NCBI GenBank assembly: GCA_002796835.1 | Contig: LUGL01000023.1 | Coordinates: 86,910-122,654 of the forward strand | DNA: 35,745 bases | Source: Elainella saxicola E1 | GTDB taxonomy: Bacteria; Cyanobacteriota; Cyanobacteriia; Elainellales; Elainellaceae | Reading direction: 5' to 3' | Part shown: positions 1 through 35,745 of the stretch, one piece after another | How the letters are laid out: every line of letters starts with the position of its first letter | Numbering within the stretch: position 1 is the stretch's first letter | Notes under the pieces: generated by a model | Database searches by the model: none | Told to the model about the DNA's origin: nothing | What the model saw: the letters and a program-made list of their open reading frames with translations, nothing else | Made by a program: the position numbers and the translations under genes

Positions 1-120
1 AAAAAAAACAGGACGCGACAGCGAATAGGATTGAAACACCTCTGCGGCTTCTGCACCCGCTCGCATTGCCAAGTCTAAAAGCTGTTCAGCAGTATCCTGT
101 TGTGAGTTCTCGAACCCCAT
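1..120 (-). CDS. TldD/PmbA family metalloprotease, N-terminal fragment (cut by window edge)
   Basis: Reading the minus strand from the ATG at 118-120 gives 40 codons open to the window edge. The peptide has the AEQLLDLAMRAGAEAAEVF and SLSRPVFF segments that I recognise from the N-termini of TldD/PmbA proteins. In that family TldD and PmbA/TldE cooperate as a zinc protease that degrades or matures peptides. The catalytic region lies outside the window, so the type (TldD or PmbA) cannot be decided. The gene follows tab2 on the same strand after 60 bp and may be co-transcribed with it. Confidence 0.75.
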   Translation of the reverse strand, partial: MGFENSQQDTAEQLLDLAMRAGAEAAEVFQSYSLSRPVFF

Positions 121-180
121 AAGAATAGACCATATCGATCGTAGACAGAACTTTCGCTATCTTCCGGGATCAAGGGGACG

Positions 181-1041
181 TTAGGCCAGATTCAGTTCTC
201 GCATTAGCCAGAAACCTGCAAAAGATTCTGCATCTGGTTTGGATTGAACTGCGACAAAATGAATCGATCGAGCCTGCTGTTTTGCAGCTTCGAATGCTTT
301 ACCCTCGGCCTGGAGTTCTTTCGTGGTCAAATTTGCCAAAATCCAAGCATCGTAGGCCCCAGTTTCCAGGACCAGTTGAGCCGGTAACTCGTTAAATCGC
401 AGGTAAGCCAGCTCTAGCCCCGACAACCAGGCAGCAAGTGGGACTGCACGAGAAGAATAAATGATCAATCCCGGCACCAGAGCATCTGGCTGCAACCCAA
501 ACATTTCGAGCGGGAACGCCTCCCCGAAGTCCACGTCCCATTCAGCCATGTCTGCAAAAGCCCCTGCTTCTAAGCTGACAAATGCCCAACGTTGTCCCAC
601 AAGGGCATCCGGCAGAGGTTGGGGTTTAGAAGGAGGCAGGCTTACTGATGGATTCGTTCCCGGCTCATAGTTGTCCAAGCTGGGATAGTAGGCTTGCATC
701 CGCTGATCCAGCCATTGGTCGAGCACTAGGGTACGCCGACTGGCATAAGCTGGCACACCTGCCTCATCACAGGCTTTGGTAATCATATTGTTCATCTGGC
801 GGCGAAAAAAGCGGATCTTATCGGGCCGAGTTCCCGCCTCTGTCATCGCATTTTCCAGGGCTTGCCGCAGCCGCACCGAATTCACTTCTGTATTCGAAAT
901 AAATTCGGAGTAACGAAACAGCGACTCAGAGGGCGATCGCGCATCCAGCGCACTTTCGCACACCAGCATTTCCCAGAGCTTCTTCTGGTTCTCATCCAGC
1001 ACCGGGCGGGAATAGAAATCCAGCTCCCAAATGGTTGTCAT
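181..1041 (-). CDS. Tab2/Atab2-family RNA-binding protein
   Basis: A 286-aa protein of the Tab2/Atab2 (DUF1092) family, found in cyanobacteria and plastid-bearing eukaryotes. In algae and plants Tab2/Atab2 binds the psaB mRNA leader and is needed for its translation; a photosystem-related RNA role here is inferred from that. The N-terminal WELDFYSRPVLDENQKKLWE block is the family signature, and the C-terminal third has the conserved AYLRFNELPAQLVLETG stretch near residues 211-228. Length is normal and I see no signal peptide or membrane segment. It lies 39 bp downstream of pdhB on the same strand, so the two may share a transcript. Confidence 0.85.
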   Translation of the reverse strand: MTTIWELDFYSRPVLDENQKKLWEMLVCESALDARSPSESLFRYSEFISNTEVNSVRLRQALENAMTEAGTRPDKIRFFRRQMNNMITKACDEAGVPAYASRRTLVLDQWLDQRMQAYYPSLDNYEPGTNPSVSLPPSKPQPLPDALVGQRWAFVSLEAGAFADMAEWDVDFGEAFPLEMFGLQPDALVPGLIIYSSRAVPLAAWLSGLELAYLRFNELPAQLVLETGAYDAWILANLTTKELQAEGKAFEAAKQQARSIHFVAVQSKPDAESFAGFWLMRELNLA

Positions 1042-1080
1042 TGTCTCCCTAATTGGCCTACCTAACGATTGAGCTTGAAC

Positions 1081-2064
1081 TTAGACCCGCAGGGCCACCA
1101 TTTTTTGCACAGCTTCCACAATCTGCGGCGGTTGGACGATCGTCAAATTCTCCAAGGTGCCGTTGTAAGGTGTGGGGATATCTTGAGAGGCCATTCGTAA
1201 AACTGGCGCATCCAGTTCATCAAATAGGCGATCGTTGATCGAAGCCGTCAGTTCTGCCCCAATGCCCCCTGACTTCATACATTCCTCAACGATGATGACG
1301 CGGTGGGTTTTGCGGATCGATTCGCCGATCGTGTCAAAATCCAGGGGCTTCAGCGAAATTAGGTCGATCACCTCCGGGTGATAGCCTTCCTTCTCCAACG
1401 TTTTGACTGCTGCCATCACATGATGACGCATGCGCGAGTAGGTGAGAATCGTCACATCCGTGCCAGTCCGCACTACTTCCGCCTTATCGAGCGGCAGCAC
1501 ATATTCTTCTTCGGGCAAATTCTCCTTCAGGTTATAGAGCAACACATGCTCAAAAAACAGGACCGGATTGTCATCACGGATTGCAGCTTTCATTAAGCCT
1601 TTTGCATTGTAGGGCGTAGAACAAGCGACGAGCTTTAGTCCTGGCACTCCCTGAAAGTAGGCTTCTAGACGCTGAGAATGCTCTGCACCAAGTTGGCGTC
1701 CCACACCGCCTGGTCCCCGAATCACCATAGGGATCTTGTAATTGCCGCCAGAGGTGTAGCGCAACATGCCTGCGTTATTGGCAATCTGGTTAAAGGCCAG
1801 CAGCAAAAAGCCCATATTCATGCCTTCGATGATGGGTCGCAAGCCCGTCATAGCAGCCCCGACGGCCATCCCTGTAAAGCTGTTTTCAGCGATCGGCGTA
1901 TCTAGAACGCGCAGATCCCCATACTTCTTATAAAGATCCTTGGTGACTTTGTAGGAACCACCATAATGTCCTACATCTTCACCCAGCACAAAGACGGACG
2001 AGTCTCGTGCCATTTCCTCATCAATTGCTTCCCGCAGGGCATTAAAAAGAAGGGTTTCTGCCAT
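1081..2064 (-). CDS. pdhB: Pyruvate dehydrogenase E1 component, beta subunit
   Basis: A 327-aa protein, the usual length for the E1 beta subunit of the alpha2beta2 pyruvate dehydrogenase. With E1 alpha (not in the window) it performs the thiamine-diphosphate-dependent decarboxylation of pyruvate and transfers the acetyl group to E2 lipoyl groups. Visible signatures are the start [56 protein letters not shown], the transketolase-type loop [20 protein letters not shown], and a transketolase C-terminal domain ([32 protein letters not shown]). The ORF is intact. A terminator-like hairpin at 2136-2165 separates it from the receiver fragment upstream, so it probably has its own promoter at about 2065-2135. 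Confidence 0.95.
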
Positions 2065-2135
2065 TGCTCACTATATAGCCACTGTTAATTTTGACCTTAA
2101 TGCATCTTAGTGTTTATGGGGTCAGTCCAGCAAAC

Positions 2136-2165
2136 AAAAAAACTAGGGTTGAGATAGCCCTACTT
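2136..2165 (-). terminator. Rho-independent terminator after the receiver fragment
   Basis: On the minus strand a TAGGG/CCCTA stem with a 9-base loop is followed directly by G and a run of seven T (plus-strand A-run at 2136-2142). It lies 27 bp past the stop of the receiver ORF and upstream of pdhB, so it would insulate pdhB from that transcript. The stem is short, but the T-tract is convincing. Confidence 0.65.
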
Positions 2166-2191
2166 TTCTCTATCTCTCTTTAGCCTTTCTT

Positions 2192-2551
2192 TTAGTCTTC
2201 TCTGCCTCTTTCAGAGGTAGTGTGGCATGTGAGTTCCATCACGACTTGAACTAACTGATTCGGATCAAGGGGTTTGACTAGACGCCGTTGATAACCGTTG
2301 TTAATTGCCTGCTGATAGTCTTCTTCTCTCGCATAGGCCGTGAGGGCGATCGCCAAAATCTGCCCACCTTTCTCAGGGGGTAATGCTCGAATCTGTTGCA
2401 TGAGCACGTAGCCATCTGCCTTAGGCATCTCAATATCACTAACGAGGACATCAGGTTGAAACGATTCCAGGTTTGCCAGCACCTCAGCCGCAGAAGCAAC
2501 CACTAAGACCTCTGCTCTATATTCAGTGAGTAGTACAGTTAACAATGTCAT
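2192..2551 (-). CDS. Response-regulator receiver domain, N-terminally truncated
   Basis: A 119-aa ORF covering a CheY-like receiver from about alpha-1 onward. The phospho-acceptor aspartate is D39 (VSDIEMP), the conserved Thr is T71 (ALTAYA) and the conserved Lys is K93 (LVKPLDP). It resembles the C-terminal receivers of cyanobacterial hybrid sensor kinases. The beta-1 strand with its acidic pocket residues is missing from the ORF. The missing segment is readable in the same frame just upstream (2561-2623), but an in-frame TGA at 2558-2560 cuts it off and the acidic pair is now N-P. This is very probably the remnant of a larger regulator and is unlikely to be phosphorylated normally. Confidence 0.7.
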   Translation of the reverse strand: MTLLTVLLTEYRAEVLVVASAAEVLANLESFQPDVLVSDIEMPKADGYVLMQQIRALPPEKGGQILAIALTAYAREEDYQQAINNGYQRRLVKPLDPNQLVQVVMELTCHTTSERGRED

Positions 2552-2623
2552 TACCAGTCATCCGTATGGGTTGACAGCAAGCAGTCGATGCCCATGTCCT
2601 GCCTGTTCCTGCTCAGAAGAGTA
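2552..2623 (-). pseudogene. Fossil N-terminus of the receiver domain
   Basis: Continuing the receiver frame upstream of its ATG gives L-V, a TGA stop (2558-2560), then HRLLAVNPYG and a hydrophilic linker (SSEQEQAGHG), until a TAA at 2627-2629. RLLAV matches receiver strand beta-1, which is normally followed by D-D; here it is followed by N-P. The homology therefore extends past the present start codon, which shows decay rather than a natural short receiver. Confidence 0.55.
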
Positions 2624-2832
2624 GAGTTACTGTACTTAGGCCGTATGTTACGACATCACCTTTAAATCTCCTCTAAATCTCCTCACTCTTTTCTCACGCT
2701 AATCTCTGAACCAAGTATTCGTGTATTAAAAATGACAACACTTCCATGCACTCTGGGTTCCTGTGGGAGTACGCTCGTGACAGAACCCCTCAATCCAGAG
2801 GCATAAATCTCGCTTAGGATCGGTAGACCGTC

Positions 2833-4029
2833 ATGACCAGCACAACGCAACATCCTATTCTCTGGCTTAAAGTCTGGGGACTAGCAGCCGTTCAAGGGGC
2901 AATTATCTTGATGTGGGTGATTTATAACCTCTACCTCAAGCAATTGCTTGCTCAGTTTGGCTTTTCCGATCCCGTCATTACTGGAGTGCTGATTATTGAA
3001 AATACATTGGCTGCGGTGATCGAGCCGATCGTGGGGACTAGCTCCGATCGATTCCAACGAACAATTGGCAGCCGGTTTCCCTTAATTGCATTTGGAGTCG
3101 TTTGGGCCTCTGCTTTGTTTGTTGCAATGCCAGCGATCGTGATTCTGGGCGGTAACTGGCAAGGAGTCCTCCGCTGGATTTTGCCACTTGCAGCGATCGC
3201 CTGGGCTTCAGCGATGGCCTTGGTTCGCAGTCCGGCGTTGTCTTTGTTGGGACGTTATGCCTTTGGCACAAAACTGCCGCAAGCTGCCAGTATCCTAACG
3301 TTAGTGGGTGCCGTCAGTGGGTCAATGGCTCCTTTAGCCAATCAGTTTATTCTGCAATTAGGTAGTGCTGTGGCCTTTACGATCGGATCCTTGGTTCTGT
3401 TAGGCGCAACCACCGTTTTAAGATTCGTTGATCCACCCACTGCACCCGCTTCATTGGCTGAAGAGACTTCCTTCAAATGGCACACCTTGATTCCTAGATT
3501 GGCATTAGTTATGGCAGCCGGGAGCGGAATTGCGATCGGATTCCGTTCGATGATGCAATCCTTTCCACAAATCTTGCAGGTTCAGGTGCCGGTTGCCAAC
3601 GCTAATTTAGTATTGGGATTCATTTTTATCGGCATTGCTCTGACTGCGCTTCCTGCAGGCACGCTGGCACGCCGCATTGGTAATATAAAAGCTATGGTGT
3701 CGGGCCTGGGAACGGTCGCCCTATTGTTATTGTTATTGTTATTCGTCAATCAGGTTTGGGTTGCTGGATTGTTAGCCTTCACCCTCGGTGCCGTCTTTAG
3801 CTTCGTTTCCAATGGCACAATGCCCTTTGCTCTCTCAATGGTGCCACCTACCAAAGCAGGCTTAGGGACAGGCATATACTTTAGCGGCGGTGCGATCGGA
3901 TTAAGTATCTTCTTTAGCGCATTTAGCCAACTTTCTCCAGCAACGGGGGTCATTGTGGGAGCAATCTCTTTTTTGTTTGCAGGTGGATGCATTATGTTGG
4001 CGAGTCGGTATGCTTTGCGATCGATTTAA
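2833..4029 (+). CDS. Major facilitator superfamily transporter
   Basis: A 398-aa, strongly hydrophobic protein with about 12 predicted membrane segments. After the second segment there is an MFS motif-A-like loop (GTSSDRFQRTIGSRFPLI, about residues 68-85), and a central hydrophilic linker near residues 200-218 divides two six-helix halves. The overall look is like cyanobacterial MFS proteins annotated as sugar/cation symporter-like, but substrate and direction cannot be read from sequence. It stands alone on the plus strand, divergent from the receiver fragment. The ATG at 2833 starts just before the first hydrophobic segment. Confidence 0.85.
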   Translation: MTSTTQHPILWLKVWGLAAVQGAIILMWVIYNLYLKQLLAQFGFSDPVITGVLIIENTLAAVIEPIVGTSSDRFQRTIGSRFPLIAFGVVWASALFVAMPAIVILGGNWQGVLRWILPLAAIAWASAMALVRSPALSLLGRYAFGTKLPQAASILTLVGAVSGSMAPLANQFILQLGSAVAFTIGSLVLLGATTVLRFVDPPTAPASLAEETSFKWHTLIPRLALVMAAGSGIAIGFRSMMQSFPQILQVQVPVANANLVLGFIFIGIALTALPAGTLARRIGNIKAMVSGLGTVALLLLLLLFVNQVWVAGLLAFTLGAVFSFVSNGTMPFALSMVPPTKAGLGTGIYFSGGAIGLSIFFSAFSQLSPATGVIVGAISFLFAGGCIMLASRYALRSI

Positions 4030-4472
4030 GCGTGCAAGACGTGCAACATTTGTAGACGCCGCTCAGGGAACCAACCTTTGACGCCGTCAGACGTTGAGCA
4101 GACGATCGTTCAAATCTAGCAGTTGACCACCTTTCAAGTAATTTTTGCTTAGTCCAAACCCCAGTTAAGCCAATCGACATTGATTTTTTCATGCCGATCC
4201 TTGTACCGCATGGGTTTCAAGTTTGAGCGTATGCAGTTTAAATAACAATCGGCTTACTCAGGGAAATTTATCTTTAGACAGAGGTAAATTTAATTAAAAT
4301 CTCAATAGAGATTAATTGATGACAGTCACAATCCGTTCAGCTTGATTAAGGGATTGCCAAACTCTGTAGAGATTTGGTGAATATTCTGGATAAGAGGTTT
4401 AATCTGTAGCTGAACTGACTTGAAACGAGCAGTCAGATTGGGAGACGATGGAGGGACGGTTGGTGTGAGCGT
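4030..4472. other. Intergenic region with a small palindrome
   Basis: A 443-bp stretch between two plus-strand genes with no convincing gene on either strand. The right half (about 4240-4330) is AT-rich and contains a perfect 6-4-6 inverted repeat, AATCTC-AATA-GAGATT, at 4298-4313. It lies about 160 bp upstream of the amidase start and could be an operator or promoter-proximal element for it. That role is inference. Confidence 0.4.
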
Positions 4473-5654
4473 ATGAAATTTAACCTTCGATCGCAGACAG
4501 AACAAGGAATTGTTGCTGTCAAGACTCAATTTCAAGAAGTTCGAACTCGCCTTAAAGCGATATTTCAAGCAGTAAAATCTCAGATTCAAACCTTTGCTGA
4601 AGACCAATTCCGTTGGATTCGTCTTCAGATTAGTGAGTTAACCAAGCTCAGTCCCCAATCTACATTGCTGAAGCTGGTCGCAGTGGTCGCGGCAGCTTTG
4701 ATGATTGGTATCGCGATCGGTGGAGTTCAGTTCTTTCTGAGCAACAACTTTTTCTCGGATGCTAAAACCGCTGCTGATACTGCAACCACCACTTCTAAAC
4801 CTAAATCTGCGAATTGGGGCGATTTGCCACCTGTCCCTCGTTCCGGCCAACCTGTAAAGCCTACCCCCTCATCCAAAACTGCCAGTCCTTCTGCACTCGC
4901 TGAAGCCCCAACTCAATCTCAGCCAGCAACTGCTACTCAGTCATCCGCAAAATCTTCTCCAGAAGCGATTTCTCCGAAAACTGCAACCAAAGCGCCTCCC
5001 TCTCCAGCTCCACAGACACCTCAGCCTTTATCACCTGTACCGCCAGCCTTGCTGACTCAGTCGAATGGAGAATACATTCCCCCTCAGGTCTCTGCGCCTG
5101 CTGATCCCTCCAACTATGGCGATCGCTATGCCAAGGACATTTTCGGGAATCCGGTTCATAATGACCCGTTAATCGTGCTGCATGAAACTGTGGGATCAGC
5201 CGATAGTGCCATCAACATGTTTCGCACGGCCCATAGCGATGAAAGTTTGCAGGCGAGCTATCACAGCATCATTCGTCGGGATGGCACGATTGTCTATTTA
5301 GTCCCTTCAGAAAAGCGGGCCTTTGGAGCAGGTAATTCGGTGTTTGTCAGCAACAAAGGTCAGGAAGCCGTGCGGACTCACAAACAGTTTCCGCCTTCGG
5401 TAAATAACTTTGCCTATCACATTTCATTGGAGAGCCCGCCAGATGGAGATAACATGGCGGAAACCCACAGTGGCTACACCGAAGCTCAATATCACTCTTT
5501 AGCCTGGTTAATCGCTCACAGCAGCGTTCCAGACGAGCGAATTACCACCCATCGTGAGATTGATCGATCAGAGTCTCGCATTGATCCCAGAAGCTTCGAT
5601 CGCGAGAAATTCTTGTCCTATCTCCATAGCTTGCCTCGACCCTATTTGAACTGA
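4473..5654 (+). CDS. Membrane-anchored N-acetylmuramoyl-L-alanine amidase (Amidase_2/PGRP fold)
   Basis: A 393-aa protein with three parts: a cytoplasmic region of about 65 residues, one membrane segment at about 67-89, a Ser/Thr/Pro/Ala-rich periplasmic linker (about 100-215), and a C-terminal zinc amidase domain (about 228-385). Likely zinc ligands are H237 (VLHETVG), H360 (TTHREID) and D371 (IDPRSF). ASYHSIIRRDGTIVYLV is the typical AmiD/PGRP core. The family cleaves the amide between N-acetylmuramic acid and L-alanine in peptidoglycan. The type II signal-anchor topology would hold the enzyme at the outer face of the inner membrane, with the linker spanning toward the wall. The ORF is complete. 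Confidence 0.85.
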   Translation: MKFNLRSQTEQGIVAVKTQFQEVRTRLKAIFQAVKSQIQTFAEDQFRWIRLQISELTKLSPQSTLLKLVAVVAAALMIGIAIGGVQFFLSNNFFSDAKTAADTATTTSKPKSANWGDLPPVPRSGQPVKPTPSSKTASPSALAEAPTQSQPATATQSSAKSSPEAISPKTATKAPPSPAPQTPQPLSPVPPALLTQSNGEYIPPQVSAPADPSNYGDRYAKDIFGNPVHNDPLIVLHETVGSADSAINMFRTAHSDESLQASYHSIIRRDGTIVYLVPSEKRAFGAGNSVFVSNKGQEAVRTHKQFPPSVNNFAYHISLESPPDGDNMAETHSGYTEAQYHSLAWLIAHSSVPDERITTHREIDRSESRIDPRSFDREKFLSYLHSLPRPYLN

Positions 5655-5681
5655 GGTTGCTCAGAAACGAAATACAGACCG

Positions 5682-5717
5682 TGGCGATTTTGGATTTTAG
5701 ATTCTGGATTTTAGAGG
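5682..5717. repeat. STRR-like repeat (GATTTTGGATTTTAG type)
   Basis: Tandem GATTTTGGATTTTAGATTC and GGATTTTAGAG units in the gap between the convergent amidase and J-domain genes. A related stretch occurs at 8405-8436. Such heptamer-based short repeats are common between genes in cyanobacteria. Confidence 0.6.
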
Positions 5718-5748
5718 CCTCGTGGTCAAGTTCTTGGAGTTCTCAGGT

Positions 5749-6192
5749 TTAGAGCACAATTTCGCCGCGTGCCACGCCTACAACCAGCACCAACCCCAGA
5801 CAGGCTACAAACGTTAGACCCAGGATAAACAGCGCAAAAATTTCTCCTGCTGAAAGTGGACGATCGGTTGGATCGAGATAGGCAGAGGAGCGATATTTGC
5901 GGGATTCAGTGGTCGGACGGTTCAGATCCAGTAACGGTTGAATCACCGTGACTCGCGAATAACCAATCCGCATATCATAGGTAAATCGCCGATCGGGACT
6001 GCTCAGCGTGGAGTAAGCTTCATTCAACTCCTGAAACTTTGCAACGGCGATCGCAGGCGGCAGCTTGGTCGTATCAGGATGATAGAGTTTGCTCCGCTCT
6101 CGGTAGGCGCGCCGAATTTGCTGCGCTGAGGCAGAAGGATGGAGATCCAGCAGATCATAGTAGGTAGATGCGGGTTGCTGTTCAGACTGCAT
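5749..6192 (-). CDS. J-domain protein with C-terminal membrane anchor
   Basis: A 147-aa protein. Residues 11-75 form a J domain with the catalytic HPD at 38-40 (YHPDT) and helices II/III typical of DnaJ (QQIRRAYRERSKLY, KFQELNEAYSTLSSPDRR). There is no G/F-rich or zinc-finger region; the protein ends with one hydrophobic segment (about 118-140). J domains stimulate Hsp70 ATPase activity, so this is likely a co-chaperone that recruits DnaK to a membrane site. It lies 16 bp downstream of the YaaW-family gene on the same strand, so the two are probably co-transcribed. Confidence 0.85.
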   Translation of the reverse strand: MQSEQQPASTYYDLLDLHPSASAQQIRRAYRERSKLYHPDTTKLPPAIAVAKFQELNEAYSTLSSPDRRFTYDMRIGYSRVTVIQPLLDLNRPTTESRKYRSSAYLDPTDRPLSAGEIFALFILGLTFVACLGLVLVVGVARGEIVL

Positions 6193-6208
6193 TGCACCTC
6201 TCTTCTCA

Positions 6209-7138
6209 TCACGCAGGTTCGTAACAGGGAGTTCGGGTTAGGCGGATTTGGGCCAGGGTGAAAATAACGGGAATGACTCGACCATAATTGGTGGCGATCG
6301 CTCGCCAGCCCAAATCTGCAAAGAAACAGGTCCACATAGCTGGTCCCAACAGCGCAAAAACGCCACGCATTACGCTATAGCGAGCCGCACTCAGCGCCAT
6401 TGCTCGGGAAGCAGTTTGCATGGCCACCTGGCTTTGAATTTGAGCGGCTGCAACTGCGCTGGCCTGAGCCGCCGCCTGACTTGCTAACTGATAGGTCGCA
6501 GCGTGCAGGGCATATTGACGAGCAACCAACTGTAACAGCAACGGACGCAACACAGAATTTACGGCGATCGCGCTGCCGCCCGTGAGCAAAAGACGAGTGG
6601 GATCATTATGGGCAGAGGGTGGAAGCTGATGCGTCAATTCAATCTCAGAAACCACCTGCTGCAATTGGCCCGTGAGGGAAGCTTGTTCACTCTCAGGCAA
6701 CTGTTGCCAAGCTCGATTCAGCAAAAACAGAAAAATTTCTGCTTCCAAGTGCTCTGCCGATAGTGATTGCTTGTGGGGAATTTTGAGGTAACGGCAAACT
6801 CGAATTAAGACCTGTCGGTAGCTGACTTCGCCCGTTTTGCCCCGCAGAACCGTCATACCATCGGCGGCCAAAAACTGAAATCGCTCTTCGATCGCATCAA
6901 TCCAATCTTCTCGATCGCGGCTTTGAATATCGATCGGTTCAGGTGTGCACACATAGTCCAGGGGATTAAACTTACGGCGAAATAGAATTTCTGTCAGGGC
7001 TTGTAACTCTTCATCAGTCGCCAATTCCAACGCTACTCTCAACTCGTCCAAAGCCACGTCCTCCCCTGCGGAATTATTAAATTTCGCTTGTAGAAAATAA
7101 AATCGATTTCGCTGAGTCCAGATATTCGGTCCCAGCAT
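6209..7138 (-). CDS. YaaW-family protein of unknown function
   Basis: A 309-aa protein whose N-terminal half carries the block DELRVALELATDEELQALT and LFRRKFNPLDY, which I associate with the YaaW family of unknown function. The C-terminal part (about 190-260) is Ala/Gln-rich, helical and mildly hydrophobic (SQAAAQASAVAAAQIQSQ), followed by a probable membrane-inserting segment near 268-300. I cannot assign an activity. Its stop is 16 bp from the J-domain gene, which suggests a two-gene transcript and possibly a membrane-quality-control link (inference). The start ATG at 7138 precedes about 27 poorly conserved residues, so a later start is possible. Confidence 0.65.
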   Translation of the reverse strand: MLGPNIWTQRNRFYFLQAKFNNSAGEDVALDELRVALELATDEELQALTEILFRRKFNPLDYVCTPEPIDIQSRDREDWIDAIEERFQFLAADGMTVLRGKTGEVSYRQVLIRVCRYLKIPHKQSLSAEHLEAEIFLFLLNRAWQQLPESEQASLTGQLQQVVSEIELTHQLPPSAHNDPTRLLLTGGSAIAVNSVLRPLLLQLVARQYALHAATYQLASQAAAQASAVAAAQIQSQVAMQTASRAMALSAARYSVMRGVFALLGPAMWTCFFADLGWRAIATNYGRVIPVIFTLAQIRLTRTPCYEPA

Positions 7139-7272
7139 TCATACCAAGACAACCAACATTCACTCTTTGAAATTAGTCATTCTTTAAACTTAAAGCAACC
7201 GCTCATCGAGAGCAGTCAATTTACAAACCGTTGTCCCATATTCTACTGAATGAGGATGGAATCAGGGAATCA

Positions 7273-8403
7273 ATGCAGGACAAGCTGAGCATGAAAAAAA
7301 ACGCTGTGGATGTGGCTGTGGTTGGGGCAGGTTTGGCTGGGATCACTTGCGCTCAGCAGCTTGTGCAATCTGGTCTACAAGTTGTTGTGGTTGAGAAATC
7401 GCGCGGATTAGGGGGACGTCTTGCCACCCGACGATTGCCGGAAACCTGCGCCGATCATGGCGTGCGTTATTTGGCTGCCCAGGGAGACCTGACTGCGGCG
7501 TTAATTGAAAAGCTCGTCCCACAAGGCATTCTGCAACCCTGGTCAAAAGCAATTTTGCGGCATTCAACAAGTGAGCAAATAACTGAACAAAAATCTGAGC
7601 TGCAACCGGAACTTTACTATGCCGCCCCTGCCGGACTCACTGCTGTCGCGAAGTATCTGGCTGCTGATTTAGAAATTTGGCGGAGTCAGCGGGTACAGGC
7701 GATCAATTCTACGTCAGCGGAATGGCAGCTTGAACTAGAAGCGACGGATGCTGAAGCAAGATCCCTCGCGGCCCGATCGATCGTCCTGGCGATTCCGGCT
7801 CCCCAAGCGCTAATGTTACTAGAACCACTCGCCCAGCAAGGATTTTCTGAGGTGTTGATTCAGCAGGTGCGATCGGTCGAGTTTGATCCCTGTCTGACCG
7901 TAATTGCGACCTATGTGGCAGAACAACAGCGCGAATTGGCAGACTTACCCTGGCAGGCAGTTCAGTTTGTTGATTCACCTGAATTAGCCTGGTTAAGCTG
8001 TGAAAGTACGAAGCGATCGAGTCCAGCCCTGACCGCCGTGATTGCACAAAGCACCGCAGCATTTGCGGCACAGCAGTTTGAAGCGCCTGATTTACAGACT
8101 GTGGGACGACAATTATTAAGCCGTGTAACGAACTTAATTCCCTGGCTCGATCAGCCAATTGATCTTCAGGTCCACCGTTGGCGCTATGCCTTTGTCAAAC
8201 GAGGCTTGACGGATCGCTGTTTAGCAACAAGAGAACCTTTGCCGCTGGTCTGTAGTGGTGACTGGTGCGGCGGCAATCAAATTGAAGATGCTTTGAAATC
8301 TGGTTTGGCAGCAGCGAATCAAATCCAAGCCTGGTTAGGAGATCAATCGGCGATCGATCCAGTGGTGCAATTGGCCCAATTGCTGCAACAACTACCCAAC
8401 TAA
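7273..8403 (+). CDS. FAD-dependent amine-oxidase/renalase-like oxidoreductase
   Basis: A flavoprotein of about 376 aa. An N-terminal Rossmann dinucleotide-binding motif (VAVVGAGLAGITCAQQL) is followed by VVVVEKSRGLGGRLATRR, the pattern of the COG3380/renalase-like branch. Near the C-terminus HRWRYAFVKRG and CSGDWCGGNQIEDALKSG complete the FAD site, and the latter also resembles the family's active-site end. The substrate is unknown. I chose the ATG at 7273, with AGGGA just upstream; an in-frame TTG at 7231 and an ATG at 7291 are alternatives. It is transcribed divergently from the YaaW-family gene. Confidence 0.8.
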   Translation: MQDKLSMKKNAVDVAVVGAGLAGITCAQQLVQSGLQVVVVEKSRGLGGRLATRRLPETCADHGVRYLAAQGDLTAALIEKLVPQGILQPWSKAILRHSTSEQITEQKSELQPELYYAAPAGLTAVAKYLAADLEIWRSQRVQAINSTSAEWQLELEATDAEARSLAARSIVLAIPAPQALMLLEPLAQQGFSEVLIQQVRSVEFDPCLTVIATYVAEQQRELADLPWQAVQFVDSPELAWLSCESTKRSSPALTAVIAQSTAAFAAQQFEAPDLQTVGRQLLSRVTNLIPWLDQPIDLQVHRWRYAFVKRGLTDRCLATREPLPLVCSGDWCGGNQIEDALKSGLAAANQIQAWLGDQSAIDPVVQLAQLLQQLPN

Positions 8404-8404
8404 C

Positions 8405-8436
8405 GGGATTTTGGATTGGCGATTTTGGATTTTGAA
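8405..8436. repeat. STRR-like repeat (GATTTTGGATT type)
   Basis: GGATTTTGGATTGGCGATTTTGGATTTT-type tandem units directly after the stop of the flavoprotein gene. It is the same family as the repeat at 5682-5717, and both sit right downstream of a stop codon between convergent genes. Confidence 0.6.
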
Positions 8437-8640
8437 CTTGTGATGCTTTGAAACTGTGCTGCCTTAAAACATCGATCGAGAAACTCAAACCTAGGCCATG
8501 CCCCATCGCGCATGAAGCATGACCTTCAAATAACAGGCGAAATGACAAACAGAGATAGGTCGATTTGACCCACTGTTCGCTCTGATTAAGTCCATCTGAG
8601 GTTGCCAAGCATTAGGAGGCTTTGCCAGTCAGATAGCTGA

Positions 8641-8829
8641 TTAATCAGCAGCCCCTGTATTCTCTGCATTTGCATCCTGTTCCATTTCATCAGAATCACC
8701 TGTGCTGCTACCGTCACTGTTGTAGCGTCTTCTGGTGAACCGACCGGTGTTAGTACGCTTCCGAAACTTGCGAGCATACGCAAGGTTACGTAGTGCTTTC
8801 TCTTTCTTCTGATTGCGGCGTTTAGCCAT
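8641..8829 (-). CDS. Small basic conserved cyanobacterial-type protein
   Basis: A 62-aa protein starting MAKRRNQKKEKALRN. The first 45 residues are extremely rich in Lys/Arg (AYARKFRKRTNTGRFTRRRY), then comes an acidic Ser/Asp/Glu tail (DSDEMEQDANAENTG). The ATG at 8829 has a good GAGG box upstream. The frame stays open to 8916, but that extension looks like leader sequence. The charge pattern suggests binding to RNA, DNA or the ribosome, but I do not recognise a named family and give no function. Confidence 0.6.
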   Translation of the reverse strand: MAKRRNQKKEKALRNLAYARKFRKRTNTGRFTRRRYNSDGSSTGDSDEMEQDANAENTGAAD

Positions 8830-8964
8830 TCTAGACCTCGTAGGAGAGTGGATAAAAGGAAACCTGCTACAGATGCCAAACAGCAGCCAATCAACAAGCT
8901 TCCGCAAAACTATCAATTTAGCACAGTTCGCCTCAATTTGAGAACAGCGTAATGTCTTAAAATG

Positions 8965-10257
8965 CTACAAGACGAGCGTTTTCGCAAATTCGAGGGCTTC
9001 CGATCGCGTCTCAATTTTTCCTTCTGCTCGTGCTAGCTGAATCGACTCTAATAAATGGCCGATCGTCGGGCTGGGAGGCAGGTTGAGCTGGGCCATTAAG
9101 TCGCGTCCGGTCAGCAAAGGCGAAGGATGGGCGATCGGATCATCGGGCGTCAAATAGCGCTCAATTAGTGGTGCAATGCTGGCGATCGGCACACCTGCTG
9201 CCACACTCAAAACTACTAATGCTGGAAAAGCAGCCCCAATATTACGAAACAAATAATATTGTTCGCGTGCAGTCAAAGGTTTCGTCTCGATCGATCGCAT
9301 CTGCGGTAACAGCGCACCTACCGACAGTACCGCCTGAATTTCAGCCCGACTATACTTCAAATGCCACAGTTCCTGTTCAGCAATTTGAGGTTCTCTTGCC
9401 AACAAGGCCGTTAACTTAGCAATTTTGAGCCAACTGCGACCGCTGCCTGACACACGCTGCTGATCGCGCAACCAACCTGATAAGGATAGCCCCAATGTTG
9501 CTTGAGTCGCCGCTAATCGCTGCGTCGCTTCATCCACTCGACCAATTTGCGCCAAACCTTCAGATGTGGCATGGGGCAACCAGGCAACCAGTAAGCCGTC
9601 TTGCCAAGCTTGCTGCAAGAAAGGCGTGCCCTTGGCAGTGCTCAACAAGTAACTTAGCTCAGCCTGTACCCGCTCAGCCGCCACAAATTGCAGCAAATTC
9701 GCCAACTGCTGAATCGTGTGTTGGGTTTGGGGATCGATTGAAAAACCGAGCTGAGCTGCCTGCCGATAAGCCCGCAACAGCCGCAGTGGATCCTCTTTCA
9801 GGTTCTCGATCCGCACCATGCGAATCTGGCGCTTTTGCAGATCGGCATAGCCCCGCAACGGATCCAAAATTTCTTGGGTGTGAGGATTATAGGCGATCGC
9901 ATTCACGGTGAAGTCGCGGTGAAACAGGTCCTCTTCCAGTGAATCTCCTACCTGTTGGGCAAAATCCACAGTGGCGCGATCGAACACAACTCTGGCAATC
10001 TGCCGTTCTGCGTCGAGCAGCACAAATCCAGCCTGGTAGTGATTGGCAATCATCTTGGCTGTGCGCACCGCTCCATGCGGCAACACAAAATCAAGATCTA
10101 AATACTCTGCTTTTCGCCCCAAGAGGGCATCACGAACATTACCACCCACTAGATAGGTCGCTGGAGGCAGCCATGCCAAATCAAAGGGCCACGTTTGAGG
10201 AGACAGTACAGAGGCAGTCGCCGCACCATTCTGTAGCTGTATAAGTTCTAGAGACAA
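8965..10257 (-). CDS. CCA tRNA nucleotidyltransferase / poly(A) polymerase family protein
   Basis: A 430-aa class II nucleotidyltransferase. It shows the GGNVRD motif at 38-43, the two metal-binding aspartates in DLDFV (54-58), the ERQIARV/DFA strand, HRDFTVNAIAYN (113-124) and the EDPLRLLRAYRQA motif (155-167), followed by helical neck, body and tail domains. These enzymes add CCA, or only CC or A, to tRNA 3' ends. Some cyanobacteria divide the job between two enzymes, and sequence reading alone does not tell which type this is; a poly(A) polymerase role also exists in the family. The ORF is intact. It is followed after about 135 bp by the small basic protein on the same strand. Confidence 0.88.
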   Translation of the reverse strand: MSLELIQLQNGAATASVLSPQTWPFDLAWLPPATYLVGGNVRDALLGRKAEYLDLDFVLPHGAVRTAKMIANHYQAGFVLLDAERQIARVVFDRATVDFAQQVGDSLEEDLFHRDFTVNAIAYNPHTQEILDPLRGYADLQKRQIRMVRIENLKEDPLRLLRAYRQAAQLGFSIDPQTQHTIQQLANLLQFVAAERVQAELSYLLSTAKGTPFLQQAWQDGLLVAWLPHATSEGLAQIGRVDEATQRLAATQATLGLSLSGWLRDQQRVSGSGRSWLKIAKLTALLAREPQIAEQELWHLKYSRAEIQAVLSVGALLPQMRSIETKPLTAREQYYLFRNIGAAFPALVVLSVAAGVPIASIAPLIERYLTPDDPIAHPSPLLTGRDLMAQLNLPPSPTIGHLLESIQLARAEGKIETRSEALEFAKTLVL

Positions 10258-10604
10258 TTCTGTACTACTTCAAAAAATAAATTGGAATTAAAACTGAATG
10301 GATTTCAGTTGGAAGCGGTCTGGATTGGCAGACATCGTTAGCAGAAATCTTGATCAGGAGCAACCCTTTTGCTCTGTGCCCCTCGCCCTACCTTTCATTG
10401 TGCAACATCCTTCTGGAGACAATACCCGTTGCAGCAAAACTTATGCACAGGGTCTTCTGAGAAGAACGGGATAAACTCTGAAAAATCCTTAGCAACATAT
10501 CCTTGAAAGTGGGTGGCTGGAATGCACCGATCGATTTTTTTGCTTTCCCAGTTTCTCACAGTGTGCGATCGGTTAGATAAGCAATTCATCGATCGTGTTG
10601 ATTT
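10258..10604. other. Intergenic region, no convincing gene
   Basis: A 347-bp region between two minus-strand genes. A 64-codon open frame exists on the minus strand (10395-10589), but it resembles no family I know, has no clear ribosome binding site and contains scattered Cys and His without a pattern. I see no RNA gene and no strong hairpin. The part next to 10257 probably holds the promoter of the nucleotidyltransferase gene. Confidence 0.4.
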
Positions 10605-11171
10605 TTAGAAATCCCACTCTTCAAATAACTCCCCAACCTGCATCGAAAATTCCGGAATCACGGCTTCACCTTCCAGGAAATCTGAGGAGCGCAAGAAGCA
10701 ATCGGGTTCGCTGGAATGATAGACCAAGACATATTTCTCATCTGGATGAATCACCCAGACCAAACGCGTCTCATTTGCAAAATATTCGACAATCTTTTCG
10801 TGGATCTCTTCAACTGTGTTGCTGGGAGAGAGAATTTCTACCGCCAAATCAGGCGACCCCTGGAAGAACCCGCGTGGCGGTCGTTTCAATCCTTTGAGCC
10901 GTTCCTTAGAAACAAACGAAACATCGGGCGATCGCTTGTTGCCATTTTTCAGAGTGAACGCAGTGCTGGAATCACAAACAATTCCTAATTTGTGTTGCCG
11001 AACATAAATCGCCAGAAGGCCGCCGAGAAAAGAGCCAATGCCTCCATGCTCCATGCCGGAATTGCCCATATCCACTAATTCTCCATCCACCAATTCGTAG
11101 CGGTGCCCATCTTTGGACAATGCTATGAATGCCTCATCCGTCCAAACCGTTTGCTCAGTGGAGATTGTCAT
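10605..11171 (-). CDS. Uma2-family endonuclease (PD-(D/E)XK fold)
   Basis: A 188-aa protein of the Uma2/DUF820 group that is greatly expanded in cyanobacteria. Signatures are GHRYELVDGELVDM (22-35), the catalytic SPDVSFVS (D83), DLAVEILSPSNT (E112) and the helix with HEKIVEYFA (K126), followed by the VWVIHPDEKYVLVYH strand. The fold places it among PD-(D/E)XK nucleases; the biological target is unknown, and many copies behave as mobile or selfish accessory genes. Length is normal and no residue is missing. It marks the start of the accessory region to its right. Confidence 0.85.
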   Translation of the reverse strand: MTISTEQTVWTDEAFIALSKDGHRYELVDGELVDMGNSGMEHGGIGSFLGGLLAIYVRQHKLGIVCDSSTAFTLKNGNKRSPDVSFVSKERLKGLKRPPRGFFQGSPDLAVEILSPSNTVEEIHEKIVEYFANETRLVWVIHPDEKYVLVYHSSEPDCFLRSSDFLEGEAVIPEFSMQVGELFEEWDF

Positions 11172-11424
11172 CGACCCAGCCTCCTGAGGTGTTGCCGCAT
11201 CAACGTTTCTAGTTTGGCATCTTTAAGAATCTATAGCATCTGAAAAGTGGCAGTGCGATAGTAGAGAAAACGATCGCGCTAAGGGTTCAGCATGTTGGAA
11301 TGGTTAGCCGCCGCAACCGGTGTCGAGCTAGGCAAGCTGGTATTGGAACAGGTGCTCAATTTGGGCAAGGCAGCTCTGGAAGATTATGTGAAAGATTTCT
11401 TTTAAAGACTGCCTCCAGAGCGGA

Positions 11425-12132
11425 GTGGCACGAGCTAATGCGGCAGTGTTGAAGCAGCCTATGGCTGAGGCAATCGGCTTTTTCATTCGGCGGTTTGTCA
11501 AAGAGCTGCAATTTAATGACGTGCCGGAAACCAGCATCGAGCATCACTTCAAAAAGGCGATCCAGGGATTTGTGCGCGGTCGGTCGGTCCGGCCTATTTT
11601 GGGCAAAGCTTTTGACAAAGACTGTAAGCAGATTGATTTTGTACAATTGCAACAAATCTGGACACAGCAGTATCAAGTTGCGGGCTGGCAGTTTCCGGCT
11701 GAAGAATTTGACTGGCGGGGGGTGGCGAAAGAATATGTGGTGGAAGTCAAAGGGATTATCAAGGCGAATCCGGAATTGCGATCGATCCTGGAAGCTGAAT
11801 TGCTGGAAGAGATTGCCCGCAACACGACCCAATTTTCACCGGGCTTTGATGTGGCGAAATACCGGGACAGCTTGCAGTGCAGTTATGGTTCTCTGAAGCT
11901 TTCGACGATCGACACCACCGATCAGCAGTATCAGATCAAGCTGTGGAATTTGTTTATTGAGCAAACGATTCGCGAGGCTTTGCCGCCCATTCGCTATGAA
12001 TTGCCGATCGATCTAAAGCGGCAGTTACAAGATCAGGGTCAGCTTGAAGCCGATTTATCGGGAGAAGCGTTAGAGCTTTATCGGCGCGAATATTTTCAGC
12101 AGCCCGCGCGGAAAGTATTGGAAGCATTGTGA
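11425..12132 (+). CDS. N-terminal region of the NACHT protein (ORF fragment)
   Basis: A 235-aa open frame ending at the TGA at 12130-12132. It holds the N-terminal helical region that precedes NACHT in this family (FFIRRFVKELQFNDVP, AIQGFVRGRSVRPILGKAF) and ends in EYFQQPARKVLEAL, where intact homologues would run on into the NTPase. The listed start is simply the first usable codon after the frameshift at 11400-11403; there is no ribosome binding site there. Taken alone it is a fragment without the ATPase. The region may bind a partner or act as an effector, which I cannot decide. Confidence 0.6.
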   Translation: MARANAAVLKQPMAEAIGFFIRRFVKELQFNDVPETSIEHHFKKAIQGFVRGRSVRPILGKAFDKDCKQIDFVQLQQIWTQQYQVAGWQFPAEEFDWRGVAKEYVVEVKGIIKANPELRSILEAELLEEIARNTTQFSPGFDVAKYRDSLQCSYGSLKLSTIDTTDQQYQIKLWNLFIEQTIREALPPIRYELPIDLKRQLQDQGQLEADLSGEALELYRREYFQQPARKVLEAL

Positions 12133-12185
12133 TTCTCCGCTCCTCTGCCCCCCTTGCCCCCCTTGCCCCCCAATTCTGGGGGGAA
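12130..12185 (+). repeat. C/G-rich mini-repeat with hairpin inside the NACHT gene
   Basis: Directly after the in-frame TGA there are three CCCCCC blocks joined by TTG, and the last one forms a hairpin CCCCCC-AATTCT-GGGGGG (about 12165-12182). The translation (PLPPLPPNSGG) does not look like NACHT protein sequence. It looks like a small cyanobacterial intergenic repeat inserted in the coding frame; the frame is kept, but a stop lies just before it. Confidence 0.55.
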
Positions 12186-13725
12186 CCGAACTCGAACCAA
12201 TTCAGAAGAAGCTAGAAACATCCGGGCAGTAATTTTGGGCGATCCAGGATCTGGGAAATCGACGCTGTTGCAGTATTTGGCATTGGAGTGGGTGGAGGGC
12301 AGCACGGAAACCCTGCCGCTGTTGATTGAGTTGCGGGAATATGTGCTGGCGGAATCGGCCCACTTTTTGGATTTTTTGCATTGCGGTCGGGGAGCTGACT
12401 GGCAGTTTGATCAGCAACAACTCCATCAGTATTTATCGGACAATCCAACGCTGGTGATGTTTGATGGGTTGGATGAGGTGTTCGATCGCTCTACTCAAGC
12501 CGCAGTGATTGACGACATTATTCGCTTTAGCCAGCAATATCCCAACGCTCAGGTTTTAGTCACCTCACGGATTATTGGCTATAATCCCGATCGCTTTCAG
12601 CAAGCAGGCTTCCGTCAGTTCACAATTCAGCCACTCGATGAAACCGAAATTCATGAGTTTATCGATCGCTGGTATGACCTGGCGATGGGTAGCGATCCAG
12701 ATAAAACGCGATTAAAGCAACGCTTGAAGGATGCAATTTCCAATTCAAAAGCGATCCAAAATTTGGCCGATAATCCGTTGCTGCTGACGATGATGGCGAT
12801 CTTGAATCGACAGTGGGAGTTACCGCACGATCGGGTAGATCTGTATGACCAGGCTTCACGCGTGTTGCTGTATCACTGGGATGTGGATCATAAGCGGTTG
12901 AAGCTGCCGATGGATGCGATTGGACGACGAGAAAAGCAGGAAATGCTGCGGTTGATCGCCTATGAAATGCAGGCAGGTGAAGCAGGGTTGAAGGGAAATT
13001 TAATTGGGATCGATCGCCTTACCAGAGTTGTAACCGATTATTTGCGCGATCAGGGTTTCAGTGAACCGCGTGAGAAAGCCAATTTGCTGATTCAGCGATT
13101 CCGAGACCGCGATTTTATTCTTTGCCATCGGGGTACAGATACTTATGGTTTTATGCACCGCACATTTCTGGAATATTTTTGTGCAGTCGAAATTGTGAAT
13201 CGGTTTGAGAAAGTGCGATCGATCAGTTTTGAGGAATTGCGCGATCGAGTGTTTGGTGAGCATTGGCAGGATGAGACTTGGCATGAAGTGCTGAGATTGA
13301 TTTGTGGGATGATCGATGCCAAAACAACCTGCTCAATTCTTATATATTTGATGGAAGAGCATTCTGCATCTTATTTTGTAATTGAATGTTTACTGGAGAT
13401 GAGGATTGGGAGTATTTTTCAGCCAATCTATGAAGTTCTTGCCAAATCTGAAAATCTTTTTCTTTATGGACCATATCCGGCAGTCGCAAAAGAAATTAAC
13501 AGTGAAGATACACCTCTCTTTTTTGGGACAGTACTTGGGATTAAGGACGTTGTATCCTTTGAGGGTAGAACATTGATGGATTGCGAACAAGGATTTCGAA
13601 ATGCTATAGATGCGTATATAGATTTCTGCAAAAACAACCAGAAAAGGAAGCAAGTTTCTTCTATAAGAGTCAATGACTTTAAAAATTTGGCTAATGAAAT
13701 ATCGAAATACAGGAGAAAAGAATGA
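12154..13725 (+). CDS. NACHT NTPase domain protein (central part of the broken gene)
   Basis: A 523-aa open frame with a full NACHT module: Walker A GDPGSGKSTLLQYLALEW, Walker B LVMFDGLDEVFDR, sensor-like VLVTSRIIGYNP and the helical segment FIDRWYDLA, then the NACHT-associated helical domain (NPLLLTMMAILNRQWELPHDRVDLYDQ and FMHRTFLEYFCA). The possible start is a TTG inside the C-rich repeat, with no ribosome binding site, so expression as a separate protein is doubtful. From about residue 390 the sequence becomes AT-rich and less family-like up to the TGA at 13723. STAND NTPases of this type act as oligomerising sensors, several in antiviral defence. Confidence 0.75.
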   Translation: MPPLPPNSGGNRTRTNSEEARNIRAVILGDPGSGKSTLLQYLALEWVEGSTETLPLLIELREYVLAESAHFLDFLHCGRGADWQFDQQQLHQYLSDNPTLVMFDGLDEVFDRSTQAAVIDDIIRFSQQYPNAQVLVTSRIIGYNPDRFQQAGFRQFTIQPLDETEIHEFIDRWYDLAMGSDPDKTRLKQRLKDAISNSKAIQNLADNPLLLTMMAILNRQWELPHDRVDLYDQASRVLLYHWDVDHKRLKLPMDAIGRREKQEMLRLIAYEMQAGEAGLKGNLIGIDRLTRVVTDYLRDQGFSEPREKANLLIQRFRDRDFILCHRGTDTYGFMHRTFLEYFCAVEIVNRFEKVRSISFEELRDRVFGEHWQDETWHEVLRLICGMIDAKTTCSILIYLMEEHSASYFVIECLLEMRIGSIFQPIYEVLAKSENLFLYGPYPAVAKEINSEDTPLFFGTVLGIKDVVSFEGRTLMDCEQGFRNAIDAYIDFCKNNQKRKQVSSIRVNDFKNLANEISKYRRKE

Positions 13726-13899
13726 ATTAAAGCTGTTTGCAAAAAGTACAAGTTGCATGTGATGGGACTAGGCTTATTGGCTACAACAATTGGTGTTCAG
13801 CCAAAAACGATCGAACTATTGCGCGATCGGGCAATAAATGATCCTGACGAACAACTACGAGAATGGGCACAGAAACAATTAAACCAATTGCAGCCTTGA
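13726..13899 (+). pseudogene. Detached C-terminal tail of the NACHT protein
   Basis: In the same frame as the NACHT ORF, directly after its TGA, 57 codons stay open and encode GVQPKTIELLRDRAINDPDE and then QLREWAQKQLN. This is the HEAT-like closing repeat that ends many cyanobacterial NACHT proteins. No start codon with a ribosome binding site precedes it. It shows that the TGA at 13723 is secondary. A related tail fragment occurs at 18811-18903. Confidence 0.6.
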
Positions 13900-13917
13900 A
13901 GAATTTAAGGAGGAAGA

Positions 13918-14136
13918 ATGAATCGATATAGCATGGTGATTCAATGGTCAGATGATGATCAACTTTTCCTGGTTACGATTCCAGAGTTTGCCGATCGAGT
14001 TGTGATGCCTTGTACACATGGAAAAACCCGTGAGGAAGCAATCCGTAGTGGTGAGGAGGTGATTGAAATGTATTTAGAAGCTTGGCAAGCTGAGGGAGAA
14101 CCAATTCCTGAACCCAGCGTTCTTCAGGTTGCTTGA
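13918..14136 (+). CDS. HicB-family antitoxin-like protein, orphan
   Basis: A 72-aa protein with the HicB partial RNase-H-like fold: an N-terminal strand pair (YSMVIQWSDDDQLFLVTIPEF), then HGKTREEAIRSGEEVIEMYLEA and a Pro-rich end (GEPIPEPS). The ribosome binding site AAGGAGG lies 5 bp before the ATG. HicB normally neutralises the mRNA interferase HicA, but no HicA-like ORF lies on either side. It may be a leftover antitoxin or one of the stand-alone HicB proteins common in cyanobacteria. The C-terminal DNA-binding domain seen in longer HicB proteins is absent. Confidence 0.8.
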   Translation: MNRYSMVIQWSDDDQLFLVTIPEFADRVVMPCTHGKTREEAIRSGEEVIEMYLEAWQAEGEPIPEPSVLQVA

Positions 14137-14192
14137 GCTGTTTTTGCCTACCCACCCAGAGGCGATCGAACTATTAGCAATGGAGATGAGTC

Positions 14193-14402
14193 ATGACAAA
14201 TAGAGATTTAATTTTGCAAAATCTTGAACAACTTCCCGAAGACCTTTGGCAGGAAGTTTTGGATTTCGTTCTGTTTTTGCGTTATAAGCAAGAGCGGATG
14301 GAAGCGATCGAAGATGCAGAAGATCTGGCAGATGCGGAGGCAGCGCTTGCAGAAGATGGCTTTATTCCGCTAGCTGAAATCAAGCAAGAGTTAGGGCTTT
14401 GA
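14193..14402 (+). CDS. RelB/ParD-like small antitoxin
   Basis: A 69-aa acidic protein. The N-terminal helix MTNRDLILQNLEQLPEDLWQ is followed by EVLDFVLFLRYKQ, as in DUF2281-type small antitoxins, then a Glu/Asp/Ala-rich helix (DAEDLADAEAALAEDG) and IPLAEIKQELGL. It lies 3 bp upstream of a RelE-type toxin gene in the same orientation, the classic antitoxin-first arrangement. The GGAGATGAG box before the ATG gives good translation. The antitoxin reads intact although its toxin is broken. Confidence 0.75.
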   Translation: MTNRDLILQNLEQLPEDLWQEVLDFVLFLRYKQERMEAIEDAEDLADAEAALAEDGFIPLAEIKQELGL

Positions 14403-14405
14403 GCA

Positions 14406-14666
14406 ATGTCCTATACGGTTGGCTTTAAACCAGCAGCCCTGCGTCAACTCCGTAAGCTCGATCCAGCGATTCAAGTAGTTTTGATTGGAGCGATCGAAGC
14501 TCTTGCTGAAAATCCTCGTCCTGACGGCTGCAAAAAATTGAAGGGTGAAACCAATCTCTATCGAATTCGGGTTACAAGTGATTACCGGATTATCTATTAG
14601 GTACAAGATAAGCAGCTTGTCATCACTGTCGTTAAAGTGGGACATCGTAGAGAGGTATATCGCTAA
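14406..14666 (+). pseudogene. RelE/ParE-family toxin with in-frame amber codon
   Basis: From the ATG at 14406 the frame encodes a typical RelE-fold toxin (SYTVGFKPAALRQLRKLDP, KKLKGETNLYRIRVTSDYRI) but stops at TAG 14598-14600 after 64 residues. Reading past it, the same frame continues as VQDKQLVITVVKVGHRREVY and R up to TAA at 14664-14666, exactly the missing end of the family; the total of 86 codons is the normal length. The lost part holds the C-terminal Arg/Tyr residues (GHRREVYR) needed for mRNA cleavage. The product is therefore probably inactive; the antitoxin-binding surface may survive. Confidence 0.8.
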
Positions 14667-14723
14667 AAAAATAATCCGGAGAATCTTAAAGAAATGAAGG
14701 GGAAGTGATGATGTGAGGGGGAC

Positions 14724-14740
14724 GCGAGCGAGACGCTCGC
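14724..14740 (+). repeat. REP hairpin, left of RAYT copy 1
   Basis: A perfect 7-bp stem GCGAGCG/CGCTCGC with loop AGA, preceded by GGGGAC and followed by ACT. The same sequence occurs at 18914-18930, and in inverse orientation at 15254-15270 and 19510-19526. Confidence 0.75.
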
Positions 14741-14824
14741 ACTGGTGGGGAAATGGGGCGATCGATAATGATGAATCAATGGGTATTTTAGAAAAAACGA
14801 TCATTTTATTTTGTGCAATTCTCT

Positions 14825-15304
14825 ATGGCCCAAGCCATCTATTTCGTCACCTTTTGCACTTGGGAACGTCTGGAATTAAATTTTGCGTCGCGGCAGATTG
14901 TGATGGATGCTTGTCAACATTTTCATAGACAACGATATGAAATCTTTGCAGGAGTCGTCATGCCCGATCACGTTCATTTGTTGATTCAGCCTTGGTTAAA
15001 AGAATCAGGTCAATTTTGGACGATCGGCAGCATTTTACACAGCATCAAAGGATTTAGCGTCAAGCGGATTCCATCGGTCATGCCTCATATCGGTAAATTA
15101 TGGCAAGACGGTCGCCATGAAACACGAATTGTAGGCGATCGCCATTTTCAAACTACACTGGAATACATCTTTCAAAATCCGATCGCTGCTCAAATTATTC
15201 AACCATCAGAAACCTATCCTTATTGTTGGAGCAATCTCCCCATAGAATTCAGTGCGAGCGTCTCGCTCGCGTCCAAAAGAGATCAGTTTCAAGCAACTAA
15301 GTGA
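14825..15304 (+). CDS. REP-associated tyrosine transposase (RAYT), copy 1
   Basis: A Y1/HUH single-strand transposase of about 159 aa. The HUH metal site is HVHLLIQP within [14 protein letters not shown]; the catalytic tyrosine is most likely the Y in [22 protein letters not shown] and [14 protein letters not shown] are RAYT-typical. These enzymes cut and join REP hairpins. I chose the ATG at 14825 ([11 protein letters not shown]); a GTG at 14813 is possible, and neither has a clear ribosome binding site. The 3' end runs through the right REP hairpin, which encodes SASVSLAS, and overlaps the original end of oppF by about 16 bp on the opposite strand. Copy 2 stops before its REP, so this C-terminus is probably extended. 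Confidence 0.85.
15254..15270 (-). repeat. REP hairpin, right of RAYT copy 1 (inverted)
   Basis: GCGAGCG-TCT-CGCTCGC, the exact reverse complement of the left hairpin, with flanking CAGT and GTCC also mirrored. It lies inside the last codons of the RAYT ORF. Confidence 0.75.
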
Positions 15305-15402
15305 CAGGCAACATAATGCCCAGTACCAGCATCCTTAAACGCAGGATCCTCTTGTTTACAGCGATCGAATGCATAAGGGCAGCGCGTGTGGAAGCGGCAT
15401 CC
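15289..15402 (-). pseudogene. Detached C-terminal end of OppF
   Basis: Frame-consistent continuation of the OppF ORF past its TAG. It holds the oligopeptide ABC C-terminal Cys motif ([15 protein letters not shown] ... ACHL) and ends with TGA at 15289-15291. The stop most likely replaces the serine codon of the usual P-S-G-C sequence (TCG to TAG is a one-base change). Its last bases overlap the 3' end of RAYT copy 1. Confidence 0.75.
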
Positions 15403-16281
15403 CTACGGCAGATTGATCGGACTGGCAATATCCCCTTGAAGCACCACTCGTTCCCGCACAGCTTCAACATCAGGATCGGGAATTGGAATCGCTGAAAGCA
15501 AGACCTGGGTATAGGGATGCAACGGATTCTCGTAAAGAGAAATGCTGTCCGCAAGTTCGACAATTCTGCCCAAATACATCACCGCAATTCGATCGGAAAT
15601 ATGGCGAACAACACTCAGATCATGGGCAATGAAAAGATACGTCAATCCCAATTTTGCTTGTAGATCCTGCATCAGATTGACAATTTGGGCCTGAATCGAG
15701 ACATCCAATGCAGAAACGGGTTCATCACAAACAACAAAATCAGGATTAAGCGCCAGTGCTCTAGCAATCACAATGCGTTGCCGCTGTCCACCCGAAAACT
15801 CATGCGGGTAGCGATCTCTAAATTCAGAACTCAGGCCCACCTGATGCAAAAGATCCTGCACTCTGGCTTCTCGATCGATCGCTGTCCCAATTCCGAATAC
15901 CTCCAACGGTTCACTGATAATGTTGCCGATCGTCATGCGTGGGTTTAACGAGGCATAAGGATCCTGAAAGATCATTTGCATCCGTCGCCGCATCTGCCGG
16001 AGGGGTTCGCCCGTTAAACCTGTCAGTTCTGCATCTTCCAGGTAAACCTGTCCATTTGTGGGAGGCTGAAGCTGCAAAATCGCGCGTCCAGTTGTACTTT
16101 TACCACAGCCCGATTCCCCTACCAACCCCAGCGTTGCACCTCGATGAATTTCAAAATTCAAACCATCCACTGCCTTAATCCAACCCACCTGGCGTTGCAG
16201 CACAATTCCCCGCAGGATCGGGAAGTAAACCTTCAAATCCTGAATGCTCAGCAGGGTGTTGTTGGGGTTCGGAGTTTGCAT
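15403..16281 (-). CDS. Oligopeptide/dipeptide ABC transporter ATP-binding protein (OppF-type), truncated by amber codon
   Basis: An OppF/DppF-type ATPase: Walker [10 protein letters not shown] (55-63), signature [18 protein letters not shown], Walker [16 protein letters not shown] and the H-loop [10 protein letters not shown] chose the ATG at 16281 ([20 protein letters not shown]); the frame is open to 16389, but the extension is not family-like. The protein stops at TAG (15403-15405) after PINLP. Beyond the stop the frame gives [15 protein letters not shown] and then HYVACHLVA to a TGA at 15289-15291, the normal oligopeptide-family C-terminus. Codons lost: 37. The ATPase core is complete, so residual function cannot be excluded. 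No permease or binding protein gene accompanies it. Confidence 0.85.
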
Positions 16282-16328
16282 TTCAAGGGATTGTATCTGT
16301 TCGGATGGCGGGTTGAAGCAAAGCAAAT

Positions 16329-17246
16329 TTAGGCAAGTTTGGACTGCGGATCTTGAAGCAAATCCTGCCCTGAGGGTTTGACCCAGCAAGCAACCTGATG
16401 ATTATCGCTCATGGCCTCTAACGGCGGATCTATTGTGCGGCAGGCATCGATCGCAAATTGGCAGCGTGGTCGAAAGGGACATCCTGCTGGATAGTCGATG
16501 AGACTGGGTGGCATTCCTTCAATTGGCTGCAATCGCTGACGCTGTTGGTCGAGACGCGGGATGCTTTGTAGCAAACCAATGGTATAAGGATGGCGGGGAT
16601 TGCGATACAGATCGTGGAGGGAAGCTTGCTCGACCACTTGCCCTGCATACATCACCAGAATGCGATCGGCAAAACCTGCCAGCAATGACAAATCATGGGT
16701 AATCCAAATGACCGCCATGTGTAGTTCCTGTTTGAGCTGTTTGACCAGTTCCAGAATTTGCGCCTGAATCGTGACATCTAGTGCAGTTGTGGGTTCATCT
16801 GCAATCAGCAATTTAGGATTGCACGCTAACCCCATCGCAATCATCACCCGTTGCCGCATTCCCCCTGAAAACTGGTGTGGGTAACTACGAATTCGCTCTT
16901 CTGCATCGGGGATCCCAACTCTCTGAAGCAGGGAAGCTGCCCTTGCTTTTGCTTCTGCGAGGCTCAGTCCCAAGTGCAGTCGCATGGCCTCCGTCATCTG
17001 CTTTTCAATTCGCAGCACAGGATTGAGCGATGTCATGGGGTCTTGAAAAATCATGGCCACTTGGCTACCGCGCAAACTGCGGATTTCAGCAGCACTGAGC
17101 TTTAGCAAATTGCGATCGCCAAATTGAACATCTCCCGTGACGCGATGTTTGGGCGGAGTGGACAAAAGTCGCATAATCGAAAGCATTGTCACGCTTTTTC
17201 CCGATCTAGATTCGCCCACAATGCCCAGCGCTTCGCCCTCATTCAC
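16329..17246 (-). CDS. Oligopeptide/dipeptide ABC transporter ATP-binding protein (OppD-type), N-terminally truncated
   Basis: The OppD partner: Walker A (see below), [32 protein letters not shown], the H-loop WITHDLSLL, and the C-terminal Cys motif [15 protein letters not shown]. The ORF begins with a GTG at 17246 inside strand beta-3 ([12 protein letters not shown]). Upstream, in a frame shifted by one base, the DNA still encodes LQTVHAVNDVS, the expected preceding residues; beyond that homology ends at the start of the WD40 gene. About 30-35 N-terminal residues, including the A-loop, are gone. Walker A reads GESRSGKS, with Arg for the usual second Gly. The gene is probably inactive. It lies 47 bp upstream of oppF. 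Confidence 0.8.
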
Positions 17247-17285
17247 CTGGAAGAAACATCATTGACCGCATGAACTGTTTGAAGG
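17247..17285 (-). pseudogene. Frameshifted remnant of the OppD N-terminus
   Basis: On the minus strand this DNA encodes LQTVHAVNDVS followed by a one-base deletion (TCTTCC where TCTTTCC would restore the frame) and then the OppD ORF. A TAG lies just upstream (QTV preceded by stop, D, L). The segment overlaps the first codons of the plus-strand WD40 ORF, which marks a recombination junction. Confidence 0.6.
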
Positions 17286-18778
17286 TCCTAACCGGACATA
17301 ATAGCTGGGTCTGTTCGGTAGCCTTTAGCCCCAATGGGAACCTGTTGGTTAGCGGCGGAGATGACCATTTGCTGCAGATCTGGAATGTGCAAACCGGCGT
17401 TTGCTCGCAGACCTTGTGGGGCCATACCGATCGCGTCAGTGCGGTCCAGTTTAGTCCTGACGGGCAAATGATTGCCAGCGCCAGTGAAGATCACACGATC
17501 AAGCTCTGGGACGTCAAACGGGGCGAATGTATGGGAACTTTTCGTGGACATCAGGATTGGGTCTGGTCGATCGCCTTTAGTCCAGATGGTCAAACCTTAA
17601 TTAGCGGCAGCCAGGATCAAACCATTCGTGTCTGGGATGTGGGTACAGGCCAGTGTCTGCGATCGCTCCAGGGACATACTAGCTGGGTGCAGTCGGTTGC
17701 CTTTAGTGCCAACGGAAGGACGATCGCAAGCGGCAGTGAAGACCAGACAGTAAGGCTATGGGATGTTCATACCGGACATTGCCTCAGTACAATTCAAGGG
17801 TATGCGAGTTGGGTGCAATCAGTCGCCTTCAGTCCGGACGGCAGTGTTCTTGCCAGTAGCCATGAAGACCACAATGCTCGACTCTGGGATGTTGCTTCGG
17901 GTCAGTGCATCAAAACATTGCAGGGAGCGGAGAGTGCGCTACTCTCGGTTGCTTTCAGTCCGGATGGGCAATGGGTCGCTGGCGGAGGATTCGACCAGAC
18001 AGTCCGGCTCTGGCAAGCATCCACTGGCAAGTCTATCAACATATTTCGCGGGCATAGCTCCTGGATTCGAGCGATCGCCTTTAGTCCCGATGGTAGTCAA
18101 CTCTTGAGCAGTGGCGGAGATTGTTTGCTCAAACTATGGGATACCCAAACTGGAATTTGCCTGAGAACATTGAAAGGACACATCAACTGGGTTTGGTCAG
18201 TTGCGTTTAGCCCGGATGGACAATGGATTGCCAGCTGCGGCGATGATCAAACGATCCGACTATGGGATGCCCAAACTGGAGATTGCCTGCAAATTCTACG
18301 GGGTCATTTGAGCGGCGTGACATCCGTTACGTTTAGCCCTGACAGCAAACAGCTTGTGAGCAGCAGCGCCGATCAGACCATTAAACTGTGGGATATCAAA
18401 ACAGGAACCTGTTTCCGAACCCTTCAGGGACACAAAAGCTCTGTATTTCTGGTGACATTCAGTGTTGAAGGACGCTATCTTGCCAGCAGCAGTGCCGATC
18501 AGACTATTAAACTATGGAATGTTGCAGATGGCAGCTGTTTGAATACCTTTGTTGGACATACAAATCTGGTTTTCTCCGTGGCTTTTAATCCAACGCAAGC
18601 CTTACTCGCGAGTGGCAGCCGGGATGAGACGATCAAAATCTGGCAGCTTGAAACTGGAGAATGTCGAAATACATTACGAGTAGAACGACCTTATGAAGGG
18701 ATGGATATTACAGATGCTAGTGGACTGACAGATGCCCAAAAGGCTACGCTGAAAGGATTAGGAGCGATTACGAGATAG
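17270..18778 (+). CDS. WD40-repeat protein, detached C-terminal half of an NB-ARC/WD40 STAND protein
   Basis: A 502-aa protein made of eleven WD40 repeats of about 42 residues (pattern CLxTLxGHxxWVxSVAFSPDG ... DQTIKLWD), enough for a double propeller of uneven size. The end LRVERPYEGMDITDASGL and TDAQKATLKGLGA is the tail I know from long cyanobacterial NB-ARC-WD40 proteins. No NTPase or N-terminal domain precedes it; the first repeat starts at residue 3, and the ATG at 17270 lies within former oppD sequence. I infer a truncated STAND sensor whose ligand-binding propeller remains. No good ribosome binding site is visible. Confidence 0.85.
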   Translation: MNCLKVLTGHNSWVCSVAFSPNGNLLVSGGDDHLLQIWNVQTGVCSQTLWGHTDRVSAVQFSPDGQMIASASEDHTIKLWDVKRGECMGTFRGHQDWVWSIAFSPDGQTLISGSQDQTIRVWDVGTGQCLRSLQGHTSWVQSVAFSANGRTIASGSEDQTVRLWDVHTGHCLSTIQGYASWVQSVAFSPDGSVLASSHEDHNARLWDVASGQCIKTLQGAESALLSVAFSPDGQWVAGGGFDQTVRLWQASTGKSINIFRGHSSWIRAIAFSPDGSQLLSSGGDCLLKLWDTQTGICLRTLKGHINWVWSVAFSPDGQWIASCGDDQTIRLWDAQTGDCLQILRGHLSGVTSVTFSPDSKQLVSSSADQTIKLWDIKTGTCFRTLQGHKSSVFLVTFSVEGRYLASSSADQTIKLWNVADGSCLNTFVGHTNLVFSVAFNPTQALLASGSRDETIKIWQLETGECRNTLRVERPYEGMDITDASGLTDAQKATLKGLGAITR

Positions 18779-18810
18779 CATCATCTTCGAACGATCGCGC
18801 GTTCATGCAG

Positions 18811-18903
18811 TCTCTCGAAGAGGATTGAGTGATGAACGATCCTGATGAGCAGTTGAGAGAATGGACGCAGGAGATACTTAAAGAAATGGAGGGGAATGAG
18901 GAT
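18811..18903 (+). pseudogene. NACHT-protein tail fragment with in-frame stop
   Basis: In one frame: SLEED, TGA (18826-18828), then VMNDPDEQLREWTQEILKEM. It matches the tail at 13726-13899 (LRDRAINDPDEQLREWAQ) residue by residue around NDPDEQLREW; the TGA sits where the other copy has Arg. The rest of the NACHT gene is absent: the WD40 ORF ends only about 30 bp upstream. The RAYT copy 2 element begins within this fragment. Confidence 0.6.
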
Positions 18904-18913
18904 GTGAGGGGAC

Positions 18914-18930
18914 GCGAGCGAGACGCTCGC
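18914..18930 (+). repeat. REP hairpin, left of RAYT copy 2
   Basis: GCGAGCG-AGA-CGCTCGC with flanking GGGGAC and ACT, identical to 14724-14740. Confidence 0.75.
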
Positions 18931-19015
18931 ACTAGTTGGAGAAATGAGGCGATCAACAATGATGAATTAATGGGCATTTTAGAAAAATCGATCATTTTCT
19001 TTTGTGCAATTCTCT

Positions 19016-19492
19016 ATGGCTCAAGCCATCTATTTCGTCACCTTTTGTACCTGGAAACGTCTGGAATTAAATTTTTCAGCACGGCAAATTGTGGTGGATG
19101 CTTGTCAATATTTTCATGGACAACGATATGAAATTTTTGCAGGTGTCGTCATGCCAGATCACGTTCATTTATTGATCCAGCCTTGGTCAAAAGAAACAGG
19201 TCAACTTTGGACGATCGGCAACATTTTACACAGCATCAAAGGATTTAGCGCCAAGCAGATTCCATCGGTCATGCCTCACATTGGTAAATTATGGCAAGAC
19301 GGTCACTATGAAACACGCATTGTGAACGACCGCCATTTCCAAGCCACAGTAGAATATATCCAGCAAAATCCGATCGCAGCCAACTTGATCGAATCGCCAG
19401 AAACTCATCCCTATTTCTGGGAAAATCCTTCTCTTCAATACGAACCTCCGAACCGTACCCAAACCATTAATTTGCAGAGATTGCCGAAATAA
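19016..19492 (+). CDS. REP-associated tyrosine transposase (RAYT), copy 2
   Basis: A protein of about 158 aa, highly similar to the RAYT at 14825. HUH motif HVHLLIQP, probable catalytic Y in VEYIQQNPIAA. Both copies keep all visible catalytic residues and have no frame damage, in contrast to the genes around them, so they may still be active or recently selected. This copy ends (NLQRLPK) before its right REP. The ATG at 19016 is preferred ([11 protein letters not shown]); a GTG at 19004 is in frame. Confidence 0.85.
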   Translation: MAQAIYFVTFCTWKRLELNFSARQIVVDACQYFHGQRYEIFAGVVMPDHVHLLIQPWSKETGQLWTIGNILHSIKGFSAKQIPSVMPHIGKLWQDGHYETRIVNDRHFQATVEYIQQNPIAANLIESPETHPYFWENPSLQYEPPNRTQTINLQRLPK

Positions 19493-19509
19493 TTTTTCAT
19501 CTACCCAGT

Positions 19510-19526
19510 GCGAGCGTCTCGCTCGC
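19510..19526 (-). repeat. REP hairpin, right of RAYT copy 2 (inverted)
   Basis: GCGAGCG-TCT-CGCTCGC, inverse of the left hairpin and identical to 15254-15270. It lies 17 bp after the RAYT stop. Confidence 0.75.
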
Positions 19527-19665
19527 GGCCCAGCGAAGAACACGCACATTCCAAGGCATCTCGCTCGTGTCCAACTTAAAATAACCGCCACCAGCATTTC
19601 TGCGAAAATTGAGTTAGAGTATCAGGAACACCCGCTGTTTTGCTGCTCAATTGGAGGAATTCACC

Positions 19666-19914
19666 ATGTGTATTTGTGTGAATTGTCATTACGTCGATCG
19701 CTGCACAACATATCATGCGGTCGAGCATCAGCACCAACAGCCGCATTTAACCGAATCTCCTGACTTTGAGCCAAATCAGCCTGAGATCAACGTCAACATC
19801 CGCCAGAACGATGATTTTATCGAGATGGAATGGGATGTGGTAGGCTGCCTCAGTTTCAAACAAGAGACGGGCAAATGGGCCAAGCTGCGTCCTGGCGAAT
19901 TAGTGCCGACTTGA
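19666..19914 (+). CDS. ycf34: Ycf34 family protein
   Basis: An 82-aa protein starting MCICVNCHYVDRCTTYHAVE, the signature of Ycf34. The four N-terminal cysteines (C2, C4, C7, C13) are the family's probable iron-sulfur ligands; in Synechocystis Ycf34 has been described as binding an Fe-S cluster and influencing photosynthetic electron transport. The middle (HLTESPDFEPNQPEINV) and end (EMEWDVVGCLSF) also match. The ATG at 19666 has GGAGG 8 bp upstream; the in-frame TTG at 19651 overlaps that box and is not the start. It is an intact core gene directly right of the damaged region. Confidence 0.93.
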   Translation: MCICVNCHYVDRCTTYHAVEHQHQQPHLTESPDFEPNQPEINVNIRQNDDFIEMEWDVVGCLSFKQETGKWAKLRPGELVPT

Positions 19915-19939
19915 TAAATTCTGGGATGCCGATCGGACA

Positions 19940-19968
19940 GGTCCTTCTCTAAGATGAGGAAGGAGACC
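19940..19968 (+). promoter_or_regulatory. Bulged stem-loop in the kinase-gene leader
   Basis: GGTC-CTTC-TC pairs with GGAAG-GA-GACC across a short loop, with a small bulge. It lies between ycf34 and the kinase gene, 19 bp before the kinase ATG, and has no T-tract after it. It could be a weak terminator for ycf34 or block the kinase ribosome binding site, since no clear Shine-Dalgarno is visible there. Both are inference. Confidence 0.3.
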
Positions 19969-19986
19969 GTGTTTACCTAAACCTGC

Positions 19987-21897
19987 ATGACCGTTTGCCT
20001 CAATCCAGCTTGTCCCAATCCCCAGAATCCCGATGACGGTCGTTACTGTCAGGCTTGCGGCACTGGGTTGATTTTGGGCGATCGCTATCAGGCCATGCGG
20101 TTGATTGGTCAGGGCGGATTTGGCCGCACATTTTATGCGATCGATCGATTGGCTGAGCCAAACAAATCAGATTGCGTTATCAAACAGCTTTTGTCACGTG
20201 GATTTCAAGATCCGGTTGAGGCCCATCAGCGATTTCAGCAAGAGGTCGATCGGTTAGCTCAGTTGGGGGAGCATCCGCAAATTCCCAAACTGTTGGCCCA
20301 TTTTGAAGAAGAAGCAACCCAATATCTGGTTCAGGAATGGATCGAGGGCCAGAATTTAGAGATTTTGCTGACGCGACAAGGCGTGTTTGACGAAGGTCAG
20401 GTGCGGCAACTCTTGGCCGATGTGTTGCCCGTGCTGCGATTTGTTCACAGCCATCAAGTAATTCACCGTGACATTAAGCCTGCCAATATCATCAAACCCT
20501 CCCCGGCCCAATCTCGCTATGTCCTAGTCGATTTTGGGGCTTCCAAAGCAATCACCGAAACGAATTTAGCCAAAACCGGAACGACGATCGGCAGTGCAGG
20601 CTATGTCGCTCCGGAACAGGCGATGGGCAAGGCTACCTTTGCCAGCGATCTTTACAGTCTGGGTGTCACCTGCGTTCATTTACTCACCGGACTGCATCCC
20701 TTCGATTTGTACTCGATCAGTGACGATCGCTGGGTTTGGCGACAGTATTTGACGCAGCCGATTAGCGTGGAATTGCGGCGTGTATTGGACACTTTGTTGC
20801 AGCGAGCCACCAGCCAACGCTACAAGGATGCCACGGAGGTTCTCCAGGCATTGAGATTAGAAGCAGCGCCCGTCTTGTCTCCCAGCATGGCTGGCAAAAT
20901 TGCCGAAAAAGTGCCGATCGCCGTCGGACAACCTGCCTCTCGCCTTCCCAGCACTCCAACCGTTCAGAAATCTGATTCGCCTACCAAACCGGGCTGGCTA
21001 TGCCGCAAAACGCTAATCGGTCATCAAGGCGAAGTCACCGCTATTGCAGTCAGTCCCAATGGCAAATTGATCGCCAGCGGCAGCAGTGATCGCAGTATTC
21101 GCCTCTGGAATTTCAAAGGGGAATTGTTGGAAACCTGGACAGGCCGATCGCTCCGGTCTGGCGTGGGTCATGCTGCACCGATTACTGCATTGGTGTTTAG
21201 TCCCAACAGCCGCGTGCTGATTAGCGCTAGCGCTGACGGATCGATCAAACAATGGGATTTGCGAAGCGGCGAGCAATTTAGCGATTTAACGGGGCAAAGT
21301 TGGAGCATTGCGGCGATCGCCCTCAGTCCTTGCGAACCGCTATTGGTCAGCGGCAGTCAGGATGGTTTAATCCAACTCTGGGATTTAGAAACCGAGGAGT
21401 TGATTGGCAATGTTGTGCAACTTCAGCAGCCCATTACCGCGCTGCAAGTGGATGTCAAAGGCGAGTCGGTCTGGAGCGGCAGTGGCAAGCAGATTTGTCA
21501 GTGGAATTTAAGGGATGATCGGTTGATTACTAGCCTCAAAGGTCATATTGAAGGAGTAAGTGCGATCGCCCTTAGTCCCGATGGGTGCACCTTAATCAGC
21601 GGCGGCATGGATAAGTTGCTGAAGCTGTGGAATTTGAATACAGGACAGCAGCAAAAACTGATCGCAGCCCACCGCGATCGCATTCAGGCCGTAACTGTTC
21701 ATCCGCAAGATCCGATTTTTGCCAGCGCCAGTGAGGACGGCACAATCAAACTCTGGGATCTTTGGACGGGCGATCGGCTGATCACGCTGCGGCATGCCTG
21801 GGCTGTGAATGCGATCGCCTTTACTCCAGATGGCCAGCAACTAGTCAGCGGTAGCTCGGACGAGACGATCAAAATTTGGCAGCGGCAGTTGGTCTAG
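19987..21897 (+). CDS. Serine/threonine protein kinase with N-terminal zinc ribbon and C-terminal WD40 propeller
   Basis: A 636-aa protein. Residues 4-24 hold four cysteines (C4, C9, C21, C24) of a zinc ribbon. The Hanks-type kinase domain spans about 34-290: glycine loop GQGGFGRTF (41-49), catalytic Lys K66, HRDIKPANI (160-168), DFG (182-184), APE (208-210). After a Pro/Ser linker seven WD40 repeats (about 342-636) make one propeller. No membrane segment, so it is a cytosolic cyanobacterial kinase, with the propeller likely binding partners. All catalytic residues are present. The last 57 bases overlap the 3' end of the opposite-strand radical SAM gene. Confidence 0.93.
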   Translation: MTVCLNPACPNPQNPDDGRYCQACGTGLILGDRYQAMRLIGQGGFGRTFYAIDRLAEPNKSDCVIKQLLSRGFQDPVEAHQRFQQEVDRLAQLGEHPQIPKLLAHFEEEATQYLVQEWIEGQNLEILLTRQGVFDEGQVRQLLADVLPVLRFVHSHQVIHRDIKPANIIKPSPAQSRYVLVDFGASKAITETNLAKTGTTIGSAGYVAPEQAMGKATFASDLYSLGVTCVHLLTGLHPFDLYSISDDRWVWRQYLTQPISVELRRVLDTLLQRATSQRYKDATEVLQALRLEAAPVLSPSMAGKIAEKVPIAVGQPASRLPSTPTVQKSDSPTKPGWLCRKTLIGHQGEVTAIAVSPNGKLIASGSSDRSIRLWNFKGELLETWTGRSLRSGVGHAAPITALVFSPNSRVLISASADGSIKQWDLRSGEQFSDLTGQSWSIAAIALSPCEPLLVSGSQDGLIQLWDLETEELIGNVVQLQQPITALQVDVKGESVWSGSGKQICQWNLRDDRLITSLKGHIEGVSAIALSPDGCTLISGGMDKLLKLWNLNTGQQQKLIAAHRDRIQAVTVHPQDPIFASASEDGTIKLWDLWTGDRLITLRHAWAVNAIAFTPDGQQLVSGSSDETIKIWQRQLV

Positions 21898-22683
21898 ATG
21901 CTTCCAGCAAACCGTGCAGGCAGGCAGATTATGGGCGATCGCAAAGGGTTCATGCACCGTATCCAGCCACTCAAAGAATGCCTGAAAGTTTTGAGCAATC
22001 TCGGCGGCATCGCTGTCTGTATCGCCTAGCTGAAAATGGGCAGATTGGTTTTCGATCGCAAATGGACAGGCGTGAAACTTGCCTTCCGTGGTCAACACCG
22101 GATAACAATGGGGACAGCGAGAATTGGCTTTGGGCCGCGTTGCTTCTCCAGTAAAGGGTTCTACACCACGTCCGGAATCCACGACATCGGGATGACCAAT
22201 GGCGATCGAATCGGGATGCTCCATTTCGTGAGTTTTTAATCGCTCAAGCGCTTTCTGCGGCATTTGCGGTGCACCGTCTCCGGTTGCGATCGAATAATTC
22301 AAAGACGCAGTGGTTTTGGACAGCGGATCGGATGCCAAAATTTGCAGAAGCCGATCGGCCTGAATGCCATTGGAGTAAATCACGATCGCACCTGCATAGC
22401 CCTGTTGTCGTAAGTAAGCGATCGCCCAGATCACATTCTCAAAATCGAGCGTCGGTTCACCACCATAGAATTTGATTGCCCCCTGTTCATTCAGCATCAC
22501 GGTCCGCAAGGCAGCATCTAAATGTTCCTGAGTATATTCGCGATACCATCCCTTGGGACTCCCAAATACGGTACAGAAGGAACAATCCTGATTGCACTGG
22601 TTGCCGGGATAGAGATGCAGTTCCATCAGGCGATCGTCAGCAATCACCCCTTTGTCACGCGGCGGTCGTTCTTTGAAAACCAT
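21841..22683 (-). CDS. Radical SAM protein with cysteine-rich C-terminal domain
   Basis: A 280-aa enzyme. The [4Fe-4S]-SAM motif is C30-N-Q-D-C34-S-F-C37, followed by FYGGEPTLDFEN (GGEP at 74-77) and IVIYSNG. Five cysteines near the end (C190, C193, C206, C256, C259) look like ligands of an auxiliary cluster, as in SPASM/twitch enzymes that act on peptides or sugars. A Cys-x3-Cys-x2-Cys start directly after a short N-terminus (ELHLYPGNQC) resembles activase-like or peptide-modifying types; the substrate is unknown. The ATG at 22683 is preferred over a TTG one codon earlier. It is the last gene of the six-gene operon, 12 bp after the binding-protein gene. Confidence 0.82.
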   Translation of the reverse strand: MVFKERPPRDKGVIADDRLMELHLYPGNQCNQDCSFCTVFGSPKGWYREYTQEHLDAALRTVMLNEQGAIKFYGGEPTLDFENVIWAIAYLRQQGYAGAIVIYSNGIQADRLLQILASDPLSKTTASLNYSIATGDGAPQMPQKALERLKTHEMEHPDSIAIGHPDVVDSGRGVEPFTGEATRPKANSRCPHCYPVLTTEGKFHACPFAIENQSAHFQLGDTDSDAAEIAQNFQAFFEWLDTVHEPFAIAHNLPACTVCWKHLDQLPLPNFDRLVRATAD

Positions 22684-22695
22684 CAAACATTCTCC

Positions 22696-23979
22696 CTATC
22701 CTGCAATCTGTTCTTCCCAAGTCTTCTCAAGCCGGGTGGTATATTCAGCATTCACCACGGGAACCGTACTGGTGATCAGTTCCTGCAACGGAATGCCATA
22801 CCCCGCTTCCACCTTAGCGAATTCTGCTTGCAGATCAGATGGAGCTTTTGAGGTATCTAATAACGGCGGATCGCCCCAAACATCCGGCTTAAACTTTTGC
22901 AGTTGCCCTTCTGGACTAGAAAGAATATTTGCCAAGATCATTGCCCCGGCTGGATTGGCCGCATTAATCGGAATCGCGGTAAAGGAAGGATCGTTTAATG
23001 AAATTCCCGGCATGGTGAACGCCTGAGTCGTTTTTGGAAATTGTCCATTCGCCAATCCTTCTGCCACATTCGAAACAAACACCGGCATTATCCAGATCTC
23101 ACCGTTGGCAAACAGTTCCTGGAGGCGACTTTGCGTTGGGGGATAGGTTTCGCCCTTGCGCCAGAGGTAAGGTTCCAATTCTTTCAGATAGTCAAACATC
23201 TGAGGCGACTTTTCATTCCACAACGTCTCGTTAAATTCGGCACCCGTATATTGCTCATAGCCTCCGGTGACACCATACAGCGCAGTCAGCAAGAAACGGC
23301 TGCCGTCAAATTGGGGTGGCGCAACATAGGCAAAGCGTCCCGGATTGGCTTTGGTCCAGATCAACAGTTCCTCGAAGGTTTTGGGCAGTTGCTGCACTTT
23401 CGCACTGTCGGCTGCCATCACGTAATAACTGCCGGTATAGGGTGCAGAATACCCTTCGATCGGTAAACCGAAATCCGAATTGACCGCTGCATTGTTGGCA
23501 TCGTAGTACTGATTGCTGGGCAGCTTGTCTCGGAACGGACCAAATAACAAATTGCCCTGTTTCATTGTGCGGAAGTTTTCGCCATTAATCCAAATTAGAT
23601 CGATTCCGCCCCCTTTGGTTTGACCTGCCTGAACCTCTCCAACTACCTTGTTAACGGCTTCTACCGTGTCGTTGAGGGGAACTCGATTTACGGTGACATC
23701 ATATTGACTTTTTAGCTGGTTGGCCACCCATTGATCGGCATAAGCGTTGGTTTTATCGCTGCCGCCCCACATGGCCCAGTTTACGGTTGTGCCTTTAGCT
23801 GCTGCCAGAATTTGGTCCCAAGAGGCCGTTTTGGGATCAAGGCTCGTGGATTCAGAAGCAGGCTTTTGTTGAACACAGTTGCTGGTGAGGATGGCGAGAC
23901 AGGCGGTTGTGGAGAGGAGGAGGAAATGGCGGCGGGAGAGAAGGGGGTAGGGAAGGGGGAGTGGGGAAGGGGGTTTCAT
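22696..23979 (-). CDS. ABC transporter substrate-binding protein, YnjB-like, Tat-type lipoprotein
   Basis: A 427-aa solute-binding protein. GGGIDLIWINGENFRTMKQG (about 120-139), LPIEGYSAPYTGSYY and KTFEELLIWTKANPGRFAY match the YnjB group (COG4134). The N-terminus has a twin-arginine signal (SRRHFLLLS, R16-R17), a hydrophobic core and a possible lipobox ending at C35 (LTSNC; Asn before Cys is unusual). This suggests export in a folded state and anchoring to the outer face of the inner membrane. Residues 3-14 (PPSPLPLPYPLL) are encoded by a CCCCACT-type repeat. The YnjBCD substrate is not established; thiamine-like or other small molecules have been suggested only by analogy. Confidence 0.85.
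   Translation of the reverse strand: MKPPSPLPLPYPLLSRRHFLLLSTTACLAILTSNCVQQKPASESTSLDPKTASWDQILAAAKGTTVNWAMWGGSDKTNAYADQWVANQLKSQYDVTVNRVPLNDTVEAVNKVVGEVQAGQTKGGGIDLIWINGENFRTMKQGNLLFGPFRDKLPSNQYYDANNAAVNSDFGLPIEGYSAPYTGSYYVMAADSAKVQQLPKTFEELLIWTKANPGRFAYVAPPQFDGSRFLLTALYGVTGGYEQYTGAEFNETLWNEKSPQMFDYLKELEPYLWRKGETYPPTQSRLQELFANGEIWIMPVFVSNVAEGLANGQFPKTTQAFTMPGISLNDPSFTAIPINAANPAGAMILANILSSPEGQLQKFKPDVWGDPPLLDTSKAPSDLQAEFAKVEAGYGIPLQELITSTVPVVNAEYTTRLEKTWEEQIAG
23943..23973 (+). repeat. G-quadruplex-capable STRR-type repeat at the 5' end of the binding-protein gene
   Basis: The plus strand has five runs of at least three G within 31 bases (43-47, 50-52, 55-59, 63-66, 69-73 of 23900). It is the template strand for the minus-strand gene, starting a few codons after its ATG. 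The units (CCCCACT, CCCTACC on the minus strand) match the repeat at 26893-26946. Confidence 0.6.
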
Positions 23980-24053
23980 ATGTTTTTTGAGTGTGAATGT
24001 TAAAAAATACAGGTTGGGAGGGGAATAGAAATGGTTGGGGTGATTTTTAGGGG

Positions 24054-25139
24054 TTAGGGGATTTGGATGGGTTGGAGGGAAGCATGGGTTTGAGGGAAGC
24101 TCCAGAGGGCGGTGGGGGGAAGATGAATGTGGACCGATCGCCCGACTGGAATATCTTGAGTAGGGGCAACCCAGGCTTGTAGGGTGAAATCAGGGTCGAT
24201 CGCCAGGGTTAAGCGGCGTTGGGTGCCTGTGAATCGGTTGGCGATTACAGTGGCATGTAGCAGATTGTTCTCTAATGGATCATTGGGCGATCGCTCCTCT
24301 GTTAACACTTGAATTTGTTCGGGGCGGATCGTGGCTTGAATAAGTCCTTGACAAGATTGTTCACTCCGCAGCGTGAAACCATTGGATAATCGCCATTGCC
24401 GTCCTGTCGCAGTTGCGGAAAAGAAATTTACGCCGCCCATAAATTGAGCCACGGTTGCATCACTGGGCTGTTGATAAATGCGCTCTGGCGTATCGACTTG
24501 TCGCAAACAGCCATTGAACATTAAGGCAATGCGTTGAGACATCACGACCGCTTCGGATTGATCATGCGTGACAATTAGCATCGTGACGCCCGTTTGAGAT
24601 TGCAATTGCAAAATTAAATCCTGCATTTCCTCTCGTAAGTTGGCATCTAGTGCTGACAGCGGTTCATCTAACAGCAGCAATTTGGGATGAATCACCAACG
24701 ATCGCGCTAATGCAACCCGTTGCGCCTGTCCACCCGAAAGTTCCGAGGGTTTACGATCGGTAAATCCTTCTAATTGCACCTGACGCAGCATGGCGATCGC
24801 TTTTTGTTCGCGCTCAGTTTGATTCACGCCACGCATCTTCAAGCCAAACGCCACATTTTCGCCGATCGTCAAGTGGGGAAACAGCAATCCTCGTTGCAGC
24901 ACCAGCGCAATATTCCGTTTTTCCGGCGGCACCCGATTAAGAATTTGATTGTCTAGGGCGATCGTGCCTCGATCGGGCTGCAATACGCCTGCGATCATTT
25001 GAAGCGTCGTCGATTTGCCGCAACCCGAAGGTCCTAAGAGCGCCAAAATCTCACCCGATCGCACTTCGAGCCACAAATCCTGAACCGCCGTGACGCCAGA
25101 GAAGTGTTTGGTGATGTTTTGTAGGGTTAAATGGGCCAT
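24054..25139 (-). CDS. ABC transporter ATP-binding protein (MalK/PotA-like with C-terminal TOBE-type region)
   Basis: A 361-aa ATPase: Walker A GPSGCGKST (36-44), Q-loop LVLQRGLLFPHLT, signature LSGGQAQR (134-141), Walker B LLLLDEPLSALD (154-165), H-loop IVTHDQ. The C-terminal 120 residues (RPEQIQVL and VIANRFTGTQRRLTLAI) resemble a TOBE regulatory domain. It pairs with the two permeases and the YnjB-like binding protein of the same operon and energises import. It begins 9 bp after the second permease gene. The 74 bp between this gene and the binding-protein gene is G-rich on the plus strand. Confidence 0.9.
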   Translation of the reverse strand: MAHLTLQNITKHFSGVTAVQDLWLEVRSGEILALLGPSGCGKSTTLQMIAGVLQPDRGTIALDNQILNRVPPEKRNIALVLQRGLLFPHLTIGENVAFGLKMRGVNQTEREQKAIAMLRQVQLEGFTDRKPSELSGGQAQRVALARSLVIHPKLLLLDEPLSALDANLREEMQDLILQLQSQTGVTMLIVTHDQSEAVVMSQRIALMFNGCLRQVDTPERIYQQPSDATVAQFMGGVNFFSATATGRQWRLSNGFTLRSEQSCQGLIQATIRPEQIQVLTEERSPNDPLENNLLHATVIANRFTGTQRRLTLAIDPDFTLQAWVAPTQDIPVGRSVHIHLPPTALWSFPQTHASLQPIQIP

Positions 25140-25148
25140 AGACCTCCC

Positions 25149-25940
25149 TCACACATTTCCCACCCCCCCCAACGCCGCTTCATTCTCTAACGCCTTGCTG
25201 GCCAACAGTAGAAACAGGAGTCCCGGTACGATCGACGTAATTGCCACTGCCGCAACCAACCCGTTATTCCCACCTTGCAGCAACGTAAACAACACCATCG
25301 GTAAGGTAAATACGCGTCCAGCCCCCACAAAGAACGTCAGCAGAAACTCGTTCCAGGAAATTAGGAAAGCGAACAAGGCACCTACGACCACACCTGGTGC
25401 AATCAGCGGTAAAGTCACCTGCGAAAACACCTGAATGGGAGAGGCTCCGAGCGATCGGGCTTGTGTTTCATAGCCGGTATCAAAATTCGCGAATACGCTC
25501 GATAGTACCAGCGTCATATAGGGAATGGTTGGCATTAAGTGCACCAGAATCACGCCCAGAATGGTGCCGTTTAGTCCCAGGCGAATCAGCATAAATTGAA
25601 TGCCCATCAGCGTTGCCAGCGGCGAAACAATAATTGGCGTAAGGAGAAACAGCTTTAATGCCTCCTTGCCGGGAAATTCTATTAGGCCGATCGCACGTCC
25701 AGCCGGTAAACCCACAAGTAATGAAAGAACAGTAGTGGTCAGAGCAATAGCCAAACTCTGAAGCAGTCCTTCGATCACTCTAGAAGTGGGCAATAAAAGC
25801 TGCGCCCAATGCTGCAACGTCCATTGTTCAGGAATGAGTTGCGGAAAAACCCACCCCTTTGCGAACGACCAAATCAGCAGGGGGAAGAACGGTAGAAATA
25901 ACACTAAAATCACGAAGACAATCAACGTATTTCTTGTCAT
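25149..25940 (-). CDS. ABC transporter permease 2
   Basis: A 263-aa BPD-type permease with about six membrane segments. The EAA loop reads ETQARSLGASPIQVFSQVTLP (about residues 157-177), the contact site for the ATPase. It follows permease 1 after 4 bp, so translational coupling is likely. In E. coli YnjC the two permease halves are fused; here they are separate genes. Overall it resembles spermidine/iron-type (PotC/FbpB-like) inner membrane subunits. Confidence 0.88.
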   Translation of the reverse strand: MTRNTLIVFVILVLFLPFFPLLIWSFAKGWVFPQLIPEQWTLQHWAQLLLPTSRVIEGLLQSLAIALTTTVLSLLVGLPAGRAIGLIEFPGKEALKLFLLTPIIVSPLATLMGIQFMLIRLGLNGTILGVILVHLMPTIPYMTLVLSSVFANFDTGYETQARSLGASPIQVFSQVTLPLIAPGVVVGALFAFLISWNEFLLTFFVGAGRVFTLPMVLFTLLQGGNNGLVAAVAITSIVPGLLFLLLASKALENEAALGGVGNV

Positions 25941-25944
25941 TTCT

Positions 25945-26856
25945 CTAGACTCCCTGAATTGATTTATGATCGCGCGAGATCAGCCAGGAGTAGAAGGCAA
26001 TAACCAAAATGGAGAATAGAGAGAGAATGATGCCCAGGGCGATCGCTTCTGGACGACGGGTCAGATCCGTATCGGTGAATGCGCGATAGACCAGGATGGG
26101 CAACGTGCGGGGACGGGTTGAACCTAATAGAAACGGCACTTCAAACGACGCGAAAATATAGCCGAATACAATCAAACTGGCAGACAAAATTCCAGACTTC
26201 ATCATCGGCAGTGTGACATTCCAAAAGCATTGCCAACGGCTAGCTCCCAGCACTCGCGCCTGCATTTCATAAGCTGGATTGATACTGCGCAAAACTGCCA
26301 GCAAAATCAAGGTAACAAAGGGAATTTCTTTCCAGAGGAAATGCAGCAAGACGCCAATGTTCGCCGTGTCATTCACCAATAACGGAAAATCTTGATCGGA
26401 CTGAATCCAACCCAAATTATAGAATCCGCGTGAAATCAAGCCGCTAGGTGACAGCAGCAGCAAAATGCCAACGATGCCAACCAGATGTGGAATCGGCAAG
26501 GTAATTTGGCAGGCAAGACTGGCCCATCGTCCTGCACTTCTCAACAGCAGCGCCAAACCAACGCTCAAAATCGTCGATAATCCAGTTGCAACGATCGCAA
26601 TATAAAGGCTAAGGCCAAGCGATCGCAAAAATTCTGGATTCGTGAATGCCGCCCAATATGCATCCAAGGAAATTCGACCTGCACCCAAAATGCCGATCGC
26701 CCCAATACTTTGCAAAAACGCCAGCACCAACCCACCGCCAAACAGCAACCCGATGATTCCCACTGCTGGTAGCAGCAACAGATAAGCCCGCCACTGCCTA
26801 AAAAACTGCGGTCGAGTTGCCCTTATTGGTTGCGGTCGAACTACCCCTGTCCCCAT
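25945..26856 (-). CDS. ABC transporter permease 1
   Basis: A permease of about 303 aa with roughly six membrane segments and the EAA loop EMQARVLGASRWQCFWNVTLP (about 200-220). The frame opens at a TTG (26865), but the ATG at 26856 is a better start; both lie in a CCCCATT-type repeat, so the first residues (MGTGVVRPQ) are repeat-derived and probably unimportant. It forms the heterodimeric channel with permease 2. It starts about 50 bp after the kinase gene. Confidence 0.87.
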   Translation of the reverse strand: MGTGVVRPQPIRATRPQFFRQWRAYLLLLPAVGIIGLLFGGGLVLAFLQSIGAIGILGAGRISLDAYWAAFTNPEFLRSLGLSLYIAIVATGLSTILSVGLALLLRSAGRWASLACQITLPIPHLVGIVGILLLLSPSGLISRGFYNLGWIQSDQDFPLLVNDTANIGVLLHFLWKEIPFVTLILLAVLRSINPAYEMQARVLGASRWQCFWNVTLPMMKSGILSASLIVFGYIFASFEVPFLLGSTRPRTLPILVYRAFTDTDLTRRPEAIALGIILSLFSILVIAFYSWLISRDHKSIQGV

Positions 26857-26892
26857 TCCCCTCAAACCTCAAACCCTAAATCATCAAATCGC

Positions 26893-26946
26893 CTCACTCC
26901 CCACTCCCCTATTCCCTACTCCCCCATTCCCTCATTCCCCTCCTCC
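26893..26946. repeat. STRR-type repeat array (CCCCACT / CCCCTAT / CCCTACT)
   Basis: Heptamer-like units (CACTCCC, CACTCCCC, TATTCCC, TACTCCCC, CATTCCC, TCATTCCCC) between the kinase and permease-1 genes. The array runs into the end of the kinase ORF, whose last residues (EEGNEGMGE) it encodes. A related C-rich stretch covers the permease-1 start (26845-26866). Confidence 0.7.
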
Positions 26947-27986
26947 AACCACCCCATCACCTCTTCCCATAACTCCGAAAACTGCTCCTGACTTTGCTGC
27001 AATCTCGCCATCCGTTCAACTGCACTGGCACTCTCTTTCGCCTCGGCATACCAGCGATTCGCCGTGATCCAATATCCTGCAGTCCAACAGAGCGATCGCA
27101 CAGCCGGATATACCCCAAATGCCGCGAAATGATGTCGAATTCGAGTGGCTAAATCTGCATCTTCCAGCGCATCGTAATAGCGCTCTAAAAAGAAAGCCCG
27201 ATCTTCAGCAGGCAAGCAATAGTTGTGGTGGCGGCGAATCGTCACCGGGGATAGAAAATGGCCTAAATCACCGGCAGGCGAACCAATTTCCGCCCATTCC
27301 CAGTCGATCAGATAAGCTTGCCGATCGTTAATCACCCAATTTTCATAGGTGTGATCGCTATGGACCAGACAGCGATGTGGATAGGCGGCTAATAAGGATT
27401 CCATCGATAGGCGCGATCGGGCTTTCTCCAACAAAGCATGCAGCATTTCCACAATGTCGGGTTCTGCTTCTGGTGCATCTAGATAGGGTTGCGCATAGTC
27501 CTTGGCTTCCTGATAGAACAGCGTTAGAGGATGCTCAATCACGGGGACCGTTGGCCGCAGTCGATCGACCTCATAGCCTGCAATAGTTGGGAGTCGGTGT
27601 AGCTGGGCCAGGGTGTGAGCACATTTCTGTAAATGATCGCGGCTATAATCCAGCGGCATCCCTTCTAAATAATTGGTAATTAAGAAGGTGTAGGGAAAGT
27701 CTGCGGTTGGTTCTAAGCTCACCGCCTGGAGCTGGTGCCCGATATCAGTTTTCTGCAAATAATTCAGAATCACCTGCTCAAACTGGGTGACCTGGCGAAG
27801 ATCTCCGGCAAATCGCTGGTTGGGTGTGTTTACTGCCACTCGGACCAGAGCAGTCAGATTTAATCTGAAGATGACGTTGGCTTCCCCATGCGCCAAAAGA
27901 TCTATCTGAAGGGGGTTGTACGATTGGCTAAGGTGCGTCTGTAGCTGCTGTTTCAGAACCTTCAAATCAAGAGGGTTGGTAGACAT
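26916..27986 (-). CDS. APH-fold small-molecule kinase (aminoglycoside phosphotransferase family)
   Basis: A 356-aa protein of the aminoglycoside/choline kinase fold. Glycine/nucleotide region GEANVIFRL (34-42), hinge ITNYLEG (103-109), catalytic loop HSDHTYENWVIN (H209-S-D211, N216) and metal-binding YLIDWEWAEIGSPAGDLGH (D228). The usual HGD is HSD here; D211, N216 and D228 are kept, so activity is plausible. The family phosphorylates hydroxyls of drugs, choline, thiamine, sugars and others. As first gene of an operon with an importer, trapping of the imported compound by phosphorylation is more likely than drug resistance (inference). The C-terminal dozen residues are encoded by an STRR repeat. 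Confidence 0.83.
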   Translation of the reverse strand: MSTNPLDLKVLKQQLQTHLSQSYNPLQIDLLAHGEANVIFRLNLTALVRVAVNTPNQRFAGDLRQVTQFEQVILNYLQKTDIGHQLQAVSLEPTADFPYTFLITNYLEGMPLDYSRDHLQKCAHTLAQLHRLPTIAGYEVDRLRPTVPVIEHPLTLFYQEAKDYAQPYLDAPEAEPDIVEMLHALLEKARSRLSMESLLAAYPHRCLVHSDHTYENWVINDRQAYLIDWEWAEIGSPAGDLGHFLSPVTIRRHHNYCLPAEDRAFFLERYYDALEDADLATRIRHHFAAFGVYPAVRSLCWTAGYWITANRWYAEAKESASAVERMARLQQSQEQFSELWEEVMGWLEEGNEGMGE

Positions 27987-28129
27987 CAGGCAGATCGCTT
28001 CAGCAACAGGTTTTATAATAAACGCTTTTCTTTTGACTTTTTTCTTTCCCTAACGTTTCATGTGCAATCTTGCGGTGACTTCTGAAAGTGAGCTACCTTC
28101 AATGAGGCATCCACTGGTGGAGTAGCGCC

Positions 28130-31100
28130 ATGACGAAGCAATTCTGGAAGCTTTTGCAAGCAGACTTAAAGGATCTCACAGCAACAGATGCTTTGAGCCT
28201 GGAAAATTTTGACCCTCCATTTCTGCAAACCCTTTTGGAACAAGATTCGCCATTCGCGATCCTGATGCAATCCTGGTCAGCCTTGCCATCTCTACAGCCA
28301 CCTTTTACAGCCTTGATCGCGAACCTGCTGCAACGGTATGAGGATCGATCGCAACAGTCATTGCCTTTAGCTCCGGTGGTTAGTCTGATCGGTCAAGCTG
28401 TTTATCTCGATCGACTGTGTCTGGCGTTGAAGCTACCTAATTTTCAAACCTGGCTACAGCAGATTGAACAAGCTCCGGCACCAATCAACCTGCAACAGCA
28501 ATTTCAGGTCTTAACCGGGCTGAATCTAGAAGGTCAGGATGCGCGACAGGCGATTATTTCCTTTTCCACTTCTCGATTGGCCGCCGTTTTGAATCGCCTC
28601 ACGGCAGCTCGCTTGATTTCTTTAGGCATGCCATCAGCCACAGCAGCGCAGGTGGTAGAACAAATTGCCCAGCAGGTTGAACCTGAAATGCTGGCTGCCC
28701 TGGAAACGGTAGGCGGCACAATCCAACCCTGGGTCTTGTGGTATGGCGAAGAAAATCACGCCCAGTTAGAGCGCCATCTCAGATTAGATGCCTATCAAGA
28801 GACTTATATCGCACCCCGTCCGGCTGAACTGGTGTTCAATGAATCTTTCAGTTTGCAAGACATCTATGTGCCGCTGAAAGCTCAACCCCTAACTAGGCAA
28901 GGTGAACCGGATTTAGACCATCCTCTAATCGATTTGGAGCACTGGATCAAAACTCAGCTTGAGGCTAATGACGATGCCGATCAGGTGATCTTGATTCAAG
29001 GTGGGTTCGGACGCGGAAAAACCACTTTTTGCCGCATGTTTGCCGATTGGGTGCGACAACATCACTATCCCCACTGGACGCCCATCTTGATTCCCTTGCA
29101 AGAAGTGCCATCGGACATTACAGATTTTGAGGCTTTTTTGACCCAGGCTGTGCCGCCCCATTTAACCCAGGATGATCCAGATTGGCTTTGCCATGGCGAC
29201 ACCCACTTTCTGTTCTTGCTGGATGGCTTTAGTGAACTGCATCTGGATGATCAAGCCAGCAGTTTAGAGCAGTTCTTTCAGCAGGTCGGCAAGTTTCAAG
29301 AAAGCTGGGCAGGTCATCCGACTATGGGCCATCGGGTGATTGTCACAGGCCGATCGCTGATGATTCAAACTCTAGAGCGGTTGCTGCCTCCGAATTTGTT
29401 GCGCGTGGAACTTCTGCCGCTCGACAATGCGCTGCAAGATCGGTGGCTAACCCAGTGGGAACGGCTGACAGGGGTTAACATCAGCAGTTTGCGAATGATG
29501 CTGGCCGAGCCAGACCTACCGGAGCGTAGTTTAGAACTGACCCGCGAGCCGCTCATGCTCTATTTTCTGGCGGCAATGCACCGAGATGGCGAGTTGCAAC
29601 TCGATATGTTGCAGGGGACAAGTGCGGCCAGGGCCAAGTTTCTGCTCTATCAGCAAATTTTTTACTGGGCATTGACCAAACAGCGGCCCGGTTTGTTACA
29701 GCGAGAACTGTCAGGGGCTGAAACCGAAAGTCTGCGCCGATTGTTGGCGGAAGCGGGATTGCTTGCAGTGCAAACCAAATCGGATGCGGTATCGATCACC
29801 GATTTACAGCAGCGCCTGCGGCATGATGAAGGCGTGCAAACTCTGTTGATCGAAATTCAGGCCAAACTGCGAGAACATTCCCTCACCAGTGCCCTCGTCA
29901 CCATTTATAACCAAAGTGATGCCGATCGATCGGGTTTCATTCGGTTTACCCACAACAGTTTTGGCAAGCTGTTCTTTAGCCGTCGTCTGCATGAAACGAT
30001 CGAAGGGTGGGCAACCCAGTTGACTCGACGCCAAACGCCAGAACCTCTAGTCCCGACGGAAACATTGCATTGGGAGGTTTATGATCTGCTGGGCTATGGT
30101 GGCTTAACGCCCGAAATGACGGAATACCTGATGGTGTTGTTGAACGCCAATCCAGAATTCGACCTGGCCTATCTATTCAAGCGGCTCGAAGATTTTTACC
30201 TGCGCTGGTGTGGTGGTGAATTTATCGATGCTCCACCTGAAAACTTCGCCCAGAAGGAAATGCGCCTATTGGGGCAGCAGACAAAGCCAGGAATGGTAGA
30301 ACCAGCGATGCGTTTAGGCCAAAGACAGGTGGATGTTTATGCGGGTCTAAACATCATGATCTTGTTGCTAGAGCTGCATGGCTATGCCCGATCGCACCAT
30401 GAAGTCTCAGATACCGTTGCTTTCTATCCCTGTGGCCGCCAGGGCATGCCCGATTTTGCCCCAGAGCGGTTGCTGCGTGTGATTGGCTATTCCCACTGTG
30501 TTTCGCCACGGGCTTTTCGAGCGATCGTCGGCCCTTATTTAAGCGGCGTTAATCTCAGCGGCGTTAGCCTGGTCGGCGTTAATCTCAGCGGCGTTAATTT
30601 AAGTGGAGCCGATCTGCGTAGTGCTGATCTGAGTGGGGCTGACCTGCGTGGAGCCAATTTGAGCCGAGCTAATTTAGTTGGAGCAAGTTTGGATGGTACT
30701 GACCTCAGCAATGCCGATCTGCGTGGAGCCAATTTGATTGGGGCCTATTTACGGGGTGCCGACCTCAGCAGTGCCGCCTTAAGCGGAGCCGACCTCAGCA
30801 GTGCCAACTTAATTGGAGCCAGCCTCAGTCGAGCCGACTTGCAAGATGCCGATTTAAGCGGAGCCTATCTCAGAGGCGCAAGTCTTCAAAGCGCAATTCT
30901 CAGTCGTGCCTACTTGATCGGAGCCAGTTTGAGCGGCGCTTGCCTCAGTGACGCCTATCTGGAGCAGGTGGATTTAAGTGATGCCAATTTGCATGGTGCG
31001 GATCTCAGTAATGTCAATCTGCGTCATGCCGATTTGAGTGGAGCTGATTTGATTGGGGCCTACCTGAGTGGGGCCAGCCTATGCGGTGCAAGTTTATGTA

Positions 31101-31339
31101 ATGCCAACCTCAACAGTGCAGACTTAATCGATGCAGACCTGTGCGGAGCTGATTTGAGCAGTGCCAATCTGGTTGGGGCAGACCTAAGCGATTTGACCCT
31201 GGGTGAAGTGAAATGGAGCGATCGCACCAAATGGCAGGATGTACGGGGACTGGAAGCGGCGATTAGCGTCCCGGAAGCCTTGAAGCAGCAGTTAGGTCTG
31301 TTGCCGCAGGCAAGTGGAGAACCTGAGCCCTCTGTCTAA
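28130..31339 (+). CDS. NACHT-domain STAND NTPase with C-terminal pentapeptide repeats
   Basis: A 1069-aa protein in three parts. Residues 1-275 are a helical, Gln/Leu-rich domain that I do not recognise. The NACHT NTPase starts with Walker A GGFGRGKTT (291-299); Walker B is FLFLLDGFSEL with D365, where the common DGxDE reads DGFSE; HRVIVTGRS follows, and the helical part runs to about 720. Residues about 802-1023 are some 44 pentapeptide repeats (A(D/N)LxG), a right-handed quadrilateral beta-helix. STAND NTPases with C-terminal repeats are sensors that oligomerise after ligand binding, many in antiphage immunity; that role here is inference. The reading frame is intact. It is divergent from the six-gene operon. 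Confidence 0.9.
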   Translation: MTKQFWKLLQADLKDLTATDALSLENFDPPFLQTLLEQDSPFAILMQSWSALPSLQPPFTALIANLLQRYEDRSQQSLPLAPVVSLIGQAVYLDRLCLALKLPNFQTWLQQIEQAPAPINLQQQFQVLTGLNLEGQDARQAIISFSTSRLAAVLNRLTAARLISLGMPSATAAQVVEQIAQQVEPEMLAALETVGGTIQPWVLWYGEENHAQLERHLRLDAYQETYIAPRPAELVFNESFSLQDIYVPLKAQPLTRQGEPDLDHPLIDLEHWIKTQLEANDDADQVILIQGGFGRGKTTFCRMFADWVRQHHYPHWTPILIPLQEVPSDITDFEAFLTQAVPPHLTQDDPDWLCHGDTHFLFLLDGFSELHLDDQASSLEQFFQQVGKFQESWAGHPTMGHRVIVTGRSLMIQTLERLLPPNLLRVELLPLDNALQDRWLTQWERLTGVNISSLRMMLAEPDLPERSLELTREPLMLYFLAAMHRDGELQLDMLQGTSAARAKFLLYQQIFYWALTKQRPGLLQRELSGAETESLRRLLAEAGLLAVQTKSDAVSITDLQQRLRHDEGVQTLLIEIQAKLREHSLTSALVTIYNQSDADRSGFIRFTHNSFGKLFFSRRLHETIEGWATQLTRRQTPEPLVPTETLHWEVYDLLGYGGLTPEMTEYLMVLLNANPEFDLAYLFKRLEDFYLRWCGGEFIDAPPENFAQKEMRLLGQQTKPGMVEPAMRLGQRQVDVYAGLNIMILLLELHGYARSHHEVSDTVAFYPCGRQGMPDFAPERLLRVIGYSHCVSPRAFRAIVGPYLSGVNLSGVSLVGVNLSGVNLSGADLRSADLSGADLRGANLSRANLVGASLDGTDLSNADLRGANLIGAYLRGADLSSAALSGADLSSANLIGASLSRADLQDADLSGAYLRGASLQSAILSRAYLIGASLSGACLSDAYLEQVDLSDANLHGADLSNVNLRHADLSGADLIGAYLSGASLCGASLCNANLNSADLIDADLCGADLSSANLVGADLSDLTLGEVKWSDRTKWQDVRGLEAAISVPEALKQQLGLLPQASGEPEPSV
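30537..31199 (+). repeat. Pentapeptide-repeat coding array
   Basis: DNA encoding the beta-helix with a 15-bp basic and a local 30-bp period. For example GACCTCAGCAGTGCC occurs at 30761 and 30791, and GGCGTTAATCTCAGCGGCGTTA at 30545 and 30575. The near identity of some units points to recent duplication within the gene. Confidence 0.75.
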
Positions 31340-31406
31340 CGCTAGAGGAAAGCGATCTCTACCGCTGCCTAAACTAGAAGCGTTCTGCTCGATCGAGGAA
31401 ACTTCC

Positions 31407-31589
31407 ATGAATTCCATCGTTGCGATCGCGCTATTGCTGTTTTTGCTGCTGAGCTTGCTCAACCCCTTCGCAGGCCTTTCTACCTTACTGCTGATCCTTG
31501 TGGGTTTTCTGCTCTACAACTTCGTTCTCACGTTGATCAGAGCGTTTATCACAGCATCCGAGCCGCCTGCTAATGGCAAAACAGGCTGA
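31407..31589 (+). CDS. Small membrane protein, 60 aa
   Basis: Starts at the ATG 31407 (MNSIVAIALLLFLLLSLLNP) with GAGGA about 8 bp upstream. Two hydrophobic stretches (about 4-17 and 23-48) suggest a helical hairpin or two short membrane segments; the tail SEPPANGKTG is polar. The frame is open upstream to 31314, overlapping the NACHT gene end, but that part is not protein-like. No family is recognised. Its place 67 bp after the NACHT gene, same strand, makes a functional link possible but unproven. Confidence 0.55.
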   Translation: MNSIVAIALLLFLLLSLLNPFAGLSTLLLILVGFLLYNFVLTLIRAFITASEPPANGKTG

Positions 31590-31713
31590 AGCACGCCTGA
31601 CTGAGGACTTTGGATGAAATCATGTCGCATGGGTTGCTTGAACTGTCCGGGCGGACAAACTGCCCACCGCACAAGAAATTCTGCTTTATTTAGTTTCTGT
31701 TCCCTAGCACGCC

Positions 31714-33897
31714 TTACGCCTCAGTCAAATTTACCGGAACTGCCGCCTGGACGATCGGCATCAAACTACCAGCTTGCTCCTGTCCGTTGATCCCCAACTC
31801 AGAGTGGCAAAGATAAACTCGCGCTTGAGCCCGACTCAGGAGATCCCGAATTTCTCGGTCCAGATAGGCCTGGTCCATCTCCAGCGCTTCTGTGGCAGTC
31901 CAAACTCGATTCAGCCTTTCTCTCAGGAATAGTGGCGAACCAAACAGACGGGCACCGCTTCCACTGAGCCAGAGGGAAGATCCGGCATCCAGCCAAAACT
32001 GCCAGCGATGATAGCGGCGATCGAGACGATATTGATAGATCGTGGACAGCGTTACGGCCTCAGCAGCTTTGCCCATGGGTCGAACTGGGAAAGGATTCGC
32101 TGTAATGGTGCCATTGCGCAGAAGCTGAATAAAGCGAGCGACGCTAGCGTTTGTGTTGGTAGATGGCCGCATTCGAGCTTCGACTTCCCAGTAATGCTGT
32201 GCCGTTTCCATCAGCTCCCGCAAAATCACCATCTGGTCATAGGGAAGGGTGCTGCCGCCGCCAAAAAAGCGCTGAATAGCTTGATCCAATAGCAGCACTG
32301 GATTGAGGGATGCGGGCTGTTGGGCGATCGATCGCTGAGCTTCCAGCCACTGCAAAATTTCGTGATAGGCCTGACTGGCTTGATAACCCAGGCGATCCCA
32401 CCGAGGAAACTCAGTTGCTGCCAACAGTTGGGGTTGATGGGAATCGGGCACAAAGCAATGGTCTGTTAGCAAGCCTGCCCGCACCGCATCAATTTGGGGC
32501 TTGAGCAGAATTGGAGCCACGGGCGCAACCGCCGCCTCAGGATGTTTGATTGGGAAAGAGGGATCGGCAGGTCGATCGCTAAAATCTGGCAGTTGCACGA
32601 TGGAATTTTCGACCTGGGCAGGCAAACCGGTCGGGGTTTGGCTCAGCAACACCAGCATTTCAGCAATCATTTCTCGATCGACTAAGCGCCCCAGATCTGG
32701 GTAGACCATCGCCATCAAACTCAGCAAGGTGCGGACTAAGGGCGAACTGATCAAGGACTGTTGGCTATTCAGAGACAGCAAGCGGATTTCCTGACTGGCC
32801 AGAATGGATTGCAGCGTGTAACGAGTGATGGCATCTAGACCCGGAGAGACGATCGCAATGTCCTGGGCTTCTACTTGGCCAGATTGAATTGCGGTTGCGA
32901 TGACTTCAGCCGTTTGTCGCAGCAACTGGGCTTTGGATGTGGCTTGAATCAGCTGAATGGTGTCAGGTAGTTGGGGTAACAGCAGCGGTTCGCGGATGCA
33001 GTCCACAATGATTTGTCCCCACTCGTGATCCAAATTGGTGACTGATGCTGGCAGCGTTTCCACTTGACACCGATCGGCTAACCGACTCATTTCACTCGGG
33101 TCAGCCCCTAACCCTACCCGCATTGCTCCGATCGGATTAAACGTCATCAAACCTGGAAGCTTGCGATCGAGCAGGAACTCGAACAATAGCCGCATCACGC
33201 CAGGATACTCATCCACATCATCGGCCAGAAAAGCGCAATAGCGTTGGCTCAACTGCTGCTGATAGGTGGGATTAGGCAGCAAATAACGCCAGTACAGTTC
33301 GGTGAGGATGCCATAGGTCAGTAAACCTCGATCGAGGCACCATTGCCACCATTGCTGGAGTAATTCCCCCATGCAGTCCCACAGGGCAGGTGAACCTTCT
33401 TGATCGGTAAAGCCCTGGTGCAGCAAATCCGGGATCTGCTCATGGGGAGTGGCACTAAAGGCTGCAAGCTGGAGCAAGTCTAACGTGCGGCGCACCATGA
33501 AATAGTCACTCACTCCTGCCCGTCGAAACCGCCCGGATTCCAGTTCAGGTTGCCATAACCGCGTTGCTAAATCCTGCTCTGTTTCGGGCCGCAGGCGGAG
33601 GGGGAACTGGCTTTTTAAGTCAAGCTGCTGCATCAGCAAGGGCCAGTACAGCATCACCTCTTGCTCGAAAAAGCTGAGCGGGGTGGCTGAGTCAAAGGGA
33701 TAGCATGCCTGAGTCGCGGCCTGAATGCGATCGACCAACTGCAGGCGATTATCCCCAATTGCCGCAAAGATGAGACAAACGGGTTGAATTTGCCAATTTG
33801 GTGTCGTAGTGGCGGCCCAGTCCTGAAATTGCTCAATCAGCCGAGTCGTTTTACCGCTTCCAGTTGTGCCCACAATCCAAGTTGAATGCATTGTCAA
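31714..33897 (-). CDS. SF1-like P-loop ATPase ('recombinase family protein' of cyanobacteria)
   Basis: A 727-aa protein starting MTMHSTWIVGTTGSGKTTRL; Walker A GTTGSGKTT (10-18) and a Walker B-like FLADDVDEYP (223-232) as in UvrD/RecB/AddB-type helicases. Later segments DIAIVSPGLDAITRYTLQSI (domain between the motor halves) and QARVYLCHSELGINGQEQ (near the end, like motif VI surroundings) fit a SF1-type motor, but the middle is divergent and no nuclease motif is visible. Cyanobacterial homologues are usually annotated as recombinase family proteins; a DNA-repair role is plausible, not shown. The gene is intact and divergent from pcxA. Confidence 0.75.
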   Translation of the reverse strand: MTMHSTWIVGTTGSGKTTRLIEQFQDWAATTTPNWQIQPVCLIFAAIGDNRLQLVDRIQAATQACYPFDSATPLSFFEQEVMLYWPLLMQQLDLKSQFPLRLRPETEQDLATRLWQPELESGRFRRAGVSDYFMVRRTLDLLQLAAFSATPHEQIPDLLHQGFTDQEGSPALWDCMGELLQQWWQWCLDRGLLTYGILTELYWRYLLPNPTYQQQLSQRYCAFLADDVDEYPGVMRLLFEFLLDRKLPGLMTFNPIGAMRVGLGADPSEMSRLADRCQVETLPASVTNLDHEWGQIIVDCIREPLLLPQLPDTIQLIQATSKAQLLRQTAEVIATAIQSGQVEAQDIAIVSPGLDAITRYTLQSILASQEIRLLSLNSQQSLISSPLVRTLLSLMAMVYPDLGRLVDREMIAEMLVLLSQTPTGLPAQVENSIVQLPDFSDRPADPSFPIKHPEAAVAPVAPILLKPQIDAVRAGLLTDHCFVPDSHQPQLLAATEFPRWDRLGYQASQAYHEILQWLEAQRSIAQQPASLNPVLLLDQAIQRFFGGGSTLPYDQMVILRELMETAQHYWEVEARMRPSTNTNASVARFIQLLRNGTITANPFPVRPMGKAAEAVTLSTIYQYRLDRRYHRWQFWLDAGSSLWLSGSGARLFGSPLFLRERLNRVWTATEALEMDQAYLDREIRDLLSRAQARVYLCHSELGINGQEQAGSLMPIVQAAVPVNLTEA

Positions 33898-34108
33898 AAC
33901 CCCGCATGGAAGGATTTATAATCATGCTGCATAATTTAATTCTAGATTGAATTCCTGATAGGCAAATTGACCTCCTTGTTCAGACTCTGAAGAGAGATTT
34001 TGAGCAGAGATATCAACCCCAAGTCACTTTCAAAACTACCCTCACAGCAACCGTGTCTTTCTTTCAATTCTTCGGCTTCCAAAAGCGACCTGATCTCTTC
34101 ATCAACCC

Positions 34109-35449
34109 ATGCAAAATTCTCTTTTAAGTTCGATTTTTAACTCGCTTCGATCCGCGAATCGATGGTTGCTCAGAACGCCAGAACGGGCGCTGAATGAGGC
34201 TTATGAAGCAGCCTTAAAAATTAAGGGATTAGAAGATGCCCACTTTAGCGGCAACCGAATTTCTATTAACTCTGGTAATTATAGTAAGAGCGCAATCAAC
34301 TATTTTCAGGGTGAATTAAAAAAGTATTTAGACGTCATTAAACTGCGGTTGATCGAGTTTAGAGCGAGTAGCTCGATCGTCCGCTTATCGAATCAGTCCA
34401 TTACCGAAATTCAGGTCGATGAAACAACGAGCGACTTAACCACAATTAGTGTGATTGATCAACCTGCTTTAATCCTGAAAAAGCTGCGGTTTATCGATGA
34501 AGTGGTTGCTCGTTATGAAACCCCTGAAACAAACCCATCTTTGATTATTGTGTCTGAGCCGCAGCGGGATGGCTCTAATGGTATCGTCGGTCGATCGCAG
34601 ACTCTGGCAGAGGCAACCGAAGAGCCAAAACGAGATATGAAATCAATTACGGACAAAACAGGCGTGTTACCTCGATCCATTCTTGAAACGGTCGATCGAA
34701 TTAAGCGTGACTTAGATCCTCAGGCTGAGCAAGAGGTCGTTCAAAATTTTCGGGTCTCGAAGTCGAGAACAATTATCTCTCTGCGCCTGATTTTGTTGCT
34801 GATTATCGTTCCACTGCTTGTGCAGCAGATTTCTAAAAATTTTATCGTTGGGCCGGTGGTCGATCGATTTAGGACAGAAACAGAGCAAGCGAGCACCTTC
34901 CTCAACTCTGAGATGGAAGAGGAGGCATTGGACGAACTCCAGCGCTATGAACAACGATTGCGGTTTGAAGTTTTGATTGGCAAAGCTCCTCCGATCGGCG
35001 ATGAGGAAATTGTGGAGCGGGTGCGAGAAAAAGCTGCCGAAGTCGAAGAACAATATTTTCGGCTGGGGTCAGACGCGATCAAAAATGTCTTTTCTGATGT
35101 TTTGGCACTGGCTGCCTTTGCCGTAGTCGTTTTGGTGAGCAAACGGGAAATTGCGGTGCTCAAGACCTTTATGGATCAGCTAATTTATGGCTTGAGCGAC
35201 AGTGCCAAGGCTTTTATCATCATTTTGTTTACTGATATGTTTGTGGGGTTCCACTCACCTCACGGTTGGGAGGTTTTGCTAGAGGGAGTCTCGCGCCATT
35301 TAGGCTTACCGGCCAATCGAGATTTTATCTTCCTGTTTATCGCCACTTTCCCGGTTATTCTTGACACCATCTTTAAGTACTGGATTTTCCGTTACCTGAA
35401 TCGGGTTTCTCCTTCATCGGTGGCAACCTATCGAAACATGAATGAATAA
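34109..35449 (+). CDS. pcxA: Proton extrusion protein PcxA (CemA family)
   Basis: A 446-aa inner-membrane protein of the CemA/PcxA family. In cyanobacteria PcxA is needed for light-induced proton extrusion and influences inorganic carbon use and pH; the plastid counterpart is CemA. The N-terminal 215 residues are hydrophilic (start MQNSLLSSIFNSLRSANRWL; ETVDRIKRDLDPQAEQEVV). They are followed by four membrane segments at about 220-240, 330-348, 366-386 and 408-428, with the conserved FTDMFVGFHSPHGWEVLLEG and ATFPVILDTIFKYWIFRYLN. Length and topology are normal. The 211 bp upstream, shared with the opposite-strand ATPase gene, must contain both promoters; a TATAAT at 33917-33922 is a candidate box for pcxA. 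Confidence 0.93.
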   Translation: MQNSLLSSIFNSLRSANRWLLRTPERALNEAYEAALKIKGLEDAHFSGNRISINSGNYSKSAINYFQGELKKYLDVIKLRLIEFRASSSIVRLSNQSITEIQVDETTSDLTTISVIDQPALILKKLRFIDEVVARYETPETNPSLIIVSEPQRDGSNGIVGRSQTLAEATEEPKRDMKSITDKTGVLPRSILETVDRIKRDLDPQAEQEVVQNFRVSKSRTIISLRLILLLIIVPLLVQQISKNFIVGPVVDRFRTETEQASTFLNSEMEEEALDELQRYEQRLRFEVLIGKAPPIGDEEIVERVREKAAEVEEQYFRLGSDAIKNVFSDVLALAAFAVVVLVSKREIAVLKTFMDQLIYGLSDSAKAFIIILFTDMFVGFHSPHGWEVLLEGVSRHLGLPANRDFIFLFIATFPVILDTIFKYWIFRYLNRVSPSSVATYRNMNE

Positions 35450-35452
35450 TGA

Positions 35453-35745
35453 ATGCCGCCACAAGTTACACCCCCAAGGCCCCTTGTGAATTCAAAACAA
35501 TTTGCTAACTTCAGCCAACAGATCCTCCTGAGGATGCGGTTGATGTTAGGTGTCGGCGTTTTTGTGGGTCTCAGTGTTGCCACAATTTTGGCGGGATCGA
35601 GTGTGATTGGAGCCTTAACCCTGGCTGCTATCCTGGCTTTACTCAATAGCATTGGAGAAGCTCAGCTTGCTGTTCCTTGGTCCAGCCAGTCTGATTTCCC
35701 GTCCGAGTTTCCCCTTCCAGCCATCTGGCTGCAATTCATAACGGA
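35453..35745 (+). CDS. Probable small membrane protein, N-terminal part (cut by window edge)
   Basis: From the ATG at 35453, 3 bp after the pcxA stop, 97 codons stay open to the end. After about 28 polar residues (NSKQFANFSQQILLRMRL) two hydrophobic segments follow (VGVFVGLSVATILAGSSV and GALTLAAILALLNSI), then a polar stretch. The close spacing suggests an operon with pcxA. I do not recognise the family, and since the end is missing a chance open frame cannot be ruled out. Confidence 0.45.
   Translation, partial: MPPQVTPPRPLVNSKQFANFSQQILLRMRLMLGVGVFVGLSVATILAGSSVIGALTLAAILALLNSIGEAQLAVPWSSQSDFPSEFPLPAIWLQFIT

What the first reader, a model, noticed from the sequence alone, without database searches (positions are those of the whole stretch)
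21841..27986. Six-gene import-and-modify operon: APH kinase, split YnjC-type permeases, ATPase, Tat lipoprotein binding protein, radical SAM enzyme
Six genes on one strand are separated by only 4-74 bp. The transporter part resembles E. coli YnjBCD, whose substrate is not established, but here an APH-fold kinase is the first gene and a radical SAM enzyme with five extra C-terminal cysteines is the last. This combination suggests uptake, phosphorylation and radical chemistry on one small molecule, or on a peptide or sugar derivative. The Tat-type signal on the binding protein suggests that it folds in the cytoplasm before export. The grouping is seen directly; the pathway is inference.
Basis: partly seen in the sequence, partly recalled or inferred. 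Interest (0 to 1): 0.62.

Follow-up and report, generated by a model that had tools for sequence, protein, structure and literature searches.

The report
Cyanobacterial import, kinase, radical-SAM operon
Six neighbouring genes of a cyanobacterium form a conserved unit that probably imports one unknown small molecule and modifies it with a kinase and a radical enzyme; relatives of its switch protein control phosphate and phosphonate importers, which hints that the cargo is a phosphorus compound or an arsenic look-alike.

Summary
The six genes at 21841-27986 (- strand) are real, 4-74 bp apart, and of the predicted kinds. In 388 cyanobacterial genomes the radical SAM gene (35 genomes) and the kinase gene (34) co-occur in 33 (Fisher p about 3e-44). 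All six lie on one contig in 18 of the 35. In four genomes the kinase lies elsewhere; in one an unrelated ABC transporter sits between the same radical SAM and kinase genes. One pathway is well supported.

The radical SAM enzyme is an unnamed Twitch-type family: four of the 'five extra cysteines' fit the auxiliary-cluster motif, the fifth is invariant (33 of 33) and unexplained.

New: in 9 loci an ArsR-type repressor with three invariant cysteines lies upstream, with an ATGAA-N6-TTCAT operator exact in 7. In 20 genomes that I read, which have this repressor but no radical SAM gene, it heads a phosphate-type (19) or phosphonate-type (1) importer operon. This points to a phosphorus compound or an arsenic analogue as cargo. 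The substrate is not shown; the window's genome has no close relative of this repressor.

The parts
26916..27986 (-). KIN: APH-fold small-molecule kinase, first gene
   Evidence: PF01636 above cut-off; His209, Asp211, Asn216 and Asp228 invariant in 19 aligned rows including a 26% relative
25945..26865 (-). PERM1: ABC permease (first half of a YnjC-like permease)
   Evidence: PF00528; syntenic homologues
25149..25940 (-). PERM2: ABC permease (second half)
   Evidence: PF00528; syntenic homologues
24054..25139 (-). ATP: ABC ATPase with TOBE domain
   Evidence: PF00005 and PF08402 above cut-off
22696..23979 (-). SBP: Tat-type lipoprotein solute-binding protein of the PRK11622 (YnjB) family
   Evidence: 451.5 bits, cut-off 203; RR and Cys35 conserved; SBP fold
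21841..22683 (-). RSAM: Twitch-type radical SAM enzyme, last gene (start ATG 22683 preferred to TTG 22686)
   Evidence: PF04055; eight invariant Cys in 33 of 33; best structural matches EpeE, anSME, BtrN
27987..28129 (-). intergenic region upstream of the operon; holds no exact copy of the ATGAA-N6-TTCAT operator found in relatives

Best explanation
The six genes are one uptake-and-processing unit. A Tat-exported lipoprotein captures a small solute, the YnjBCD-type ABC transporter imports it, the APH-fold kinase phosphorylates a hydroxyl group on it or on a product, and the Twitch radical SAM enzyme carries out 5'-deoxyadenosyl-radical chemistry at a C-H bond, by analogy with BtrN (dehydrogenation) or EpeE (epimerisation). 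The cargo is most likely a phosphorus-containing small alcohol (phosphate ester or phosphonate), and the ancestral operon was controlled by an ArsR-type thiol/metalloid repressor that in other cyanobacteria controls phosphate or phosphonate importers. Shown: gene identities, conservation, co-occurrence, transporter swap, cysteine motif, and a regulator gene with an operator-like repeat in relatives. Inferred: order of steps, reaction type, nature of the cargo, that the repressor acts on this operon, and its signal.
For: Co-occurrence: RSAM in 35 and KIN in 34 of 388 genomes, both in 33; SBP in 37, with RSAM in 31. Transporter swap in G057: ArsR-type gene, cyclase, RSAM, PotD-like ABC transporter (4 genes), KIN. 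RSAM with a YnjB-type transporter in Pyrinomonadaceae (L188), RSAM with a 32% KIN relative in bacterium JZ-2 (L168). Twitch motif C190-X10-G201-X4-C206 ... C256-X2-C259 and EpeE/anSME/BtrN as best structural matches. Repressor next to the operon in 9 loci, exact operator in 7 of 9. The same repressor family heads Pst-type (19 of 20) or Phn-type (1 of 20) operons in genomes without RSAM. Published precedents, seen as passages: in Agrobacterium 5A the pst/pho/phn1 genes near ars1 are raised by As(III), and ArsR1 represses pstS1 and phoB1 (PMC7965956); pst and phn operons are frequent in arsenic islands (PMC3834237); in the cyanobacterium Nodularia an arsR gene lies beside a phosphate-binding SphX gene and acr3/arsH (PMC3610870; kinship with this repressor untested). 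Elsewhere YnjB-type transporters sit beside a CDP-alcohol phosphatidyltransferase (5 of 7 plasmid loci viewed; the one scored is below cut-off but nearest to inositol-phosphate types), which fits an alcohol or alcohol-phosphate cargo.
Against: The repressor is adjacent in only 9 of the 35 RSAM genomes (in a tenth, G169, a relative read with a stop lies elsewhere), and G000 holds no close relative. The operator also occurs at three other places in 747 kb of operon-bearing loci, two of them one repeated element in L081. acr3 lies beside the repressor in none of the 32 repressor genomes searched; 11 of the 33 genomes given (G000 included) had no acr3 match. No Pho box stands out: in 26 of 28 upstream regions 16% or more of shuffles did as well; in two (L090, L062) 1% or fewer did. 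RSAM occurs with neither kinase nor transporter found in 18 of 20 non-cyanobacterial genomes searched, of 27 such loci (completeness not told), so its chemistry is not tied to import. SBP fold matches are tied over many ligand types. No substrate pocket was analysed.
Confidence: 0.42

Rival explanations
1. Salvage of a phosphorus-free small alcohol (polyol, aminocyclitol, modified nucleoside or cofactor precursor): import, phosphorylation to trap it, radical dehydrogenation or epimerisation; the ArsR link is incidental.
For: BtrN (Z 11.1) and, lower and tied with several others, SpeY (Z 9.9) are among the structural matches of RSAM; that both act on aminocyclitols is recalled. The APH fold is that of small-alcohol kinases (and recalled). 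The repressor is adjacent in only 9 loci.
Against: The same repressor family otherwise heads phosphate- or phosphonate-type importers in 20 of 20 loci read.
Confidence: 0.3
2. Organoarsenical uptake and processing: the operon imports an arsenic compound, senses trivalent arsenic through the three-cysteine ArsR, and the radical SAM enzyme acts on it.
For: Three invariant cysteines in 29 of 29 repressors; a DUF547-RSAM relative in L185 lies beside a fused TIGR04282/TIGR04283 'arsenosugar' glycosyltransferase (both above cut-off); an ars-type gene set (ArsI above cut-off) sits where the transporter genes should be in Microcoleus G053.
Against: RSAM is not ArsS (18.5 bits against a cut-off of 300); ArsS is common in cyanobacteria (108 of 145 over cut-off), so co-occurrence is uninformative; no acr3 beside the repressor; only 1 of 20 ArsS loci has a DUF547 match.
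Confidence: 0.14
3. Radical SAM maturation of a ribosomal peptide, with the transporter moving the peptide.
For: Many SPASM/Twitch enzymes, EpeE included, act on peptides.
Against: No precursor ORF fits between genes 4-74 bp apart; Pfam and NCBIfam report no peptide-recognition domain; importer-type transporter with a binding protein.
Confidence: 0.04
4. Chance neighbours without common function.
For: Kinase or transporter separate in some genomes.
Against: Co-occurrence p about 3e-44; transporter swap keeps RSAM and KIN together.
Confidence: 0.02

Closest known systems
E. coli YnjBCD ABC transporter (PRK11622 family)
   Same: Binding protein clearly in the family
   Different: Permease split in two, ATPase with TOBE domain, no phosphatidyltransferase or rhodanese neighbour; kinase and radical SAM genes instead (E. 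coli layout recalled)
Twitch/SPASM radical SAM enzymes (EpeE, anSME, BtrN)
   Same: Auxiliary-cluster motif CX9-15GX4C-gap-CX2C and overall fold
   Different: No named NCBIfam family reached; extra invariant Cys193; operon with kinase and transporter
As(III)-raised pst1/phn1 importers of Agrobacterium tumefaciens 5A, with ArsR1 repressing pstS1
   Same: ArsR-type repressor with phosphate and phosphonate importers (PMC7965956, passages)
   Different: In cyanobacteria a third kind of target, the KIN-YnjBCD-RSAM operon, is added; signal and binding untested
Queuosine salvage with a queuine lyase
   Same: Import-and-radical logic (partly recalled)
   Different: The passage read (PMC7694415) names no kinase; no homology tested

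Membership tests
PRK11622 / YnjB solute-binding family | NCBIfam score above cut-off 203 | tested here: met
   451.5 bits
YnjBCD transporter as in E. coli | Single double-length permease YnjC (recalled) | tested here: not met
   Two permease genes, 306 and 263 aa
YnjBCD locus with a CDP-alcohol phosphatidyltransferase | CDP-alcohol phosphatidyltransferase neighbour | tested here: not met
   Absent from the operon; present in 5 of 7 plasmid loci viewed
Twitch radical SAM | First four SPASM cysteines CX9-15GX4C-gap-CX2C | tested here: met
   C190, G201, C206, C256, C259 invariant, 33 of 33; motif from PMC6231123 (passages)
Full SPASM radical SAM | Seven-cysteine motif | tested here: not met
   Only five C-terminal cysteines conserved
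EpeE-type radical epimerase | A cysteine completing the epimerisation (Cys223 in EpeE) | not testable with these tools
   C193 is invariant, but correspondence to EpeE Cys223 was not established
ArsS (TIGR04167) | Score above cut-off 300 | tested here: not met
   18.5 bits
APH phosphotransferase family | Pfam PF01636 above cut-off | tested here: met
   43 bits, cut-off 23.2
Thiamine kinase ThiK (TIGR02721) | Score above cut-off 299.45 | tested here: not met
   27.9 bits
ArsR/SmtB metalloregulator (repressor in relatives) | NCBIfam NF033788 above cut-off 55 | tested here: met
   71.0 bits for L070, 83.2 for L263, the two scored
As(III)-responsive ArsR | A characterised three-cysteine As(III) site | tested here: inconclusive
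   Three invariant Cys (one N-terminal, CC C-terminal), 29 of 29, but the layout matches none of the types described in PMC11868830 (parts 1 and 2 of 3 read; judged by eye)

The most novel reading that the evidence does not exclude
A third arm of an ArsR-controlled phosphorus/arsenic response in cyanobacteria: beside phosphate (Pst) and phosphonate (Phn) import, the same repressor family controls import of a third phosphorus or arsenic compound that is then phosphorylated and opened up by a new Twitch radical SAM family with a possible cysteine hydrogen donor.
Probability: 0.3. Interest if true: 0.78.

Novelty: new variant of a known kind. Interest (0 to 1): 0.55.

Why it matters
YnjBCD is an orphan transporter of E. 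coli; in the passages I saw it is listed as a polyamine transporter homologue or merely as 'conserved proteins'. This operon ties its cyanobacterial relatives to a kinase, an unnamed radical SAM family and, through a shared repressor family, to phosphate and phosphonate uptake. That gives a short list of candidate cargos and makes the substrate question directly testable. It would also add a possible radical enzyme to phosphorus or arsenic metabolism.

Tried and rejected
Rejected: (1) RSAM as ArsS, MoaA, viperin or BlsE: all far below cut-off. (2) Kinase as ThiK, LxmK, CotS or GntI: far below cut-off. (3) Queuosine-type salvage: only a logical analogy. (4) Peptide maturation: no room for a precursor. 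(5) Pho-box control: no signal in 26 of 28 regions. (6) An ars cluster at the repressor: acr3 not beside it; the nearest match on the same contig is a below-cut-off one 15 kb away in G270. (7) DUF547 as a regular ArsS neighbour: 1 of 20; glycosyltransferases of the TIGR04282/04283 kind matched in 4 of 20. (8) RSAM on plasmids: no match; kinase: 2 weak hits, both annotated LxmK. (9) SBP fold as a guide to ligand: the 50 rows shown lie at Z 24.5-25.8; the model is only fair (mean pLDDT 75.5). (10) SpeY as a special relative of RSAM: at Z 9.9 it is tied with viperin-like, SuiB, ChlB and TigE rows.

Weak points: presence was counted at E below 1e-20, which drops 6 of 41 RSAM, 5 of 39 KIN and 1 of 38 SBP genomes listed. 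The Fisher test is not corrected for kinship. Nine RSAM genomes are cut by contig ends (G145, G099, G223, G293, G373, G346, G267, G254, G291). Some copies are broken or in two pieces: kinase and binding protein in G128, RSAM in G240, binding protein in G247, RSAM cut by the contig end in G273; in G200 the binding-protein gene is inverted. Non-cyanobacterial RSAM relatives came from one scan that returned 58 loci; I checked 20 of 27 such loci's genomes for partners. Of 22 repressor genomes without RSAM, 20 were read (G010 and G349 not); HMM names were sought for L263 (all four genes), L276 (three) and L259 (two); the other 17 rest on clustering and on the PstS-like sequence by eye. DUF547 was scored by Pfam in 2 relatives; seven more were judged by eye. 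Of 197 plasmid records with a YnjB-type match I viewed 7. Literature: the search library lacks most subscription papers; searches found nothing on this gene set (one search listed one Marinobacter paper that I did not open). Papers: PMC11868830, parts 1 and 2 of 3; PMC7694415, PMC9397018, PMC2731931, PMC6231123, PMC8326336, PMC3834237, PMC3610870 and PMC7965956, passages only. Recalled, from no call: E. coli ynj layout and the double-length YnjC, that PRK11622 is the YnjB family, the Pho-box consensus, substrates of BtrN and SpeY.
Full report
WHAT IS THERE. The six genes of the finding are present at the stated place on the minus strand, with gaps of 50, 4, 9, 74 and 12 bp (the last gap counts from the ATG at 22683, which homologues support). 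Family scans give an APH-fold kinase, two ABC permeases, an ABC ATPase with a TOBE domain, a binding protein far above the cut-off of PRK11622 (recalled as the YnjB family), and a radical SAM protein that reaches Pfam's Radical_SAM cut-off but no named NCBIfam family. The window lies in an 8.7 Mb, 284-contig assembly; the nearest named relatives of the radical SAM gene are cyanobacteria such as strain FACHB-471 and Oculatella (84-87%). The genome gave one match for each of the three genes searched: RSAM, binding protein, kinase.

IT IS ONE UNIT. In the same 388 cyanobacterial genomes, counting hits below 1e-20, RSAM is in 35, the kinase in 34 and the binding protein in 37. RSAM and kinase coincide in 33, RSAM and binding protein in 31 (Fisher p 2.6e-44 and 1.8e-35, not corrected for kinship). 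The 35 RSAM genomes divide as follows: 18 with all six genes on one contig (17 relatives plus the window; a few copies broken or cut, see Tried and rejected), 9 cut by contig ends, 4 with the kinase apart (G138, G159, G111, and G261, which gave no binding protein), 2 with the operon split (G113, G028), 1 with the transporter swapped (G057), 1 with it broken (G053). Pairwise distances of the gene products correlate, also for pairs that involve five separated or split genomes (kinase/RSAM rho 0.57 overall, 0.69 for those; 23 genomes); shared descent of the hosts alone could give this. Results the other way: the binding protein occurs without RSAM in 6 genomes of one small group.

THE TRANSPORTER CAN BE SWAPPED. 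In G057 (L070) the order is ArsR-type gene (divergent), a PF04199 cyclase, RSAM (65% identical), a binding protein of another ABC family, ATPase, two permeases, kinase (62%). RSAM and kinase thus bracket an unrelated importer, which argues for a shared cargo class. Outside cyanobacteria RSAM is found with a YnjB-type transporter and no kinase (Pyrinomonadaceae L188), or with a 32% kinase relative and no transporter (bacterium JZ-2, L168). In 18 of 20 non-cyanobacterial genomes tested neither partner was found. Among such relatives, the nine displayed carry a DUF547-like part in front of RSAM (two scored by Pfam, seven judged by eye).

THE RADICAL SAM ENZYME. Eight cysteines are invariant in 33 of 33 sequences: C30-X3-C34-X2-C37, then C190, C193, C206, C256, C259. 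C190-X10-G201-X4-C206 ... C256-X2-C259 is the first half of the SPASM motif as printed in PMC6231123 (passages), i.e. a Twitch domain with one auxiliary cluster. In a non-significant alignment to anSME (5.2 bits) C190 and C206 fall on the cluster ligands Cys261 and Cys276 (ligands), leaving C193 spare. The model (mean pLDDT 87.6) is nearest to EpeE (Z 12.7, rmsd 3.9, 236 aligned), anSME (Z 11.4, 4.4, 230) and BtrN (Z 11.1, 4.1, 216); SpeY (Z 9.9, 4.4, 211) is tied with viperin-like, SuiB and other rows. EpeE is proposed to use a cysteine, Cys223, to finish epimerisation (passages of PMC8326336). Whether C193 plays that part is untested.

THE REGULATOR CLUE. In nine operon loci an ArsR/SmtB-type gene lies just upstream of the kinase gene, or of the cyclase gene in G057. 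All 29 aligned repressors carry one N-terminal Cys and a C-terminal Cys-Cys. An inverted repeat ATGAA-N6-TTCAT is exact in 7 of these 9 loci. In the 747 kb of operon-bearing loci scanned there are three further copies, and in 369 kb of other cyanobacterial DNA and in the window none. G057 has a longer imperfect repeat upstream of the cyclase gene. Within 250 bp upstream of the 29 repressors the best match is 9 or 10 of 10 positions in 26, against 0-4% of base shuffles reaching 9. Searching 388 genomes with this repressor gave 32 genomes: 10 with RSAM (in one, G169, not beside the operon) and 22 without. I read 20 of those 22. In 19 the repressor heads a PstS-PstC-PstA-PstB type operon, complete or cut by a contig end; in one (L259) it heads PhnD and PhnE plus an ATPase (HMM names for L263, L276 and L259). 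In Agrobacterium 5A the pst/pho/phn1 genes near ars1 are raised by As(III) and ArsR1 represses pstS1 and phoB1 (passages of PMC7965956), and pst and phn operons are common in arsenic islands (passages of PMC3834237). In Nodularia an arsR gene lies beside a phosphate-binding SphX gene in an arsenic cluster (passages of PMC3610870), so an ArsR-phosphate link in cyanobacteria is not wholly new; whether that ArsR belongs to this family was not tested. By these analogies the KIN-YnjBCD-RSAM operon looks like a third member of a phosphorus/arsenic regulon. Against a firm reading: the repressor is beside only 9 of 35 RSAM genomes, the window's genome has no close relative of it, acr3 is not beside it in any of the 32 repressor genomes, and its signal is unknown.

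WHAT YnjB-TYPE TRANSPORTERS KEEP COMPANY WITH ELSEWHERE. In 5 of 7 annotated plasmid loci viewed (of 197 records with a match) a CDP-alcohol phosphatidyltransferase is next to the transporter (Klebsiella, Roseivivax, Aliiroseovarius, Qingshengfaniella, Cetobacterium; not Deinococcus or Peptoclostridium). The Cetobacterium one, the only one scored, is nearest to inositol-phosphate types but below cut-off. This fits an alcohol or alcohol phosphate as cargo and agrees loosely with the regulator clue.

MECHANISM. Most likely: capture and import; phosphorylation by the APH-fold kinase; radical hydrogen abstraction by the Twitch enzyme with the auxiliary cluster taking or giving an electron. The order of kinase and RSAM, the reaction and the cargo are inferred. 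A phosphorus-containing alcohol is my first choice (0.42), a phosphorus-free alcohol the main rival (0.30), an organoarsenical a bolder one (0.14).

VERDICT. It is a new variant of known parts.

Noticed in passing
L073:6033-10516 (Microcoleus sp. FACHB-1515, G053): Divergent RSAM and kinase genes with permease remnants; an ars-type set (ArsR-like, ArsI above cut-off, aquaporin-like, ArsC-like; all but ArsI by eye) sits where ATPase and binding protein should be, and a 32-residue tail of the binding protein remains behind it.
   Followed up: partly
L185:198-3146: A DUF547-radical SAM fusion lies next to a fused TIGR04282/TIGR04283 'arsenosugar' glycosyltransferase gene, divergently transcribed and about 50 bp away.
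   Followed up: partly
L186, L187, L194, L199: DUF547-radical SAM fusions follow genes that look like phospholipid headgroup synthesis genes (psd/pssA; by eye).
   Followed up: no
L259-L278: ArsR-type repressor as first gene of Pst-type operons in 19 loci and of a Phn-type operon in one: a possible cyanobacterial regulon; only the search touched on it, and it returned a related case in Nodularia (PMC3610870).
   Followed up: partly
window:21841-21897: The RSAM gene and the convergent WD40/protein-kinase gene 19987-21897 overlap tail to tail by 57 bp.
   Followed up: no
window:28130-31339: A 1069-aa protein with an NTPase-like part and a long pentapeptide-repeat tail (by eye), divergent from the operon; proteins that cluster with it occur in 5 other fetched loci.
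   Followed up: no
L081:5093 and 5420 (G066): Two identical copies of an operator-like palindrome between kinase and permease genes.
   Followed up: no
L076-L080: YnjB-type binding protein without kinase or RSAM in one small cyanobacterial group (with a matching ATPase in four of the five loci), near an osmoprotectant-type ABC permease (by eye).
   Followed up: no
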